Position numbers and translations under genes: made by a program. Source: Oscillospiraceae bacterium (GTDB taxonomy: Bacteria; Bacillota; Clostridia; Oscillospirales; SIG627). Taken from it: 64,000 nt of DNA. Positions 1-64,000 of this stretch are shown here, one piece after another; position 1 is the stretch's first letter; the number at the start of each line of letters is the position of its first letter. The notes under the pieces were generated by a model. It was not told the origin of the DNA. It saw only the letters and a program-made list of their open reading frames with translations, and did not search any database. Where the stretch lies: the NCBI GenBank assembly GCA_015063605.1, contig SVTV01000005.1, positions 1-64,000 of the forward strand, read 5' to 3'.

Positions 1-8
1 GGATACTC

Positions 9-551
9 TTGCTGACTGCCATTATTATATTTTTTCAATATCTTCATTTAATTCTTAAAAGATTTTATCTTTTAAGAAAGATACGTAAACTAATTAAAAA
101 GCATAATGGTAGTATGCAATATTGTCGTAATCCAATGACATCTATTTTCAAGCATGATGGTAAGTCGGATATTTCTTTGCAAGTTTCAAATAAAACAATA
201 GATATTTCTGTTATCACAACTCCATTTCGCCGAGTACGATATCATTTCAATATTGATAACAAGTCATTGGAATTAATTATTGAAAGAAGAGCTGTTTATG
301 TAGGAAGCCCGAAAGCCCCCAGACCTACCTACATTAGTGCCACAGATAGTGTATACACTGTCCGAAAATATAAAATAGAATTTGAGGCATCAAATAATAA
401 TCATCAAAAATATATAATTTTGAATCCTGCTCCAAAATCAGTCAGCAAAGCAGATGGAGCAACACTTACGGCACTCTATAACAATGACGATTTAATTCCA
501 GGTATCAAAGTGTGTGGATTAAAATGGTTTGTTGATTTTTTTGACGAATAA
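9..551 (+). CDS. Hypothetical membrane-anchored protein, possibly 5'-truncated
   Basis: I do not recognise this 180-residue product. It opens with a hydrophobic stretch (about residues 1-20) followed by a basic cluster of Lys and Arg, which suggests an N-terminal membrane anchor with a cytoplasmic domain of mixed beta character. The start used is a TTG. No stop codon is visible in frame upstream within the window, so the true start may lie before base 1. The gene is AT-rich compared with the following genes. A hairpin terminator lies about 50 bases after the stop, so it is transcriptionally separate from the next gene. Confidence 0.55.
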   Translation: MLTAIIIFFQYLHLILKRFYLLRKIRKLIKKHNGSMQYCRNPMTSIFKHDGKSDISLQVSNKTIDISVITTPFRRVRYHFNIDNKSLELIIERRAVYVGSPKAPRPTYISATDSVYTVRKYKIEFEASNNNHQKYIILNPAPKSVSKADGATLTALYNNDDLIPGIKVCGLKWFVDFFDE

Positions 552-601
552 GCTAAATAATACATAGATTCGTTTTAAATATAAGTGAATATTTTCGTTT
601 A

Positions 602-632
602 TCCCGCATAGATTATAAAAGCGGGGGTTTTT
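602..632 (+). terminator. Rho-independent terminator
   Basis: A CCCGC/GCGGG stem (603-607 with 621-625) is followed by GGTTTTT. It closes the transcript of the hypothetical gene upstream. Confidence 0.55.
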
Positions 633-670
633 AATCCGCTTAAGTTAAATTTCGGGAGAATAGAAAATAT

Positions 671-1198
671 ATGGAATCAAGAAAAGTACCTTGGCAGCTT
701 CTCGGCTTTGCCGTCACATCATTTTTAGGAACGATACTCCATTTTCTTTATGAATGGAGCGGTGAAAACGTTTTTGCAGCGTTTATATCGGGAGTAAACG
801 AATCCACATGGGAACATATGAAGCTTATCTTCTTCCCCATGCTGTTTTTCGGTCTTTTTCAAAGTCTTTTTTTCAAAAGCGACGAAAGCTTTTGGAGCAG
901 AAAGCTTACGGGGATACTTACGGGACTTTTATCCATCCCTCTTTTATTTTACGGTTATAACGGAATAATAGGTACGTCGCCCGATTGGCTCAACATATCG
1001 TTCTTTTATATTGCGGCAGCTATAGCCTTTCTTACCGAAGCAAAGGCATTGAAGAAAAACAAAAGCTATCGGATATCCCCCTTCGTTTCACAATGCATAT
1101 TGCTTATCATCGCATTATCATTTTTTATATTCACGTTTTTGACGCCTCATATCAATATATTCCGTGATCCGTTGACGGGAGCTTACGGAATCGTTTAA
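671..1198 (+). CDS. Small polytopic membrane protein (DUF6512-like)
   Basis: This is a 175-residue integral membrane protein with about five hydrophobic segments (roughly residues 8-27, 50-67, 79-100, 105-126 and 139-160). The first segment carries the HFLYEW motif, followed by VNESTWEHMK, which I associate from memory with the DUF6512 family common in Clostridia. No function is known for that family as far as I am aware. A GGGAGA ribosome site lies about 13 bases before the ATG. It stands alone between a terminator and the promoter of the next gene. Confidence 0.75.
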   Translation: MESRKVPWQLLGFAVTSFLGTILHFLYEWSGENVFAAFISGVNESTWEHMKLIFFPMLFFGLFQSLFFKSDESFWSRKLTGILTGLLSIPLLFYGYNGIIGTSPDWLNISFFYIAAAIAFLTEAKALKKNKSYRISPFVSQCILLIIALSFFIFTFLTPHINIFRDPLTGAYGIV

Positions 1199-1207
1199 AA
1201 AAACGGG

Positions 1208-1236
1208 TTGACTTTTTCCGTCGGAAGAATTATAAT
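1208..1236 (+). promoter_or_regulatory. SigA-type promoter for the TIM-barrel isomerase gene
   Basis: TTGACT (1208-1213), a 17-bp spacer and TATAAT (1231-1236) lie 45 bases upstream of the start codon at 1281. Confidence 0.75.
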
Positions 1237-1280
1237 ATTCTCATACTGTTTCACAGAATATAATTTCACGGAGAAAAAAT

Positions 1281-2207
1281 ATGATAAAAATAGGCGTACA
1301 ATCGGCAGGCTGGTATAACAGCGAAGATCCCGACAGTTCCTTTGCATATATAAAGGATTGCGGTTTTGATGCGGTGGATTTCAATATAGACACATTTCTC
1401 AGCGGTTCAAAACTGTCAAAGGAAGGAGTATTTCCATCCATATTCGACAAAACCACGGAAGAGCTTCTTGACTATTTCACCCCTCTGAAAAACGCATCGA
1501 AAAAATACGATGTGGAGATCAATCAGATGCACGCTCCCTTTCCGCCCTATTTCAAAGGTCTTGATGAAGTAAACGATTATATTTTTATGGCTCTCGATAA
1601 GTGCTTTGCGGTAGCGGAATTTCTTGATTGCAGTGCTGTGGTAGTTCATCCCATTGCAGGAGAGACATCCGAAGAGGAATGGGAAATAACCGCAAATTTC
1701 TACAGAAACCTTGTTCCCGTAATAAAAAAGTACAAGGGTGTAAAGATCTGTCTTGAAAATATATTCAACCGCCGTCCCGGCAGAATGATCGAAGGAAGAC
1801 TTTCCAACTCTTATGATGCATGCCGTATGCTCGATATGCTCAACGAAGAAGCGGGCGGAGAATATTTCGGTTTCTGTCTTGATATAGGTCATACGAATCT
1901 TACCGGCAGAAATGTAAAGGAATATATAAAGCAGTTAGGCTCACGCCTTACGATACTTCATATCCACGACAATAACGGAAGTGAAGACCTTCATATGATA
2001 CCCTATACATATCTTTCCACTACATCTTCTCACGTATGTGATTGGCAGGGCTTCATCGACGGCTTGAAGGAAATAGGCTTTGACGGCGTTCTCTCCTTTG
2101 AGACCATCCGCATCTTCCGCGTTTTCCCGAAGCCTCTGCATACCGGGGTAATGAAGCTTATTTCGGCTATAGGACATTATTGGAAGGATGAATTGACAAA
2201 GGAATAA
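1281..2207 (+). CDS. Sugar phosphate isomerase/epimerase family (TIM barrel)
   Basis: The 308-residue product belongs to the xylose isomerase-like TIM-barrel superfamily (AP endonuclease family 2), whose members isomerise or epimerise sugars and inositols using a divalent metal. Candidate metal ligands sit where expected at strand ends: E159 in CLEN, D201 and H204 in CLDIGH, H227/H229 in LHIHD, and E274 in LSFET. The substrate cannot be inferred from sequence. It has its own promoter and terminator, so it appears monocistronic. Length is normal for the family. Confidence 0.85.
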   Translation: MIKIGVQSAGWYNSEDPDSSFAYIKDCGFDAVDFNIDTFLSGSKLSKEGVFPSIFDKTTEELLDYFTPLKNASKKYDVEINQMHAPFPPYFKGLDEVNDYIFMALDKCFAVAEFLDCSAVVVHPIAGETSEEEWEITANFYRNLVPVIKKYKGVKICLENIFNRRPGRMIEGRLSNSYDACRMLDMLNEEAGGEYFGFCLDIGHTNLTGRNVKEYIKQLGSRLTILHIHDNNGSEDLHMIPYTYLSTTSSHVCDWQGFIDGLKEIGFDGVLSFETIRIFRVFPKPLHTGVMKLISAIGHYWKDELTKE

Positions 2208-2231
2208 AAACGGAATTTACAAAAAATATAA

Positions 2232-2282
2232 ATCCCTGCTTCATTTGCAATTTATTTGCATTTGAGGCAGGGATATTATTCT
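2232..2282 (+). terminator. Rho-independent terminator, bidirectional
   Basis: A long imperfect palindrome (ATCCCTGC at 2232 pairing with GCAGGGAT ending at 2274, continuing through CATTTGCAA/TTGCATTTG) is flanked by an A-tract before and a T-rich tract after. Confidence 0.8.
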
Positions 2283-2508
2283 TTATCGTGAAGAGAGAAT
2301 CTGTCAGAAAGTGTGCTTTTTTACAGTTAATTTTCTTACCTAATTATAGCATTAAAATATGGGAAGAGCAAGCCTTTTTTCGAAAAAAGTCGATAAAAAA
2401 ACAAAGTTTTGCACTTTTTGGGATTGTGAAGGGACTTTTGTCAAAAAGTACACTTATTGAAAAAGGTATAACGCAATCAAGCAAATAGAATCAAAGGAAA
2501 CGAATAGA

Positions 2509-2781
2509 ATGAATGAGAATACGCTTTCAGATCTCAAAAAAATATTCAGAAGAATATATTCAAATGAAAACTATGAGAAGCGCAGAAAGCTTTCTACAGA
2601 GTTATGCAACGATGATGAAACTCGAATATGGGAAATCTGTAAACACTTTTGGAATACGGATTATTCGCAACGTTCTTTGGATTTCGAACAATTCGAACCG
2701 AATCCCGAATTAGATGATCTGAAAGCAAAAAGATATATCGAAGAGTTAACAGAGTTACTCTATAAACTCGGTTGGAAGTAA
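2509..2781 (+). CDS. Small hypothetical protein
   Basis: This is a 90-residue, mostly helical, acidic-and-basic protein that I do not recognise. It has no signal peptide or membrane segment. An AAAGGAAACG ribosome site precedes the ATG by a normal distance, and the reading frame ends cleanly. Residues such as RRKLSTELCND and WEICKHFWN suggest a compact helical fold. It is followed by the WG-repeat lipoprotein 120 bases downstream, with no terminator between them that I can see, so co-transcription is possible. The 220 bases upstream hold no convincing gene. Confidence 0.5.
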   Translation: MNENTLSDLKKIFRRIYSNENYEKRRKLSTELCNDDETRIWEICKHFWNTDYSQRSLDFEQFEPNPELDDLKAKRYIEELTELLYKLGWK

Positions 2782-2904
2782 TATATTTTAAAATTGTGTT
2801 TATTAGACTGTACTTTTTGGCTGTTTAAAATGAAAAAAAGTTAGAGATTTAAAATGAACGTTTAGTAATATAAAATGAGTTACAAAGAAAGGTATGTAAA
2901 TGTC

Positions 2905-3957
2905 ATGAAACGATTAACTGTGATTTTATTAATATTTAATATGTTGGCGATGCTGCTTTTCACAGGCTGCAATGAAAGTGATGATTCTTCTGAATTTAAC
3001 CTTTTTAGCCAAGGATTACTTTGTGTTGAATTAGGTGACAAATATGGATACATCAATGAAAAGGGGGAGTATGTAATAAATCCTCAGTTTGATTTTGCCT
3101 ATAGTTTTGGTGAAAACGGACTTGCTGCTGTAAAAGAAGTTGGTGGAAAGTGGGGATTCATCAACAAAAAAGGAGAGTATGTGATCAATCCTCAGTTTGA
3201 TTATGCCGATAATTTTGGTAAAAACGGACTTGCTATAGCAGGAGTTGACGGTAAGGGAGGATACATCAATGAAAAAGGAAAGTATGTAATCAATCTTCAG
3301 TTTGATTTTGCCTATAGTTTTAGTGAAAACGGACTTGCTATAGTAGAAGTTGACGGTAAGCGGGGATACATCAATGAAAAAGGAAAGTATGTGATCAATC
3401 CTCAGTTTGATTATGTCTATGGTTTTAGTGAAAACGGACTTGCTGCTGTAAAAGAAGTTGGTGGAAAGTGGGGATACATCAACAAAAAAGGAGAGTATGT
3501 GATCAATCCTCAGTTTGATTATGCCAATGGTTTTAGTAAAAACGGACTTGCTATAGTAGGAGTTGACAGTAAGTGGGGATATATAAATAAAAAAGGAGAA
3601 TACGTAATTAATCCTCAGTTTGACTATGCCGGTTTTTTTGCTGAAAACGGACTTGCAAATGTGGCAGTTGATGGAAAGTATGGTTACATTAATGAAAAGG
3701 GAGCGTACGTAATCAATCCTCAGTTTGATGATGCCGGTGTTTTTGCTGAAAACGGACTTGCAAATGTGGCAGTTGATGGAAAGTATGGTTACATTAATGA
3801 AAAAGGAGCGTACGTAATCAATCCTCAGTTTGATGATGCCGGTGTTTTTGCTGAAAACGGACTTGCAATAGTGGAAGTTGGTGGTAAGTTAGGACTCATC
3901 AATAAAAAAGGCGAGTATGTAGCAAATCCTCAGTTTGATGATTTTATTATGTACTAA
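2905..3957 (+). CDS. WG-repeat lipoprotein
   Basis: The product starts with a lipoprotein signal peptide ending in the lipobox FTGC (Cys about residue 20 from the ATG at 2905). That ATG is preferred over one at 2875 because AAAGAAAGG lies before it and the signal peptide then starts with the usual MKRL. The mature part is nine tandem WG repeats (PF14903-type, unit about 35 residues, core GYINEKGEYVINPQFD). WG-repeat proteins form beta structures, usually at the cell surface; the ligand is unknown. Two neighbouring repeats are identical in protein and differ by one base, showing recent expansion. A strong hairpin terminator follows. Confidence 0.88.
   Translation: MKRLTVILLIFNMLAMLLFTGCNESDDSSEFNLFSQGLLCVELGDKYGYINEKGEYVINPQFDFAYSFGENGLAAVKEVGGKWGFINKKGEYVINPQFDYADNFGKNGLAIAGVDGKGGYINEKGKYVINLQFDFAYSFSENGLAIVEVDGKRGYINEKGKYVINPQFDYVYGFSENGLAAVKEVGGKWGYINKKGEYVINPQFDYANGFSKNGLAIVGVDSKWGYINKKGEYVINPQFDYAGFFAENGLANVAVDGKYGYINEKGAYVINPQFDDAGVFAENGLANVAVDGKYGYINEKGAYVINPQFDDAGVFAENGLAIVEVGGKLGLINKKGEYVANPQFDDFIMY
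3013..3954 (+). repeat. Nine tandem ~105-bp repeats coding WG motifs
   Basis: In-frame units of 34-36 codons begin GL(A/L) and end in EN or KN. Units 7 and 8 (about 3646-3855) encode the same 35 residues and differ at a single third position (AAG versus AAA), so this pair duplicated recently, by slippage or unequal recombination. Confidence 0.9.
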
Positions 3958-4017
3958 TAGTATATTTTATTTTTCAGTTTAAAGATATTTTTTAATTAAT
4001 AACGCAAATATTTAAGC

Positions 4018-4068
4018 AAAAGACTTGTACCTCGGACGCACTATCCGAAAAGTACAAGTCTTTTCTTT
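4018..4068 (+). terminator. Terminator with AGACTTGTAC stem
   Basis: The arm AGACTTGTAC (4021-4030) pairs with GTACAAGTCT (4052-4061), followed by TTTCTTTT. The same stem recurs at 7953-7991 with a different loop. Confidence 0.8.
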
Positions 4069-4081
4069 TACCCTAACATTT

Positions 4082-4157
4082 TCATCCCACTATCACCCTC
4101 ACCGCTTCGTCAAGGTCCATTACTACCTTATCGCAACAGCTTTTCAATATTTTATAT
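4082..4157 (-). pseudogene. 3' remnant of a HAD phosphatase gene
   Basis: Read on the minus strand this stretch encodes KSCCDKVVMDLDEAVRVIVG and then a stop. It matches the C-terminus of the intact HAD phosphatase at 5620-6255, which ends KECCDKVVMDLDEAVKLII. A 32-base run is identical between the two. No reading frame continues upstream, so only about the last 25 codons survive. It is most likely the stump of a tandem duplicate or an old recombination endpoint. Confidence 0.75.
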
Positions 4158-4180
4158 AATAAAACACTTCCGTAAACATC

Positions 4181-4216
4181 AAGCCTGCCTCATTTTGTTG
4201 AGACAGGCTTTTTCTT
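4181..4216. terminator. Hairpin between convergent transcripts
   Basis: AAGCCTG (from 4181) pairs with CAGGCTT (to 4210) around a partly paired loop and is followed by TTTCTT on the plus strand. It lies just after the minus-strand lipoprotein gene and may serve both directions. Confidence 0.6.
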
Positions 4217-4225
4217 ATTAATCTG

Positions 4226-5599
4226 TTATTTCTTTACGGGTATACCGTCACCGCCTATGCGGAAGGATGCTTTTTCCGTTTCGTTTCCTATATCATCAAG
4301 AATAAAGTTTTCGGGATCGTTGAGAACAAGGAATATATTATCACCGTATTGAGCGGGACTCATATCGGCTTCTCCCGCATTTACGACAGTACCGTCCTCA
4401 TTCAGCTTATATACGACCAGACTCATCAGACGAACACCCTCTTCAAAATCCTGTCGGAACAAATAAATATAGTTTCCGCCTTCAGATCTGACGTAATAAG
4501 GATGCAGGTCATAGGCAAAGCAGTCATCGATACAACTGTTTCCGTCCTTATCGGTATACACACCGTGGTCTGTATATTTGTTTCGCTCTTCATCGTATGC
4601 ACCCGATACTGATATCTGATCCAAAGCACCGTCATCATCCAATTCGGTAAAGAAGGATATATCTTGAGGCAGCTCTACGGCGTATTCCTTGGGAACATTC
4701 ATATATTTCTCATGAAACAACTCGGGATACTCGGAAAAGGAAACTGTTGCCGTCATCATTCCCTCGTTGCAAAGCTCTCCGGGAGCAAAGTAAAAGGTGA
4801 CGCCGTTATAATCGACTGTCCAATTACTGATATCATAGGGAGCCTCGGCAAAGAAATTTTCCACCGCATCCTTCGATTTAAGCTCGCCTGTCCATGTATG
4901 GCTGAGAAGCTCCTTCTCTACAGCCTTTGCGAGATCGTTGTTCACAGACTTTACCACATCTGTAAGGCGAAGCTCTTTACCGCTTTTCGTATCGTAATTG
5001 CTTCCGTGGAACACTCTGTAATTCTCTATATTGCCGTAATCGGAATAGGAATCCCACAATAAGCTTACGGCTATACTGTCTGCACGGCGCACAAGAACAT
5101 TCAACGACGAAACGTAAGTATCAAAGCTTTGTTTATTCTTTTCAAATTCATCGCCTGCGATACTGACCAGATTGTCAAATTCCTCAAGCATTGCCTTTTC
5201 CTGCATGACCGCATTATCGCTGAGCAGCTTCGCCATCTCGGGATAATTCTCAGCATCTGTCTTATTCAATTTCACAAACGAATGTGTGCTGTGCACCAAT
5301 GCACCGTCAAGTCCGTCCGCCCATTCGAAGTATGTGAAAAATGACTTTTCCGGAGAAAGAAAGCTGAATTCATAAACATCCTCGGTATTCTTTTCCCCGG
5401 TAGTAGTGTCTTCTGTTTTTTCCTCTTCCGTGCTTACCGCCGTTTCATCGGCAGTATCTTCGTTCTCCGTCGATCCCTGAGCTTCGGTAAACACATTTTC
5501 ATCCGTTTTGCCCGTGATCTTTTCTTCTTTTCCGCAAGAGGTCATACAAATAAGGAGACACAGCGAAAGAAAAAGACTTACCAAATTCCTGTAACTCAT
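4226..5599 (-). CDS. RsiV/DUF3298-domain lipoprotein
   Basis: This 457-residue protein begins with a lipoprotein signal peptide (lipobox MTSC, Cys about residue 22) and a low-complexity Glu/Thr linker to about residue 75. The middle (about 165-300) resembles the DUF3298/DUF4163 domain of RsiV and PdaC: strands such as RVFHGSNYDTKSGKELRL lead into a helical segment and a beta-rich VTFYFAPGELC region. In RsiV this fold binds lysozyme; here there is no linked sigma factor, so that role is not implied. It is the last gene of a three-gene minus-strand operon behind the kinase and the HAD phosphatase, 20 bases after the latter. Confidence 0.75.
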   Translation of the reverse strand: MSYRNLVSLFLSLCLLICMTSCGKEEKITGKTDENVFTEAQGSTENEDTADETAVSTEEEKTEDTTTGEKNTEDVYEFSFLSPEKSFFTYFEWADGLDGALVHSTHSFVKLNKTDAENYPEMAKLLSDNAVMQEKAMLEEFDNLVSIAGDEFEKNKQSFDTYVSSLNVLVRRADSIAVSLLWDSYSDYGNIENYRVFHGSNYDTKSGKELRLTDVVKSVNNDLAKAVEKELLSHTWTGELKSKDAVENFFAEAPYDISNWTVDYNGVTFYFAPGELCNEGMMTATVSFSEYPELFHEKYMNVPKEYAVELPQDISFFTELDDDGALDQISVSGAYDEERNKYTDHGVYTDKDGNSCIDDCFAYDLHPYYVRSEGGNYIYLFRQDFEEGVRLMSLVVYKLNEDGTVVNAGEADMSPAQYGDNIFLVLNDPENFILDDIGNETEKASFRIGGDGIPVKK

Positions 5600-5619
5600 T
5601 TAACAAACCACCCTTCTTT

Positions 5620-6255
5620 TTATATTATCAGCTTTACAGCTTCGTCAAGGTCCATTACTACCTTATCGCAGCATTCTTTTAATGTTTCATATGATTGGTG
5701 TCCGCGGGCGACAAGGATACAATCGGCGCCGATGGCATCAGCGGTCTGCACATCATGAGTAGTGTCGCCTATCATTACGGGAACGGCATTTTTTACATTC
5801 GAAAACCATTCCTTTGCAAGCGCCACCTTGCTTTCCGCATGGATATTGTCAAGTCCCAGAACATCGTCAAAGCGATCAGCCAATCCGAGATCGTTAAGCT
5901 GTTTTATAAGCATTTCCCTTTCCGTTGCGGAAAGAACGATCTGCACCATACCGCGGCTTGCAAAAAGGTCTATTGTCCTTTTCACATCGGGAAACACTTT
6001 TGCGCTTTTCACGTTTTCAAGGTACTCGTTGACCCATAAGGGTGCTATCACCTCATACGGCTCTTTGTCGAAATCAAAGCCCAATTTTCTGTAATAATCT
6101 ATAATGGGAAAACCGAAGACCTTACGGTACGATTCCACCGAGGGGATAACGGGAAGATTTCTGTCGCTGAGAAGCTTATTGACGCTTTTTATTCCCGTTT
6201 CCACATCATCCAATATAGTTCCGTTGAAATCCCATATAATATGCGTATATCTCAT
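5620..6255 (-). CDS. HAD-family phosphatase (phosphoglycolate phosphatase-like)
   Basis: The 211-residue protein is a cytoplasmic HAD hydrolase with a C1 helical cap. Motif I is WDFNGTILDD, with nucleophile D9; the usual second Asp of DxD is Asn (N11). Motif II is LSATE, motif III Lys is in the ESKVALAKEWF segment, and motif IV is GDTTHDVQTADAIG. The closing KVVMDLDEA resembles other phosphoglycolate phosphatase-like proteins, but the substrate is unknown. It sits 15 bases after the APH-like kinase gene and 20 before the lipoprotein gene, and a truncated duplicate of its 3' end lies at 4082-4157. Confidence 0.85.
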   Translation of the reverse strand: MRYTHIIWDFNGTILDDVETGIKSVNKLLSDRNLPVIPSVESYRKVFGFPIIDYYRKLGFDFDKEPYEVIAPLWVNEYLENVKSAKVFPDVKRTIDLFASRGMVQIVLSATEREMLIKQLNDLGLADRFDDVLGLDNIHAESKVALAKEWFSNVKNAVPVMIGDTTHDVQTADAIGADCILVARGHQSYETLKECCDKVVMDLDEAVKLII

Positions 6256-6270
6256 GTAATTTTCCTTTCG

Positions 6271-7059
6271 TCAACCGAAGACCTCGGCGCTTGCTATCAC
6301 CTTAAGAACGTCAGGGTCTGTTTTGTCTCTTCCGTAAGCATCAAAGAATCTGTCGGTATATTTATCCGTTTTCAGATTGAACCAAAGACTCCATACACCC
6401 CAAAATATGTCAATATGCCTGTCGCCCACGCCTCCGTTTCCAAGGTCTATAAATCCGCTTCTCTTCCCGCCTTCGAAAATAATATTCGGCAGACAATAAT
6501 CTCCGTGAATGAGTGTATCGCATTTAAGCATTTTCGAATGTGAGGTGAGGTATTCCCAAGCTTCGTTTCCGTCCTTGAAAAAAGGCTCGGAAAACAATCG
6601 GGTATCAAATTTTCCTTCTTCATATCCTCTGCGGGCGCTTTCAAGATAATCGGCAGTTCTGTTTTGAATCGGGCAATCGGAATGATCTGTCTCATGCAAT
6701 TCTCTTAAGGAAAGAGCATAAAGATCGCAAAGCTTTTCGGGTTCGGAAAGATATTGTGCATGTGTTCCGTCCTCGCCGTTGACCTTTCTTGTCATCATCC
6801 AATCCTTTTCACAGCTTACATATCCCATAAATTCCGAGGTCAGCTTTTTCGATGCAAAGTATTCCGCCATCAAAGCTTCCTTTTCCAATGCTCCTTTTCC
6901 GGAGCATTTCAAGTAATAACCGCCGTCTTTATCAATGAAGAATACACGTGCTTCCGTTGAGCAACTGCTGTCATATATATCGCAACTATTTGTAAATTCC
7001 GCAAATTCCGCGGGGAATAATATGTTTTCACGACTCAGTTCGAGTTTTGTTCTTTTCAT
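6271..7059 (-). CDS. Aminoglycoside 3'-phosphotransferase-like kinase
   Basis: The product is a 262-residue APH-fold kinase. The catalytic loop is HGDYCLPN (H185, D187, N192), and the metal-binding segment is IDLGNGGVGDRHID (D205, with D213-R214 and D217), a pattern typical of APH(3') enzymes. ATP-site residues in the N-terminal lobe are plausible, including a Lys at residue 51. Length matches APH(3') proteins. Whether it phosphorylates an aminoglycoside or another hydroxylated metabolite cannot be told from sequence. It is first in an operon with a HAD phosphatase and a lipoprotein and has its own promoter. Confidence 0.8.
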   Translation of the reverse strand: MKRTKLELSRENILFPAEFAEFTNSCDIYDSSCSTEARVFFIDKDGGYYLKCSGKGALEKEALMAEYFASKKLTSEFMGYVSCEKDWMMTRKVNGEDGTHAQYLSEPEKLCDLYALSLRELHETDHSDCPIQNRTADYLESARRGYEEGKFDTRLFSEPFFKDGNEAWEYLTSHSKMLKCDTLIHGDYCLPNIIFEGGKRSGFIDLGNGGVGDRHIDIFWGVWSLWFNLKTDKYTDRFFDAYGRDKTDPDVLKVIASAEVFG

Positions 7060-7087
7060 AATCTTACTTCTCCAAAGTTATGATAAT

Positions 7088-7116
7088 AGGATATCACAAA
7101 GCTTTATATAAGTCAA
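7088..7116 (-). promoter_or_regulatory. Promoter for the APH-like kinase operon
   Basis: On the minus strand TTGACT (7116-7111), a 17-bp spacer and TATCCT (7093-7088) lie 29 bases before the start codon. It is divergent from the promoter at 7148. Confidence 0.65.
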
Positions 7117-7147
7117 TAAAAAGAACATGAAAATTATTTCCAAAATC

Positions 7148-7176
7148 TTTACACTCATATAAATTTATGCTATAAT
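7148..7176 (+). promoter_or_regulatory. Promoter for the glycerophosphodiesterase gene
   Basis: TTTACA (7148-7153), a 17-bp spacer and TATAAT (7171-7176) lie 45 bases before the TTG start. Confidence 0.75.
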
Positions 7177-7220
7177 AAGCATATGCCTATACCGCAATAA
7201 AGCATAAGGAGATAAAAACC

Positions 7221-7940
7221 TTGAATACGATAAAATTTGAAAAAGGAAACACCCTTGTAGTTGCCCACAGAGGTCTTTCCGGAATCGAACCCGAAAATAC
7301 AAATGCGGCATTTATCGCCGCAGGCAACCGTTCCTATTACGGAATCGAAACAGACATTTACAAAACGGCAGACGGAAATTTCGTTGTAAACCACGACGGG
7401 AATTTAAAGAGAATCGGCGGCGAAAACATTCTCGTTGAGGAAGTTACGCTTTCCACTCTCGAGAGCATCAGATTGTTCGATAAGGATGGCAAAAAGGATA
7501 GAGCCGATATCCGTCCCTGCTCCTTGAACAATTACATAAAGCTTTGCAAGAAGTATGAAAAGCATTGTGTTCTTGAATTGAAATCTGCATTTACCGATGA
7601 AGAAACACAGCGTTTCATCGACATAATAAAGGAATATGATTATCTCGAAAATGTTACATTCATTTCCTTCAAATACGATAACCTTGTAAAGGTAAGAAGC
7701 ATCGTTCCAGATCAGTCCGTGCAATTCCTTTTCTCCGAGGTCACGGATGAAATAATCGAAAAGGTGATCGCAGACAAATTCGATGTTGACGTAAGACACA
7801 CAGCTCTCACAAAGGAAAATGTTGAAGCTATGCACAATGCGGGCATCAAGATCAATTGCTGGACAGTTGACAACAAGGATGATGCGGAAAGACTTTCCTC
7901 CTGGGGAGTTGACTACATCACAAGTAATATTCTTGAGTAA
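7221..7940 (+). CDS. Glycerophosphodiester phosphodiesterase family protein
   Basis: This 239-residue cytoplasmic protein (no signal peptide) is a GDPD-fold TIM barrel that hydrolyses glycerophosphodiesters to glycerol-3-phosphate and an alcohol. The family signature AHRGLSGIEPENTNAAF holds the catalytic His and Arg; ETDIYKTADG provides the metal-binding Glu and Asp; VVNHD provides the second catalytic His. The C-terminal NCWTVDNKDDAERL is also typical. The start is TTG, chosen because AAGGAG lies nine bases before it and there is no suitable ATG nearby. It has its own promoter and a shared bidirectional terminator. Confidence 0.9.
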   Translation: MNTIKFEKGNTLVVAHRGLSGIEPENTNAAFIAAGNRSYYGIETDIYKTADGNFVVNHDGNLKRIGGENILVEEVTLSTLESIRLFDKDGKKDRADIRPCSLNNYIKLCKKYEKHCVLELKSAFTDEETQRFIDIIKEYDYLENVTFISFKYDNLVKVRSIVPDQSVQFLFSEVTDEIIEKVIADKFDVDVRHTALTKENVEAMHNAGIKINCWTVDNKDDAERLSSWGVDYITSNILE

Positions 7941-7952
7941 TATAAAAATTTC

Positions 7953-7999
7953 AGACTTGTACATAGGATCAAGATCCAAAAGTACAAGTCTTTTATTTT
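7953..7999. terminator. Bidirectional terminator with AGACTTGTAC stem
   Basis: AGACTTGTAC (7953-7962) pairs with GTACAAGTCT (7982-7991), followed by TTTATTTTTT. The inner loop also has GGATC/GATCC. It lies between convergent genes and repeats the stem seen at 4021-4061. Confidence 0.8.
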
Positions 8000-8004
8000 T
8001 TCTA

Positions 8005-8361
8005 TTACATTTCCTGATACAAGGTATATTCCACTTTTCTTAAAACTACCTGACCAAGATCGTATATCCAGAAATTGATATATATTCTTTTACCGTTATA
8101 CGTTGCCAATTCAAGAGGCACGGATGTGCCTACACCGACATTACTGCGAAAATTGATACAAGTATATATTATCGTATTCCCTTCCGTACTTCTTCTGATC
8201 TCACTGAGATCACTGTTTTCCTTTTCAAATCGTATCACTACGGAAAATGCAAAAGATTCATCGCATATTACATCAAATCTTACATCGGAATCAGCGCCGT
8301 AGGTTATGACCGAACCGCTATCCAAAATATTACAGTCCGAGGAATATTTATTTATAAGCAT
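8005..8361 (-). CDS. Small hypothetical protein (possibly DUF6864-like)
   Basis: This 118-residue protein is rich in beta-strand residues and has no signal peptide or membrane segment. Its layout (N-terminal ILDSGSVITYGADSDVRFDV, then FAFSVVIRFEKEN, then INFWIYD near the end) reminds me of the DUF6864 family, but this is from memory and uncertain. A consensus promoter on the minus strand lies about 30 bases before the start. It is monocistronic, convergent with the glycerophosphodiesterase gene and sharing its terminator. Confidence 0.6.
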   Translation of the reverse strand: MLINKYSSDCNILDSGSVITYGADSDVRFDVICDESFAFSVVIRFEKENSDLSEIRRSTEGNTIIYTCINFRSNVGVGTSVPLELATYNGKRIYINFWIYDLGQVVLRKVEYTLYQEM

Positions 8362-8393
8362 ATTTGTACCCCCATCATTTCTTGCGTACTTTT

Positions 8394-8422
8394 ATTATAT
8401 TACACATGGGGACACTTGTCAA
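8394..8422 (-). promoter_or_regulatory. Perfect-consensus SigA promoter, minus strand
   Basis: On the minus strand TTGACA (8422-8417), a 17-bp spacer and TATAAT (8399-8394) match the consensus exactly. It serves the small hypothetical gene ending at 8005. Confidence 0.85.
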
Positions 8423-8533
8423 CAACAGAATATAAAAATTCAACATTACACTCCAAAATTCACATTGAAAGACATTTGTATTCTAATTTGAATAAAATGC
8501 AAAACAAATTAAAAGAAACGTAAAGTCTTTATA

Positions 8534-8562
8534 TTGACAAATATGCTTCAAAACATTATAAT
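8534..8562 (+). promoter_or_regulatory. Perfect-consensus SigA promoter for GH20 operon
   Basis: TTGACA (8534-8539), a 17-bp spacer and TATAAT (8557-8562) lie 31 bases upstream of the ATG at 8594. Confidence 0.85.
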
Positions 8563-8593
8563 GGACTTATCACAGTAAAGGAACAAAACTTTT

Positions 8594-10456
8594 ATGACAC
8601 TTGAACGTATGTTTTTCGAATTCAGATATATAGATACATTGGGAGAGCCGTTCTCTCTGTCATCAAGCTCGGAAGTTATAGCCGAAGAAGAGAATTACGC
8701 GGCAAAATATGCCCGTAAGATCGTAAGTAAATGTAAAAATAATGGCAAGGAGCTTCCTGTTTACTTAAAAAACGGTTTCCCCGAAAGTATAAAAGAACAG
8801 ATCGGAGAATGCTATTCCGACAATAACGAAGCGTATGCCGTAAAGATCTGTGAAGATGGGATCTATATTCACGGTGCTTCTTTACGCGGTCTTATTTACG
8901 GAGTATCCACATTGGCACAGCTTATTGAAAGTGGTAACATCCGCAACATGCTTCTCTTTGACTACCCCGACAAGAGTCTCCGCGGATACAGAGTATTCAC
9001 CCCCGGCAGGGATTCCTTCGGTGCTTTCAAGGATGTGGTGGATATGCTTGTTTACTACAAATACAACTCTCTCATTATCGAGGTGGGCGGTGCAATGGAA
9101 TATAAGCGACACCCCGAGATAAACGAGGAATGGGTAAAATACTGCGAAGAGGTCCAAAGAAGTCCATATGAAAGCCGCAGGATACAAAAAGAGACTCATA
9201 AAGGCTGGCAGAAGAACTCCATCCATTCCGCAAACGGAGGTGCAGGATACATCACTCAAGACGAAATGCGGGAGCTTCTGGCGTATTGCAAGGAAAGAGG
9301 ATTCTCCGTTATTCCCGAGGTTCCCACACTCAGTCATTGCGACTATCTTGTAAGAGCCCACCGAGAATTGAACGAACGCAAGGAGGATACTTATCCCGAC
9401 ACTTATTGTCCCTCCGATCCGAGAACATATGAGCTCGTGTTCGACGTATTGGACGAAGTGGCGGATGTATTTGAACCCGAATACATAAATATCGGTCATG
9501 ACGAATGCTACACTCTCGCAAAATGTGATAAATGCAAGGGAAAGGATCCCGTTGACCTTTATGTAGGCGACATAATCAAGATAAACGATCATCTCAAAGC
9601 AAAGAATATACATACTATAATGTGGGGAGAAAAGCTGTTCGACAACATATATCTTCCCGAAAAGGGTGTGCTACGAGGATTCGGCGGTACGGGAGAGCCT
9701 GCATGGGACGTTCCGAGGCTTTTCGGATGTGTGGGTAAGATCCCCCGTGATGTGACTATACTCCATTGGTATTGGTCACTTTGCGATCGGAAGGCGGAGC
9801 AGGATCTTATAGATCTGGGATATAGGCTCATATACGGTAATTTCCAGGCTGTAAGGTCCAAGGATTACCGCAAGCGTTCGGAAAACATCGAAGGCGGATT
9901 TGTCAGCAATTGGGGTGCATTTGAGCCTGAGTATATGCAGAGAAACGGTCAGAATTACAACCTAACGGGAACTGCACGTATATTCTGGAGCAGTACCTAT
10001 GATACTCCCGAAAGTGACGAAGTGATAGAAGAGGTTAAAAAGGAGCTTTATAAAAAACATATCGAATCTCTCGGTGACAGCGTTATCGAGATCATACACA
10101 CCACCGACCTTGAGCGTCCTTATAAATCATTCTACGACGGATACTTTATCGTTCCCGAGGATTGGCTCATAGGTTATCATATCGTCACATACACGGACGG
10201 TACTACTGCCGAGCTTCCCATAATCTACGGATACAATATACGCTCACGCCTTGGAGACCCTTCAAAGAGAAGAGATGATTCCGAATCCAAGGCAACATCT
10301 CATACCGAGGTTCTCGGTGCTTCTTATCCCATTTCAAGAAACGGAGAGCTTGTATATAAAACAGCGTATAAGAATCCGTATCCCGAAAAAGAGATAGCTT
10401 CCATATACTGCTCTCCCAAGGAAGGCATCAATATAGAAGCTGAATACAATTTATAA
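8594..10456 (+). CDS. GH20 beta-N-acetylhexosaminidase-like glycoside hydrolase
   Basis: The 620-residue protein has the layout of family GH20: an N-terminal alpha/beta domain (to about residue 120, including GIYIHGASLRGLIYGVSTL) and a TIM-barrel catalytic domain. The conserved acid pair is D303-E304 in NIGHDECYT, where Glu is the general acid and Asp orients the substrate N-acetyl group. RGYRVFTPGR, VIPEVPTLSH and IMWGEKLF are further barrel motifs. A CDKCKG motif follows the catalytic pair. No signal peptide is visible, so it probably acts on imported amino sugars. The stop overlaps the start of the radical SAM gene. Confidence 0.88.
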   Translation: MTLERMFFEFRYIDTLGEPFSLSSSSEVIAEEENYAAKYARKIVSKCKNNGKELPVYLKNGFPESIKEQIGECYSDNNEAYAVKICEDGIYIHGASLRGLIYGVSTLAQLIESGNIRNMLLFDYPDKSLRGYRVFTPGRDSFGAFKDVVDMLVYYKYNSLIIEVGGAMEYKRHPEINEEWVKYCEEVQRSPYESRRIQKETHKGWQKNSIHSANGGAGYITQDEMRELLAYCKERGFSVIPEVPTLSHCDYLVRAHRELNERKEDTYPDTYCPSDPRTYELVFDVLDEVADVFEPEYINIGHDECYTLAKCDKCKGKDPVDLYVGDIIKINDHLKAKNIHTIMWGEKLFDNIYLPEKGVLRGFGGTGEPAWDVPRLFGCVGKIPRDVTILHWYWSLCDRKAEQDLIDLGYRLIYGNFQAVRSKDYRKRSENIEGGFVSNWGAFEPEYMQRNGQNYNLTGTARIFWSSTYDTPESDEVIEEVKKELYKKHIESLGDSVIEIIHTTDLERPYKSFYDGYFIVPEDWLIGYHIVTYTDGTTAELPIIYGYNIRSRLGDPSKRRDDSESKATSHTEVLGASYPISRNGELVYKTAYKNPYPEKEIASIYCSPKEGINIEAEYNL

Positions 10457-11205
10457 TGAATACATATCTTAAAAATCTTCAAAAAATAGAATTTGCAGTC
10501 ACATACGCCTGTACGGGCAGATGCAAGCATTGCTCCGAGGGGGATCACACATCCCACGGAGAGCGGATCGATCCGCAAGCCGCTTCGGATGCGGTGCGGA
10601 AGATAGCAACGGAATATAGCATCAAAACCGTTATGACATTCGGAGGAGAACCGCTTCTTTATCCCGATGCGGTATATGCAATAATGAATGAAGCGGTGAG
10701 AATGAATATTCCGAAGCGCCAGCTTATAACAAACGGATATTTTTCAAGAGATCCCGAAAAGATATCGGAAACAGTGAAGCTCATTTCGGAATGCGGAGTA
10801 AACGATCTGCTTCTTTCGGCAGATGCATTTCATCAGGAGACTATCCCTCTTGATACGGTAAAAGTCTTTGCTTTGGAGGTAAAGCGTCACGCTGTTCCCA
10901 TACGTATTCAGCCCGCTTGGCTTGTAAGTATATCAGATGACAATTCGTTCAATAAAAAGGCCCGTGAGATACTTGAAGATTTCAAGGATATGGGAATTTC
11001 GGCAAACGAAGGAAATATCGTTTTTCCCGAAGGAAATGCGAAAAAATATCTTTCAGAATACTTTTCCGATACATTTCCCGTTGATCCTTATAAGGAGGAT
11101 CCGCTTGATGTGCGCTGTATATCCTTTAGTCCCGACGGAAGCGTTCTTGACGGGAATATATACAGATGCGATATCATGGACATAATAAAGAATTATTCCC
11201 CGTAA
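10456..11205 (+). CDS. Radical SAM protein
   Basis: A 249-residue radical SAM enzyme with the 4Fe-4S motif CTGRCKHC (C19, C23, C26) and the SAM-binding TFGGEPLLYP segment. It lacks an obvious C-terminal SPASM cysteine cluster; the last 40 residues hold two isolated cysteines (RCIS and YRCD) that could ligate an auxiliary site. The start codon overlaps the last base of the GH20 stop, so translation is likely coupled. The substrate is unknown; linkage to a hexosaminidase may be incidental. A hairpin terminator follows directly. Confidence 0.85.
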   Translation: MNTYLKNLQKIEFAVTYACTGRCKHCSEGDHTSHGERIDPQAASDAVRKIATEYSIKTVMTFGGEPLLYPDAVYAIMNEAVRMNIPKRQLITNGYFSRDPEKISETVKLISECGVNDLLLSADAFHQETIPLDTVKVFALEVKRHAVPIRIQPAWLVSISDDNSFNKKAREILEDFKDMGISANEGNIVFPEGNAKKYLSEYFSDTFPVDPYKEDPLDVRCISFSPDGSVLDGNIYRCDIMDIIKNYSP

Positions 11206-11214
11206 CATAACCGA

Positions 11215-11250
11215 GGCTGCTGCACATTGATGCAACAGCCTTATTTTTTT
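11215..11250 (+). terminator. Rho-independent terminator
   Basis: GGCTGCTGCA pairs with TGCAACAGCC (one bulge) around CATTGA, then TTATTTTTTT. It ends the GH20/radical SAM transcript. Confidence 0.85.
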
Positions 11251-11251
11251 G

Positions 11252-12218
11252 CTACTTTCTATCCGTATCCTCCGGAAGATCGAAAAAGTCATGGGATACA
11301 CGCAAATGTGAATACTCCGGCTTTGATATATTCATCCGCATGCGCTCTTCGGTAGGAGTATATCCTTTGTGCTTTTTATAGCATTTTGTCATATAAGTAT
11401 TGTCTCCGAATCCGCACATATTTGCTATATACGAAAGCGAATACGGAGTAAATGCAATCGCACGGTGGGCACGGCTTACACGTACCGTCTGAAGGTATAA
11501 TGAATATGTTGTATGAATAAACGATCTGAAGTATTCGTAAAAATCCGTACTGCACAGAAGTATTTCACGTAAAATATCTTCGCACCGTACTTTTTTGGCA
11601 TAATGGGTATTAAGATATTCCATTGCCGATATCACCGGCTTGATCCTCATGTCGAATATTTTTACGGCTTTTTTTATAATTGTATCTAAGACGGGAAAAA
11701 CCAACGATAAAACCTTTTCCGTTAAGAAAAGTATATCCTCTGTTCTTACCGACTTTTCCGATATTCTCGAGGACAGCTCATCAAAAATACGCTCTGCCTC
11801 TTGTTCTTCACCTGCAAATGACAATTTATAAGGAAGGATCGCACCCCCCCATTAAAGAAGTATCACGCGGAAATATCCCGAGAATTACCGCTGCGGGATA
11901 TTTTTTTACTGTTTCTTCGGTAAATGCATTATAAGAAGTATTGAGATAACCGACGATACTTCCCTTTTCGACGGAAAACTCATGGAATATCCCGGGAGGG
12001 ATAATAACCGCTTCTCCCGATATACATTCGTAACGTGTATCTCCTACAGTATGTATCACCCTGCCCTTGAAGCAATATATCAGTTGGGAAAAATCATGGG
12101 TATGACGGACAAAATCCCTGTCGCATTCATATTCCCTTTTATCAAAGGAGGCGCTGCACGGTGAAAATTCAAATTTCATCCATGAAAGATCCATCCTGTA
12201 ATTCAAAGCTTTGTCCAT
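11252..12218 (-). pseudogene. AraC-family regulator split by a frameshift in a C7/G7 run
   Basis: The first frame (12218 to 11826) encodes a cupin sensor domain (RHTHDFSQLIYCFKG, then AVIIPPGIFHEF). It runs into a stop 24 bases after a run of seven C on the plus strand (11844-11850). The second frame (to 11252) encodes an AraC DNA-binding domain with two helix-turn-helix units (NTHYAKKV, then YIANMCGFGDNTYMTK and KKHKGYTPTEER). Deleting one base of the run joins them as one protein of about 320 residues. The start at 12218 is preferred since AAGGAT precedes it and the sequence further upstream is the gap terminator. It could be a real mutation, a phase-variable tract or a read error. Confidence 0.8.
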
Positions 12219-12249
12219 TACAAATCGATCCTTTTCAGATATAACAATT

Positions 12250-12276
12250 GCGGCATTCCCCAAAGGAGAATGCCGC
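12250..12276 (-). terminator. Terminator hairpin after gap
   Basis: GCGGCATTC pairs with GAATGCCGC; on the minus strand it follows the gap stop by about 33 bases and is followed by AATTGTTAT, a weak T-tract. Confidence 0.6.
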
Positions 12277-12308
12277 AACAAGTTGCTTACAAATTCAAAA
12301 AATCAGAA

Positions 12309-13322
12309 TTAGTTGAGCTCTGCGAAATACTTAATAGTTCTTACCATCTGGCTTGTATAGGAGTTTTCATTGTCGTACCAAGAAACTACCTGTACCTGAT
12401 AGAGGCCGTTGCCCATATCTGTAACCATTGTCTGAGTTGCATCAAAGAGAGAACCGTATGTTATACCGATGATATCGGAGGAAACGATCTCTTCTTCTGT
12501 GTAACCGAAGGATGCGGAAGAAGCAGCCTTCATAGCAGCGTTGATACCTTCAACTGTAACGTTTTCGCCCTTAACAACTGCAACGAGGATAGTTGTGGAA
12601 CCTGTGGGAACGGGAACTCTCTGAGCAGATCCGATGAGCTTCTTGTTGAGCTCGGGGATAACGAGACCGATAGCCTTAGCAGCGCCTGTGGAGTTGGGAA
12701 CTATATTGATAGCAGCAGCTCTGGAACGGCGGAGGTCACCCTTTCTCTGAGGACCGTCGAGAGGCATCTGGTCGCCTGTGTAAGCGTGGATGGTAGACAT
12801 GATACCGCTCTGGATGGGAGCATACTTGTTAAGAGTATCAGCCATGGGAGCGAGGCAGTTTGTTGTGCAGGAAGCAGCGGAGATGATCTTGTCATCGGGT
12901 GTAAGTGTCTTTTCGTTTACGGAGTAAACTATTGTGGGAAGGTCGTTGCCTGCGGGAGCAGAGATAACAACTTTCTTGGCACCTGCTGTGATGTGAGCCA
13001 TAGCCTTGTCCTTGGATGTATAGAAGCCTGTGCACTCGAGAACTACGTCTACATCGTGCTTAGCCCAAGGAAGGTTAACAGCATCTTTTTCTGCGTATAT
13101 AACTATTTCTTTTCCGTCAACGGTGATGGAAGATTCGCCTGCTTCTACAGTGTGCTTGTCATATCTTCCCTGTGTGGAATCGTACTTGAGAAGATGAGCG
13201 AGCATCTTGGGGCTTGTAAGGTCGTTTATAGCAACAACTTCATAACCTTCAGCTTCAAACATCTGTCTGAAAGCGAGACGGCCTATACGGCCAAAACCGT
13301 TAATAGCAACTTTTACTGACAT
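12309..13322 (-). CDS. gap: Type I glyceraldehyde-3-phosphate dehydrogenase
   Basis: This cytoplasmic glycolytic enzyme oxidises glyceraldehyde-3-phosphate to 1,3-bisphosphoglycerate with NAD+. The 337-residue product has the Rossmann motif NGFGRIGR (residues 8-15), the catalytic ASCTTNC with C152, the following IHAYTGDQ with the assisting His, and the C-terminal WYDNENSY. The sequence is full length and highly conserved. A strong AGGAGG site precedes the ATG, fitting high expression. It has its own promoter and a downstream hairpin and is not clustered with pgk or tpi here. Confidence 0.97.
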
Positions 13323-13362
13323 TTAATTGTCCTCCTGATTGGAAAAATTATCATTCCCTATT

Positions 13363-13391
13363 ATTTTATCACGATTGAGCAAGAATTACAA
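13363..13391 (-). promoter_or_regulatory. Promoter for gap
   Basis: On the minus strand TTGTAA (13391-13386), a 17-bp spacer and TAAAAT (13368-13363) lie 41 bases before the gap start. Confidence 0.6.
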
Positions 13392-13419
13392 GAGGGTTTA
13401 AAAGATTTTTTTGTTTTTT

Positions 13420-14145
13420 TCACATTTTATTCCTACTTTTTTCTTTTCCCACAGCTCCCGAAGTCATATATTCCCTTATTTTATCCAATGCGCTTTTCTC
13501 TATGCGCGATACATAGCTTCTTGAAATTTCCAGCTTTTCTGCTATCTCCCTTTGCGGCAAGGGCTTTCCGGGACGTGATAATCCGTATCGCATATCTATT
13601 ATCGCTTTTTCTCTTTCCGTAAGGCATTCTTCAATCGCTTTTCTCGCAAGTTCGCTTTTCATTTTTATATCCAGTTTTTCCACCATGTCATCATCTACGG
13701 CGATTATATCAAGATATGTAAGAGGATTTCCGTCCTTATCAAATTCGAGAGCCTCATTTATGGAGGTTTCACAGGCTATTTTTTTCTGACTGCGGAAATA
13801 CATGAGTATCTCATTTTGCAGACACTTTCCCGCATATGTGGCAAAGCGTGCGCCGTTTGAAGCATCGAAAGTATCTATCGCTTTTATCAGACCAATGGTA
13901 CCTATCGACATAAGATCTTCCTGATCCTTATACGAAGTGTAGTATTTTTTTATTATATGCGCCACAAGACGGAGGTTGTGCTCAATAAGAATGCTTCTTG
14001 CTTCCTCGTCCCCCTCTTTACACCGTCTGAAATATTCAACCTCCTCCTTTGCTGAAAGCACGGGAGGAAACATTCCTCCCGACATTACACGAAGATACAG
14101 AAAATAAAAGCCGTTCAGAAAGCTCATAATAAGTTCCAATGGCAT
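13420..14145 (-). CDS. sigK: Late mother-cell sporulation sigma factor SigK
   Basis: The 241-residue protein is a sigma-70 factor of the SigK type. Residues 1-20 are hydrophobic and correspond to the pro-sequence that the intramembrane protease SpoIVFB removes in the mother cell. Region 2 is present as LIEHNLRLVAHIIKKYY and DLMSIGTIGLIKAIDTFD, and region 4 as REIAEKLEISRSYVSRIEKSALDKI. The gene is continuous, with no skin-type element interrupting it. A GGAG site lies nine bases before the ATG. Together with spo0A at 31 kb it shows that the organism belongs to a sporulating lineage. Confidence 0.93.
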   Translation of the reverse strand: MPLELIMSFLNGFYFLYLRVMSGGMFPPVLSAKEEVEYFRRCKEGDEEARSILIEHNLRLVAHIIKKYYTSYKDQEDLMSIGTIGLIKAIDTFDASNGARFATYAGKCLQNEILMYFRSQKKIACETSINEALEFDKDGNPLTYLDIIAVDDDMVEKLDIKMKSELARKAIEECLTEREKAIIDMRYGLSRPGKPLPQREIAEKLEISRSYVSRIEKSALDKIREYMTSGAVGKEKSRNKM

Positions 14146-14235
14146 ATGCGGTAACTCCTTTTATCATAAATAAGTCCGCTGTGACTTTTGCGGCACCGTT
14201 TTTTCAATATATGTTAATATATCAAAAAATATTCA

Positions 14236-14264
14236 TTGACATATCACCCAAAACGTGATAAAAT
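14236..14264 (+). promoter_or_regulatory. SigA promoter for the 14.3-kb operon
   Basis: TTGACA (14236-14241), a 17-bp spacer and TAAAAT (14259-14264), about 70 bases before the likely start codon at 14336. Confidence 0.75.
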
Positions 14265-14335
14265 AAAAGATGTATATTTTTAAAGTGGGGGCTTTATGTC
14301 CTTATAAAAACATATGTTTACACAGAGGTTTTAAA

Positions 14336-16369
14336 ATGAACGATCTTATCATATCGGGTATCTCAGAAAGTAAGCTTTCCGCATTGGGCGAGATTGATCT
14401 TATTTTCGGAAAAGATGCGTCTGAAATTATATTTGAATACAACACCGAGGATGCACTTGCATGTGCAAAAAAGGGCGATACCATTCTCTTCATAGATGAA
14501 AATTATCCAAGAATAACAGACCGCATATTTGATGCAGCATTCTTTGAAAAGGTAAGTAAAAAGGAGCTTTCCGTTTTCATTGAGTATCCGTCAGAGCTTT
14601 ACGGTTACGAACTCGGAAGCGTTACCACAGCATCAAAGGAAAGACAGGTAGTAAGAGGAGATTTCTTCGGAGAAGAGCTTTCCGATGAGCGCATCATGTC
14701 TGCCAATACATGCTTTTTCAGACATGCGGACGTTTCTCTTGAAAACGTTCTTATATCCACCGTACGAGTAGCCGGATACGACAAGGCGGCTTATCCCATA
14801 AACGAAAGCGAGACACCCTCTCATCCCTTCCTTTTCATTCATGAAAAGTACAAGAAGGCTGTAATATGCACCTCTTCCCTTTCCGTATTCGCGAAGGCAA
14901 GATACGCTCCCAAAAAATCATGGAGAGACGTTATATCAAAGGTCATATCGTACCTTACGGGAGTAAGCACGGAAATTTCCGTAAAGTATGATGTCCGTCC
15001 CGCATATGACAGAGACGATGCTCTTCCCGCCGATGCATACAGCAAGGCATTCGAAAAATGCTCGGAATGGTTTACAAAAACGTGTATAACGGGTACATAC
15101 GATGCAAAAAGCGTAATAGAAGGCTTCTCCTCCGAAATAGACTATAAGGGCGATCAGACATCCCATTCCGTAATACGTCCCGACTGCGTGGGCGAAGCGA
15201 CCATGCTTACCGCTCTCGACTATCTTGTTACAAAGAATCCCGTTTCAAAGCTCGATTCCATATCAATTCTCAAGTATTCCACTTTGAAAAAGAGCATCCT
15301 CTTCCCCGAAAGCACGATCCTCGTTTCGGAAAAGGACAGTCCCATGTACGGTCTTATGAATTGGACAACGACTCAGAAGCTCTTTTACGGTGATGACAAC
15401 GCAAGAGCACTTCTCGGCATGATAGCCGCACGAAGTATTATCGGAAGCGAAGCCGATGAAGCTCTCCCTCTTCTCGATGAGGATATAATCAGATGCACTT
15501 TGGCAAACCTCAGAACTACGGGTATAAACGGATTCCGCCACAGCTCTCTTTCCGAAAGAGACTTCAAGGACAGATCATGGGAATATTATTACAATGAGGA
15601 TCTTATAGAGCCCACACCTCACTATACCGCATACCTTTGGACGCTTTATCTTGAAATATACGCCCTCACCGGCATAGAAGAGCTTTTCGTACGCGCCAAG
15701 AAGGCTATACGCTACTGTATGGAGATAGGATATAAAAAGTGGCGCTGGCAAAACAGCCTTTCCGGTGAGCTTACAAGAATGCTTCTGCCCCTTTCCTTCC
15801 TTGTGAGAGTTGAGGATAACGAGGAAAACAGAAGATGGCTCTCCGATATGGTAGACCTTGTTCTGTCTCTTATGGACGAAAGCGGTGCTGTTCACGACAT
15901 GTACGGCGAATGCTCTCTCGGCCACTATCCTCCCACCCGCTCCAACGCTGCTTATGGAACAACAGAGGCTCCCCTTATCCAATACAACACAGACCCCGCA
16001 ACCGATCTTTTGTATACAACAAACTGGGCTGCCATCGGTCTCCATGAGGCATATCTCGTTCTGAAGGATGAAAGAACGAAAAATGCAAGAGACAAGCTTT
16101 TCGATTTTCTTTGCCGCATTCAGGTCAAGAGCGACAAGCATCCTTATCTTGACGGTGCATGGATGAGAGCCTTTGACTTTGATAAATGGGATTATTGGGC
16201 AAGCGGTGCCGATTCCGGCTGGGGTGCGTGCTGCATAGAAAGCGGCTGGACCAACACATGGATAGCATCCGCATTTGCCTTCAGACTTACGGAAACATCC
16301 CTTTTCAGAGACGATCTTAAAAAAGATTTCTCCGAAAAAGCGAAAGCGGTCGCAGAGGAAATGTTATGA
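14336..16369 (+). CDS. Hypothetical protein with alpha/alpha-toroid glycosidase-like C-terminal half
   Basis: I do not recognise this 677-residue protein by name. Residues from about 250 to the end look like an alpha/alpha six-hairpin barrel: regularly spaced Trp-rich helices and loops such as WEYYYNEDLIEPTPHYTAYLW, KKWRWQNS and WDYWASGADSGWGACC, comparable to uncharacterised glycoside hydrolase or terpenoid-toroid folds. The first 250 residues are alpha/beta. The ATG at 14336 is chosen (AGAGG upstream); an in-frame start at 14270 would overlap the promoter region. There is no signal peptide. Its stop overlaps the CoaX-like start by four bases, so the two are translationally coupled. Confidence 0.65.
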   Translation: MNDLIISGISESKLSALGEIDLIFGKDASEIIFEYNTEDALACAKKGDTILFIDENYPRITDRIFDAAFFEKVSKKELSVFIEYPSELYGYELGSVTTASKERQVVRGDFFGEELSDERIMSANTCFFRHADVSLENVLISTVRVAGYDKAAYPINESETPSHPFLFIHEKYKKAVICTSSLSVFAKARYAPKKSWRDVISKVISYLTGVSTEISVKYDVRPAYDRDDALPADAYSKAFEKCSEWFTKTCITGTYDAKSVIEGFSSEIDYKGDQTSHSVIRPDCVGEATMLTALDYLVTKNPVSKLDSISILKYSTLKKSILFPESTILVSEKDSPMYGLMNWTTTQKLFYGDDNARALLGMIAARSIIGSEADEALPLLDEDIIRCTLANLRTTGINGFRHSSLSERDFKDRSWEYYYNEDLIEPTPHYTAYLWTLYLEIYALTGIEELFVRAKKAIRYCMEIGYKKWRWQNSLSGELTRMLLPLSFLVRVEDNEENRRWLSDMVDLVLSLMDESGAVHDMYGECSLGHYPPTRSNAAYGTTEAPLIQYNTDPATDLLYTTNWAAIGLHEAYLVLKDERTKNARDKLFDFLCRIQVKSDKHPYLDGAWMRAFDFDKWDYWASGADSGWGACCIESGWTNTWIASAFAFRLTETSLFRDDLKKDFSEKAKAVAEEML

Positions 16370-17160
16370 TCCTTGTTCTTGACGCAGATAACCGATACTT
16401 CAATTTTGCCGCAATAAACGAATCGAACGGAAATATTGTAAAAAAGGTTTCCGTTTCATCCTCCGCGGACAGAAGCGTTGACGAATATGTTTTTCTCGTA
16501 AACGCAATGATGGGAGGCGCCCTTGCCGATCTGAAGGGCGCTGTGGTATCATCTGTCAATCCGAGGGAGAATCATACGATCAAAAAAATAATGACATCCC
16601 TTACGGGTATCACTCCGTCATTTGTCGGTCAGGGCATGAAAACGGGCTTGAATCTTAAGGTGGATCACCACGAGCAGCTGGGTAGTGATATCGTCTGTTG
16701 CGCCGTGGGCGCTTTTGCCCGGGCAAGGCGGGAATCCGCCGATAGGGGAAGCTCTCTTCCCGTTATAGTTGTTGATATAAAATATGCCACTACGGTATCT
16801 GCCGTCAGCTCTCTCGGTGAGCTTTGCGGAGTGGCAATAATCCCCGGTGTATCCTTATCCGTGGATGCTTTGTCCCGATATTCCGGATCTCTTCCCGATA
16901 TTTCCCTTAAGGCACCGAAGCTTATCCTCGGAAGGAACACATATGACTCCATGAATTGCGGAGCCGTCCTTTCACATGCTTACGCTGTTGACGGATTCAT
17001 TGAAAATATATCCGCAAATTATTTCGAAGGCGAAAAGCCCGTTGTGTTTGTAACGGGCGAATCCGCTTCCCTTGTGGCGCCGCTGCTTCGAGGTAATGTA
17101 AAGACAGTGTCGAACCTTTGCTTTGAGGGATTGGCAAAGATATACGATCTCAACAAATAA
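16366..17160 (+). CDS. Type III pantothenate kinase-like protein with altered motifs
   Basis: This 264-residue protein aligns along its length with CoaX (type III pantothenate kinase, first step of coenzyme A synthesis). Recognisable blocks are the N-terminal strand with D6 and N9, EQLGSD, VVDIKYATT, GVAIIPGVSLSVDAL and LGRNTYDSMNCGAVLSHAYAVDGFI. The ATP-phosphate motif DxGNT reads DADNR, GADR reads GSDI and DxGTATT reads DIKYATT, so several canonical residues are replaced. It may be a divergent kinase or a non-catalytic relative. It overlaps the alpha/alpha-barrel gene by four bases, an unusual partner for coaX. Confidence 0.7.
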   Translation: MILVLDADNRYFNFAAINESNGNIVKKVSVSSSADRSVDEYVFLVNAMMGGALADLKGAVVSSVNPRENHTIKKIMTSLTGITPSFVGQGMKTGLNLKVDHHEQLGSDIVCCAVGAFARARRESADRGSSLPVIVVDIKYATTVSAVSSLGELCGVAIIPGVSLSVDALSRYSGSLPDISLKAPKLILGRNTYDSMNCGAVLSHAYAVDGFIENISANYFEGEKPVVFVTGESASLVAPLLRGNVKTVSNLCFEGLAKIYDLNK

Positions 17161-17187
17161 AATCACCCCATAAAGGAGGTCTTTTCC

Positions 17188-17745
17188 TTGGGTTTCGGCT
17201 TAATGACAGCAGGTTACATCTTTCTATGTAATTTCACCATCGGCTCAGATACTATGTTTTTCGATGTTTTCCCCGACATTGCGGGATGGATACTTATGAC
17301 GCTTGGCGTCATGAAGCTTTCATTGTACACACCGAAAATGAAAATTGCCGCATTTCCCGCAGTTGCTTTGCTCGGTATCTCCGCATACACGCTCCTCTAC
17401 GGCTTCAATGCATTGTCTTTTCTCGGAGAAAACGGAAAAAGCATTTACGAGGCTCTCTCTTATGCCAATGTGGTATTGATGCTCATATTCCATTTCTTCA
17501 TGCTTGAGGGCGCAAGAGATATTGCACTCGATACAGAAACTCTTCCGGGTCTTGCCTCGCAATTGAGAGCCGCTAATATAATATCCGTGATCTATCACGT
17601 ACTTAAGCTTCTTACTCCCGTATTTTACGGAAATACAGCCGTGTATTCCGTCATATTCATGATAATATGGCTTTTGTATGTTGTGGTGCTCCTTTTCACG
17701 GAGTATCTTATGTTCACCTGTTTCAGAAAAATCACCGTAATGTAA
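17188..17745 (+). CDS. Hypothetical polytopic membrane protein
   Basis: A 185-residue membrane protein with about five hydrophobic segments and no recognised domain. The start is TTG, supported by AAAGGAGG about 10 bases upstream. Its N-terminal segment, FDVFPDIAGWILMTLGVMKLS, has the same pattern as the start of the next gene (IDILPDFIGCIIIFRALLKLS), so the two are likely diverged relatives. They form an operon behind the CoaX-like gene, 27 bases downstream. Confidence 0.65.
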   Translation: MGFGLMTAGYIFLCNFTIGSDTMFFDVFPDIAGWILMTLGVMKLSLYTPKMKIAAFPAVALLGISAYTLLYGFNALSFLGENGKSIYEALSYANVVLMLIFHFFMLEGARDIALDTETLPGLASQLRAANIISVIYHVLKLLTPVFYGNTAVYSVIFMIIWLLYVVVLLFTEYLMFTCFRKITVM

Positions 17746-17781
17746 AGCTTCTGAAAAACGGAAACTTTAAAAAGCGATAAT

Positions 17782-19092
17782 ATGAAAAAAGATAACAAAA
17801 AAATAAAAAAGAATAACGATTCCCTTTCCATAGGGTCGGTATTTACGGGTCTTGTCTTTCTGATGAACCCGTGTATAAATATTATTGACATACTACCCGA
17901 TTTCATCGGATGTATAATTATTTTCAGAGCTCTTTTGAAATTGTCCCTTGTAGATTCGCGAATAGAAACAGCGAGAAAGAGCATACAAATTTTCGGATGG
18001 GTATCGGCTGTAAAATTCGCACTTACCTTTGCGATGCCGTTTTTACATGAGACACCTGCTCAAAGGGACAGCAATGTTCTCCTTGCCACCTTTATTTTTG
18101 CGGCGGCGGAGGGGTTCCTGATGCTGAGCTTCGTAAACGGCTTTTACGGCGGTCTCGGATATCTTGCCAACAGATATGCCGGTGATAGGATCATCTCCGA
18201 GGCTTCTCCGTCAAGGATATACATGACGCTCTTCTTTATCATAAAGAATATTCTTGTCATGGTTCCCGAAGCGTTCACCATATTCCATCCCGATGTGGTA
18301 AATGAATTCGAAGCCGACCATTTTTCGAACTTAAAGCAATTTACCTTTATGAAGAACGTAGCCGTTCTGACCTGCTTTGTCATCATGACGGTCTATTTCT
18401 TCTACACGATCTTTTACGCCAAGAAATTCTTTTCTCTTTGCGATTCAAACCGTGCCTTCAACGAAGATGTAAATGCGCTCTACCTGCGTGATTATCACAA
18501 CGATGAAAAGCTCTGGATCAAGATGCGGGGAAAATCGATACTGACACTTTTGAAATTCTCCGTCTTTTTTTTAACGGATCTTTATATCGACAAGATAAAT
18601 TTCATTCCCACATTTATCTTCTTTATATTTGCGGTATTTATATTCGTATACCTGAAAAAGATAGTACCCGGAAAGCTTGTAAACGCATTTATATTCATTT
18701 CCGTACTTTCGATATTTGCTTCCGCGGGAGCGTACGCATACAGACTATACAATGTGTATTCCCTTTCCTTCGGATTCTCTTATGCATTCAAGGTTCAGCC
18801 CTTTGCCATGATGTTTGCTCTTCTTGAGCAGGGTCTTGCGGTTGCATGCATTACGGGAATAATGCTTGTCCTTTCAAAGCTTTACGATGAGAAGGTGGAT
18901 ATAGATATCCGTCCCGAAAAGCTTACCATGATATGCGGAGCATTCATGCTGGGACTGTTGAATATAATGAATTATGCACATCCCGAAATGGGGGCGATAT
19001 ATTCCTTTGCGGGAATAGCCTTCGGATTTGTATATCTTATACTCACAATGAAAGCAACGGGAGATTTGAAGGACGAGCTGATGCTCTATTAG
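17782..19092 (+). CDS. Hypothetical polytopic membrane protein
   Basis: This 436-residue protein has about ten hydrophobic segments after a short Lys/Asn-rich cytoplasmic N-terminus. Its first segment shares the D-(V/I)-(F/L)-P-D-(I/F)-x-G pattern of the preceding gene, and a related arrangement recurs near residue 230. No transporter or enzyme motif stands out. It lies 36 bases after its smaller relative and 85 bases before era, with no terminator seen, so read-through into era is possible. Confidence 0.65.
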   Translation: MKKDNKKIKKNNDSLSIGSVFTGLVFLMNPCINIIDILPDFIGCIIIFRALLKLSLVDSRIETARKSIQIFGWVSAVKFALTFAMPFLHETPAQRDSNVLLATFIFAAAEGFLMLSFVNGFYGGLGYLANRYAGDRIISEASPSRIYMTLFFIIKNILVMVPEAFTIFHPDVVNEFEADHFSNLKQFTFMKNVAVLTCFVIMTVYFFYTIFYAKKFFSLCDSNRAFNEDVNALYLRDYHNDEKLWIKMRGKSILTLLKFSVFFLTDLYIDKINFIPTFIFFIFAVFIFVYLKKIVPGKLVNAFIFISVLSIFASAGAYAYRLYNVYSLSFGFSYAFKVQPFAMMFALLEQGLAVACITGIMLVLSKLYDEKVDIDIRPEKLTMICGAFMLGLLNIMNYAHPEMGAIYSFAGIAFGFVYLILTMKATGDLKDELMLY

Positions 19093-19177
19093 TTTAAGAA
19101 TAACAAAAAAATCATAAAGAAAATATATACAAACAGAAAGGAAATCTTCTTCCTTACGGAAGGATCTCATAATACAA

Positions 19178-20095
19178 ATGATAACAAATACAGATACAAA
19201 AACCGCTTTTATAGCCATAGTAGGTCTTCCCAACGTGGGTAAAAGCACACTTCTCAATAAGCTTTTGGGCGAAAAGATCGCCGCTGTTTCAAAAAAGCCT
19301 CAGACGACGAGAACGAGAATAACCGGTATCCTCACAAAAGAGGAAAAGCAGTACGTATTTCTTGACACACCCGGAATCCACCGTCCCAGAACAAAGCTGG
19401 GAGACATGATGATAAAGGAAATAGGCACAGCCATTGCCGACGTTTCCTGCGTTCTCTTCCTCACAGAGCCCGACGGAAAGATAACCGAGACGGAAAAGAA
19501 TCTTCTTCTGAGATTCAAAAAGGAAAAGCAGAATATAATCCTCATAGTAAACAAGACAGATGATTGCAAAAAAGGAATGATCCTTACAACGATAGATGTA
19601 TTCTCCACCTTTGCAAAGGAAGAAGGCATTGAATTTGCTTCCGTAATACCGATCTCTGCCGCAACGGGGGACGGTGTCGAAATAATATTCGACGAGCTTG
19701 AGCCCTTCATGGCACCCGGTGACTGGTATTTCACATCCGATATGATAACCGATCTTCCCGAAAAGAAGATAGCTGAGGAGATAATCAGAGAAAAGATCCT
19801 CCGTCTTCTCGATGACGAGGTACCTCACGGTACGGCGGTAATCATCGAGGATTTCAAGGATATAAAGGGACATCTTATCGATATAAGAGCCGAAATATTC
19901 TGTGAAAAGGATTCTCACAAGGGAATAATCATCGGCAAAAACGGTGCGATGCTGAAGAAGATAGGCTCTTACGCAAGAGAAGATATGGAAGCTTTCTTTA
20001 ATACAAAGGTAAATCTTAATCTTTGGGTAAAGGTCAAAGAAAACTGGAGAGACGATCAGGGTTACCTGAATCAGATGGGGTTTAAGCTGAAATGA
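19178..20095 (+). CDS. era: GTPase Era
   Basis: Era is a cytoplasmic GTPase that binds the 3' end of 16S rRNA and aids 30S maturation. The 305-residue product has G1 GLPNVGKS (16-23), G2 within PQTTRTRITG, G3 DTPG (63-66), G4 NKTD (125-128) and a C-terminal KH domain with IIIGKNGAMLKKIG. Length is normal. The stop overlaps the plsX start by four bases, and the era-plsX-rnc linkage suggests a joint translation/membrane-lipid housekeeping operon. Confidence 0.97.
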   Translation: MITNTDTKTAFIAIVGLPNVGKSTLLNKLLGEKIAAVSKKPQTTRTRITGILTKEEKQYVFLDTPGIHRPRTKLGDMMIKEIGTAIADVSCVLFLTEPDGKITETEKNLLLRFKKEKQNIILIVNKTDDCKKGMILTTIDVFSTFAKEEGIEFASVIPISAATGDGVEIIFDELEPFMAPGDWYFTSDMITDLPEKKIAEEIIREKILRLLDDEVPHGTAVIIEDFKDIKGHLIDIRAEIFCEKDSHKGIIIGKNGAMLKKIGSYAREDMEAFFNTKVNLNLWVKVKENWRDDQGYLNQMGFKLK

Positions 20096-21114
20096 AATTG
20101 ATAATCGATGCCATGGGCGGAGACAACGCCCCCGAAGCCATAGTAAAAGGCGCTCTTAAGGGTGCGGAAAAGGAAAACATCTCCCTTCTTTTTGTGGGCG
20201 ACGAAAAAAGAGTACGTGAAATAGCTGAAAGAGAAAACACATCCGTATCATATGAAATATACGATACGGGAGACAATACGATAACCATGTCGGATGATCC
20301 CATGCTCATTATGAAAACAAAGCGCGAATCATCCATGGGAAGAGCCATCACACTTCTCAAGGAGGGACAGGGCGATGCTCTCATAAGCGCAGGCAGTACA
20401 GGTGCTCTTCTTGTGGGAGCGAGCCTTATACTTAGACGCATAAAGGGTGTAAAGCGTGCCGTTATAGCCGCTACACTTCCATTCGGGGACAGCGGCGTCC
20501 TTCTTCTCGACTCGGGTGCGAATACACTTGCGACTCCCGTTGAGCTGACACAGTATGCGCTCATGGGAAGCCTTTATGTCAGAAACGTAATGAAAAAGGA
20601 TTCTCCCAAGGTAGGTCTTCTCAATAACGGCGCAGAGGAAACAAAGGGTACTCCCGATTATGCCGAGGCACACCGCATGATGAAGGAGCACAGTGAAATA
20701 AATTTCTTCGGAAACATCGAGGGATGTGATATTCCCTATGCAAAAAGCGATATTATCGTATGCGACGGCTTCTCGGGAAATATTGCTCTGAAAACTCTTG
20801 AGGGCTTCGGCATGTACCTTATGAAGAGCCTTAAGAATGAGATAGCAAACGGCGGACTCAAAACAAAGCTGGGTGGTCTTCTCATTAAAGATAACGTATA
20901 TGCTCTCAAAAAGAAGCTTGATTCCTCCGAATACGGCGGTGCGCCAATATTGGGTGTTGGGGCTCCCATGATAAAGGCACACGGCTCCTCCGATGAAAAG
21001 GCAATTGCTTCTGCGGTAAGACAGGCTGTAAGCTATGCCTCTACCGGAGTATGCACAGAGATAGGCTCTCTCTTCTCCCGTATGAAGGAAGAGCAAGCGC
21101 AGAAAGAGGAATAA
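20092..21114 (+). CDS. plsX: Phosphate acyltransferase PlsX
   Basis: PlsX converts acyl-ACP to acyl-phosphate at the membrane surface, feeding PlsY in phospholipid synthesis. The 340-residue product starts with the family signature IDAMGGDNAPE and carries SAGSTGALL, LDSGAN, GLLNNGAEETKGT and DIIVCDGFSGNIALKT, all typical. The gene is full length. An acpP gene, often found between plsX and rnc in Bacillota, is absent here; rnc follows after 25 bases. Confidence 0.97.
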   Translation: MKLIIDAMGGDNAPEAIVKGALKGAEKENISLLFVGDEKRVREIAERENTSVSYEIYDTGDNTITMSDDPMLIMKTKRESSMGRAITLLKEGQGDALISAGSTGALLVGASLILRRIKGVKRAVIAATLPFGDSGVLLLDSGANTLATPVELTQYALMGSLYVRNVMKKDSPKVGLLNNGAEETKGTPDYAEAHRMMKEHSEINFFGNIEGCDIPYAKSDIIVCDGFSGNIALKTLEGFGMYLMKSLKNEIANGGLKTKLGGLLIKDNVYALKKKLDSSEYGGAPILGVGAPMIKAHGSSDEKAIASAVRQAVSYASTGVCTEIGSLFSRMKEEQAQKEE

Positions 21115-21139
21115 TTGATCCGAAAGGTTTGACGATATA

Positions 21140-21904
21140 ATGGGTACAAATGATAAAACAAGTACAAATAAAATGACCGCAGAAGATTATCCCCATGCCT
21201 TCAGACGTCTTGCGGCGGAGCTTGAGGAAAAAATATCCTACACCTTTATAAATAAAGAGATCTATTACGAGGCACTGACACATTCGTCCTACGCTCACGA
21301 ATATTCTCCCAAGACGGGAAAGAATGTCGAATGCAACGAGCGTCTTGAGTTTTTGGGTGACTCTGTACTTGCACTTGCGGTAGCAAAATATATTTATTCA
21401 AGACCCGAGGAATATCCCGAGGGAGATATGACAAGGATACGTGCGGCATGCGTGTGCGAGGATGCTCTGTTTGAATATGCTACGGCTCTTGACTACGGAA
21501 AATACCTGCTTCTCGGCAGAGGCGAGGAAATGAGTGCGGGAAGGCAGAGAAAATCCATTCTCTCGGACGCATTTGAGGCTCTCATAGCCGCCTTGTATCT
21601 TGACGGCGGCGAAGCAGTTGCAGAGAAGTTCATTCTCGATTCCGCAAAGAACAGATTGACAGGATTTATCAAGAAGGGTTCATTCTGCGACTACAAGAGT
21701 CTGCTGCAGCAGATAGTACAAAACAGCCCCGGAGAAAAGCTTCAATACACCATCATCGGTGAAACGGGTCCCGATCACGATAAGGTATTCGAGACAGCCG
21801 TTTTACTTAACAGTAATGTGATAGGAACGGGCAAGGGAAAATCAAAGAGAGAATCGGAGCAGATGGCGGCTAAGGCGGCGTTGACTCTTTTCGGTGAAGA
21901 GTAA
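21140..21904 (+). CDS. rnc: Ribonuclease III
   Basis: RNase III cleaves double-stranded RNA during rRNA maturation and mRNA decay. The 254-residue product has the catalytic signature ERLEFLGDS (67-75), the second acidic motif SDAFEALIAALYLDGG, and a C-terminal dsRNA-binding domain (about 180-252: DYKSLLQQIVQ, GTGKGKSKRESEQMAAKAAL). An N-terminal extension of about 20 polar residues precedes the conserved start. It is the last of the era-plsX-rnc group. Confidence 0.97.
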   Translation: MGTNDKTSTNKMTAEDYPHAFRRLAAELEEKISYTFINKEIYYEALTHSSYAHEYSPKTGKNVECNERLEFLGDSVLALAVAKYIYSRPEEYPEGDMTRIRAACVCEDALFEYATALDYGKYLLLGRGEEMSAGRQRKSILSDAFEALIAALYLDGGEAVAEKFILDSAKNRLTGFIKKGSFCDYKSLLQQIVQNSPGEKLQYTIIGETGPDHDKVFETAVLLNSNVIGTGKGKSKRESEQMAAKAALTLFGEE

Positions 21905-21954
21905 TACTTATATTCGAAATCAAGAGTTGATTTATATTTGAAAGGAGCTTTTTT

Positions 21955-22131
21955 ATGAAAAAGATATTATTCGGTATCATGCTTATATTTTTAAGCATGA
22001 ATATGATATTCTTAGGTGAATTTCAAAGCGTACTTATCATCAACGAAGACTTTGACGCAATAATCAGTGCGATACTTCCGATAGCAGGTTGTGCGGTAAG
22101 CATCTGGGGGCTCTTTGAAAAGGATAAGTAG
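21955..22131 (+). CDS. Small membrane protein, 58 residues
   Basis: An AAAGGAG site eight bases before an ATG starts a 58-codon frame beginning MKKILFGIMLIFLSMNMIFLG. It has two hydrophobic segments (about 4-21 and 38-53) joined by an acidic loop with INEDFD, and a charged end FEKDK. The strong ribosome site and the clean membrane-protein composition support a real gene. The function is unknown. It lies between rnc and the radical SAM gene. Confidence 0.65.
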   Translation: MKKILFGIMLIFLSMNMIFLGEFQSVLIINEDFDAIISAILPIAGCAVSIWGLFEKDK

Positions 22132-22201
22132 ACCCTAAAGCTTTGGGCTTTTTAGGTTCTGTTTTCTCCGAAACAAAAGGTAAACGGAATTTTTCAAGAT
22201 C

Positions 22202-23275
22202 ATGAAAACAATTCAAAAAAAACACAGAAATATTCCCGTATTCGTTTCTCATGAGGGATGTCCCAACGCCTGTGTTTTCTGCAATCAGAAAACCATCACG
22301 GGACAAGTCCCCAAAAGTGCGGAGGAATATTACGAAGAAATACACAGGGATTTTTCTCCCGATGAAAACTACGAAACTCAGATAGCATTTTTCGGCGGAA
22401 GCTTTACGGCGATAGACAGAGACAGAATGATATCTCTTCTCGAAATGGGAAAGCGAATAGTCAATGAAGGAATAGCGGAAAGCATACGTCTTTCCACACG
22501 CCCCGATGCGGTTGGAGACGACATACTCGATATTTTAAGAAAATATCCCGTTAAAAATATTGAGCTTGGTATACAGAGCATGTCCGACAAGGTCATGCGG
22601 ATCACCAAAAGAGGGCATGAGGCAAATCAGAGCCTTGATGCCATGAGGAGAGTAGTTTCTGCGGGATTTGAGCTTACGGGACAGATGATGACCTCCCTTC
22701 CCGCTTCCACGCCCGAGGATGAGATCATGACGGCTGAGCTGATATGCCGATGCGGTGCCTCAAGCTCAAGAATATATCCCACGGTTGTGCTTCCCGGAAC
22801 GGAGCTTTTTTCCATGAAGGAAAAGGGCGAATACATATCATCCTCTCTTGAGGATACGGTTTCGAGAGCATCCCGTGTATACGAGGTCTTTGCAAAGAAC
22901 AATGTACGTGTTCTCCGCATCGGCCTTTGTTCAAATGAGGATGTAAGACGTCCCGACGGAGATGACGGCTCTTTTTATCATGAAGCTATCGGTGAGCACG
23001 TTATATCAAGAGCTTGCCGAAACAGAATGGAAAAGCTTTTAATGGAAGCCTTGTCAAAAAATGTCGGCACAGTCAAAGATGAAAAGAAAAAGACCGCTGT
23101 GTTTTATGTATCACCAAAATACATTTCACCTGCGGCAGGATACAAAAAGGCAAACAAAAATTACTTTACAGAAAAATACGGTCTTTGCGAAATAAAATTG
23201 CAAACGGCCGGGGAAGAAGCGACAGTTGTACCTGAAAACTTTGGAATTGCAAGGGTTCAAATCCTTTGCAGATAA
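22202..23275 (+). CDS. Elp3-like radical SAM protein
   Basis: The 357-residue product is a radical SAM protein of the Elp3-related group found upstream of smc or rnc in many Clostridia. It carries the cluster motif CPNACVFCNQKTITG, the FFGGSFTAIDRD segment, and ELGIQSMSDKVM. The GNAT acetyltransferase domain of true Elp3 is absent, so tRNA wobble modification by the Elp3 route is not implied; the substrate is unknown. Its last 50 bases overlap the start of smc in another frame. Confidence 0.88.
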   Translation: MKTIQKKHRNIPVFVSHEGCPNACVFCNQKTITGQVPKSAEEYYEEIHRDFSPDENYETQIAFFGGSFTAIDRDRMISLLEMGKRIVNEGIAESIRLSTRPDAVGDDILDILRKYPVKNIELGIQSMSDKVMRITKRGHEANQSLDAMRRVVSAGFELTGQMMTSLPASTPEDEIMTAELICRCGASSSRIYPTVVLPGTELFSMKEKGEYISSSLEDTVSRASRVYEVFAKNNVRVLRIGLCSNEDVRRPDGDDGSFYHEAIGEHVISRACRNRMEKLLMEALSKNVGTVKDEKKKTAVFYVSPKYISPAAGYKKANKNYFTEKYGLCEIKLQTAGEEATVVPENFGIARVQILCR

Positions 23276-26200
23276 AACAGTAATAAGCTTTCGACGCGGA
23301 TTGAATGTTATCGTCGGTGCAAACGGAAGCGGCAAAAGTAATATTTCCGATGCCATACGGTGGGTATTGGGCGAAATGTCTCCCAAAAGTCTCCGAGGAG
23401 GCAAAATGGAGGATGTCATTTTCAACGGAAGTGCAAAGCGCCGACCCGCAAAATTTGCCGAGGTCATAATGACCATAGATAACTCCGACGGTCTGATGAA
23501 AATCGACTACGAGGAGGTTTCCGTTTCGAGAAGATTGCACAGAACGGGCGAAAGCGAGTATTTTATTAACAGAAAAAAAGTAAGACTTAAGGATATAGTA
23601 GAGCTGTTCCTTAATACGGGAATAGGACGTGAGGGCTACTCCGTTATCGGTCAGGGCAGGATCTCGGAAATAATCTCATTAAAAAGCGAAGAACGCAGAG
23701 AGCTTTTCGAGGAAGCGGCGGGAATATCAAAATTCCGCTACAGAAAAAATGAAGCCCGCAATAAATTAGAACAGACCACGGAAAATGCCCTGCGGGTAAA
23801 CGATATCTTAACGGAAATGGCGCAGCGCCTTCCCACATTGGAAAGACAAAGCGCAAAAGCACAGAAGTATATCGTACTCAGAGACGAGAAAAAAGAACTT
23901 GATACAGCATTGTGGGCTGTAAGACGAGCTCAACTTATCGAGCTTCTCACATCAAAGCGCGATACATTAGCCGAAAGATCGGCTGCCCTTGACGATGTGA
24001 CGCAAAAGGCTGAAAAGTCATCCAATGAATCCGAAAGATTATATGTTGAAGGACAAAAGCTTTCAATCGATGCCGAAGGTATCCGCAGAGAACAGAGCGA
24101 GCTTATCGAGAAAGATAACGAGCTTTCCTCTGCCATATCTGTATTGGAAAACGATCTTTACCACTTTGATATTACAAAGAAAAAGCTTTCGAATGAAAAG
24201 GAAAGTCTTTCGGGACGTATCCTTGAAGGAGAATCAAATCTCCAAAAGCTTTCCGAAAGATGCGATACTTTGACAAAGGAATCCGAAAAGCTTGAAAAAG
24301 AGCTTGAGGAAAAGAACAGTCTTTCCGAGCTTACGGCAGATGAGATCGAAAAAGCAGAAAACGAGCTTTCCGATCTCCGTGAGGAATCCGAAAAGATCGC
24401 CGACAAAAAAAGACAGCAGGAGCTTATAAAGAGCGAGGGCGAGGGTGCGGCACGTCAGAACGAATCGAGAGCTGCCCAGCTTCGCACAGAAATATCGGAG
24501 CTTGAGGATACTTCGAAAAAAAGAACACAGCAGATAGAAAAGCTTGAAAAAGACATTGAAGATGCCGAGGATGCTCTCGATACAGCCAAGGATCTCCTTT
24601 CAGAAGCATCGGAAGAGAGCGAAGAAACCGAAAAGCTTCTTTCCGAAGCATATGAAGAAAGGCAGCGCATAAAAGCTTCACTTAATGAGGCTGTATCAAA
24701 AAGAGATACTCTCATGCGCATGGAGAGGCTTTTTGAGGGCTTTTCGGGCAGTGTCAAAGAAGTTATGCTTGCCAGTGAGGAAGGCCGTTTAAAGGGCATT
24801 TTCGGACCCGTATCGAAGCTCTTCACCACCGATGAAAGGTATGTAACGGCAATTGAAACCACTCTCGGCGCAGGTATCCAAAATGTGGCTGTTGAAGACG
24901 AAAGAAGCGCCAAGGAAGCTATAGACTTCCTCAAGCGCACCCGCTCAGGAAGAGCGACCTTCCTTCCGCTTACCACTATACGCCCAAAGGTATTCGATGC
25001 TTCATCCGTCAAAAGGATGAAGGGATTCATCGGTAACGCCTCGGAGCTTATCAAATGCGATAAGAAATTCACATCCGTTCTCGATTTTCTTTTGGGACGG
25101 ACTTTGATAGCCGAAACGATCGATGACTGTGCTTCCATAGCAAAGGCACTCAACTACTCCGTCAGAGTTGTAAGCCTTGACGGTCAGGTCATTAATTCCG
25201 GCGGTTCTTTCACCGGCGGACAGGTCATCAATAAAACGGGAATACTTACACGAAACAGCGATATAGCCAAGACGGAGGCAGAAATATCATCTCTTAAGGA
25301 AAAACTGTCCGCATGTGACACTACCATCAAGGGCGCATCCGCAAAAAAGGAGCTCGCGGAACGCAGGGAAAAGGCGGCGGAAAAGGATTGCGATGTCAAG
25401 CGCAACGCTCTCATCTCTCTCAATACCTCCCTTTCGATGGAATCCGAAAGACAGAAGGATTCATTATCACGTATCGAGCTTCTGAAAAAAGAATACTCTG
25501 CTCTTTCTCTGCATATGCAGTCAGGTGAAGAGGAAAAGGAACGCCTCACAAAGTTGAGCGATGAATGGGATAAAAAGCTTTCAAAGCTCAGATGCGATAT
25601 CGCATCCTTGCTTGATTTCATAGATGAAAAGCGGGGATTCCGTGAGAAGCTCATTGCGGAGCATATGAAGCTTACGGGAATATATGCCGCAAAGAAAAGC
25701 GACAAGGAGTATACCGAAAACGAGCTTGAAGCGTGCCGTCACAATCTCGGTGAATTGAAAGGCAGCTTTGACAATACCGTTTCTCAGATAAACGATCTTA
25801 CTCTCAGAACAGAAAATGCGAAATCAACCGTAAAAGAAAAGCAAGCGGAACGTGAAATATGCAGACAAGAGCTTGATGAAAAGAAAAAGCTTCTTTCCGA
25901 TATTTTGCAAAAGATTTCCGAGTGTGAGGTAAAAGCGCAGAATACACGTATTGACGAGAAGAAATATATCGCAGAAAAAGAAAAGCTTACGGATATTTGC
26001 CGCAGCCTTGAATCCGATATATCCAAGAACGAGGACGAATATCTTTCAAAGGAAACATACTTTGCAGAGGAGTATGAGCTGAATGATGAGGATATAGCTG
26101 CTTTCACTCCCGATCCCGAAAAGGCGGATACGCTGGGCGGCGAGCTACGGTTAAGCGAGCTCAAATATGAGATAAAGCGTCTCGGAAGCATAAACATGGA

Positions 26201-26816
26201 TGCTTTGGAGGAATATACCGAATTAAAGAAGCGCCATGCTTTTATGACGGAACAGTATGAGGATATAATCAAATCCCAAACAGAGCTTGAAAAGCTCATA
26301 GCTTCTCTCGAAAAAACGATGAGAGAGCAGTTCCTTATCACCTTTGAAAGCATCAGAAAATGCTTCAAGGAGATATTCACTGAGCTTTTCGGAGGAGGTA
26401 CTGCCGATATCAAGCTGAGCGACGAAAACGATATCCTGACATGCGGTATAGACATAAGTATACAGCCTCCCGGAAAGCTTGTAAAGAGCCTTTCACTTCT
26501 TTCCGGCGGTGAGCAGGCATTCGTAGCCATAGCTTTGTATTTCTCTCTTCTTCGTATCAATCCATCGCCCTTCTGCATTTTCGACGAGATAGAAAGTGCG
26601 CTTGACGAGGCGAATGTTATAAAATACGCTGAATATATGAGAAATCATTCCGACTCCATGCAGTTTATCGCCATCACTCACAGACGAGGCACAATGGATG
26701 CCGCAGATATTCTTTACGGTGTCACAATGCAGGAAAAGGGTGTAAGCGATTACATTTGTCTTGAACCGGGCAAGTTCACCGACTCCTTCGCTGAGGACTC
26801 GGGCGTAAAGCAATAA
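23226..26816 (+). CDS. smc: Chromosome segregation ATPase SMC
   Basis: SMC forms the condensin core with ScpA and ScpB, organising the chromosome from ParB-parS sites. The 1196-residue product starts at a TTG: the family N-terminus MYLKTLELQGFKSFADKT begins exactly there, which forces a 50-base overlap with the preceding gene. Walker A is GANGSGKSN (31-39). Two coiled-coil arms flank a hinge near residues 520-660 (EGRLKGIFGPVSKLF, VRVVSLDGQVINSGGSFTGG). The C-terminus has signature LLSGGEQAFVAIAL and Walker B FCIFDEIESALDEAN. Only 14 bases separate it from rlmH. Confidence 0.97.
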   Translation: MYLKTLELQGFKSFADKTVISFRRGLNVIVGANGSGKSNISDAIRWVLGEMSPKSLRGGKMEDVIFNGSAKRRPAKFAEVIMTIDNSDGLMKIDYEEVSVSRRLHRTGESEYFINRKKVRLKDIVELFLNTGIGREGYSVIGQGRISEIISLKSEERRELFEEAAGISKFRYRKNEARNKLEQTTENALRVNDILTEMAQRLPTLERQSAKAQKYIVLRDEKKELDTALWAVRRAQLIELLTSKRDTLAERSAALDDVTQKAEKSSNESERLYVEGQKLSIDAEGIRREQSELIEKDNELSSAISVLENDLYHFDITKKKLSNEKESLSGRILEGESNLQKLSERCDTLTKESEKLEKELEEKNSLSELTADEIEKAENELSDLREESEKIADKKRQQELIKSEGEGAARQNESRAAQLRTEISELEDTSKKRTQQIEKLEKDIEDAEDALDTAKDLLSEASEESEETEKLLSEAYEERQRIKASLNEAVSKRDTLMRMERLFEGFSGSVKEVMLASEEGRLKGIFGPVSKLFTTDERYVTAIETTLGAGIQNVAVEDERSAKEAIDFLKRTRSGRATFLPLTTIRPKVFDASSVKRMKGFIGNASELIKCDKKFTSVLDFLLGRTLIAETIDDCASIAKALNYSVRVVSLDGQVINSGGSFTGGQVINKTGILTRNSDIAKTEAEISSLKEKLSACDTTIKGASAKKELAERREKAAEKDCDVKRNALISLNTSLSMESERQKDSLSRIELLKKEYSALSLHMQSGEEEKERLTKLSDEWDKKLSKLRCDIASLLDFIDEKRGFREKLIAEHMKLTGIYAAKKSDKEYTENELEACRHNLGELKGSFDNTVSQINDLTLRTENAKSTVKEKQAEREICRQELDEKKKLLSDILQKISECEVKAQNTRIDEKKYIAEKEKLTDICRSLESDISKNEDEYLSKETYFAEEYELNDEDIAAFTPDPEKADTLGGELRLSELKYEIKRLGSINMDALEEYTELKKRHAFMTEQYEDIIKSQTELEKLIASLEKTMREQFLITFESIRKCFKEIFTELFGGGTADIKLSDENDILTCGIDISIQPPGKLVKSLSLLSGGEQAFVAIALYFSLLRINPSPFCIFDEIESALDEANVIKYAEYMRNHSDSMQFIAITHRRGTMDAADILYGVTMQEKGVSDYICLEPGKFTDSFAEDSGVKQ

Positions 26817-26830
26817 GGAGGCACTTTCAT

Positions 26831-27316
26831 ATGGCGAATATAAATATTCTTTACGTGGGAGAGCCCAAGGACGATTTTATACGAAGCGGCATAAATGAAT
26901 TTGAAAAAAGGATAGGAGCTTTTGCCAAGGTGAAAAACATCTGCATAAAGCCCCAGAATCCTCCCGAGGATCCCACCGACGGTGAAATAGAAGCCGCACT
27001 CGAAAAAGAGTCCGTAGCTTTACTTGAAAAGCTTTCAACAAAGGGCATGGGAAGAAAGATTGCACTTTGCGTTGAAGGAAAGCAATACACATCGGAGGAA
27101 TTTGCTTCTCTTATCGATGATTCTCTTTCCTCTCAAGCGGATGTGACTCTCGTTATCGGAAGCTCTCACGGACTTTCCGAAAAGGTGAAGAAGGCTTGCG
27201 ACGTCAGGCTTTCCTTTTCGAAGATGACCTTTCCCCATGCGTTGGCAAGACTCGTTCTGACGGAGCAGATCTACAGAGCGTTCACGATCATCCACGGAAG
27301 AAAATACCACAAGTGA
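26831..27316 (+). CDS. rlmH: 23S rRNA (pseudouridine1915-N3)-methyltransferase RlmH
   Basis: RlmH is a SPOUT-class methyltransferase that N3-methylates pseudouridine 1915 in helix 69 of 23S rRNA on the assembled 70S ribosome. The 161-residue protein has the knotted SAM-binding segment VTLVIGSSHGLSEKVK, FSKMTFPHALARLVLTEQIYRA and the invariant C-terminal YHK. An AAGGAGG ribosome site overlaps the end of smc. Length is normal. Confidence 0.96.
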   Translation: MANINILYVGEPKDDFIRSGINEFEKRIGAFAKVKNICIKPQNPPEDPTDGEIEAALEKESVALLEKLSTKGMGRKIALCVEGKQYTSEEFASLIDDSLSSQADVTLVIGSSHGLSEKVKKACDVRLSFSKMTFPHALARLVLTEQIYRAFTIIHGRKYHK

Positions 27317-27378
27317 TTTTTCTTCTTGGGCAAAAAACATTTTTTTGTGTCATTTTCAAAAAAATGTAAAAAATACTC

Positions 27379-27407
27379 TTGACAAATCACCTCAGTCATT
27401 GTATTAT
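27379..27407 (+). promoter_or_regulatory. SigA promoter for the HPr-like gene
   Basis: TTGACA (27379-27384), a 17-bp spacer and TATTAT (27402-27407), about 80 bases upstream of the ATG; the leader between them shows no clear structure. Confidence 0.8.
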
Positions 27408-27487
27408 ATTAATGCATAGGCAGTATTCGTTTTTTCTATTTGATTTCTGCCCATAATATTATTAATTCATTAAAGGAGTTTTTATAA

Positions 27488-27721
27488 ATGAAAATAGTAA
27501 ACATAAAGCTTTCCACAATAGAAGACGTTCGTAATTTTGTAAATGCGGCTACAAAGTGTGATGCCGATATCGACCTTGAGTCCGGCAGATACGTGGTTGA
27601 CGCTAAGTCCATAATGGGTATATTCAGCCTTGATCTTATGAAGCCCATCAAGATGACAATTCATGCAGATGATTGCCAGTGTGAGCTCATGAAGGACATC
27701 GAAAAGTTTATCGTAGAATAA
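27488..27721 (+). CDS. HPr-like protein lacking the phosphocarrier histidine
   Basis: The 77-residue product has an HPr fold pattern: CDADIDLESGRYVVDAKSIMGIFSLDL matches the HPr segment around the regulatory serine (KSIMG). The region that should hold the GIHARPA active-site histidine instead reads STIEDVRNFVNAA, so it cannot be phosphorylated by enzyme I there. This resembles Crh of Bacillus, which keeps only Ser46 and acts with CcpA. Role as a Crh-like regulator is inference. It is a monocistronic gene with strong AAAGGAG site, promoter and terminator. Confidence 0.85.
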   Translation: MKIVNIKLSTIEDVRNFVNAATKCDADIDLESGRYVVDAKSIMGIFSLDLMKPIKMTIHADDCQCELMKDIEKFIVE

Positions 27722-27740
27722 TTTTATAGTCACCTCATTC

Positions 27741-27780
27741 CTGTGGGTGCAGACGTATCCTGCATCCACAGTATTTTTTT
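27741..27780 (+). terminator. Rho-independent terminator
   Basis: CTGTGGGTGCAG pairs with CTGCATCCACAG (one mismatch) and is followed by TATTTTTTT. Confidence 0.92.
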
Positions 27781-27797
27781 ACTTCAAGGAGTACACC

Positions 27798-29774
27798 ATG
27801 AACAAACGCTTTGCGAGAGCCGTATGCTTTATTTTGACATTAATAATGGTATCGACGCTATTTTCTTGCACTACACCCGAAGATGTCAACACCGATATGG
27901 CAAAAGGCGACTATCTAAAAAAAGACAATAATTACTTTTATGTATCACCTGAAAGAGATGCTTCGGATATCCAAAAGCAGCTTATCAATCTGTATAACAC
28001 CTGCGACAATGCAAATCAGGCATTTCTTTACGCGGCACTGCCCGTAAAATCACAGATATTCGGTATATCGGAGGACAAGTCATACGAATACGAGGCCGCA
28101 ATTGCCGAGGCTCTCGACAAGTATTTCATAGATGCCCTTCACCCCTCGGATTTCGACAATATTGAAAAAAGCGACTTTCGTATTACAGACGGTTCATTCA
28201 ATGCCGAAGGAAGCTTCAAAATATACGAACGTCTCGTTTCGGCTTTGGACGAGCTTTACACCTTCTCTTACGGTGTCCCCTCCTCCGTTTGGGATAAAGC
28301 AAACGATAAAAGCAAGTATGAAAAGATCGTTATGAACGATGCTTTCTCCGGAGAATACTCTAAAGCTTTCCCGGAAGGAACAGATGACGCCGTTTCCTAT
28401 CAAACAGAGGAGTATTCTGTTCTTTCCACAAAAAGCGGAAGCTTTTCGGTAAGATACACAGGCGGAGAAAAGCCATTTTCCAAGTCTTACGCCACCTTTA
28501 ACGAAGCAGTTATAAACACGAACGAAGCGCTTCGTAATGAAAACGGTCTCGATTATGTGCTTTCGAAGAATCACCCCGCTATAAAAATAGTCAATGCTGT
28601 TCTGGATCTCAAGATCACGGTTCTTCACAATCTTTCCGATCTTTCTCCCATTGCATTTCTTTCTCAGAACGTTGGTGTGGTCAACGCATTTGATATATTG
28701 AATTCTAAGGACATGACAGCCTCTGAATTCGTTTCGGAAAACACAGATTCTCCTATCGTAATACTTCTTATCGACCCGTCACGCCCCGTTACAAATCTTC
28801 ACAAGGGAAAGAATGTAGAGAATCAAGGTATCGTAAATAAATCAAAAGCGATACGTACATCAACACGTGAGGTCGTTCCATACATAGGAAAAGTGGACGT
28901 AACCGATATGGCGAACAATCTTATCGAGCTTGAAAATAAGATTCGCCCTATGGGAGCAGACATAATATATGTTTCGGCACCTTCAAAGTATATTGAGGGC
29001 TACACCATACTTCCCGAAGGCGTTGAGCACTACTGTAACGATAATATTGATAACTTTCTTGAAATGATCGACGGCAAGGTCGATTACATAGATTGCCGTG
29101 AGCTTTTCAAGGAGCAGAAATATCCGGAAGAAAAATGGTTTTACACCACCGACCACCATTGGAGAGAGGAAAGTGCTTTTCAGGCTTATATCGGATGTAT
29201 CGAAAAGCTTCGAAACGATTACGGATGGACAGACGTTGATCCCAACGGAAGAAACACCGACAGAAGCAATTTCAACTTTGAGCTTTTCACCGATTATTAC
29301 GTTGGATCTCAGACAAGAGAGCTTAACCGTTATTATCTCGGATACGACGATTTCTTCATGGTAACACCGAAATTCGCCACATCTTTAACATACAGACGTA
29401 CTCCCGAGAACGGCGGTATGGTGCGTAAGGGAAATTATTATGAAGCTCTGATCGATCAAAAGTACCTTGATCTTTCCGATCCCAAAAGCAACAAGTATGC
29501 GTCGTACATAGGAGGAGACCATCATTCAAATAAAATAACAAATGATGATCCCACCTGCTCCGATAAGCGTGTGCTTATAGTGGAAGATTCCTTCTCCCTT
29601 CCCTTCGATTGCTATATGAGTCTGAATTTCAAGGAGCTCAACATAATAGACATACGCTTCTACAGTCTGAGAACAATCTCCTCTTTTGTAAAAGCGTATG
29701 ACATAGATATGGTAATTATAGTATATACGCCCGAAGCTCTTTACAGCAGGCAGGTACAGTTTAAATTCAAATAA
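27798..29774 (+). CDS. DHHW/AlgX-like SGNH lipoprotein
   Basis: A 658-residue exported lipoprotein (signal peptide with lipobox FSC, Cys about residue 23). The C-terminal half resembles the DHHW and AlgX/AlgJ SGNH-hydrolase-like proteins involved in acetylation of cell-surface polysaccharides. DHHW is at residues 452-455, and a serine at 598 lies in VEDSFS, where AlgX has GDSF. The N-terminal 300 residues have no match I recognise. No MBOAT acyltransferase partner lies nearby, which such proteins often have. The ATG at 27798 is chosen because CAAGGAG precedes it and the signal peptide starts there. Its end overlaps the convergent gene by eight bases. Confidence 0.78.
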   Translation: MNKRFARAVCFILTLIMVSTLFSCTTPEDVNTDMAKGDYLKKDNNYFYVSPERDASDIQKQLINLYNTCDNANQAFLYAALPVKSQIFGISEDKSYEYEAAIAEALDKYFIDALHPSDFDNIEKSDFRITDGSFNAEGSFKIYERLVSALDELYTFSYGVPSSVWDKANDKSKYEKIVMNDAFSGEYSKAFPEGTDDAVSYQTEEYSVLSTKSGSFSVRYTGGEKPFSKSYATFNEAVINTNEALRNENGLDYVLSKNHPAIKIVNAVLDLKITVLHNLSDLSPIAFLSQNVGVVNAFDILNSKDMTASEFVSENTDSPIVILLIDPSRPVTNLHKGKNVENQGIVNKSKAIRTSTREVVPYIGKVDVTDMANNLIELENKIRPMGADIIYVSAPSKYIEGYTILPEGVEHYCNDNIDNFLEMIDGKVDYIDCRELFKEQKYPEEKWFYTTDHHWREESAFQAYIGCIEKLRNDYGWTDVDPNGRNTDRSNFNFELFTDYYVGSQTRELNRYYLGYDDFFMVTPKFATSLTYRRTPENGGMVRKGNYYEALIDQKYLDLSDPKSNKYASYIGGDHHSNKITNDDPTCSDKRVLIVEDSFSLPFDCYMSLNFKELNIIDIRFYSLRTISSFVKAYDIDMVIIVYTPEALYSRQVQFKFK

Positions 29775-30204
29775 GCAAAAATATCAAGATCCCTATAAGG
29801 ACAATATCATTATCCTCATCGGAAAACAATAAAAATGCCAAAAGTGCGCCTATAAGCAGTTCATCTCTGCCTATAGGTGCATTTTGTATTTTAGATTCCT
29901 TTATAATTTCTTTTGGTTTATCTTCGATGTGTTCCGTTTCATTAATTTCCGTACATTGACTTTCTTCATCTAAATATGCGACAGGAACTTTTTCTCCGGA
30001 ATCGATTTCCTCTGTCAATACCCCATTATCCCTTATATGAGAAGATGGATCGGCTCTGTTTGTATGAGGGATCATCGAACGGTTACGAGCTGCCTCCATC
30101 TGCATTATTTCAAAGGGCGTGGGGGAAACACGGGCTCTTCTCATTCCGCCATTATGTGCTCGTACGTCGTCATTACCTCTTTTCAGATCATTTTTATACA
30201 TCAC
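29767..30204 (-). CDS. Hypothetical protein with C-terminal membrane segment
   Basis: The 145-residue product is polar and probably disordered up to about residue 110, then ends in two short hydrophobic stretches (ELLIGALLAFLLF and IVLIGILIFLLI) separated by the acidic SDEDND, a likely hairpin membrane anchor. It is not a family I can name. The start overlaps the stop of the preceding gene by four bases (ATGA), so it is the last gene of a coupled three-gene minus-strand operon upstream of and divergent from spo0A. Similar trios occur in Clostridia as far as I recall, with unknown role. Confidence 0.65.
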   Translation of the reverse strand: MMYKNDLKRGNDDVRAHNGGMRRARVSPTPFEIMQMEAARNRSMIPHTNRADPSSHIRDNGVLTEEIDSGEKVPVAYLDEESQCTEINETEHIEDKPKEIIKESKIQNAPIGRDELLIGALLAFLLFSDEDNDIVLIGILIFLLI

Positions 30205-30593
30205 AAAAACTCCTTTGCACCGTAAAACATATCTATAAGCTTTAATGTTCTAACTATCTCATCTATTTTATCACGCTTGGAGCTTTCCAAAAAAGGACGC
30301 ATCGACATGAGAAGAGCACATCTTTCCTTGTTCCCGTTTCCGAAAAGCTTTTCAAGCTCGGGAGAAGAAAGAATAGCCGAAAAAGGATTCTTTTTATCTT
30401 CCCTGATCGCATCACCATTTTGAAGCTCATTTCCGGCTAAGGCTTCAACAATATCCGGCACGCTTTCACTTTTATTCTTCTCATTCCGTGAAGATTGATC
30501 GGTTCCGCTTATAGCTTTAACTGCATTTAATATTTTTCCCATGCTCTCGGGATCCGAAAGCAGTGATGATATCTTATCGGAAAAATCGTCCAT
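30201..30593 (-). CDS. Hypothetical protein (MDDF-type)
   Basis: A 130-residue helical protein starting MDDFSDKISSLLSDPESMGKIL, with a polar, probably flexible middle and a helical C-terminus (ALLMSMRPFLESSKRDKIDEIVRTLKLID). The same architecture is common in clostridial proteins of unknown function encoded next to a membrane-tail protein. No catalytic motif is visible. It lies between two other small unknown genes, 18 bases after the upstream one and overlapping the downstream one. Confidence 0.7.
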   Translation of the reverse strand: MDDFSDKISSLLSDPESMGKILNAVKAISGTDQSSRNEKNKSESVPDIVEALAGNELQNGDAIREDKKNPFSAILSSPELEKLFGNGNKERCALLMSMRPFLESSKRDKIDEIVRTLKLIDMFYGAKEFL

Positions 30594-30611
30594 ATGTAAT
30601 ACCCTTCCCTA

Positions 30612-30884
30612 TCATTTCGTATTTTGCTCTGACTCAGATACAGCTTTTGAGGCAGCTCTTTTTATTTCGTCGAGCCTACCGGGATCAATCGCCGAGGTGA
30701 TCTTATCCAAGTCATTTTGAGAGATCGCATCGGCTTTTTTCTTAAGCCTCGGAAGATCTTCGAGAAAACTTTTTGCTTTTCTCTCATCCATCCCCATAGC
30801 AAGAGCGATCTGCATAAGTTGTTTTTTCAAGGCTTCATCATCGCTGTTCATTAATTTATCAAGCATATTCTTATCTATCTGCAT
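30612..30884 (-). CDS. Small helical hypothetical protein
   Basis: This 90-residue protein is entirely helical and highly charged, with no signal or membrane segment. Its repeated pattern (MLDKLMNSDDEALKKQLMQ, then AKSFLEDLPRLKKKADAIS) suggests a helical bundle or coiled coil. It is the first of three small genes read away from spo0A. The function is unknown; the gene order hints at a sporulation or cell-surface role, but there is no direct evidence. Confidence 0.65.
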   Translation of the reverse strand: MQIDKNMLDKLMNSDDEALKKQLMQIALAMGMDERKAKSFLEDLPRLKKKADAISQNDLDKITSAIDPGRLDEIKRAASKAVSESEQNTK

Positions 30885-31124
30885 CTCTTACCTCTTTTCG
30901 TTCATAAATATTTTAACGGCTACTGTAAAGTATATGCTCATGGAAGAAAATATTTACTAACGGCAAAAAATATTTACGTGCGCCCGTAATCGACATTTTG
31001 CGATAGATAGCAAAGATATAATATAATCGAACCCGCAAGAATTGTCGTAAACGGAAATCAGGACACCGTAAAAGGCGAGAGTGAGAAAAAATTACATTTT
31101 TTTCGAATTTTTTTGCCAAACCCC

Positions 31125-31153
31125 TTGCAAATTTGAAAATTTTGTGTTATTAT
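31125..31153 (+). promoter_or_regulatory. Putative spo0A promoter
   Basis: TTGCAA (31125-31130), a 17-bp spacer and TATTAT (31148-31153), about 64 bases before the ATG. The divergent spacer 30885-31216 is AT-rich; no convincing sigma-H site or Spo0A box (TTTGTCGAA-like) was found by eye, and it holds nothing else I can name. Confidence 0.5.
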
Positions 31154-31216
31154 ATAATTGTTTCCAAAATCTGTAAATTTTCTATTTTTTACCATTTTTT
31201 ATTAAGGAGAAATATC

Positions 31217-31990
31217 ATGTATCAAAACAAAGTATTAAAAGTGTTCATTCTCGATTCAAGTGACGAATTCCGCAGCACATGCAAAGAAAATCTTTCATCA
31301 CTCGGTGTAGATATTATCGGTGAATGTGATAACGGAGCATCAGCTCTTAATATGATTCCCGAGCTTAAGCCCGATGTAGTTCTGCTCGATCTTTGGTTTT
31401 CCGGTCTTGACTGCAAGACCCTTATCAGCGAAGTCAAAAAACGTCTGAACGTCAATGCCCCTAAATTCATTCTTGTTACAGGAATAACCAATAAAAGACT
31501 TATCGAAGAAGCCTTTGCATCGGGCGTGTCGAATTGTATCATCAAGCCCTTTGATTATGAAATTTTAGCCGAAAAGATTTTACAATGCGTTTCCGCGAAG
31601 AAGCAGGAGCGTGCTGAAGCGATCGCTGATGATTTCGACCTTGAGACCCATGTTACAAGAATAATCCATCAGATAGGCATTCCCGCTCATATCAAGGGAT
31701 ATCAATATATAAGATTTGCAATAATGATGGTAGCCAAGGACAATAAAGTCATAAATGAGGTTACCAAAACTCTCTATCCCGCAGTTGCCCGCAGATTTGA
31801 AACTACACCGTCACGTGTGGAAAGAGCGATACGTCATGCTATCGAGGTGGCATGGGACAGAGGTGACGTGGATGTACTTAATTCATTCTTTGGATATACG
31901 ATACAGAATACTAAGGGGAAGCCCACAAACAGTGAGTTTATCGCCATGATCGCAGACAATCTGAGATTGAAAATGAAAAATGTGGGATAA
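31217..31990 (+). CDS. spo0A: Sporulation master regulator Spo0A
   Basis: Spo0A is the response regulator that commits cells to sporulation. The product from the ATG at 31217 (AAGGAG upstream) is 257 residues. The receiver domain has phospho-acceptor D58 in VVLLDLW and the conserved Lys in IIKPFD. The C-terminal domain is strongly conserved: HQIGIPAHIKGYQYIR, SRVERAIRHAIEVAW and KPTNSEFIAMIAD. The usual acidic pair near the start is reduced to D13-S14, and the loop after D58 differs from the common IMP. DNA-binding specificity should be unchanged. A terminator hairpin follows. Confidence 0.95.
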   Translation: MYQNKVLKVFILDSSDEFRSTCKENLSSLGVDIIGECDNGASALNMIPELKPDVVLLDLWFSGLDCKTLISEVKKRLNVNAPKFILVTGITNKRLIEEAFASGVSNCIIKPFDYEILAEKILQCVSAKKQERAEAIADDFDLETHVTRIIHQIGIPAHIKGYQYIRFAIMMVAKDNKVINEVTKTLYPAVARRFETTPSRVERAIRHAIEVAWDRGDVDVLNSFFGYTIQNTKGKPTNSEFIAMIADNLRLKMKNVG

Positions 31991-32028
31991 AAAAAATACC
32001 TCAAGCTGTCTTTAATGACAGCCTGAGG
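31989..32028. terminator. Terminator between convergent spo0A and GH127 genes
   Basis: CCTCAAGCTGTC pairs with GACAGCCTGAGG (31999-32028). The A-run at 31989-31996 gives a T-tract for the minus strand, so the GH127 transcript is the better fit. Confidence 0.8.
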
Positions 32029-32049
32029 CTAAATCGTTCAAATATATTG

Positions 32050-33867
32050 TTATAGTATTCTCTGCCTTATCCATGCGGCGGCTTTGACACCGTTATCCCA
32101 ATTGCTTCCCGCAGATGCGTAATCCACAAGCTTGTATTCTTTTCCGTTCTTATCGGTCACGTTCAAGGATTCATTGCAGTCAACAGCAGAAGCTTTTGTA
32201 TATTCGGCAGTAAGATCATCGGAAAGCTTTATATCAATGGGGATATCTCCTCCGATCTCATCGCCCGTTATGTCGGAGGAGACAGCAAAAACTACGGGAC
32301 CCTTTGAAAGCGAGAAGAAGTTCACGGAATCGGGATCATCCTCATTTCGGGGAGATGAAATATACTTAAGCTTCATTTCCATGCTTATTTCCACGATCAG
32401 CTCCTCGTTCTTTACGAAGCTGTGCTCAAAGGAGAAATAACCGCTTAATGCCTTATTATTCTTTCCTCCGTATGATACCATTGCGTTGCCGCACCATGAC
32501 GGTATTCTTACTTTAACGGTCTTTTTGCAATCTCTGTCGGAGATAAGGCTTACCGTAACATCTCCCTCTTTTGGATACTCCGTTTTTTCCGTAACGGTGA
32601 TATTTCCGTCCGAGAAGCTTACCCTTGCGTCAAGTGTATCATAGAAGTTGAGATAAATACTATCGCTGTCACTCATTACCGCACCGTAAGCAAACATTCC
32701 GGCACCCAAAGATGCAATTGCGGCACAGCATCCGTATATACCTCCGTCGCCAAGCTCTTGACGTCCTCCCACAACTCTTCCTCTCGATGAATAAAGAAGA
32801 GGTGCATAGCTGTCATAAGGTAGCGCACCGTTGGCAGAATTGCCTTGCTTGTTCAACGAGCCGAGATATGCGTTGTAATACGATCTTTCCATCTCGTCTG
32901 CATAGATGCTGTCACCTGTTATCATGAGAAGCTTTGAGCAAAGCTTCATCCATGTAACAGTCACACATGTCTCCTGCATTATCCCGTCGTATTTCGTATA
33001 TGTCTGACGTACCGCCGAATTATCGAAAAGCTCATGGGTACATCCGCAGGAGCCTATCACGGTAACATCGCTTTCCATTATTCTTTTTGCGTATTTTTTA
33101 GCGGCTTCGACATATCTGTCATTATTCGTTATACGTGAATACTCAAGAAGTCCTTCTACACATGACATCATTTCATATGCCTTTGTGACGGGATATTGAT
33201 ACGGACAAAGCTTGTCCTCGAGAGCTGTTTTGGGAAGATCAAAGGAGGAAGCCATTCCGCTTTCCACTATGTAGGAAGCGAAATCCAGATACTTTTTCTC
33301 CTTTGTAACATCGTAAAGAAGAACGAATGGTTCAAGTATAGATGAGGAATTCAATCCGCACCAATGATCTGTGGCATGATATATTTCAGTCTTTCCCTCT
33401 TCTTTTCCGATTTTTGCCAAAATTGTATCCGCCAAGGCGCTTACAGTATCCACAGCTATTATGCGGAGAGCTTCATCTCTGCAAATGTCGAGAAAGTATA
33501 TAAGTCCGAGCATTACATATTTCTCGCACCACAGATCCCATGCGTGGTATTCTGTTCCCTTATCATAAGAAGAGATTCTACCGTTTTCGTCGGCACGTGT
33601 GATGATATCACGTACCGTGTCTTCAAGTATGCAGTAAAGCTTATCATCCTCCGTAAGCTTCTGAAGAACACAGGCACCGCGCATAAGCTTTCCCCAATAC
33701 TCACCGCGCCAACCGTTATTCGTTCCGTCTTTTTTATACGTGAACTCGTTGACGACCTTTTTCCAAAGAGATACATCGGAGGCTTGTTTTTCGATACCGT
33801 ACGTACATGCCTCCTTCAAAAAAGTAAGAGCGCCGTATTTTACATTTCCGAGATGAGTAGCTATCAT
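32050..33867 (-). CDS. GH127-like glycoside hydrolase (beta-L-arabinofuranosidase family)
   Basis: The 605-residue product is an alpha/alpha-barrel hydrolase of the GH127/DUF1680 group. Family enzymes use a zinc-bound cysteine nucleophile held by Glu and three Cys; the matching residues here are E299 and C301 in QETCVTVTW and C380-C381 in YGCCAAIA. A C-terminal beta-sandwich (KVRIPSWC, ISMEMKLKYISSP) is also typical. There is no signal peptide, so it likely acts on imported oligosaccharides. The ATG at 33867 (AAGGAT upstream) is preferred over 33909, which would overlap rluD. It is at the end of the rluD operon. Confidence 0.85.
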   Translation of the reverse strand: MIATHLGNVKYGALTFLKEACTYGIEKQASDVSLWKKVVNEFTYKKDGTNNGWRGEYWGKLMRGACVLQKLTEDDKLYCILEDTVRDIITRADENGRISSYDKGTEYHAWDLWCEKYVMLGLIYFLDICRDEALRIIAVDTVSALADTILAKIGKEEGKTEIYHATDHWCGLNSSSILEPFVLLYDVTKEKKYLDFASYIVESGMASSFDLPKTALEDKLCPYQYPVTKAYEMMSCVEGLLEYSRITNNDRYVEAAKKYAKRIMESDVTVIGSCGCTHELFDNSAVRQTYTKYDGIMQETCVTVTWMKLCSKLLMITGDSIYADEMERSYYNAYLGSLNKQGNSANGALPYDSYAPLLYSSRGRVVGGRQELGDGGIYGCCAAIASLGAGMFAYGAVMSDSDSIYLNFYDTLDARVSFSDGNITVTEKTEYPKEGDVTVSLISDRDCKKTVKVRIPSWCGNAMVSYGGKNNKALSGYFSFEHSFVKNEELIVEISMEMKLKYISSPRNEDDPDSVNFFSLSKGPVVFAVSSDITGDEIGGDIPIDIKLSDDLTAEYTKASAVDCNESLNVTDKNGKEYKLVDYASAGSNWDNGVKAAAWIRQRIL

Positions 33868-33892
33868 AACATTATCCTTTCGCAAATTGAAT

Positions 33893-34915
33893 TTATCGGG
33901 TTCTTTCAATATGGTCGATCAATTTTTTTATATCTTCTCCGTCATCACATTGGAGAATTATTTCTTTTCCGCTGCGCGGGTGGATAAAACCAATGTGGTA
34001 TGCAGTCAGCGCCTGTCCCTTTATGCCCATCATGTCTCTGTTACCTGCATAAAGAGGGTCGCCCACAACGGGATGCCCCATCATCTGAGAATGAATTCTT
34101 ATCTGGTGTGTCCTTCCGGTATGCAGGGTAAATTCCACATAAGAGATTCCACCCCCGGATTCCAATACGCGGTAATCGCTTACCGCCTCCTTGGTATTCG
34201 GTGTACCGGCTGGGTAATATGCCATTTTCTTTCTGTCATTCTTTGCTCTTCCTATGCCGCATCTGAGAGTTCCTTGCAGCTCCTTCGGAGTACCGTAAAG
34301 CACTGCATGATACTTTCGTGAAAAGCTGTGAGTCTTTATTTGCTCCGCAAGTGCATTGTGAGCAAAATCGTTTTTTGCGACTATAAGGAGACCCTTTGTA
34401 TCCTTATCGATCCTATGCACGATCCCGGGACGCATCTTGCCGTTTATTCCCGACAAGCTGTCTTTGCAATGATATAACAATGCATTTACAAGAGTGCCCG
34501 AATAATTGCCCGGTGCGGGATGCACCACCATTCCTTTGGGCTTATCCACCACAAGGAGATCCTCATCCTCATATACTACCGATAAGGGCATATTTTCCGG
34601 AAGCGCATCTATAACCTCGCTTTCGGGCATTGTGACTGTGATCTCGTCGCCCTCTGTCAGCTTTGTGTTTTTCTTGGCAAGCTTTCCGTTTACCGAAACA
34701 CATCCCTTTTCACAAAGGTTTGCTGCAAACGTCCTCGTAAGATCGGTACTTTCCGCAATAAAAGAATCTATTCTGATACCGTTTGACAAAGCCGTAAGCT
34801 TCAGTACGTTATCTGTTGTTTCTTCGCCGTTATCATCGAAAAAAATAAGATCCGAAGAAATATCCTCGGATCCATTACTTTCAAATGCAGACGAAACCAA
34901 TTCAAAATCATTCAT
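33893..34915 (-). CDS. rluD: RluD-type pseudouridine synthase
   Basis: This RNA-modifying enzyme isomerises uridines in 23S rRNA (helix 69 for RluD proper; the target here is inferred). Residues 1-40 form an acidic extension not usual for the family. An S4 RNA-binding domain follows (about 45-95), then the catalytic domain with GIVHRIDKDTKGLL, where D170 is the catalytic aspartate, and LHTGRTHQIRIH. It directly follows lspA by 12 bases, a common clostridial order. Confidence 0.93.
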   Translation of the reverse strand: MNDFELVSSAFESNGSEDISSDLIFFDDNGEETTDNVLKLTALSNGIRIDSFIAESTDLTRTFAANLCEKGCVSVNGKLAKKNTKLTEGDEITVTMPESEVIDALPENMPLSVVYEDEDLLVVDKPKGMVVHPAPGNYSGTLVNALLYHCKDSLSGINGKMRPGIVHRIDKDTKGLLIVAKNDFAHNALAEQIKTHSFSRKYHAVLYGTPKELQGTLRCGIGRAKNDRKKMAYYPAGTPNTKEAVSDYRVLESGGGISYVEFTLHTGRTHQIRIHSQMMGHPVVGDPLYAGNRDMMGIKGQALTAYHIGFIHPRSGKEIILQCDDGEDIKKLIDHIERTR

Positions 34916-34927
34916 ATATCGTCTCAG

Positions 34928-35530
34928 CTATTCTGTTTTGTTAATCTGTTCTCCTGCTTCGTTGTCGGAAACATCCGTCACTTCCCCGGATTCTATTACC
35001 ACATCTTCCTTAGGCTCGCTTGAATTATCTTCACTGCGCAGGGGGATATCAAAATCCTTTATATCGGATGTCTTCTTTTTCGGTTCGATATTACGCATCT
35101 CAAAGAATATAAGATATACTATCAAGAGTCCCGCCCCAACGGTAATAAAGCTGTCGGCTATGTTGAATATGGGAAAATTGATAAGCTCGAAATCGAGAAA
35201 ATCGATAACGTATCCCAAGGATACACGGTCTATCATATTTCCTATACCGCCGCCTATAAGCATTGAAAGAGACAGCTTTACAAGAATATGATTGTCCTTG
35301 ACAAATAAAAGATATATAACCATTGCAACGATCGCAACGCTTGATGCAATGAGAAATACCCACCTGTTATCTGCAAAAGAACCTAAGAAAGCGCCTCTGT
35401 TCTCATGATAAGTAAAGTTGAACACACCCTTGATAAGAGGCATGGAGCCCTGAAGCTGAACATACTTCACGGCAAGATACTTTGTGATCTGATCGAGGAG
35501 GACAGACGCAATAACGATCAATACAGTCAT
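34928..35530 (-). CDS. lspA: Lipoprotein signal peptidase II
   Basis: LspA is the membrane aspartyl protease that cuts lipoprotein signal peptides before the lipid-modified cysteine. The product has four membrane helices, the NFTYHENRGAFLG loop and both catalytic aspartates in GNMIDR and FNIADS. At 200 residues it carries a C-terminal charged tail of about 45 residues beyond the usual end. It is encoded between divIVA and rluD. The window itself encodes several lipoproteins for it to process. Confidence 0.95.
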   Translation of the reverse strand: MTVLIVIASVLLDQITKYLAVKYVQLQGSMPLIKGVFNFTYHENRGAFLGSFADNRWVFLIASSVAIVAMVIYLLFVKDNHILVKLSLSMLIGGGIGNMIDRVSLGYVIDFLDFELINFPIFNIADSFITVGAGLLIVYLIFFEMRNIEPKKKTSDIKDFDIPLRSEDNSSEPKEDVVIESGEVTDVSDNEAGEQINKTE

Positions 35531-35539
35531 AATCGATAA

Positions 35540-36124
35540 TTATTCCGCACTTTCCGTTTTTTCGGAGGAAGGAGCGATAACGTCGGAATCCTCGGCGGGC
35601 GCCGACTCGGCATCCTTTGAAGAGATACCCATAGCTTCCTTTTCTATTTCACTATCGGAGATCAAACCGCTGTCAACATCCATTGCTTTTACAAGCTTCA
35701 AATGCTCAAGATACTGAGCATAAAGCTTTTCTCTGAATTCTTCGGCTGTCTGACTGAGCTCTGCTATCTTTTCTCTCTCGGCATTTACCTTTTCCTTGGT
35801 ACGGGCAACTATCTCATCACATCTTGCGGATACAGAGGAAATAGTCGCATTCGCTTCATTCTTTGCGCTTTCTACTATTCTTTCGCCCAGCTTCTGCGCT
35901 TTCACTATAACTTCTCTTATGGATTTTTCGTCATTGGAAAGCTCGTCATACTTGGCAGACATGACATGAAGCTTCTTTTCAAGCTCTGCGTTCTCTCTGT
36001 AAAGCTCTGTATATTTATCTATCAAAAATTCAAAATACTCATCGACCTCTGTGATGCTGTAGCCGCGAACTACCTTCTGAAAGGTCTTATCCTTCAATTC
36101 ATGAGGTGAAATCATCTGTTTCAA
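35540..36124 (-). CDS. divIVA: DivIVA-domain cell division protein
   Basis: DivIVA-type proteins bind negatively curved membrane at poles and septa and recruit division or cell-wall proteins. The N-terminal lipid-binding domain starts ISPHELKDKTFQKVVRGYSITEVDEYFEFL-type sequence (shown in part: GYSITEVDEYFEFL), followed by a long coiled coil (about 40-150) and an acidic tail to residue 194. The position downstream of sepF, yggT and ylmH is the standard one. It lies nine bases before lspA. Confidence 0.92.
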   Translation of the reverse strand: MKQMISPHELKDKTFQKVVRGYSITEVDEYFEFLIDKYTELYRENAELEKKLHVMSAKYDELSNDEKSIREVIVKAQKLGERIVESAKNEANATISSVSARCDEIVARTKEKVNAEREKIAELSQTAEEFREKLYAQYLEHLKLVKAMDVDSGLISDSEIEKEAMGISSKDAESAPAEDSDVIAPSSEKTESAE

Positions 36125-36154
36125 CCGGGGATACCCCCGTTCCTTCCGTATTAC

Positions 36155-36973
36155 TTATTTATATTTGAGAAACTCCGTTCTCATTCTTCCGCTTCTCGTT
36201 TGTCCGGTAACGGAAACAAACTTATATTTTCCAAAACCGCGAACAGAAATAACGCTGTTTTCAGCAAGCTGTCTGTCCGGTCTTTCCGCAGGAACATGAT
36301 CTACATTTACACATCCCTTGAGAATTGCATCCTTTGAATCTGCTCTCGACAATCCCGTAAGCTCCGCAACAACACAATCCAATCTGAGCGAAGACACAGG
36401 AACAGAAAGCATATCAAAGCTTCGCTTGACATCGGGCACAAAGCCCTCATTGCAAAGAGTGATGCTTACACCGCTGTTTCCTATTTTTACAATATTATCC
36501 GCTATATATGATGCCATGCCGTTCATGTCGAAAACCGCCGCATAAGCAGCATTCTCCTCAACAACATCCGAATCTCCCGAAATAGATGAGGAGGTCAGAA
36601 TATCTCCGAGAACCTCTCTTTTTATTCCCGAAGACAATAACCCGCCCATAAAGTCTCTGTGATCGAGGGACGCATATCCATGCCCCTTTATCAAGATCCA
36701 CCTTATGGGAAAGTATGAGCTTTTATCCGATGTCACATCGGGCATCATGTCATAAGGAAAGAAGCCCGCCATCATACGCTCGGAATCATCCCAGCCGCCG
36801 TATAGAAGGCAATTATGCGCATACTCTCTTTTCAAATGCTCGGAAAGCACCATACAAGTGTGCGCATCCATAAATGGCATAAACACGGGGCACCGGCGCT
36901 CATCCGCAATTCTTGCATTCTTGACTGCGCGGGAAAGCAGCAGCGACTCATCATGCGAACCGCCGCTTACCAT
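36155..36973 (-). CDS. ylmH: YlmH-type S4-domain RNA-binding protein
   Basis: A 272-residue protein of the YlmH family, which binds RNA through a C-terminal S4 domain (TGLSRADSKDAILKGCVNV, then SVISVRGFGKYK). In Bacillus it acts in rescue of stalled 50S subunits and is encoded in the division cluster. The N-terminal part has a conserved FMDAHTCMVLSEHL-type segment and GFFPYDMMP. Its start overlaps the yggT stop by seven bases. Length is normal for the family. Confidence 0.9.
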   Translation of the reverse strand: MVSGGSHDESLLLSRAVKNARIADERRCPVFMPFMDAHTCMVLSEHLKREYAHNCLLYGGWDDSERMMAGFFPYDMMPDVTSDKSSYFPIRWILIKGHGYASLDHRDFMGGLLSSGIKREVLGDILTSSSISGDSDVVEENAAYAAVFDMNGMASYIADNIVKIGNSGVSITLCNEGFVPDVKRSFDMLSVPVSSLRLDCVVAELTGLSRADSKDAILKGCVNVDHVPAERPDRQLAENSVISVRGFGKYKFVSVTGQTRSGRMRTEFLKYK

Positions 36974-37260
36974 ATTGAACCCACATATATCGTCGGCAAC
37001 GCAAGCTGCACGACGGAAAGCAACAATACTGTTATAAAGAACGACAGATCCAGAGGAGACGAATTCGCTCCCGGAATCTTATCAAGCAGCATCCTGACCG
37101 GAATGATAATAGGCTCGGTTGCCGCGAAAATAAAACTATACAATTTAGAATCTTCGTCTATCGGCATCCACGACATGATAGCTCTGAAAAGCATCATAAA
37201 TTCAAGCACCGTTAAGAGCAGATATACGAAATTCGCAAACACATAAACAAATGCGCCCAA
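36967..37260 (-). CDS. yggT: YggT family membrane protein
   Basis: A 97-residue protein with two membrane helices (about 6-27 and 70-90) and the conserved amphipathic loop EPIIIPVRMLL. YggT/YlmG proteins are associated with division-site and nucleoid organisation; the biochemical role is unclear. The arrangement between sepF and ylmH is the standard clostridial one. Confidence 0.9.
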   Translation of the reverse strand: MGAFVYVFANFVYLLLTVLEFMMLFRAIMSWMPIDEDSKLYSFIFAATEPIIIPVRMLLDKIPGANSSPLDLSFFITVLLLSVVQLALPTIYVGSIW

Positions 37261-37323
37261 ATCTTCTACCTATACGACCATCCGCACACATTTAAAATGC
37301 AGGGACAGATCCTATATGCCGTA

Positions 37324-37833
37324 TCAGTTTCTGTCGCGGTGAGCAAACTCGCTCTTTTCCGCAGAATCAGTAAGCTGTTCACCGGTAATATCAACATTGC
37401 TGGGAGTAGCAACATATGTACGGTTGGCAACCTTTCTGAGATTTCCGTTTATAGCGTATGCAACACCGTTAAGGAAATCTATAAGTCTTCTTGAGGTTTC
37501 GGGCTGTGTATCCTCAAGATTGAGAAGAACAGTCTTTCTCGAAATGAGATAATCAGCTATCTGTGTGACGTTTTCGAGCTTTTCGGGCTTAACTACCTTC
37601 ATTTCGATAGGAGCACCGGAAGCAACGTTGATACCGGAAGAGGGCTGTCTTGCCGCATTCTGATGAGCAGTGGGTTCAGCTTCTTCCTTTTCCTGTCTGC
37701 GAGGCTTGGTAGCGGGAGTAGGTATTTCTTCTTCCTCTTCCTCTTCAAACTCTTCTATTTCTTCATCGATGTATTCTTCTTCATCGTTCTCGTTTCCGAA
37801 TATTATTCTTCCTATTGATTCCTTGATTCCCAT
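37324..37833 (-). CDS. sepF: Cell division protein SepF
   Basis: SepF anchors FtsZ to the membrane through an N-terminal amphipathic helix and bundles filaments through its C-terminal domain. Here the N-terminus MGIKESIGRIIFG is the likely membrane helix, followed by a very acidic, low-complexity linker (about 15-50), and the SepF domain (75-155) with TQIADYLISRKTVLLNLED and RLIDFLNGVAYAINGN. Length is 169 residues. yggS ends 58 bases upstream. Confidence 0.93.
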   Translation of the reverse strand: MGIKESIGRIIFGNENDEEEYIDEEIEEFEEEEEEEIPTPATKPRRQEKEEAEPTAHQNAARQPSSGINVASGAPIEMKVVKPEKLENVTQIADYLISRKTVLLNLEDTQPETSRRLIDFLNGVAYAINGNLRKVANRTYVATPSNVDITGEQLTDSAEKSEFAHRDRN

Positions 37834-37891
37834 TTTTTATTCCTCCGTTTAGTCCTTGTTTTTAATACGATCAATACTTTGATTTAACCCT

Positions 37892-38605
37892 TTAATTCTT
37901 TTTACTGTAATCGCGTGCACCGAATATTCCCGTTCCCACACGAACTATATTCGCTCCGCAGCTTACAGCAGCTTCGTAATCTCCGCTCATACCGAACGAA
38001 AGATAGTCCATCTTTGTATTTTCTATTTCAGCAGAAGAAATATCGTTAAATATTCCGACTATTCTTCTGAAATATTCTTTTTGTTTTTCGACATCTACGC
38101 AGATAGGAGGTATCGTCATAACGCCTCTGAGTCTCAGACCCGGAAGTGCCGCTATCTCCCTTGCAAGCTCAAGTGCCTTGTCGGGCTCCACACCCGATTT
38201 CGATTCCTCGCCGCCGACATTTACCTCAAGAAGTACATCCATCACAAGATCATGCTTTAATGCCTGCTTGTTGATCTCCTTGGCAAGATCGAATCTGTCT
38301 ACCGATTCTATCATAGACACCTTATCTATGATATATTTTACTTTGTTTGTCTGGAGAGAACCTATAAAATGCATAGTAAACCTATCTTTATCTATTGCAT
38401 CATATTTGTCCATAAGCTCCTGAACCTTGTTCTCACCTATATGTGTGACACCGCACTCGGCAAGAAAGTTTATTTCCTCCGGTGTCCTTGTTTTTGTAGC
38501 CGCCAAAAGAACTACCTTTCTGTCATCACACTTTGCTTTTTCTATATTATCAAATATTTCGCTGAGATTTTTGCGTATTTCGCTTTTTCTTTCTTCGGAT
38601 ATCAT
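37892..38605 (-). CDS. yggS: YggS/PipY PLP homeostasis protein
   Basis: This 237-residue protein is a single-domain TIM-barrel PLP-binding protein that keeps the free pyridoxal phosphate pool in balance. The PLP lysine is in LLAATKTR, with IGENKVQEL, HFIGSLQTNK and LLEVNVGGEESKSG as further signatures. Its start overlaps the stop of the HlyD-like gene by four bases and it precedes sepF, as in many Gram-positive genomes. Confidence 0.95.
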   Translation of the reverse strand: MISEERKSEIRKNLSEIFDNIEKAKCDDRKVVLLAATKTRTPEEINFLAECGVTHIGENKVQELMDKYDAIDKDRFTMHFIGSLQTNKVKYIIDKVSMIESVDRFDLAKEINKQALKHDLVMDVLLEVNVGGEESKSGVEPDKALELAREIAALPGLRLRGVMTIPPICVDVEKQKEYFRRIVGIFNDISSAEIENTKMDYLSFGMSGDYEAAVSCGANIVRVGTGIFGARDYSKKN

Positions 38606-39825
38606 GAGATCACCTTTCCGTCATACAGATCCTTTCCCTTGACTATGACCTTATCATATATTCCCAAGGGATCTTTTTCATCAATGCCATTCACGAGATA
38701 AAACGAATCCGAGGTATACAATATCTCTATTCTCTTAAATTTTACGGTATTGGCGGAAAGAACGTAAACACCCATCTCACCGTCTATAACACGCAAAGCA
38801 GATTTGGGTAATCTGATGCCCGAATCGGAGCTTCTTACTATTTCCACCATCTGCTCCCTCATATAGCTGAAGCCCTCGGGGATCTCGGAAGCCGAAAATG
38901 ACAGCAATACCGTATCCGATGAGGTCTGGATGATCTTTTTCTCCAAAACGCAGGACGGTATCCTGCTGTTATTGGAATAAGGAAAATAAAGGTCGTAGCT
39001 TTTACCTTCCGCAAAATCTCCCGCTATTTTCTTATCGACAAGAGCAACTATATCCCATTCGTAATCGGTTATTATTTTTCCGACTACGTTCCCGGGAGCC
39101 TTCTCCGCATTCGAAAGAACCTCAAAAAAACCGTCGACATTTATATTGTCGAGAATTCCCGGGATGAGAATATTTTCATATCCGTCGATCTCCGTTGAAA
39201 AGAAGCCCGAATTCTTCGTGGTAACGTAAGCAGCGCTTTGAGAAAGCCTTCCCATAAGGACCTGCTTTTCACCCTCTAACCTTGATATCTGTGCGTCGTA
39301 TCCGCTCTGTCTGTTTATTACAAGATGGCGCTTATTCAACGATGTCAGAAGGCGGTCCGAAAAGGAAAACGCTCTCGCATACTCCTCTTTTGCAAGATGT
39401 CTGTTTGCGGAAAGAATCGTATCAAGGATATCCTCATCCATTTTCGATATGCTTACCGTAACATAACCGTCGGAGACGGCGCTCTCCTCCAATATCTCTA
39501 ATCTTCTGTCTATCTGTTCGATCTGCTTCTGAACGGCAATATCACTTTCGCTGCCGAAAACATCTGCAATCGTCTGATTTTTTCTTACTCTTTCTCCGTC
39601 ACTTACCGTATAGTATAAAACGCCGGAAACATCGGAGGTCACATATGCCTCATGGCGCAGCATATAACACTGTGCTTCAAGCTTATCCTCAACGGTGATC
39701 TGCGAAACAAACGATGTGTCGATGGTGTCGCCGTAGCCTGAAACAAAATGCACTGCCAGGTATATCAAAATAACGACGGAGAGACAAGCCCCTACCAAAG
39801 CACTGATCAACCGTGCAACATTCAT
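38602..39825 (-). CDS. HlyD-like membrane fusion protein
   Basis: The 407-residue product has one N-terminal membrane helix (about 5-27) and an extracellular part with a lipoyl-like/barrel-sandwich segment (MLRHEAYVTSDVSGVLYYTVSDGERV), a coiled-coil-prone middle and a C-terminal beta domain (LPKSALRVIDGEMGVYVL). This matches HlyD-family adaptor-like proteins that occur upstream of yggS-sepF in Clostridia. No transporter partner is adjacent, so efflux is not established; a role in division or envelope assembly is possible. A start overlap with yggS suggests coupling. Confidence 0.8.
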   Translation of the reverse strand: MNVARLISALVGACLSVVILIYLAVHFVSGYGDTIDTSFVSQITVEDKLEAQCYMLRHEAYVTSDVSGVLYYTVSDGERVRKNQTIADVFGSESDIAVQKQIEQIDRRLEILEESAVSDGYVTVSISKMDEDILDTILSANRHLAKEEYARAFSFSDRLLTSLNKRHLVINRQSGYDAQISRLEGEKQVLMGRLSQSAAYVTTKNSGFFSTEIDGYENILIPGILDNINVDGFFEVLSNAEKAPGNVVGKIITDYEWDIVALVDKKIAGDFAEGKSYDLYFPYSNNSRIPSCVLEKKIIQTSSDTVLLSFSASEIPEGFSYMREQMVEIVRSSDSGIRLPKSALRVIDGEMGVYVLSANTVKFKRIEILYTSDSFYLVNGIDEKDPLGIYDKVIVKGKDLYDGKVIS

Positions 39826-39876
39826 TTATCCGCAAATCCTTTCTTACCGTTTCGTCCTGTCACAGCATATACATAC

Positions 39877-40749
39877 TTATTGTATTTCCAATCTGACAGC
39901 ATCATATCTGGAAAACCAGGTAAGCTGTCTTTTTGCGTAATTTCTCGTTTTTTGCTTTAAAAGCTCTACCGACTCTTCTAAGGACATCTCGCCCTTGAAG
40001 TAACCGAACAGCTCCTTGTAGGCTATCGCCTGAGAAGCGGTGACCGCCTGTTCAAAGCCTGATGTATAAAGCAAGTGTGCTTCTTCAACCAAGCCATGCT
40101 CTATCATTATATCTACACGGCGGTTTATTCTGTCGTAAAGCCTTTCTCTGTCTTCGCACACAAGCGTAAAATGGGAAAATGTAAAAGGAGGCGGGGTATT
40201 TCTCGATATACTTTTATAGTACGTTATCGTATTTCCCGTAGCTTCATAAACCTCCAATGCCCTTACAACACGCTTGAGATTATTTGGATGGATTTCCGAA
40301 GCCGCTTCGGGATCAACCGATGCAAGCCTTCTGTGAAGCTCTTCTGCTCCCAAAGCCTTCGCTTCCTCATTTAGTCTTGTACGTATATCGGGAGGGCACT
40401 CGAAATCGCCAAAGGAGGTATTATTCAGAACGGCATCAATATAAAGTCCCGTTCCTCCCGCAAGTATAGGCTGTTTGCCCCTATCCAAAGCATTCTGTAT
40501 CTCTTCATAAGCCGCATTTTTGTAATCCGCCGCCGAAAAGCTTTCGCCTATATCGAGAATGTCGATGAGCTTGTGTTCAACAAGTCTCATATCCTCCGCT
40601 GTCGGCTTGGCAGTACCGATATTCATTTTTCTGTATATCTGCATCGAATCGGCAGATATGATAACACCGTTGAGCCTTAATGCCAGATCCATCGCCAAAG
40701 AGGATTTCCCCGAAGCGGTGGGACCCGAAATAACTATTACACTGTTCAT
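39877..40749 (-). CDS. miaA: tRNA dimethylallyltransferase MiaA
   Basis: MiaA adds a dimethylallyl group to N6 of A37 in tRNAs reading UNN codons. The 290-residue product has P-loop GPTASGKSS (8-16), the ISADSMQIYRKMNIGTAKP signature, GGTGLYIDAVL and NPNNLKRVVRALEVYE-like IHPNNLKRVVRALEVYE. It has its own promoter in the spacer at 40.8 kb and probably starts the miaA-HlyD-yggS transcription unit. Confidence 0.97.
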   Translation of the reverse strand: MNSVIVISGPTASGKSSLAMDLALRLNGVIISADSMQIYRKMNIGTAKPTAEDMRLVEHKLIDILDIGESFSAADYKNAAYEEIQNALDRGKQPILAGGTGLYIDAVLNNTSFGDFECPPDIRTRLNEEAKALGAEELHRRLASVDPEAASEIHPNNLKRVVRALEVYEATGNTITYYKSISRNTPPPFTFSHFTLVCEDRERLYDRINRRVDIMIEHGLVEEAHLLYTSGFEQAVTASQAIAYKELFGYFKGEMSLEESVELLKQKTRNYAKRQLTWFSRYDAVRLEIQ

Positions 40750-40807
40750 ATACCTTTTATATTATACTACCTTACCGAATGCGTACACCACACCCATTCA
40801 ATATGAT

Positions 40808-40836
40808 ATTTTATCATATTACGGCACCTAAGTCAA
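40808..40836 (-). promoter_or_regulatory. Promoter for the miaA operon
   Basis: On the minus strand TTGACT (40836-40831), a 17-bp spacer and TAAAAT (40813-40808) lie about 59 bases before the miaA start. ATATGATA and TATCATAT around the -10 form a palindrome (40801-40819) that could be an operator. Confidence 0.7.
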
Positions 40837-40862
40837 TAGAATTTGGCATTTTGTCGGTAAAA

Positions 40863-41549
40863 TTAATATATTTTTTTCGTAACGCTTAAAATTTTCGTTA
40901 TTTTATACTCTTCCTTCTCTTTTTCGGAAAATTCCGAATCATCGAACACGGTCGTTGCGGCAAGAGGAAGTCCGGATAAAGCACAGACCTTTTTACAGTA
41001 ATCAAAGCTGTCTCTTATAATATCGGCAGTAGTCTCCTCGCCCATGGACGTATTATTGATTATTCCACACGCTTTAAGTCCCGAGGAGCTTTCAATATCG
41101 GCAAGCATTCCGATAGCGGCTTCGGGAGTGGAAATAAAGGGTCTCGACTGATTGATAACATAGAAGAATCTGTATCCCTTTTCTATTATTCTTTCCTTAT
41201 AGACCGAGAGCACCGTAGCACCGCTGTCATCGCCTCCCACATCGAGAACGGAGTAATTACCTGGAAGAAAGATGCGGGCTATATCGGGAAGTATGGATGG
41301 AACATCCACATTGGTTCCCGCATATTGAGGTACTATCACGTCTATCCCCTCACATTTAAGCATTCCGGCATTGTCGGATGAGCGGAAATAGGGATTGACT
41401 ATATCCATATCAAGCAATATGAGCCTTTCGCTTTCCGCAAGCCTGCTTTTTTCATTTAATGCTATGTTTACAGCCACATTAGTTTTGCCCGTTCCGTAGT
41501 GGCCGCATATTACGGTTATGGGTTTTTGTTTATCGTAATAAATATTCAC
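40863..41549 (-). CDS. MinD/ParA-like P-loop ATPase
   Basis: A 228-residue cytoplasmic protein of the SIMIBI P-loop class. The deviant Walker A is CGHYGTGKTN, Walker B and switch regions are LLDMDIVNPYFR and SVLDVGGDDSG. It is shorter than ParA and lacks a DNA-binding domain. Similar proteins in Clostridia lie near ferredoxin-type enzymes and may help in metal-cluster or complex assembly, but the role here is unknown. It follows queG by 15 bases and malic enzyme before that, forming one operon. Confidence 0.8.
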   Translation of the reverse strand: MNIYYDKQKPITVICGHYGTGKTNVAVNIALNEKSRLAESERLILLDMDIVNPYFRSSDNAGMLKCEGIDVIVPQYAGTNVDVPSILPDIARIFLPGNYSVLDVGGDDSGATVLSVYKERIIEKGYRFFYVINQSRPFISTPEAAIGMLADIESSSGLKACGIINNTSMGEETTADIIRDSFDYCKKVCALSGLPLAATTVFDDSEFSEKEKEEYKITKILSVTKKIY

Positions 41550-41564
41550 TTTTAAATCGACCTT

Positions 41565-42392
41565 TCATTTTCGAACATTTATGATATCGATATTTCTTCT
41601 CACTACCCTTTCTCCGCGCCATGCAAAGGCTCTTTCGGAAAAAGCATCTGTTTTTAACATATCATCAAGTATAGCGTCATCGAGAAAAGAAACCGTATCG
41701 TTTTTAAAAAAATCTATTTCTGTTTCAAGTGCATTCCGGTTATGGGGGCATACCTCCTGACAGACATCGCATCCCCACACGCTTCCGTTCTTTTTTATCG
41801 TTTCCTCTTCCTCTTCGGAAATACTTTTCTTCTGAGTTATTGCGGAAAGGCACTTTTCGTAATCCATTGACAAAAGAGTCCCGGTAGGACATGACGATAT
41901 ACATCTTCCGCACTCAAGACAAGTCTTACGTTTTGTTGTATTCTTTGAAACTGACGGTATATCATCAAAAAAATAAATACCGCAAAGGAAGAAATACGTA
42001 CCGTATATTTCGTTTATAAGAAGCCCGTTCCTTCCCACAAATCCGATACCGCATTCCATGGCGGCAAAACGCTCGTCTATGGGAGAATTATCTCCGCTTA
42101 TCACAAATTCGCATTCCGCTCCCATATTATCAAGGTATGCCCTCATTTTTGTGTAAAGCTTTTTGAAATAGAGATGGTAATCCCTTGAAAAAGCGTAAGC
42201 GGAAATATTCTTCGGAAGCCTTTTTACAAGATAGGGGACAGCCGCCATTATAACCTTTTTGGGCATTCTCTCCCCGAAAAGCCTTATTAATGCTCTCTCG
42301 TTAGTTATCCTGCAGGAGGAGAAAGGTATCGTTCCGTAAGAAGCGATACCCTCAGATTCGAAGAACGATTCGATATGAGCCGTTACATCCAT
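41565..42392 (-). CDS. Epoxyqueuosine reductase-like iron-sulfur protein
   Basis: This 275-residue protein resembles QueG, the cobalamin-dependent reductase that makes queuosine in tRNA. It has the two 4Fe-4S clusters expected, CLECGRCISSCPTG and CDVCQEVCPHN, and the DNSPIDERFAAMECGIGFVGRNGLL segment. It is shorter than typical QueG (about 380) and lacks the C-terminal HEAT-like repeats, so it may be a truncated-type relative in which the substrate is uncertain. It is in an operon between malic enzyme and the P-loop ATPase. Confidence 0.82.
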   Translation of the reverse strand: MDVTAHIESFFESEGIASYGTIPFSSCRITNERALIRLFGERMPKKVIMAAVPYLVKRLPKNISAYAFSRDYHLYFKKLYTKMRAYLDNMGAECEFVISGDNSPIDERFAAMECGIGFVGRNGLLINEIYGTYFFLCGIYFFDDIPSVSKNTTKRKTCLECGRCISSCPTGTLLSMDYEKCLSAITQKKSISEEEEETIKKNGSVWGCDVCQEVCPHNRNALETEIDFFKNDTVSFLDDAILDDMLKTDAFSERAFAWRGERVVRRNIDIINVRK

Positions 42393-42400
42393 AATAAGCT

Positions 42401-43600
42401 TTACACCTCTTCGCGGCTTTTACGCTCCGCTTCGACAACTGCCGCAGCAACTGCCTTTGCTATTCTTTTATCAAAAGCCTTGGGAAGGATATACTCCTCG
42501 TTAAGCTCCTCGGCGGAAACGAGGCTCGAAATTGCTATGGTTGCCGCCGTCTTCATTTCCTCGGTTATAGCCTTTGCTCTGCAATCGAGAGCGCCTCTGA
42601 AAATACCCGGGAATGCAAGGACATTATTTATCTGATTGGGAAAGTCGCTTCTGCCCGTACCGACAACACGAGCTCCCGCTTTCTTGGCAAGCTCGGGCAT
42701 TATTTCGGGAACGGGGTTTGCCATGGGGAAAACAATGGGATCGGAAGCCATGCTCTTTATCATGTTCTCGGACACTATACCGGGTGCGGAAACACCGACA
42801 AATACATCCGCATCCTTCATGGCATCGGCAAGACTACCTCTCTTATGCTCTCTGTTAGTAACAAGAGCCATTTCCCTCTGAGCATCGTTCAGCTCCTCCA
42901 TGCCTTCGCATATTATTCCAAATCTATCTATCATGGTAAGGTTTTTGACACCGAGCCTGAGAAAATGCGTTCCTATGGCAATTCCCGCAGACCCTGCGCC
43001 GTTGATTACGACCTTCACCTCATCTATTTTCTTGTTTACAACCTTCAACGCATTGATAAGAGCCGCACCCACAACAATAGCTGTGCCGTGCTGGTCATCG
43101 TGAAACACGGGGATATCGCATATCTCCTTCAGTTTTCTTTCCACCTCAAAGCATCTCGGTGCGGAAATATCCTCAAGGTTTATTCCGCCGAAGCTTCCCG
43201 ATATAAGATAAATGGTGCGTACAAGCTCATCAACATCCTTGGAGCGGATACATATGGGAAATGCATCCACGTCGGCAAATTCCTTGAACAGGGCGCATTT
43301 GCCCTCCATAACGGGCATACCCGCCTCGGGACCTATGTCTCCCAAGCCGAGGACTGCCGTGCCGTCTGTTATAACGGCAACGAGATTACTCCTCCTTGTA
43401 AGTTCAAAGGATCTGTTGTAATCCTTCTGTATCTCAAGGCAGGGTGCTGCCACACCCGGTGTATATGCAAGAGAAAGATCCGAAGAGTTTTCTATGGCTA
43501 CTCTCGATCTTACTTCTATCTTTCCTCCCCACTCGTAATGTTTTTCAAGTGATCTTTCACCAATTGTGGGGGTTTTTGCCTTTTCTTCAATGTTTTTCAT
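42401..43600 (-). CDS. NAD(P)-dependent malic enzyme
   Basis: Malic enzyme decarboxylates malate to pyruvate. The product from the ATG at 43600 is 399 residues with the substrate/metal segment [31 protein letters not shown], the metal-binding [20 protein letters not shown] and the Rossmann motif [14 protein letters not shown]. This is the shorter, single-domain bacterial form. An AAGGAT ribosome site supports this start over one at 43651. It is the first gene of the malic enzyme-queG-ATPase operon. Confidence 0.94.
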
Positions 43601-43890
43601 TTTTATTCTGTATCCTTTTATAAACGGAATTATTTTCATGAATTGCAGCAATATCAGATCGCAGCGAATAAATATAAACTATCACAGTAACGAAGTATCC
43701 TTTTTCAATGGTATAATGAAACAGAGATATGCCGAAGCAGTCACAGTTCCCGATCTGCAATTTGGTATCATAATATGTTATCATTTTCTTACATTGGTTA
43801 AGAAACGGTATTTTGTATTTTTTTTGACGGTTTTCTGTTTTTAATCAAAACATTGCGTTTTAAAATATCAGCTTGTTTTTTCATGGAAAT

Positions 43891-43919
43891 TGAAACAAAA
43901 CGCCATTGTAAATCGTTAT
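43891..43919 (+). promoter_or_regulatory. Possible ECF-type promoter for the sigma operon
   Basis: TGAAAC (43891-43896), 17 bp and CGTTAT (43914-43919) resemble the SigW-class ECF consensus (TGAAAC, 16 bp, CGTA). It lies about 100 bases upstream of an ECF sigma gene, so autoregulation is possible. The rest of 43601-43890 shows no gene. Confidence 0.35.
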
Positions 43920-43925
43920 ATTAGT

Positions 43926-44000
43926 AACGGGCAATATTAAATCGATTGCCCGTTCACCGGTGGAACAAATCTGCATTTTCCGGGTATAAAGCCCGGAAAA
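43926..44000 (+). promoter_or_regulatory. Two-hairpin leader of ECF sigma copy 1
   Basis: Hairpin 1: AACGGGCAAT (43926-43935) pairs with ATTGCCCGTT (43945-43954). Hairpin 2: TTTTCCGGG (43976-43984) pairs with CCCGGAAAA (43992-44000) and ends just before the AAAGGAG ribosome site. The segment CGGGAAAAAGAAAGG, in nearly the same form, also precedes sigma copy 2 at 48176. Confidence 0.55.
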
Positions 44001-44019
44001 AGAAAGGAGCGTTTAAAAT

Positions 44020-44565
44020 TTGTTTACAGTCATCGAAGATCATAAAGAGACACGTCTTGCGGAAGAGCTTTTTCTTACATACAAAGAAAAAATGTACCGT
44101 ATCGCTGTCTCCATTCTTAAAAACCCTCCCGATGCCGAGGATGCGGTAATGGATGCCGCATTGTCCATGGTAAAGAATATCTCCCTGTTTTCTCCTCTTG
44201 AAAGAGAGGAACGTGAATCCCTGATAGTTATCATAGTGAGAAATGCGGCAATAAACCGATATCGGAAAAACAGCAGGGATACGACTGTTCTTCTTGATGA
44301 ATCACATGAAAACGTTCCCGATAACGAGCCTACTCCCGAGGAGCTTTTTATCATGGGAGAATCCTTCGACACCTTATTGGATATCATCTTATCTCTCGAT
44401 CCGATATACCGTGATATTATGGTAATGAAATTCCTTTACGAGCATGATAACGAAACGATCGCGAAAATATTGGGAATAGCGGAATCGACCGTCAGAGTAA
44501 GGCTTTGGAGGGCAAAAAGCCTTCTCGAAGGAAAGTGCGAACAAAATAAAAGAAAAGGAGAATGA
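44020..44565 (+). CDS. ECF sigma factor, copy 1
   Basis: The 181-residue product has sigma region 2 (ELFLTYKEKMYRIAVSILKNPPDAEDAVMDAAL) in part (YRIAVSILKN, DAEDAVMDA) and region 4 with the helix-turn-helix IAKILGIAESTVRVRLWRAKSLL, with an acidic linker NVPDNEPTPEELF between them. It begins at a TTG (AAAGGAG at about ten bases upstream); no closer ATG is in frame near it. The next gene follows at four bases and encodes a single-pass membrane protein, the usual arrangement for a sigma/anti-sigma pair. It is about 75 percent alike by eye to copy 2. Confidence 0.9.
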   Translation: MFTVIEDHKETRLAEELFLTYKEKMYRIAVSILKNPPDAEDAVMDAALSMVKNISLFSPLEREERESLIVIIVRNAAINRYRKNSRDTTVLLDESHENVPDNEPTPEELFIMGESFDTLLDIILSLDPIYRDIMVMKFLYEHDNETIAKILGIAESTVRVRLWRAKSLLEGKCEQNKRKGE

Positions 44566-44569
44566 AGTC

Positions 44570-45877
44570 ATGAAAAATGAAAATATCTTAAAGATGCTCA
44601 AAGAGCTGCAAAAGAGTAATATTGACGAATTGAATGTTCCGGAAAACGTGCCTGCCTTCTCCTCCGGAAAAGAAAAAGAGATATTAAAGGCAATGCGAAA
44701 GCTTGAAAAGGAACGGGAAAGAACGATAAAAGCACTGGCATGCCGCAGATCCTCACGCTTTTTACGGAGACTACCCGCGGCGATCGTTCTTGTCGTACTT
44801 CTGGCAAGCACGCTGATAATGTTTTCGGGCGCTTTCTTTGAAAGCTTCAATACAGATTTCAACAACAGTCCGTATATATTGTACGATGCGATGATCATCG
44901 ATTTTGAAAACGGTACCGCAGCACCTGCCAAAGGTCTTGAAAATGCCCGTTTTTCCCACGGATTCACCGGTTATTATCATCGATACGGAAGCATGATAGC
45001 ATTGACACTACGAAGGGAAGCTTTCGGGATTTATCCCTACGGGTATAATTTTTACGGATACAATATAGAAACGAACGAAACATTTAAATTTGATTATGTT
45101 TCGCAGGAAACGAAAAACTTCATTTTCGGCAACAAGAATAAGTTTTACGCATTGGACTCTTCAGATCCCAGCAGCGATACGGAGCAGTATTTTCTTGTAG
45201 AGTTTGATTTATCCGACGGAAGCTCAAAGAAGCTTTTCGATCTTCCGAAAAAGACAATGCCCGAGCATATTCACTACACGACCACAGAATCTCTGCGTCC
45301 CTTTGCGGCAGATGATAAGTATATTTATTCCTACATTGATTATGAAGGAATATACAGAACAAAGCTCGACGGAAGCAAAACCGAATTGATCTACAGAGGA
45401 TTTGTTTACCATCCCGAAAAATGCGCCAACGGGTACATTTATTTTGAGAGTATGGATGCGGAGATCATATCCATCGGCGGAATTGCGCGCGTAAGCATGA
45501 ATATGTACCGTATTCCAATGAAGGGCGGCAAGCGTGAGCTCTTCTGTGCTCCCTTGGAAACAAAGCACTTTTATCCGTGGATAAACAAAGAAACGGGATA
45601 TGTCTATTACAGAAGCGTAAAAGAAGGTACGGAATACTTACCCGACGATTTTTATGTAGTAAGGGAGCCCGGTAAGATAGAGCTCTTATACGAAGTGGAT
45701 GACGATATCCATATCGATTACAGCGATGCCAGAACGCATGAGGATTATGTCTATGCCAAATACAGAACGATCACCCTGAAGCATTACCACGGATACAGAT
45801 ACTCGGAGTACTATCCCGAGCTGATAGTGATCAACGGCAAGACCGGAGAAGTGAAAAAGATAGCTCTTCCCGAATAA
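44570..45877 (+). CDS. Putative membrane anti-sigma partner with beta-propeller-like ectodomain
   Basis: The 435-residue product has a cytoplasmic N-terminus (1-66, helical, charged), one membrane helix (about 67-89) and an extracellular domain rich in Tyr and strands such as FAADDKYIYSYIDYEG, ANGYIYFESM and EDYVYAKY, which resembles DUF5050-type propellers. Its position after the ECF gene and the topology suggest an anti-sigma factor that releases the sigma on an outside signal. No classic zinc anti-sigma motif (HxxxCxxC) is seen. A second, decayed copy lies at 48755-49373. Confidence 0.75.
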   Translation: MKNENILKMLKELQKSNIDELNVPENVPAFSSGKEKEILKAMRKLEKERERTIKALACRRSSRFLRRLPAAIVLVVLLASTLIMFSGAFFESFNTDFNNSPYILYDAMIIDFENGTAAPAKGLENARFSHGFTGYYHRYGSMIALTLRREAFGIYPYGYNFYGYNIETNETFKFDYVSQETKNFIFGNKNKFYALDSSDPSSDTEQYFLVEFDLSDGSSKKLFDLPKKTMPEHIHYTTTESLRPFAADDKYIYSYIDYEGIYRTKLDGSKTELIYRGFVYHPEKCANGYIYFESMDAEIISIGGIARVSMNMYRIPMKGGKRELFCAPLETKHFYPWINKETGYVYYRSVKEGTEYLPDDFYVVREPGKIELLYEVDDDIHIDYSDARTHEDYVYAKYRTITLKHYHGYRYSEYYPELIVINGKTGEVKKIALPE

Positions 45878-46021
45878 GCTTTTATAAGCCGAGTTGTTGA
45901 TATAAGAGCAGATCGGAATTTCCGCTTGTTAAACAGATCCTTCGTTTTGATACCAAAGCAATTTAAAAAATGTAAAAACAGCGTTTCCCCTCTTCTCTGC
46001 ATTCTTAGCGGAGAAAACACG

Positions 46022-46057
46022 AACACCACCAAGGAAATTTCTTTGGTGGTGTTTTTA
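46022..46057 (+). terminator. Rho-independent terminator
   Basis: ACACCACCAA pairs with TTGGTGGTGT, then TTTTTAT. It ends the ECF copy 1 transcript 145 bases downstream. The stretch 45878-46021 shows nothing else. Confidence 0.85.
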
Positions 46058-46078
46058 TATTGGCGGTAGCTTTCCAAA

Positions 46079-46101
46079 GCCTCCCTTGTGTAAAGGGAGC
46101 C
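46079..46101 (+). repeat. Hairpin fragment of a dispersed clostridial repeat
   Basis: GCCTCCCTT pairs with AAGGGAGCC (one mismatch) around GTGTA. I recall sequences beginning AAAGCCTCCCTTGTGTAAAG as common in intergenic DNA of gut Clostridia, so this may be a repeat fragment marking the edge of an inserted segment. Confidence 0.4.
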
Positions 46102-46229
46102 TTATATGCACCATCCCTCTGCGGATAGTGGGTTCGAGCTTCTGCCCGATTGTGTGTGGACGTCCACGCGCTATGCTTGCCCCAGACGCGAGAGTCTTGG
46201 ATTTCTACCTGCGGTAGATATCTTCCGAC

Positions 46230-46258
46230 TTGAAGAAGCTCCGATTTCGTGCTATAAT
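46230..46258 (+). promoter_or_regulatory. Promoter for the XRE-PolC-like gene
   Basis: TTGAAG (46230-46235), a 17-bp spacer and TATAAT (46253-46258), then an ACGGAGG site and the ATG at 46286. The transcript leader would be only about 20 bases. Confidence 0.8.
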
Positions 46259-46285
46259 ATAATCAGCAAGCAGACGGAGGATATT

Positions 46286-47704
46286 ATGAGAGACTATAGT
46301 TTTGGTAATTTTCTGCATGAGCTAAGATCGCGTAGAGGCCTTACGCAGTATCAGCTCGGCGCGCTCGTCGGCGTTTCCGACAAGGCGGTTTCAAAATGGG
46401 AGAACGGTTCTTCCAAACCGCAGAGCAATATTTTATATAAGCTCAGTGAAATACTCGAGGTTAGTGTCGATGAGCTTCTGACTTGCAAATATCATTCCTT
46501 TGAAAAGAAGGATACAAAAGGAGTATTTGCAATGAAAAAACAACTATGGGAAAAGGTCTTTGATACTATACGCGAACGTTATGGGGATTCGGTACCTATT
46601 GAAATAATGAACCGTTTGCTGTCAGAACACGCAGAAATGCAGTATACGGATATGATCGTAAGTTTAGATTTGTTGTCCGTACTTGCCGCGGAAGCCAAAA
46701 AGCAAGGCGAGCATATTCACGTACTTGGCGGAACGGGGGCATCTTTTGTCGCGTATCTTCTCGGAGCGACGGAGACGAGTCCATTGAAACCGCATTATTA
46801 TTGCCCGAATTGTCGCACGGTTATCTTTGATAACAGCGCGGATGACTCTTTTGACCTTCCTCGGAAAAAATGTTCTTGCGGAAAAGAAATGCAAACGGAC
46901 GGACATAATCTGCCGTTCGAAACTTATCGCCACGCTGTACAAACGACCACGGGGTGTTATGTGGCGATGTCTCCGCGTTTTTTGAAAGCTGCCAAAACCG
47001 TCATAGATACCTATTTTAAGGAGTGTGAACTGACCGCTGCAGAACAGGAAGAAAATCGTCACATAACTTATACCGCCTCTTCGGACAAATCCGTTTGTTC
47101 CGTTACATTTTTAGCAAATACAGAGTTTGAACGGTATCAAGCCTTGGAACGCGCAACAGCAACAGCGTTTGGGAGAGTAAATTTTTCTCAAGCTGAAGTA
47201 CTTGCCGAGTTTCAAAGGGGAAATACCAATGGTATTACGGAGTTAGGTTCGAAATTTTGTAAAAATATAGTAGAACAAGTTGTGCCTCAATCATTTTATG
47301 ATTTGATTCAGATCGCGGGATTGTCTCACGGCATAGGAGTATGGTTTGACAATGCGAGGGATCTCATAAGTCAAGGTGTTGACGTAAAAAATGTGATCGC
47401 TTATCGCGACGATGTGTTCAATGATATAAAGGAAAAGATGATAGCCAAAGGATTAACCGATACGGGATTTGCATATAAGGTGATGGAAGATGTACGTCGG
47501 GGATCCTATGCAAAAAACGGTATTCCCGATGAGATTACATTCAGTCTGAAAGAAATCGGTCTGGAGGATTGGTTTGTCGATTCAATCGGAAAGATTCAAT
47601 ATTTGTTACAAAAAGCACACGGCGTTACCATGGTCAAATTATCGGCAACGCTGATGTGGTATAAGATTCATTATCCAAAGGAATTTGCCGAAATCATGTT
47701 GTGA
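46286..47704 (+). CDS. XRE helix-turn-helix fused to a PolC-core-like domain without the catalytic Asp motifs
   Basis: Residues 1-65 are an XRE/Cro DNA-binding domain (RRGLTQYQLGALVGVSDKAVSKWENG in part: LTQYQLGALVGVSDKAVSKW). Residues 95-472 follow the order of the PolC polymerase core. VLGGTGASFVAYLLGATE matches the SRGSVGSSFVA region. YYCPNC and CSCGKEMQTDGHNLPFET match the zinc finger (C173, C176, C196, C198). AGLSHGIGVWFDNARDLI, AYRDD, GFAYKVMEDVRRG and IGKIQYLLQKAH match the thumb/finger blocks. The stretch that should carry PDIDLNFSG and LDILGHDDP is replaced by about 100 residues lacking both, so polymerase activity is not expected. The ATG at 46286 is chosen for its ribosome site and promoter. 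Function unknown; a regulator that mimics or senses replicase is one idea. Confidence 0.85.
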   Translation: MRDYSFGNFLHELRSRRGLTQYQLGALVGVSDKAVSKWENGSSKPQSNILYKLSEILEVSVDELLTCKYHSFEKKDTKGVFAMKKQLWEKVFDTIRERYGDSVPIEIMNRLLSEHAEMQYTDMIVSLDLLSVLAAEAKKQGEHIHVLGGTGASFVAYLLGATETSPLKPHYYCPNCRTVIFDNSADDSFDLPRKKCSCGKEMQTDGHNLPFETYRHAVQTTTGCYVAMSPRFLKAAKTVIDTYFKECELTAAEQEENRHITYTASSDKSVCSVTFLANTEFERYQALERATATAFGRVNFSQAEVLAEFQRGNTNGITELGSKFCKNIVEQVVPQSFYDLIQIAGLSHGIGVWFDNARDLISQGVDVKNVIAYRDDVFNDIKEKMIAKGLTDTGFAYKVMEDVRRGSYAKNGIPDEITFSLKEIGLEDWFVDSIGKIQYLLQKAHGVTMVKLSATLMWYKIHYPKEFAEIML

Positions 47705-47710
47705 TTACTT

Positions 47711-47932
47711 GGGGGCGTCGCATTAAGCGACGCCCCCGCTAAAACAGCGGACGAAAATAGGGGACGGGAACCCGCTATTTGGAATTGCGAAATTCGCAAT
47801 TCATGAAACTTGAACGTTTTTGGCGTGCTTTAGTACGAATTTTTACGTAATTTCGGTGCCAAAACGATGAATTTTATTCATCGAGTTCAATTTCAGGGCT
47901 TGGCTCACGTTAGTGAGACAGCCCCTTTTCTT
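47711..47932 (+). repeat. Hairpin-rich ~200-bp repeat, copy A
   Basis: Starts six bases after the XRE-PolC stop. It contains the perfect hairpin GGGGGCGTCG/CGACGCCCCC, then CGCT/AGCG, a 21-base palindrome at 47782-47802 (only in this copy), CGATGAAT/ATTCATCG, and a GGCT-GCTCAC/GTGAG-AGCCC hairpin ending in TTTTCTTT. Apart from the palindrome and one base, it is identical to copy B at 49424-49624. It may be an RNA element or a small mobile repeat that also ends transcription. Confidence 0.8.
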
Positions 47933-48009
47933 TGCTTTCTGCGTATCAAAAAGCCACCACGAAAATCATGGTGACTGATTTCATTTTACCGCTAACTGTG
48001 CACTCCGTC

Positions 48010-48048
48010 GGGGCTGCCTCACTTTTTTGCGGGGCAGCCCGTTTTCTT
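48010..48048 (+). terminator. Strong hairpin before ECF copy 2
   Basis: GGGCTGCC pairs with GGCAGCCC (48011-48040) and is followed by GTTTTCTT. The stretch 47933-48009 also holds a small CACCA/TGGTG hairpin. No gene is seen between 47705 and 48203. Confidence 0.65.
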
Positions 48049-48203
48049 ATGCGTGATTCTCACTTTTAATGCGTTTTTTGCAGATCGCACTTATATGTAG
48101 AAATATTTTTTTAAAAATGTTATAATTATTTTGAAAACCGTGATACACTTTGTTTTTTTGGAAAAGATCCGAATAGATCGGGAAAAAGAAAGGGGTGCTT
48201 ATT

Positions 48204-48758
48204 ATGTTGTTCACAGTTACAAATGATCTTAAAGAACGCAGTCTTGCAGAAGAGCTTTTTCTTACATACAAAGAAAAAATGTACCGTATCGCTGTCTCCA
48301 TTCTTAAAAACTCTCCCGATGCTGAGGACGCAGTAATGGATGCCGCATTGTCAATAGTAAAAAATATTTCTTTATTTTCACCGCTTCCGCAAAACAAACG
48401 GGAATCCCTGATCGTTATAATAGCCAGAAACACCGCTATAAACCGATATCGAAAAAACAAAAGGGGCAATACAGTCTTCTTTGATGAAGCCTACGAAAAT
48501 ATGCCGGATAATGAGCCTACTCCGGAGGAGCTTTTTATCATGGATGAGTCGTATGACGTTCTGCTTGGTGAGATCATGTCCCTTGAACCGCTATACCGCG
48601 ATATTATCGTTATGAAGTTTTTATATGACCGTGATAACAAAACTATAGCGGACCTGTTGGGGATAGCGGAATCCACCGTCAGAGTGAGACTTTGGCGTGC
48701 TAAAGCTCTGCTTGAAAACATACGAAACAAAAATAAGAAAAGGAGAATAATGTCATGA
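48204..48758 (+). CDS. ECF sigma factor, copy 2
   Basis: A 184-residue ECF sigma closely related to copy 1 at 44020; the first 60 residues differ at few positions (YRIAVSILKNSPDAEDAVMDAALS) and region 4 again ends IAESTVRVRLWRAKALL. The ATG at 48204 is chosen since AAAGAAAGGGG lies ahead; a GTG nine bases earlier is possible. The stop overlaps the start of its partner gene by four bases. The sigma itself is intact although the partner is broken, so it may be unrestrained or controlled by copy 1's partner. Confidence 0.9.
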   Translation: MLFTVTNDLKERSLAEELFLTYKEKMYRIAVSILKNSPDAEDAVMDAALSIVKNISLFSPLPQNKRESLIVIIARNTAINRYRKNKRGNTVFFDEAYENMPDNEPTPEELFIMDESYDVLLGEIMSLEPLYRDIIVMKFLYDRDNKTIADLLGIAESTVRVRLWRAKALLENIRNKNKKRRIMS

Positions 48759-49373
48759 AAAACGCAAACCTCGTAAAAGCTCTTGAAGAGCTTGAAAAAA
48801 GCAATATCGATGAGCTCGGCGACCGTGAAAACGAATCAAGGTTATCCGACAAAAAGACAAGAGAGATCCTTAATGCCATCGAGAATAATGAACGCAAGGA
48901 TGATGAAGCTTTGAAAACAAGGATGCCTGTACGCAAATCTTCACGGCTTTTGCGCAGATTACCCGTTGCGGTCATTCTCATCGCCCTTATAACAAGCGCA
49001 TTGATGATCTTCAGCGGTGCCTTCTCGGATAAGTCCGAAACGAATCCGAACAAGGAATTTGTTCCGTTGTTTGATAACAACCCGTATTATATCTACGAAT
49101 CGTTACTCGGTCCCACACTTGTCAACATGGATGAGTGCTCGGTAACGGTCATAGACGAAATACCCGAAGTTTATAAAGATTCCAGATTTTACGGACCCTT
49201 CCATTTTTACAGTAACACAATAGCCCTCGCCGTAAGAAGCCGAAACAGGATACGTTTATTACAGAAACTTAAAGAAAGGCGACGGCTTCAAAGCGGGCAC
49301 GATGTCTTCTTCCGATGATATTTACGTAGTAAGGAAGCCGGGAGAGATGAAAAAGATAAGTATAACCGAATAA
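48755..49373 (+). pseudogene. Decayed anti-sigma-like partner of ECF copy 2
   Basis: The N-terminus (KALEELEKSNIDELGDREN, membrane helix about residues 70-90) matches the intact partner at 44570. After SNTIALAVRSR the frame jumps: about 190 codons of the ectodomain are missing and the remainder is read in another frame, ending at 49318. In the shifted frame the DNA still encodes ETGYVYYRNLKKGDGFKAG and DDIYVVRKPGEMKKISITE, matching the C-terminus of the intact copy, with a stop at 49371-49373. This is an internal deletion with frameshift. Confidence 0.88.
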
Positions 49374-49423
49374 CCACAGATGAAGCTAATGCATTGCTAA
49401 TGCATTGCACATAAAAGAAAAAA

Positions 49424-49624
49424 GGGGGCGTCGCATTAAGCGACGCCCCCGCTAAAACAGCGGACGAAAATAGGGGACGGGAACCCGCTATTTTCGGAAA
49501 CTTGAACGTTTTTGGCGTGTTTTAGTACGAATTTTTACGTAATTTCGGTGCCAAAACGATGAATTTTATTCATCGAGTTCAATTTCAGGGCTTGGCTCAC
49601 GTTAGTGAGACAGCCCCTTTTCTT
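49424..49624 (+). repeat. Hairpin-rich ~200-bp repeat, copy B
   Basis: Second copy of the element at 47711-47932, beginning 51 bases after the decayed partner gene and ending beside the ABC-F gene. It lacks the 21-base palindrome of copy A, has TCGG in its place, and has one further base change (TGTTTTAG versus TGCTTTAG). Confidence 0.8.
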
Positions 49625-49642
49625 CCTTTATATTATTTTTTC

Positions 49643-51529
49643 TTACGTATTTTCATCGAGAAATGCGTAAAGCCTTTCCATTTCCTCGTCTATGGCGCAT
49701 CTTTCCTCGGAAAGGGCTGAAAGCTTTTTATAATCGGAGGCATTCTGTATTTCCTCCTCCGTTATTGCTTCAAGACGCTCTTCAAGCTCCGCAATGCGTT
49801 TTTCTGCTTTTTCCACATCTCTTACACGTTTCTTTTCCTTGGCTCTGTCCTCCTTGGCTTTAAGGTAATTGAGCTTGTTAAGAGAAACGCTTTTTTCTTC
49901 GGAGGAAGAATTATCCTCTTCGGGGAAAAAGACACTTCGTTTTTCCGTATAATCGTCATAGCTTCCCTTGAAGTCGGCAAGATTCTCGCCGCCTATTTCA
50001 AGTATATGATCCGCAAGACACTTTATAAAATATCTGTCATGGGACACGGCTATGATAGTACCGTTGAAGGTCTTCAATGCATTTTCAAGAGCCTCTCTCG
50101 ATTTTATATCGAGATGGTTCGTAGGCTCATCCAGGATCAGTACGTTTATTTTCTTTGAAAAGAGCTTAGCCAATGTAAGCCTTGCTCTTTCACCGCCCGA
50201 AAGAACGCTTACCTCCTTGAAAACATCCTCTCCCTTGAACATGAATATTGCAAGAAGGCTTCTTATTTCCGTTTCCGTGACCTTTTCGTCATTCCACAGC
50301 TCGGAAAGGACCGTGTTATTGGGATCAAGCCCCTGAGATTCCTGATCGTAATATCCCACACGGCAATTGTAACCAAAGGTTACCTTCCCCTTAAGAGGCG
50401 AAAGCTTATTCATGAGAAGCTTCAAAAGAGTCGATTTTCCGCATCCGTTTCTTCCTATTATAAAGAAGCGTTCATTTCTTTTCACTTCAAAGGAAAGATC
50501 ACGGAACAATTCCCTGCCGTTAAAGCCCATTGCAAGCTCCTTAACGGAGAGAACATCGTTTCCGCTTGCCGTAACATCCTTAAAAGAAAACCTCAACGAA
50601 TCGGGCTCATCCTCGGGCTTTTCCACCTTGACCATTCTTTCTATAGCCTTTTCACGGCTTTCGGCGGCAATTATATTACGTTCTCTGTTCCATCTCCTCT
50701 GCTGCTCGATATACTCACGCAGTCTTGCAATTTCCTTCTGCTGTGTCTTGTAATGCTTCTCGGCGATCTCTCTGTCCTTTTCCTTACGTACTCTGTATTC
50801 GGAATAAGCGCAAGGATAAAGAACTGCTTTGCCGTTTTCTATCTCCAAGGTCTTATTTGTGACCTTATCAAGAAAATATCTGTCATGAGAAACAACGATA
50901 ACCGTTCTTTTAAGCTTTTTAAGATGATCCTCAAGCCATGCGATGCTCGCCATATCAAGATGGTTCGTAGGCTCATCCAGGATTATTATATCCGGATTGA
51001 TAAGAAGCAATCGAACAAGGGCAAGAGCGGTCTTCTGACCGCCCGACAGAAGAGATATTTTCTTTTCAAACATCTCATCTCCGAAGCCCAATCTGTTCAA
51101 TGTGCTTTTTGTTCTGTTTTTATATTCGTATCCGCCGTTTTTCTTATATTCCTCGGTAAGTCTTGAAAGCTCTCCCGGAAGATATTCCGGAAAATCGGGC
51201 TTTGAAAGCTCCTTTTCTATTTCCGCAAGGCGTTTTTCTATCCGTATACAGTCGGAAAACACATTGAGCATTTCCTCGTATACTGTCTTCTCGCTGTCGA
51301 GGGCATCCTGCTGAGAAAGCATTCCCATTGTCTTTTCACGGGCAACGGCAACGACACCGTCTGTTTTTTCAAACTCTCCCGTTATGACCTTAAGAAGCGT
51401 GGTCTTTCCCGCACCGTTCACACCGATAACGGCGAGCTTATCTCCCTCTTCAACGGCGAAGGACACATTCTCAAACAATACATCCACACCGAAGGCAACG
51501 GATACGTTACTGCAATTCAATATAGTCAT
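49643..51529 (-). CDS. ABC-F family ATPase
   Basis: A 628-residue soluble protein with two ABC domains and no membrane segments. Walker A sites are GVNGAGKTT (36-44) and GRNGCGKST, signatures LLSGGQKTALA and LSGGERARLTLA, and Walker B sites both followed by EPTNHLD. The linker (PtIM) of charged helices follows the first domain (YKTQQKEIARLREYIEQQRR) and a C-terminal coiled coil ends it. ABC-F proteins act on the ribosome, some giving antibiotic resistance; this one resembles the housekeeping/Uup-YkpA type. It lies 25 bases after the MFS gene. Confidence 0.92.
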   Translation of the reverse strand: MTILNCSNVSVAFGVDVLFENVSFAVEEGDKLAVIGVNGAGKTTLLKVITGEFEKTDGVVAVAREKTMGMLSQQDALDSEKTVYEEMLNVFSDCIRIEKRLAEIEKELSKPDFPEYLPGELSRLTEEYKKNGGYEYKNRTKSTLNRLGFGDEMFEKKISLLSGGQKTALALVRLLLINPDIIILDEPTNHLDMASIAWLEDHLKKLKRTVIVVSHDRYFLDKVTNKTLEIENGKAVLYPCAYSEYRVRKEKDREIAEKHYKTQQKEIARLREYIEQQRRWNRERNIIAAESREKAIERMVKVEKPEDEPDSLRFSFKDVTASGNDVLSVKELAMGFNGRELFRDLSFEVKRNERFFIIGRNGCGKSTLLKLLMNKLSPLKGKVTFGYNCRVGYYDQESQGLDPNNTVLSELWNDEKVTETEIRSLLAIFMFKGEDVFKEVSVLSGGERARLTLAKLFSKKINVLILDEPTNHLDIKSREALENALKTFNGTIIAVSHDRYFIKCLADHILEIGGENLADFKGSYDDYTEKRSVFFPEEDNSSSEEKSVSLNKLNYLKAKEDRAKEKKRVRDVEKAEKRIAELEERLEAITEEEIQNASDYKKLSALSEERCAIDEEMERLYAFLDENT

Positions 51530-51553
51530 TTATAATTCCTTAGAATTCTAGAG

Positions 51554-52774
51554 TTATTTATGTTTTTTCAAAAAGACCGCCATTATCAAAGCACCGCAGA
51601 TGATAAGACCCGCCCAAAGAAGGACCGTGCCGCCCCATCCGAAAAGTGTGCTGAAAAATGCGAATCCGTATGCGCTCAAAGCACTTCCTATATAAGTAAA
51701 GGAATTCAACACTCCCGATATCGTGGAAATATTTCCGCTTTCCTTGAATCTCGAAGGCAAAACGCAGATAAGAAGCTGGTTTACACCGTGCATACATCCC
51801 GTAAGAAGCGCCATAAGAGCAACGGATGCAACAGCGGAACCGCTGTAAATAAAGCTCAACACAAGTGCGCTCAGGAAAGACGGAATAAAGAGGATGAATG
51901 CTGTCTTCGTTTCGCTTCCGATCTTCTTTCTCAGCTTTTCCGTTAAAGTAATGCTGATTATTGCAAAAATAGGAAGAATGGATGCCGTCAGGATAGAGCT
52001 TGAAGTATCTATACCGAAGACCTCATTTATATAAGTGGGAAGCCAAGTGGTAACTCCGTCACGCAAAGCACCCTGTATTATTATTACGGGAGCGAGAAGT
52101 GCTATACCCGATGTAAAAATAAACTTTACAAAGCCGCCTTTTTTCTCTTTTTTCTCGTTTTTTTCGTTCTTTTCTTCCGATCTCTTCATCATTGAATCGA
52201 ATCGTGGATATAGAACGAACCAGATAATACCCGTCGCCAATGCCCAAAGGGCTGAAAACGCAAAGGACATTCTCCAAGAAAAGAGTTTGACGCATAATGC
52301 CGTCAGCACATATGTAAAGATAGTGCCCACATTCGCAGATACAGTCACACCCGATGCCACGGTGGAATAGTCATCACCTTCAAGATGATCTACCATTGCA
52401 CGTACGAGGGGAGGCCAAAGGAAGGATTGGAAAAAACCGTTCAAGCTCCACACCCCTATCATCAGATACACATTCGATACGGCGGAAACGGTAAGATTAC
52501 ACAAAGCCGTACCCGCAAGACCCACCGCAATAAGTATACGAGGCTTTATCTTATCGCCCAAAATACCGCTTATTATCTGACCTATACCGTAGGTCATAAA
52601 GCCTGCGGTAACGGAAAGTCCTATGATCTCCTTTGCCACATCAAGTGCCACCACCATTTCGGCGATAGCCGCCGCCATATTGTGGCGTGTTATATAGCTT
52701 GCAAAATATGCCGCACAGCACATTGCTCCGAAGAGCAACACCTGTTTTGATGCCTTTGTTTTATTTCCACCCAT
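51554..52774 (-). CDS. MFS transporter (GlpT/UhpT-type organophosphate antiporter-like)
   Basis: The 406-residue product has about twelve membrane segments with a cytoplasmic charged loop (RFDSMMKRSEEKNEKNEKKEKKGG in part: EKNEKNEKKEKKGG) in the middle. The YFASYITRHNMAAAI segment and GQIISGILGDKIKPRILI are typical of the organophosphate:phosphate antiporter subfamily, which includes GlpT. The substrate is inferred only at subfamily level. The ATG at 52774 is preferred over a GTG at 52801 because GAAAGG precedes it. It is in the same direction as the ABC-F gene and ends 25 bases before it. Confidence 0.85.
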   Translation of the reverse strand: MGGNKTKASKQVLLFGAMCCAAYFASYITRHNMAAAIAEMVVALDVAKEIIGLSVTAGFMTYGIGQIISGILGDKIKPRILIAVGLAGTALCNLTVSAVSNVYLMIGVWSLNGFFQSFLWPPLVRAMVDHLEGDDYSTVASGVTVSANVGTIFTYVLTALCVKLFSWRMSFAFSALWALATGIIWFVLYPRFDSMMKRSEEKNEKNEKKEKKGGFVKFIFTSGIALLAPVIIIQGALRDGVTTWLPTYINEVFGIDTSSSILTASILPIFAIISITLTEKLRKKIGSETKTAFILFIPSFLSALVLSFIYSGSAVASVALMALLTGCMHGVNQLLICVLPSRFKESGNISTISGVLNSFTYIGSALSAYGFAFFSTLFGWGGTVLLWAGLIICGALIMAVFLKKHK

Positions 52775-52844
52775 GTTATTGACAACGCCTTTCTTCCGCA
52801 CCGGTAATATCGATCACTGAATATTTATACCTTTTCTTCAGTAT

Positions 52845-54254
52845 TTACCGGTTCAGTGTCTCCATATATTCCTCGAGGCAGAGATCCGCTTCATACATTT
52901 TTGTTGCGTGATATCTTCCAACGTATCTGAAATGCCACGGCTCATAATGGATTCCCGTAATATCAAATTTCTCTGCTTTATATCTGAGAATAAATCCGAA
53001 TTTATGAGCATTTTCAGCAAGCCATACGGCAACTTTCTCCTTTGCGAAAGCCTGGCTTGCCGCACCCAAGTTATGCATATCGCAGCAAAGACCCGATTGA
53101 TGCTCGCTGGATCCGGGAGGCATGGTTCCGGTTACCTTTTTTATAGCTTCTTCACGAGAACATTTTTTTTCATTCATTGTGTTTGTAATAGCAGTTTCAT
53201 ATAGAGAACTCTGGTAGGAATAGCTTCTGTACGCACTTGTCACAGATACATCAGTGTAACCGTTGGCTCTCATTTCGATAAAGAGCGCTTCAAGAGCCTT
53301 AGCCGCATATTCACGCAGTTTCTGCGTTGCTCTTCCGTCCTTGCGTGTATCCTTTACACCAACAAGATCGGAGGGGACATAATTCTTATCAAGCCTGTTA
53401 TCTTTATTGACAAGGAACAGATATTCGTCCGTTAAAGGATTCATATATTCCTCATATGCACTCAAGTCGGAAATAAACTTGGGAACGGGTATTTCCGCAG
53501 GGTCAAACGCCGTTCCGGGAACCGTTCCCGGAGTCGTGGGCACAACGGGATCAACGGTAATGGGAAGATCCGCAATGTGCTTCTTCAATTCGCCCGTAAG
53601 AGGAATGTTGTCGCTTCCTCCGCCGCCCTTTTGCTTATAGGACACTATATCCGCCGTTTTTCTTATGAAATACGCATCCTTATTATCATCGTAGGATACC
53701 AATACTCCCACAAGCTCATTTTCAATAAAGCTAAGCGGAACATAGACCTCGCCGTCCTCTACCTTTGCGGGAGCATCCATATTAACATTTGCGCCGTTTA
53801 CTATAACGAGATTGTTACCGTCGGTAAACGTTGCATATTCCTCAGCCTCGGTAAAGATATAGCAATGCTTTGTGGCAGAGCCCGTTACCGTAAACTTAGC
53901 AAAGGGAGATATCGCCGAATACTTGATATAGATTATCGGCTCATTATCGGTAGTATTTATCTGAGTGATGGTGTAATTGTTGTACTTTCCGTTCCTGTAC
54001 CCTTCCGTTCCCGGTGCGTGGACCTCCACCTTAACGGTGACGTTTTCCTCCTTTTCGCTCGGCGGAAAGGGATTTATTCCCGAGATGAAGAGATATATTC
54101 CGGCCACAAGAGCATAAAAGAGCACAAATGCAACTGCATATATTATTATCTTCAGTCTGAAAAGCCTTCTTTTCTCAGCCTTTTGCTCCGGTGTGAGCAC
54201 TCTTTTCCTTTTCACTGTCTTCTTTTTTACATGAGTTTCGGTATTGTTTCCCAT
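52845..54254 (-). CDS. VanY-type D-alanyl-D-alanine carboxypeptidase
   Basis: A 469-residue membrane-anchored protein. An N-terminal Lys-rich segment and one membrane helix (about 33-56) precede an extracellular region with a copper-amine-oxidase-N-like fold (YVPLSFIENEL) and a proline-rich linker with VPTTPGTVPGT. The C-terminal domain (about 290-469) is a VanY/LAS zinc peptidase with SEHQSGLCCDM and YEPWHFRYVG holding the zinc ligands. Such enzymes trim the terminal D-Ala of peptidoglycan stem peptides. It is followed by the MFS gene and may be transcribed with the 54286 gene and rnfB. Confidence 0.88.
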   Translation of the reverse strand: MGNNTETHVKKKTVKRKRVLTPEQKAEKRRLFRLKIIIYAVAFVLFYALVAGIYLFISGINPFPPSEKEENVTVKVEVHAPGTEGYRNGKYNNYTITQINTTDNEPIIYIKYSAISPFAKFTVTGSATKHCYIFTEAEEYATFTDGNNLVIVNGANVNMDAPAKVEDGEVYVPLSFIENELVGVLVSYDDNKDAYFIRKTADIVSYKQKGGGGSDNIPLTGELKKHIADLPITVDPVVPTTPGTVPGTAFDPAEIPVPKFISDLSAYEEYMNPLTDEYLFLVNKDNRLDKNYVPSDLVGVKDTRKDGRATQKLREYAAKALEALFIEMRANGYTDVSVTSAYRSYSYQSSLYETAITNTMNEKKCSREEAIKKVTGTMPPGSSEHQSGLCCDMHNLGAASQAFAKEKVAVWLAENAHKFGFILRYKAEKFDITGIHYEPWHFRYVGRYHATKMYEADLCLEEYMETLNR

Positions 54255-54285
54255 ATCCTATGGTAATTCCTTTCTGTCTCACATT

Positions 54286-55023
54286 TTACATCGAAGGGCT
54301 GTTTCCCGCAGCCGCAAAGCCGTCGGCGATCTCCTTCATAAGAGCCTCGGGATCGTCAAACAAGCCTCCGTACACTACGTGTGCAAGCTCGTCAAAATAT
54401 TTTATCTTCATTCCCTCGTCTGCCTTAGTAAAGTCAACTCTTACATCCTTTGTCACAAATTCAAAGTGATATCCGTCGTTTATCATCTTAACGATGATAC
54501 CGTCTATGACCTGATCTCTCGGCAGAAGCTCAGTTCCTTCAAGAGATGAGGTAAGAATGTACGCTTGATACACCGTATAAACGGACGACACAAATTTACT
54601 CAGATCGAGATATCTGAATCTTACGTCAGCATGGGAATCTCCGTGCTTGACTATTTCGTGAGTTACGTACGATGCGGCGTACCTTAAAAACATACTTGTT
54701 CCCGGAAGCTCCTCCGTTATGTAAGTATACGCCTCAAAAGCCGTATCGTCAAGTCCCCAATAGAAAACTTCATCTGTTTTTATTGAGGAAAGGTCGAGAA
54801 TTTCCTCTATTCTATCGGAATCAAGCTCATTTATTGCTTTCACAAGCTCCGAAACCGCTCTTTTTTCATTTGGCTGTGTACCGAATATATTGTAAATAAC
54901 TACCCCCGTTACGACAAGAAGCGCCGCACATAAAAATGCGGCTCCTCTTATTAAATATGTCCTATTTACAGCGTGCTTTTTCGAAGGGGCATCCGCAGCA
55001 CGCTTATTCTTTTTATTTTTCAT
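54286..55023 (-). CDS. Hypothetical membrane-anchored protein
   Basis: The 245-residue product has a Lys-rich N-terminus, one membrane helix (about 26-47) and an extracellular domain that I do not recognise, mostly alpha/beta with a conserved-looking PNEKRAVSELVKAINELDSDRI start. Its start overlaps the rnfB stop by 11 bases, so it may be translated with the Rnf operon, and VanY follows after 31 bases. An envelope role is possible but unproven. Confidence 0.65.
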   Translation of the reverse strand: MKNKKNKRAADAPSKKHAVNRTYLIRGAAFLCAALLVVTGVVIYNIFGTQPNEKRAVSELVKAINELDSDRIEEILDLSSIKTDEVFYWGLDDTAFEAYTYITEELPGTSMFLRYAASYVTHEIVKHGDSHADVRFRYLDLSKFVSSVYTVYQAYILTSSLEGTELLPRDQVIDGIIVKMINDGYHFEFVTKDVRVDFTKADEGMKIKYFDELAHVVYGGLFDDPEALMKEIADGFAAAGNSPSM

Positions 55024-55939
55024 TTTTATCCTTATTCTGATGATTTTCGTCCTGATTCATTATGGAAGAAACGCCTCTGTCGGGATGGAGATCGGACATC
55101 TCACGAACGATTCCGTCGCTCTTCTGGGATACGTTTGACCAGATGATCTTTCTCGGGCAAGCACTCTCGCATTTGCCGCATCCTATACAGAGAGAATAGT
55201 CGATATTCGCATTGTTGTTATCAACGGTTATGGCACCTGTGGGACAAGCCTTCTGACAGAGCTTACATCCGATACAGCCTACCTCACAGTAGCTCTTTGT
55301 TGCCGCACCCTTATCAACTGAGGCACATCCTATCCAATACTTTGCATCGTAAGGTATAAGCTTGATTATCTGTTTTGGACAAGCCTTAACACACATGCCG
55401 CAGGCGTGGCATTTTGCATAATCCACCGCCGCAACGCCGTTTATAATGTGGATCGCATCGAATTTGCAAGCCTCTACACAGCTTCCGAGACCGACACATC
55501 CGTAAGGACACATCTTATGACCGCCCGCCAGACGCACGGCGGCATTGCAGTCCTGCAATCCTTCATATATGTATTTTACCTTTGCAAGCTCGTTTGTACC
55601 GCTGCACATTACCTGCGCTCTGTACCGCACGGGTCTCTCGGGATCACCTTCATGATCCTCGCTGATGCTTCCCGTGATGATACCTATTTCCTTTATAATA
55701 TCAGCAGAAGCAACGGGACAGCTGTCGTACTTCGCACTTCCCTTCGCAATGGCATCCGCAAGAGCTCCGCATCCGCTGAAGCCGCATCCGCCGCAATTGG
55801 CACCGGGGAGTATTTCCTTTATCTGCTCCGCCATAGGGTCGGATTTAACCTCGAAAAGCTTACCGCAAACGGAGAGGATAAGTCCCAAAGCACCGCCCAA
55901 TACAACGAACCACAGAAGTGCCCATAAAATCGTTTCCAT
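55013..55939 (-). CDS. rnfB: Electron transport complex subunit RnfB
   Basis: RnfB is the ferredoxin-facing iron-sulfur subunit of the Rnf complex. It has an N-terminal membrane helix, the CGGCGFSGC motif of the four-cysteine Fe-S domain, then CPYGCVGLGSCVEAC and four ferredoxin-like cluster motifs (CHACGMCVKACP, CIGCKLCQKACP, CIGCGKCESACP and others). Length is 308 residues with a short polar tail. It is the last Rnf gene in the order C-D-G-E-A-B. Confidence 0.96.
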   Translation of the reverse strand: METILWALLWFVVLGGALGLILSVCGKLFEVKSDPMAEQIKEILPGANCGGCGFSGCGALADAIAKGSAKYDSCPVASADIIKEIGIITGSISEDHEGDPERPVRYRAQVMCSGTNELAKVKYIYEGLQDCNAAVRLAGGHKMCPYGCVGLGSCVEACKFDAIHIINGVAAVDYAKCHACGMCVKACPKQIIKLIPYDAKYWIGCASVDKGAATKSYCEVGCIGCKLCQKACPTGAITVDNNNANIDYSLCIGCGKCESACPRKIIWSNVSQKSDGIVREMSDLHPDRGVSSIMNQDENHQNKDKNEK

Positions 55940-55957
55940 ATATCGTATCCTTTCTCC

Positions 55958-56545
55958 TTACGCCAATGATATTCCCGAAAATCCCATAAAAGCAAGAACT
56001 ATAAGTCCTGCGCTTATAAGCGCGATCGGAAGACCTCGGAAGGGTGCGGGAGGTGTGGTGAATTTCAATCTTTCTCTGACACCCGCAAATATAAGTATCG
56101 CCATCATGAAGCCGACAGCCGAGGAAAACCCGTAAACCACGGATTTAATAAAGGAGTAATCGTTCTGTATATTGAGAAGAGCTACTCCGAGAACGGCGCA
56201 GTTTGTGGTGATGAGGGGAAGATATATTCCCAATGACTGATAAAGAGCCGGAATGAATCTTTTCAGAAACATTTCAATGATCTGGACCAAGGCGGCTATT
56301 ATCAAAATGAAAGCAACCGTTTTCAAAAATTCAAGTCCTGCGGGAACAAGTATTCCATGATACACCAGCCATGTAGCGGCAGAGGAAAGCGTTATTACAA
56401 AGGTAACGGATAATCCCATGCCGAGAGCCGTTACGGGCTTTTCGCTTACACCGAGAAAAGGACATGTTCCCAGAAACTGTGAGAACACTATATTCTCGAT
56501 GAATATTGCAGAAAACATCAGCAAAAGCAGTTCTTTTATATCCAT
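55958..56545 (-). CDS. rnfA: Electron transport complex subunit RnfA
   Basis: RnfA is a six-helix membrane subunit of the complex. The 195-residue product has the conserved NIVFSQFLGTCPFLGVSE segment and the LITTNCAVLGVALLN segment, which corresponds to the cysteine that binds the intramembrane Fe-S cluster shared with RnfE. RBS and hairpin upstream (see 56558-56592). Length is normal. Confidence 0.96.
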   Translation of the reverse strand: MDIKELLLLMFSAIFIENIVFSQFLGTCPFLGVSEKPVTALGMGLSVTFVITLSSAATWLVYHGILVPAGLEFLKTVAFILIIAALVQIIEMFLKRFIPALYQSLGIYLPLITTNCAVLGVALLNIQNDYSFIKSVVYGFSSAVGFMMAILIFAGVRERLKFTTPPAPFRGLPIALISAGLIVLAFMGFSGISLA

Positions 56546-56557
56546 ATGTATGTCACA

Positions 56558-56592
56558 GCCTTCAAGCCGATGAAGGCTTCCTTTCTTTCGGA
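56558..56592 (-). promoter_or_regulatory. RBS-like block and hairpin before rnfA
   Basis: On the minus strand TCCGAAAGAAAGGAAG is followed by the hairpin GCCTTC/GAAGGC (56577-56558) and then the rnfA start. The same block, with a different hairpin, precedes rnfD. Confidence 0.55.
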
Positions 56593-56634
56593 GTCTGGAC
56601 CGTGCCGATCAGGGCAGATATGCTCACTTTTCGG

Positions 56635-57405
56635 TCATTTCTCTTTGTTTTTGTTGAATACCGAGCAGACTGCGATAATCAATCCGAGAGTCATAAACGC
56701 TCCCGCGGGAGTTATAAAGAGAAGTGTGGGAACGTATCCCGAGGGCATTATATGAAGACCCAAGAGAGTACCGTTTCCGAGTATCTCTCTGACACCGCCC
56801 ATAAGAGCGAGAGCGAGAGTAAATCCCAATCCCATAAAAAGACCGTCAGCCGCAGAGGGGAGAACGGAATTTCTCGATGCGAATGATTCCGCACGTGCCA
56901 ATATAACACAGTTAACAACTATAAGCGGAATAAAAATGCCGAGAGATTTGTTGAGCTCATGAAAATAAGCCTTCATTATAAACTCAACTACAGTTACAAA
57001 GGACGATATTATAACTATATATGAAGCTATTCTTATCTGACGGGGTATCACCCTTCTGACAAGAGAGATGAAGATGTTCGAAAAAATGAGAACCACGGTC
57101 GTACAAAGACCGAGCGCAATACCATTAAGAAGAGATGTGGTGACCGCCAGAGTAGAACACATACCGAGAAGCTGAACGAGAGTGGGATTCTTTTTCCAGA
57201 GACCGTCTTTCATGATCTCAAGATAATCGACCTTCTCCTTTTCACGCTTTTTCTTTTCGGAAAGGCTTTCTTTGTTATTGTCCGATCCATTGTCCGCTTC
57301 GTTCACGGGTACACTTTCGGGCTCACGCTCCGAAATTTCGGGGGGAACGGACTCTGCCGCCGATACCTCTTCCGCAGCAACTTTATTTTCAAGTTCCTGA
57401 GCCAT
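56635..57405 (-). CDS. rnfE: Electron transport complex subunit RnfE
   Basis: RnfE pairs with RnfA in the membrane and shares the intramembrane cluster. The conserved part begins KDGLWKKNPTLVQLLGMCS and includes IPLIVVNCVILARAESFAS. Ahead of it is an extension of about 65 residues, strongly acidic (PPEISEREPESVPVNEADNG) and then basic, which most RnfE lack. This part would lie in the cytoplasm. The start at 57405 is supported by AGGAGG. RnfG ends three bases upstream. Confidence 0.94.
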   Translation of the reverse strand: MAQELENKVAAEEVSAAESVPPEISEREPESVPVNEADNGSDNNKESLSEKKKREKEKVDYLEIMKDGLWKKNPTLVQLLGMCSTLAVTTSLLNGIALGLCTTVVLIFSNIFISLVRRVIPRQIRIASYIVIISSFVTVVEFIMKAYFHELNKSLGIFIPLIVVNCVILARAESFASRNSVLPSAADGLFMGLGFTLALALMGGVREILGNGTLLGLHIMPSGYVPTLLFITPAGAFMTLGLIIAVCSVFNKNKEK

Positions 57406-57407
57406 TA

Positions 57408-57989
57408 TCAGTTTCCTCCTTTCGGTTCACCGTTACCGTACAATACCCCGCAAGCCTCGACGGCGCTTTTAACGCCGGACAGGAAAGCCTTGGAGCTTTT
57501 TGTCGCACCGGAAATAGCCTCAACGCCGTTTCCGAATGCAATATCGGTACTCATACCGATATAAGTATCGAGGTATGAAGGATTATTCACCTTCGTACCG
57601 ATGCCTGCGGTTTCCGACATGGAGGTTATGACCGTCTTTATGACCTTGAGATCGACAGAAACTCCTACAACCGTATTTATTTCCGCCTTGAAGCCCATGG
57701 GAGCAACGGTCGCCGCATAACCGAGAAGGTTATTCTCTGAATCATATACTCTTGCTACCGTAAGGCAATCCTTATGGAGCATCTTTACGGTTTCGTGAGA
57801 AGCATATTCGGGGAATATATCCATTATCGCACGGCTTTCCTCCGCAAGTGCATTCTCGCTTATCTTTTCTTTCGTTATAACGTATACAGCCGCAAGAAGA
57901 GAGGCACATATACCGCATATTATGAGAAGTATCACTGCCGGCTTGAGAAGCTCCCACGGCGATATCTTTTCTGTTTTAGTATTATTCAA
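57408..57989 (-). CDS. rnfG: Electron transport complex subunit RnfG
   Basis: RnfG is the extracytoplasmic flavoprotein subunit. One N-terminal membrane helix (about 17-40) precedes the FMN-binding domain; the flavinylation motif EAISGATKSSKA holds the Thr that ApbE links to FMN. The most likely start is a TTG at 57989 with AGGAGG eight bases ahead; a GTG at 57998 is too close to that site. The ribosome site is within the palindrome AGGTGCACCT. The product is about 193 residues. Confidence 0.94.
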   Translation of the reverse strand: MNNTKTEKISPWELLKPAVILLIICGICASLLAAVYVITKEKISENALAEESRAIMDIFPEYASHETVKMLHKDCLTVARVYDSENNLLGYAATVAPMGFKAEINTVVGVSVDLKVIKTVITSMSETAGIGTKVNNPSYLDTYIGMSTDIAFGNGVEAISGATKSSKAFLSGVKSAVEACGVLYGNGEPKGGN

Positions 57990-58001
57990 TAGGTGCACCT
58001 C

Positions 58002-58988
58002 CTATTTCTTTTTAGGCTCGCCGCCAAAACGTACGGGCTTTGTATATCTGTCAAGATACCATACAAGAAGATTCATCGTAAGAATCGCAAAGGATACTCC
58101 CTCGGGATATCCGCCGAAATAACGAATGAATACCGTAAGAAGACCGCATCCCGCACCGTATATCAATCTTCCGTTGGGAGTTGCGGGAGAGGTGACGTAA
58201 TCCGTTGCCATAAAGAACGCTCCGAGAGCGAGACAGCCCGATGCAAGCTCCGCAAGCATAAAATCTATAGGCTGGGAGGAGCCGGGGAAAAAGTATGTGA
58301 CAGCCGCAACGGTAAGTATGTACGCCGCAGGTATCTGCCAAGATATGACCCGTCTGACAAGAAGGTATATACCGCCCACCAAAAGGAGAAGCGCAGATAT
58401 CTCGCCTATGCATCCCGCTTTATTTCCCACGAAAAGCTCCCATACGGGTTCGTCGGGAATAATACCGTTCTTGAGCTGGGACAAGGGAGTTGCGGATGCA
58501 ACCGCTTCTATTTCCGAGCCGTCAACAACTATGCTGAGGGGAGAAACATATGAAAAGGGTGCCGTGAAGGCTGACATTTCGGAAGGGTACGATACGAAAA
58601 GGAATATACGCGCACTTATTGCGGGATTTACTATATTCTTTCCGATACCTCCGAACAGCTGTTTTACTACTATTATTGCAAAAAAGTCGCCTATAAGAAC
58701 CATCCATAGCGGTATAGTTACGGGAAGACAAAATGCAAGAAGAACACCCGTTACCGCCGCAGAAAGATCGAGGACGGTCACAGGCTTTTTCATCAGATAC
58801 TGGAAGCCCGCCTCCAAAAAAACACACGCCGCCATGGAAACGACGGTCACTGTCAGCGCTCTGAAGCCGAACACATATATACTCCAGACGAGAGCAGGCA
58901 CCAATGCAATGAGAACATCCGCCATAATTACTCTGGTGGAATCCTCATGCTTTATATGGGGAGAAGGTGAAACACGTAGAAGTGCCAT
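58002..58988 (-). CDS. rnfD: Electron transport complex subunit RnfD
   Basis: RnfD is a polytopic membrane flavoprotein with about nine helices. The covalent FMN site is in VASATPLSQLKNG, and LVWYLDRYTKPVRFGG is the typical end. The ATG at 58988 gives MALLRVSPSPHIKHEDSTR, the usual family start; an upstream in-frame start at 59066 would code a Lys/Arg/Cys-rich piece that also forms hairpins at the RNA level, so it is less likely. Length from 58988 is 328 residues. Confidence 0.94.
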   Translation of the reverse strand: MALLRVSPSPHIKHEDSTRVIMADVLIALVPALVWSIYVFGFRALTVTVVSMAACVFLEAGFQYLMKKPVTVLDLSAAVTGVLLAFCLPVTIPLWMVLIGDFFAIIVVKQLFGGIGKNIVNPAISARIFLFVSYPSEMSAFTAPFSYVSPLSIVVDGSEIEAVASATPLSQLKNGIIPDEPVWELFVGNKAGCIGEISALLLLVGGIYLLVRRVISWQIPAAYILTVAAVTYFFPGSSQPIDFMLAELASGCLALGAFFMATDYVTSPATPNGRLIYGAGCGLLTVFIRYFGGYPEGVSFAILTMNLLVWYLDRYTKPVRFGGEPKKK

Positions 58989-58999
58989 ATATGATCTTT

Positions 59000-59116
59000 G
59001 CTTTCGCTTTGCGAAAGCTTCCTTTCTTTCGGAATTGCGGCAGGTTTTGCAAAGCAGGATCGACACCTGTCAGGTGACGAAAGCCGCAAAACGCATTTGA
59101 AAGATCTATCTTTCAA
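59000..59116 (-). promoter_or_regulatory. Hairpin-dense rnfC-rnfD spacer
   Basis: Within the 145-base gap are a 20-base perfect palindrome (59097-59116), an outer stem TTGCGGC/GCCGCAA (59035-59041 with 59083-59089) enclosing CACCTG/CAGGTG (59064-59076), and GCTTTCGC/GCGAAAGC (59000-59018). The block TCCGAAAGAAAGGAAG (59035-59020 on the minus strand) is shared with the rnfA leader. Confidence 0.65.
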
Positions 59117-59133
59117 CCACAATTCGTTATAAC

Positions 59134-60438
59134 TTATTTTTTCTGCTGAAGATTGCCTTTAGCAATTCTGATATGCTGTATTATGGGTACATTTCCAAGG
59201 CACACAAAGGTACAGCTTCCGCATTCGACACAGCTTCTTATACCGAAGGTGTCACAGCTTTCGTAATCGCCTATCTTGGAATAAGCTGCAAAATAGCAGG
59301 GCATCAGATGCATGGGACATGCGGCAACGCATTTTCCGCAATGGATGCAGTTTGGTATCTCACGGTGTATTGTATCCCTGGAAAGAGCAAGAACGCCTGC
59401 AGTTCCCTTTATAACGGGAGCATATTCATCCCACTGTGCGGCACCCATCATGGGACCTCCGCTTATAAGTCTGTCGGGAGTTCTGGAATACCCTCCGCAG
59501 TAATTTATCAGATCCATGAAGGGAGTACCGATGGGAACGAGAAGATTTCCGGGATTCTCAACGCAATCTCCGTCCACCGTAACGACTCTGTCTGTAACGG
59601 GAGTCCCGTAAGAAAGAGCATGGTATACGGCGGAGCAGGTCTCGGCATTGAACACAACATATCCGAGATCGGCAGGAAGCTTGCCTGCGGGAAGCTCTCT
59701 TTTTTCAAGAGCGTATATAAGCTGTCTTTCATCACCCTGAGGATATTTGGTCTTCAGGACCTTGAGGGAAAGAAGATTATCGTCCTTAAGCTCCTTTTTC
59801 AAAAGCTCTATCGCATTGGGCTTATTGTCCTCTATGGCGATAAACCCCTTCTTTATGCCGATAGCCTTCATGAGTATCTTAGCGCCGAAAATAACTTCCT
59901 TGGAATGCTCTATGAGAAGTCTGTAATTGGCGGTAAGATAAGGCTCGCACTCGGCACAGTTTACTATAAGCTTGTCAGCCTTTCCCATTGCGGATCTTAT
60001 CTTGGCATGGGTGGGGAATGTTGCGCCTCCCATTCCGACGATACCCGCACGGTATACGGCGTCGATTATCTCATCTGTGCTTATTTCCGATATTCTTTCA
60101 GCCTTCATGCCTTCGGTCTCAAAAACGGTGTGGTTGAAATCGTTTTCAATAACAACGTATTCGTCACGTCTTCCGTTGGCGTTTACAGCCGATTCTATCT
60201 TCGTCACCTTTCCCGATATGCTCGCATGAACGGGAGCGGAAAGTCCGTTTTTATTCTCTCCGATAAGCTCCCCCTTGGCAACCGTCTGTCCTATCTTCAC
60301 GGTGGGGATGCAAGGCAAGCCGATGTGCTGTGACATGGGTATCCTTACGTATATAGGATCCGTTGGAACGGTTATCGGGCAATTTTCGGTATTTTTATTT
60401 TCCGGAGGATGTATTCCTCCTTTGAAAGTCAATGCCAT
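59134..60438 (-). CDS. rnfC: Electron transport complex subunit RnfC
   Basis: RnfC is the NADH-oxidising or NAD+-reducing subunit, at the cytoplasmic face. The 434-residue product starts TFKGGIHPPENKN, carries the N-terminal sandwich domain, the NADH/FMN-binding GIVGMGGATFPTHAK and NCAECEPYLTANYRLL motifs, and two C-terminal 4Fe-4S motifs (CIHCGKCVAACPMHLMPC, CVECGSCTFVC). It is the first gene of the rnfCDGEAB operon and follows a clear promoter. Confidence 0.96.
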   Translation of the reverse strand: MALTFKGGIHPPENKNTENCPITVPTDPIYVRIPMSQHIGLPCIPTVKIGQTVAKGELIGENKNGLSAPVHASISGKVTKIESAVNANGRRDEYVVIENDFNHTVFETEGMKAERISEISTDEIIDAVYRAGIVGMGGATFPTHAKIRSAMGKADKLIVNCAECEPYLTANYRLLIEHSKEVIFGAKILMKAIGIKKGFIAIEDNKPNAIELLKKELKDDNLLSLKVLKTKYPQGDERQLIYALEKRELPAGKLPADLGYVVFNAETCSAVYHALSYGTPVTDRVVTVDGDCVENPGNLLVPIGTPFMDLINYCGGYSRTPDRLISGGPMMGAAQWDEYAPVIKGTAGVLALSRDTIHREIPNCIHCGKCVAACPMHLMPCYFAAYSKIGDYESCDTFGIRSCVECGSCTFVCLGNVPIIQHIRIAKGNLQQKK

Positions 60439-60500
60439 TTATCGTAACCTTTCGAGAAATTGTTTCATTAGGTATGAAGGGATGATCCTTCACGATGTTT

Positions 60501-60529
60501 ATTATACAACTTTTTAACGTTTTTTTCAA
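60501..60529 (-). promoter_or_regulatory. SigA promoter for the rnf operon
   Basis: On the minus strand TTGAAA (60529-60524), a 17-bp spacer and TATAAT (60506-60501) lie 63 bases before rnfC. Confidence 0.85.
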
Positions 60530-60597
60530 TAGAATTATATCACTTTTTTCGCAAAAACACAGAAAAATTCATCGTTTTTAATGTGAAAAAATTCACA

Positions 60598-60627
60598 AGC
60601 TCCGCCGTATATACCACAGCGGAGCTT
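60598..60627 (-). terminator. Terminator of the ABC exporter operon
   Basis: AGCTCCGC pairs with GCGGAGCT (60598-60626); on the minus strand it is followed by TGTGAATTTTTTC, itself part of a GTGAAAA/TTTTCAC-like palindrome (60583-60596). Confidence 0.75.
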
Positions 60628-60630
60628 AAT

Positions 60631-62712
60631 TTACAGTATATTATGTTGATCGTGATCGTGTTTGAAGTCGGATGTCATCGGAGGCACTCCGTGGAATCCG
60701 TGATCTGTCCCATGATCCACTTCATCATGTCCGTGAGCGTGTCCCGGTCTCATGCCGTGTTCTCCGTGTCCACAGGCTCCGGCGTGATGCTCCTCCTTAC
60801 CGAAAGTCTCCTCTTCCATGTTCATAATATAGCGCTTAGCCTGAGTGGAGAAAAGCGTATAATACTTTCCCTTGTCATGCATAAGATGGGCATGATCTCC
60901 CATCTCTATGACCTCTCCGTATTCAAGCACTATTATCTTATCGGCAATAGTCGCACTGGAAAGACGGTGGGAAACGAATATTGTGGTCTTATCCTCTCTA
61001 AGCTCGTCGAACTGATTGAATATCTCCTGCTCTGCGATAGGGTCAAGAGAAGCCGTGGGCTCATCGAGTATAAGCACGTCGGAATCACTGTAGAAGGCTC
61101 TTGCGATACTCAGCTTCTGCCATTGGCCTATTGAAAGCTCTATACCGTTATCCTCAAAGCTGCGCATGAGAGGTGTGTCGTACTTATCCGTAAGCTTTTC
61201 GATAAAGTCCTTTGCGTCGCTTTCGTCTGCGGCTCTTTCGATGTCCTCGTCAACTATGCCTTTTTCAATATCACCGAAGGCAATATTCTCCTTGACAGTA
61301 AAGGCATATTTACCGAAATCCTGGAATATTATGCCGAACATGGAATAAAGATCCTCCACATCGTATTCCCTTATATCCTTTCCGTCAAGGTATATCACAC
61401 CTTCGGTAGGATCGTAAAGACGGGTGAGAAGCTTGATAAGCGTCGTTTTTCCCGCACCGTTCAGTCCGACGATCGCCACAGTCTCTCCCGGCTCGATGGT
61501 GAAGCTGACATTCTTTATTACCTTTCTGTCCGTTCCCGGATATGCAAAGGATACATTATCGAACACTATCGTATGACCGATATGGCGCTGTACCTTTCTG
61601 GGAGGATCGAGAATGGGAACTATCTTCTTTTCCTCATTCATGAAGGCTATCATATTGTTTATGAAAAGCGTTCCCTCGTATATGGTGGCGGTGGTGGTTA
61701 TGATCGACGCCACTCCCGATGCAATGGAGGAAAGAGCACCCGTATAGAGCGAATAATTACCAACCTCGTAATTGCCGTCGAAAACGCCCTTTGCTATGAA
61801 AAGATACAGAGCGCAGTTCACAACGACCGTTACAACGGATGCACCCACATTCCAGAAGCATTCCTCGTAAATAAGCTTTTTCAAGCCCTTGAAATACTTA
61901 TCGTATACCTGCTCATACTTTTCTCTGAACATATCGGAAAGTCCGAGAATACGCAATTCCTTGACGAAATTCTTGTTTACTATCGTGGAGGAATAGTAAT
62001 TCATCTGACGTCTGTCCTTGGATTTTCGGAACATATAATTCACGTTTTTCCTGCGGTATACGAAGCTTATGACCGTGGATGGAACAGACATGAGAACTAT
62101 TATCAACGGAGCAATCGGCGTAACGGCGAAAAGCACGGTGATAAAGCTTATCATGCTTATTATGTGGCTCATAATGCCGAAGGTGGAATTGAGTATCTCA
62201 ATGGGACGTGTTCCCGCTTCTCTGTTGGCATTTTCGAGCTTTGCGTAAAAATCGGGAGAATCGTAGCTTGATATGTCTATCTCCTGAGATTTGCGCATTA
62301 TCTTAAGCTTTATATGGTTTGTAACAACGGAGCCGGATATTCTCGTAACCGCATTATATATGCGCTGTACTATCTGCTTGAAGAAGGTATAGCCGAATTG
62401 CATCACAAGTACGGTGATAATCACGGAGAAATCCGTTATCTCCTTGGCATACGCCTTTGCAAGAAGATTAAGAAGCTCCTTGCTTATAAGAGCGCCGACA
62501 ACGGGCATGACACCGTTGAAGACCGCCATGAACATCATTACGAAAAGTACAAAGGGACTTGCTTCCCATACCAATGCATATATGTAAAAAAGTCTCTTTA
62601 GGAAAGAAGTCACCACATTTTTAATATATGACGGAACTTCCTTTATATTCTTTGGAAGAGGTATCTTATACTGATCGTTCACAGAATGGGGGCGGGGCGG
62701 AGGTCCCATCAT
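60631..62712 (-). CDS. ABC exporter with a histidine-rich C-terminal tail
   Basis: The 693-residue half-transporter has an exporter-type membrane domain (six helices, about 40-330) and an ATPase domain: Walker A GLNGAGKTT, Q-loop GIIFQDF, signature ELSIGQWQKLSIARA and Walker B LILDEPTASLDP. After the ATPase the last 60 residues hold about 15 histidines (HHAGACGHGEHG, GHAHGHDEVDHGTDHG), an unusual metal-binding tail. It is encoded with the MarR regulator, overlapping by four bases, suggesting drug, lipid or metal-linked export. The substrate is unknown. Confidence 0.88.
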   Translation of the reverse strand: MMGPPPRPHSVNDQYKIPLPKNIKEVPSYIKNVVTSFLKRLFYIYALVWEASPFVLFVMMFMAVFNGVMPVVGALISKELLNLLAKAYAKEITDFSVIITVLVMQFGYTFFKQIVQRIYNAVTRISGSVVTNHIKLKIMRKSQEIDISSYDSPDFYAKLENANREAGTRPIEILNSTFGIMSHIISMISFITVLFAVTPIAPLIIVLMSVPSTVISFVYRRKNVNYMFRKSKDRRQMNYYSSTIVNKNFVKELRILGLSDMFREKYEQVYDKYFKGLKKLIYEECFWNVGASVVTVVVNCALYLFIAKGVFDGNYEVGNYSLYTGALSSIASGVASIITTTATIYEGTLFINNMIAFMNEEKKIVPILDPPRKVQRHIGHTIVFDNVSFAYPGTDRKVIKNVSFTIEPGETVAIVGLNGAGKTTLIKLLTRLYDPTEGVIYLDGKDIREYDVEDLYSMFGIIFQDFGKYAFTVKENIAFGDIEKGIVDEDIERAADESDAKDFIEKLTDKYDTPLMRSFEDNGIELSIGQWQKLSIARAFYSDSDVLILDEPTASLDPIAEQEIFNQFDELREDKTTIFVSHRLSSATIADKIIVLEYGEVIEMGDHAHLMHDKGKYYTLFSTQAKRYIMNMEEETFGKEEHHAGACGHGEHGMRPGHAHGHDEVDHGTDHGFHGVPPMTSDFKHDHDQHNIL

Positions 62713-63185
62713 TGCGCTTCATCTCCTTTCGCTTCAATGAGCTTTGTAAGCAGAGCCTTAAGCTCTTCCTTTTCCTCATTTGAAAGAGGCGACATGAACT
62801 CCTCGGCAAGAGCAAGCCTTCCCTCCTGCATTTTTGCGGAGCATTCAAGACCGTATTCGGTAAGGGATAAAATAGTGACTCTTCCGTCGTATTCGCTTCT
62901 TGTCTTTTTCACTATTCCCTCTTCGCACAGCCTCATGACCGCCTCGGACAGGGATTGCGGACGGATGCCCAGCATCTGAGCAAGATTTGTCTGAGGGATC
63001 TCACCGTGCTCACGTATGATGTTGATGATCCTTCCCTTTCCCGCATGTCTTCTCGGATCGCATTTGCCCTTTCCGCATTCCTTTTTAGCCCCATCATCCG
63101 CAGGGGGACGCATACGGCGGAACATGGCTCCCGTGCGTTGAAGCAGCCTCACAAGCTCATCGGAAATGTTTTCTTTTGTGTCCAT
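62709..63185 (-). CDS. MarR family transcriptional regulator
   Basis: A 158-residue winged-helix protein. The wHTH lies at about 55-120: LAQMLGIRPQSLSEAVMRLCEEGIVKK in part (QSLSEAVMRLCEEGIV), with the wing EYDGRVTILSLTEYG. Before it is a segment CGKGKCDPRRHAGKGR with two Cys and one His, which is unusual. The ATG at 63185 is chosen because GAGGTG lies ahead; a GTG at 63194 overlaps that site. It precedes the ABC exporter with a four-base overlap and likely controls the operon through the palindromes at 63254-63280. Confidence 0.88.
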   Translation of the reverse strand: MDTKENISDELVRLLQRTGAMFRRMRPPADDGAKKECGKGKCDPRRHAGKGRIINIIREHGEIPQTNLAQMLGIRPQSLSEAVMRLCEEGIVKKTRSEYDGRVTILSLTEYGLECSAKMQEGRLALAEEFMSPLSNEEKEELKALLTKLIEAKGDEAQ

Positions 63186-63253
63186 ATCACTCACCTCTTT
63201 TAATGATCTGTAATTTCAGGAAAACATTCTTAAAAGAATGTCTTCGTATAAAT

Positions 63254-63280
63254 TAAGGTACCTTATTTTAAGGTACCTTA
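63254..63280 (-). promoter_or_regulatory. Twin palindromic operator TAAGGTACCTTA
   Basis: Two copies of the perfect 12-base palindrome TAAGGTACCTTA (63254-63265 and 63269-63280), centres 15 bp apart, start at the -10 and extend over the transcription start of the MarR-ABC operon. This is the expected place for repression by the MarR protein. Confidence 0.8.
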
Positions 63281-63308
63281 TTATATCATGTAAAGATCGT
63301 TTTGTCAA
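63280..63308 (-). promoter_or_regulatory. Perfect-consensus promoter of the MarR-ABC operon
   Basis: On the minus strand TTGACA (63308-63303), a 17-bp spacer and TATAAT (63285-63280). Confidence 0.88.
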
Positions 63309-63351
63309 TACCAATAATTTTTAAAAAAAATCCTTATGCGACAAAAAACTA

Positions 63352-63396
63352 TTGACAAATCATATGAATTGGTCTAAAATGAAATCATACGAATTG
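63352..63396 (+). promoter_or_regulatory. Promoter and direct-repeat operator of the solute-binding gene
   Basis: TTGACA (63352-63357), a 17-bp spacer and TAAAAT (63375-63380). The 15-mer AAATCATATGAATTG (63357-63371) recurs as AAATCATACGAATTG (63382-63396), 25 bp apart, flanking the -10. Confidence 0.75.
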
Positions 63397-63457
63397 TGAA
63401 CGATCCTGCACACTGATCGCATATCATTCACAAATACACGAAAGGAACAACCAGATC

Positions 63458-64000
63458 ATGAAAAAGAGAATGTCTATTGTTACAGCCCTTATCATGGTAT
63501 TCGCTCTGCTTTTGACTGCCTGCGGTGAACCCGCGGTCAACACGGACACCTCGGATAATCCGGCATCAAGTGCCGCAACAACACCTGTAAGCACTGCTGT
63601 AACAACCGAAGAAAAAGAAGAAACTCCCGACCTTCCGTCACCCGAGGATTTGGGATTCGACGGTCAGGAGCTTACGATCCTCGTATGGAAGATAGCGGCA
63701 AGAACGGGTGTTACCGATAACGATGACTTCTATGATGAAAACGACGTACACATGGAAGGTGAAGCCGTTTACGATGCCGCATTGGAACGTCAGCGTACCA
63801 TCGAAGAAAAATACGGTGTAACGATCAAAACGGAAGTAACAAGTGATAACGTACACACAAAGTATCTTAATTCTTACAAATCCGGCGATGCAAAATGGGA
63901 TATCATTGCTCCCATGATAAATCACGTTCCCTCTCTCATAATAGAGCAGACGCTTCTTGAAATAGGAAATCTTGAATATCTCGATCCGACAAAAACATAT
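63458..64000 (+). CDS. Extracellular solute-binding lipoprotein, 3' truncated by window end
   Basis: The frame from the ATG at 63458 (GAAAGGAAC ahead) is open to the end of the window, 181 codons. It begins with a lipoprotein signal peptide (lipobox LTAC, Cys about residue 22), then a Thr/Ser/Glu-rich linker to about residue 65 and a domain starting GFDGQELTILVWK that continues with ERQRTIEEKYGVTI and DAKWDIIAPM. This is the layout of family 1 solute-binding proteins for ABC sugar importers in Clostridia. The substrate is unknown because the rest is missing. Confidence 0.85.
   Translation, partial: MKKRMSIVTALIMVFALLLTACGEPAVNTDTSDNPASSAATTPVSTAVTTEEKEETPDLPSPEDLGFDGQELTILVWKIAARTGVTDNDDFYDENDVHMEGEAVYDAALERQRTIEEKYGVTIKTEVTSDNVHTKYLNSYKSGDAKWDIIAPMINHVPSLIIEQTLLEIGNLEYLDPTKTY

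Follow-up and report, generated by a model that had tools for sequence, protein, structure and literature searches.

An XRE-Type DNA-Binding Domain Fused to a PolC-Like Core Lacking the Catalytic Aspartate Pattern: A Candidate Autoregulated Regulator in Clostridia

Introduction

The window, i.e. the whole stretch of DNA analysed here (64,000 nt), carries an open reading frame that had been predicted from the sequence to encode an XRE regulator fused to a catalytically empty core of the replicative DNA polymerase PolC. The locus raises the question of whether this frame represents a functional gene, and of what role a polymerase core devoid of its catalytic residues may have when joined to a DNA-binding domain. 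The fusion itself is borne out: the catalytic aspartates are replaced in the window protein and there are about 20 homologues. The role proposed below is that of a one-component regulator whose PolC-derived part may act as a sensor.

Results

Open reading frame and domain layout

The XRE-PolC gene (positions 46286..47704, + strand) is an intact frame, open over 472 codons, and a ribosome site, AGACGGAGGA, precedes its ATG. A sigma-70 type promoter, TTGAAG-17-TATAAT (46230..46258, + strand), is found upstream and is kept in homologues. The intact frame, its own promoter and its ribosome site are all as originally predicted.

The XRE/HTH_3 DNA-binding domain that had been proposed for the N-terminal region is present at residues 1–66 (46286..46483, + strand), with the recognition-helix motif SDKAVSKWE. 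Pfam places HTH_3 at residues 10–64 (E = 1e-13; 51.4 bits, curated cut-off 23), and structure comparison of the model shows a similarity of this domain to the P22 c2 repressor (Z = 12.2). The domain is followed by a PolC palm N-terminal half (residues 79–214; 46520..46927, + strand), which contains a four-Cys site, PHYYCPNC...CSCG, and the block DGHNLPFET. The four cysteines are kept in 18/18 members. Next is a shortened palm centre of two strands without the catalytic Asp pattern (residues 215–312; 46928..47221, + strand), and then a PolC fingers-like domain with GLSHG, YRDD, MEDxR and KAH (residues 313–472; 47222..47701, + strand).

Directly 3′ of the stop codon the sequence reads as a hairpin, GGGGGCGTCGC-ATTAA-GCGACGCCCCC (47711..47740, + strand), which is probably the transcript end. 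Other family members display a GC-rich hairpin in the same position after the gene. The hairpin in the window is without a T run and was not among the output of the terminator scan, and an Rfam search of the locus yielded no known RNA element.

The PolC-like core

The match of the window protein to PolC is far above chance. A phmmer search gives E = 2.7e-50 with the Enterococcus faecium PolC (9qpc) at residues 86–214 and 309–464, and E = 6e-46 with that of Geobacillus kaustophilus. The profile–profile alignment (hhalign) to PolC spans residues 84–467, the middle segment included (100% over 377 columns). In an AlphaFold model built from 15 family sequences (pLDDT 77), residues 79–472 superpose on PolC residues 825–1302 (3F2C; Z = 33.9, 2.7 Å, 381 residues). 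As modelled, residues 79–472 are a compact PolC palm-fingers core, and both the profile and the fold of a C-family polymerase match across it. The claim that the sequence blocks follow one another in PolC order is upheld, and the profile search against PolC that had been suggested for residues 90–472 is significant.

Large parts of PolC are missing. Pfam detects in the window protein only the HTH, the finger and a sub-threshold DNA_pol3_alpha match, with no OB, exonuclease, PHP or C-terminal HhH domain, and the NCBIfam PolC score is 229 bits (cut-off 873). The beta-clamp motif of PolC is QL[S/D]LF (PMC3919608); it was not found in the window protein sequence. Binding to the clamp or to replisome partners, which had been envisaged, is not borne out, as the C-terminal parts of PolC are absent. 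In addition, some 90 residues that PolC has between its palm strands, KRTTGQHPGG among them, are deleted. This deletion probably removes the thumb, which in PolC sits inside the palm (PMC12592400). The host genome also encodes an ordinary PolC of 1484 aa, on a different contig.

Two palm strands are modelled by AlphaFold in the window protein, at residues 223–228 and 270–277. Residues of these catalytic strands were aligned by hand, with the predicted order of strands and helices as a guide, in the 17 members that have sequence in this region. The first catalytic Asp is replaced by S, G, H or R and the third by T, A or S, each in 17/17 members; the second is Asp in 13/17 and is Tyr in the window protein. 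The catalytic Asp pattern of PDID and KLDILGHD that marks an active PolC is therefore not found in XRE-PolC. The blocks PDIDLNFSG and LDILGHDDP had been described as absent; the loss of their Asp pattern holds, and the strands themselves are present in the model.

In E. faecium PolC, the pocket for guanine analogues and dGTP is made up of H1185, Y1274, F1276, H1280 and Y1284 (PMC12592400). Their equivalents in XRE-PolC are mostly kept: H in 17/17 members, Y in 15/17, F in 14/17, H in 15/17 and Y in 12/17. The window protein deviates at two of these positions, F>L at 441 and Y>M at 449. His348 and Lys443 (of KAH) are found in 17/17 members and Arg374 (of RDD) in 16/17. Since inhibitors have been seen in PolC structures only with DNA bound (PMC12592400) and the thumb is probably deleted, it is uncertain that the core binds a nucleotide without a template.

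Family, selection and distribution

The XRE-PolC family comprises about 20 loci with 32%–96% identity across the PolC part. The closer homologues (55%–85% identity to the window protein) come from Clostridia metagenome-assembled genomes (MAGs), mostly labelled ruminant gut, and the close group aligns without gaps across 472 aa. The distant ones (32%–51% over the PolC part) are from genomes of the order to which the window belongs. All sequences form a single clade with support of 100/100 in two trees; the family is of single origin.

Pairwise dN/dS values of whole genes are ~0.1–0.2. Purifying selection acts on all domains, and the middle segment (palm centre) evolves fastest. There are also family-specific fixed changes, G372A and F397Y, each in 16/16 sequences. 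A fusion artefact of a pseudogene without purifying selection had been named as the finding that would count against the fusion; the homologues and the dN/dS values rule out a pseudogene or an assembly artefact.

Carriers are rare: 7/394 sampled genomes of the order, and 1/391 in a class-wide sample, this one being the genome of the window itself (threshold E ≤ 1e-60). An ordinary PolC is also present in every carrier genome checked except G130, a 78% complete genome with no PolC listed at the threshold used. Contigs that break inside the gene had raised the idea of a multi-copy family, which was discarded, as there is mostly one copy per genome. Genome G773 has two copies (L034 and L042), and these display near-identical HTH codons and a diverged remainder, as would result from copying of the 5′ module from one to the other.

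Among the matches listed, viral contigs (viral_contigs) gave only one weak relative, with 23% identity over residues 301–464. Listed matches from phages extend over no more than 71% of the query and the plasmid records examined contain longer polymerases without an XRE domain; the XRE-PolC architecture was seen in no phage, viral or plasmid record listed. A phage or plasmid origin was set aside, there being no homologue of this architecture among the records examined.

Promoter and palindrome

A palindromic operator-like site, TCTACCTGCGGTAGATA (46204..46220, + strand), lies upstream of the −35 hexamer at a distance of 11 bp and is centred at approximately −53 relative to the predicted start of transcription. 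It has one exact copy in its own genome. The only other site with one mismatch, apart from an overlapping match on the opposite strand, falls within unrelated open reading frames or at their edge.

The pattern TCTACC-N3-GGTAGA is found in the XRE-PolC promoter in 16 of the 20 carrier genomes (17 sites), and is usually the sole exact copy in the genome; a reversed-pattern control gave four forward-strand matches across all 20 genomes. The gap between palindrome and −35 hexamer is 11–12 bp in all 12 promoters measured. It is 11 bp in L035 as well, although the distance to the ATG there is 9 bp longer, and L066 also has the palindrome. This fixed spacing, and the fact that the site is usually the only exact copy per genome, suggest that XRE-PolC autoregulates via the palindrome. 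With an operator at about −53, activation would fit at least as well as repression. The proposal that the protein is a regulator gains indirect support from the operator-like palindrome, which accompanies the gene and keeps a constant distance from its promoter.

There are six further palindrome sites. As four of them adjoin other XRE genes with the motif SDKA[VI]SKWE (L147, L149, L150 and L151), the palindrome appears tied to this HTH type, of which TCTACC-N3-GGTAGA may be a general operator. A regulon elsewhere in the genomes was considered and rejected, the extra exact palindromes being few and mostly beside other XRE genes.

Internal start and 5′ module

A second set of start signals is present within the gene: a Shine-Dalgarno sequence AAAGGAG, an 8-nt spacer and an ATG at codon 83 (46517..46534, + strand). 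The DNA of this segment is near-invariant in the family, whereas synonymous positions in other parts of the gene differ strongly. In a comparison of codon use in 12 XRE-PolC genes, the invariant residues that have one codon throughout are 10 of 20 in codons 1–24, 5 of 7 in codons 76–87, and 3 of 89 in codons 88–470. Because of this contrast, a second product of 390 aa without the HTH is likely in most members. The internal ATG has been lost in L035 and L037.

The first ~84 codons of close pairs are far more similar than the remainder, e.g. L031 and L034 are near-identical to codon 84 and diverged beyond it. This suggests that the 5′ module has been swapped by recombination.

Horizontal transfer and neighbouring genes

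XRE-PolC identity is discordant with that of the host PolC. Genomes G770 and G771 display a PolC identity of 64% and an XRE-PolC identity of 94%; for G769 and G776 the values are 94% and 53%. The discordance, together with the patchy distribution, makes horizontal transfer probable. The carrier genomes are MAGs, in which binning errors are possible; in G767 PolC and XRE-PolC are on the same contig.

XRE-PolC occupies different intergenic sites in different genera. At most loci the similarity of the flanks is lost close to the operator at one end and shortly past the terminator hairpin at the other. Synteny is stable in the close pairs L029/L039 and L062/L063. No neighbouring gene is common to different genera, on which ground a conserved operon or defence island was rejected, and the conserved adjacent partner typical of a type II toxin-antitoxin system is likewise lacking. 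Most of the neighbours examined are housekeeping genes and others are unassigned; where Pfam gives a match, it is generally to an ordinary family (e.g. PrmA, BipA, a histidine kinase). PADLOC gave no defence model beyond the HTH, all 20 matches being in or around the HTH region. An association with defence, which the original prediction had entertained, is thus not borne out, and the survey of homologue neighbours that it proposed shows no shared gene and no mobility gene among those checked.

In the window the XRE-PolC gene is flanked by two gene pairs (44020–45877 and 48195–49318). Each pair has an ECF sigma factor gene (43995–44622 and 48181–48807; the two are related, with 78% identical DNA) followed by a reading frame with a similar start and no Pfam match, which may encode an anti-sigma factor; the second of these frames is short (187 vs 435 aa) and looks truncated. 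The 222-bp intergenic stretch that begins directly behind the XRE-PolC stop codon (47711–47932) is repeated with 90% identity 1.5 kb downstream, at 49424–49624.

Discussion

Proposed mechanism

The reading favoured here, tentatively and with considerable doubt, is that XRE-PolC is an autoregulated regulator with a PolC-derived sensor: a one-gene, horizontally spreading one-component regulator in which the dead palm-fingers core would serve as the sensor and possibly as a decoy. The architecture, the lost catalytic residues, the palindrome at its fixed place, the conserved internal start signal, the purifying selection, the single origin and the patchy spread discordant with host PolC are results of computation. 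The autoregulation and its sign, the ligand binding and the decoy role are inferred and can be pictured in four steps. Probably acting as a dimer, the XRE domain would bind TCTACC-N3-GGTAGA upstream of its own −35 hexamer and keep expression low. The PolC-like core would bind a ligand of the active-site region of PolC, either an inhibitor resembling a nucleotide or a PolC-directed protein. Binding of the ligand would alter DNA binding, and transcription of the gene would rise. Surplus PolC-like protein, in part without the HTH and made from the internal ATG, would titrate the ligand, and the real PolC would be spared. This last step, in which a self-inducible core senses a PolC-directed agent and, in excess, shields the replicase, is itself rather doubtful.

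The PolC core and fold, the ordinary PolC of the host, the loss of the catalytic aspartates with the pocket mostly kept, the palindrome, the codon conservation, the dN/dS values and the single clade speak for an autoregulated sensor. Against it are the two pocket residues lost in the window protein, the missing internal ATG in L035 and L037, a model built from few sequences, the fact that inhibitors have been seen in PolC only together with DNA, and the ambiguous sign of an operator at −53.

Other readings

The protein could instead be a transcription factor that senses nucleotide or replication stress, with a core that binds dNTPs or a related nucleotide, an HTH that controls several host genes, and no decoy function. 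An HTH joined to an enzyme-derived sensor is a known design and the basic and aromatic pocket residues are mostly kept. However, the single exact operator in its own genome, the location of the one-mismatch site in or at the edge of unrelated open reading frames, and the small number of additional sites in the other carriers, most of them beside other XRE genes, speak against it. The gene is moreover mobile, patchy and solitary, unlike a housekeeping regulator, and the core is without the part that grips DNA. This reading is considered unlikely.

Somewhat harder to sustain is an effector that interferes with replication, whose core would poison the replisome of host or phage while the HTH merely holds expression low. 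A dead polymerase core, a palindrome at its own promoter, a patchy horizontal spread and a diverging C-terminal part would all be in keeping with such an effector. However, competition with PolC is hard to envisage for a protein without the HhH domain, the clamp motif, OB and PHP, by which PolC holds DNA and its partners, and the gene has neither a partner antitoxin or immunity gene nor a conserved neighbour, nor a defence model beyond the HTH.

It is improbable that the locus is a selfish or passenger cassette, i.e. a unit from operator to terminator whose spread relies on recombination at intergenic repeats and whose PolC-like part serves its own maintenance, not the host. The different intergenic sites across genera and the strong discordance of G770 and G771 are what such a cassette would show, but all domains are under purifying selection, synteny is stable in both close pairs, and the neighbours checked include no mobility gene. 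A decaying, functionless polymerase fragment, to which the loss of catalytic residues and of many PolC-invariant positions might point, is refuted by the low dN/dS and the family-specific invariant changes and can hardly be maintained.

Significance

If the core of the favoured autoregulated sensor responds to PolC-directed agents, this would indicate a natural pressure in gut Clostridia on PolC, the target of ibezapolstat, and would bear on the bacterial response to this drug class. Leaving the decoy idea aside, XRE-PolC represents a family of mobile pseudo-polymerases that is under selection and offers an operator, a promoter and a domain boundary ready for testing.

Comparison with known systems

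Several diverged PolC-like proteins were encountered. Genome G005 has a second PolC (L157:4172-6826, 884 aa), which like XRE-PolC has a diverged PolC core; unlike XRE-PolC it has PHP and the catalytic Asp and is without an XRE domain. In one tree it is near the XRE-PolC clade (support 98/96), but the grouping is lost with more sequences and may represent long-branch attraction. A descent of XRE-PolC from this protein, found in one tree and not recovered in the second, was not retained. The gene is near a WYL regulator gene and an SNF2/ResIII-type gene, and a relative of 829 aa is present in genome G052. A 915-aa ‘hypothetical’ protein from Cetobacterium somerae plasmid p3 (L161:3768-6512) also has a diverged PolC-like core; it was ruled out as a similarly empty core, since PDLD and KLDIL are kept.

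A literature search, in which subscription journals and preprints were mostly outside the scope, found no XRE-PolC fusion and no such XRE regulator. In a survey of bacterial polymerases from 2026 (PMC12926913), a word search for HTH gave no match.

PolC itself (G. kaustophilus 3F2B/3F2C, E. faecium 9QPC) shares with XRE-PolC the four-Cys palm N-terminal half, GLSHG, RDD and KAH. XRE-PolC differs in being without the catalytic Asp pattern, ~90 palm residues, and the OB, exonuclease, PHP and C-terminal domains, and in having an XRE domain. The XRE/Cro-C1 regulators of Clostridia with SDKAVSKWE resemble it in the HTH_3 fold and in having TCTACC-N3-GGTAGA near the gene; they differ in the C-terminal domain, which in XRE-PolC is a PolC-derived core.

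In NadR, BirA, PutA and NrdR, an HTH or other DNA-binding domain is combined with one that comes from a metabolic or nucleotide enzyme, and such proteins are often autoregulated. The combination of an HTH with an enzyme-derived sensor is an already known design, common to these proteins and XRE-PolC; in XRE-PolC the core is that of a DNA polymerase and catalysis is lost. To our knowledge, no one-component regulator built on an enzyme core has that of a DNA polymerase, and none of the transcription regulators known to us has the core of a replicative DNA polymerase for its second domain.
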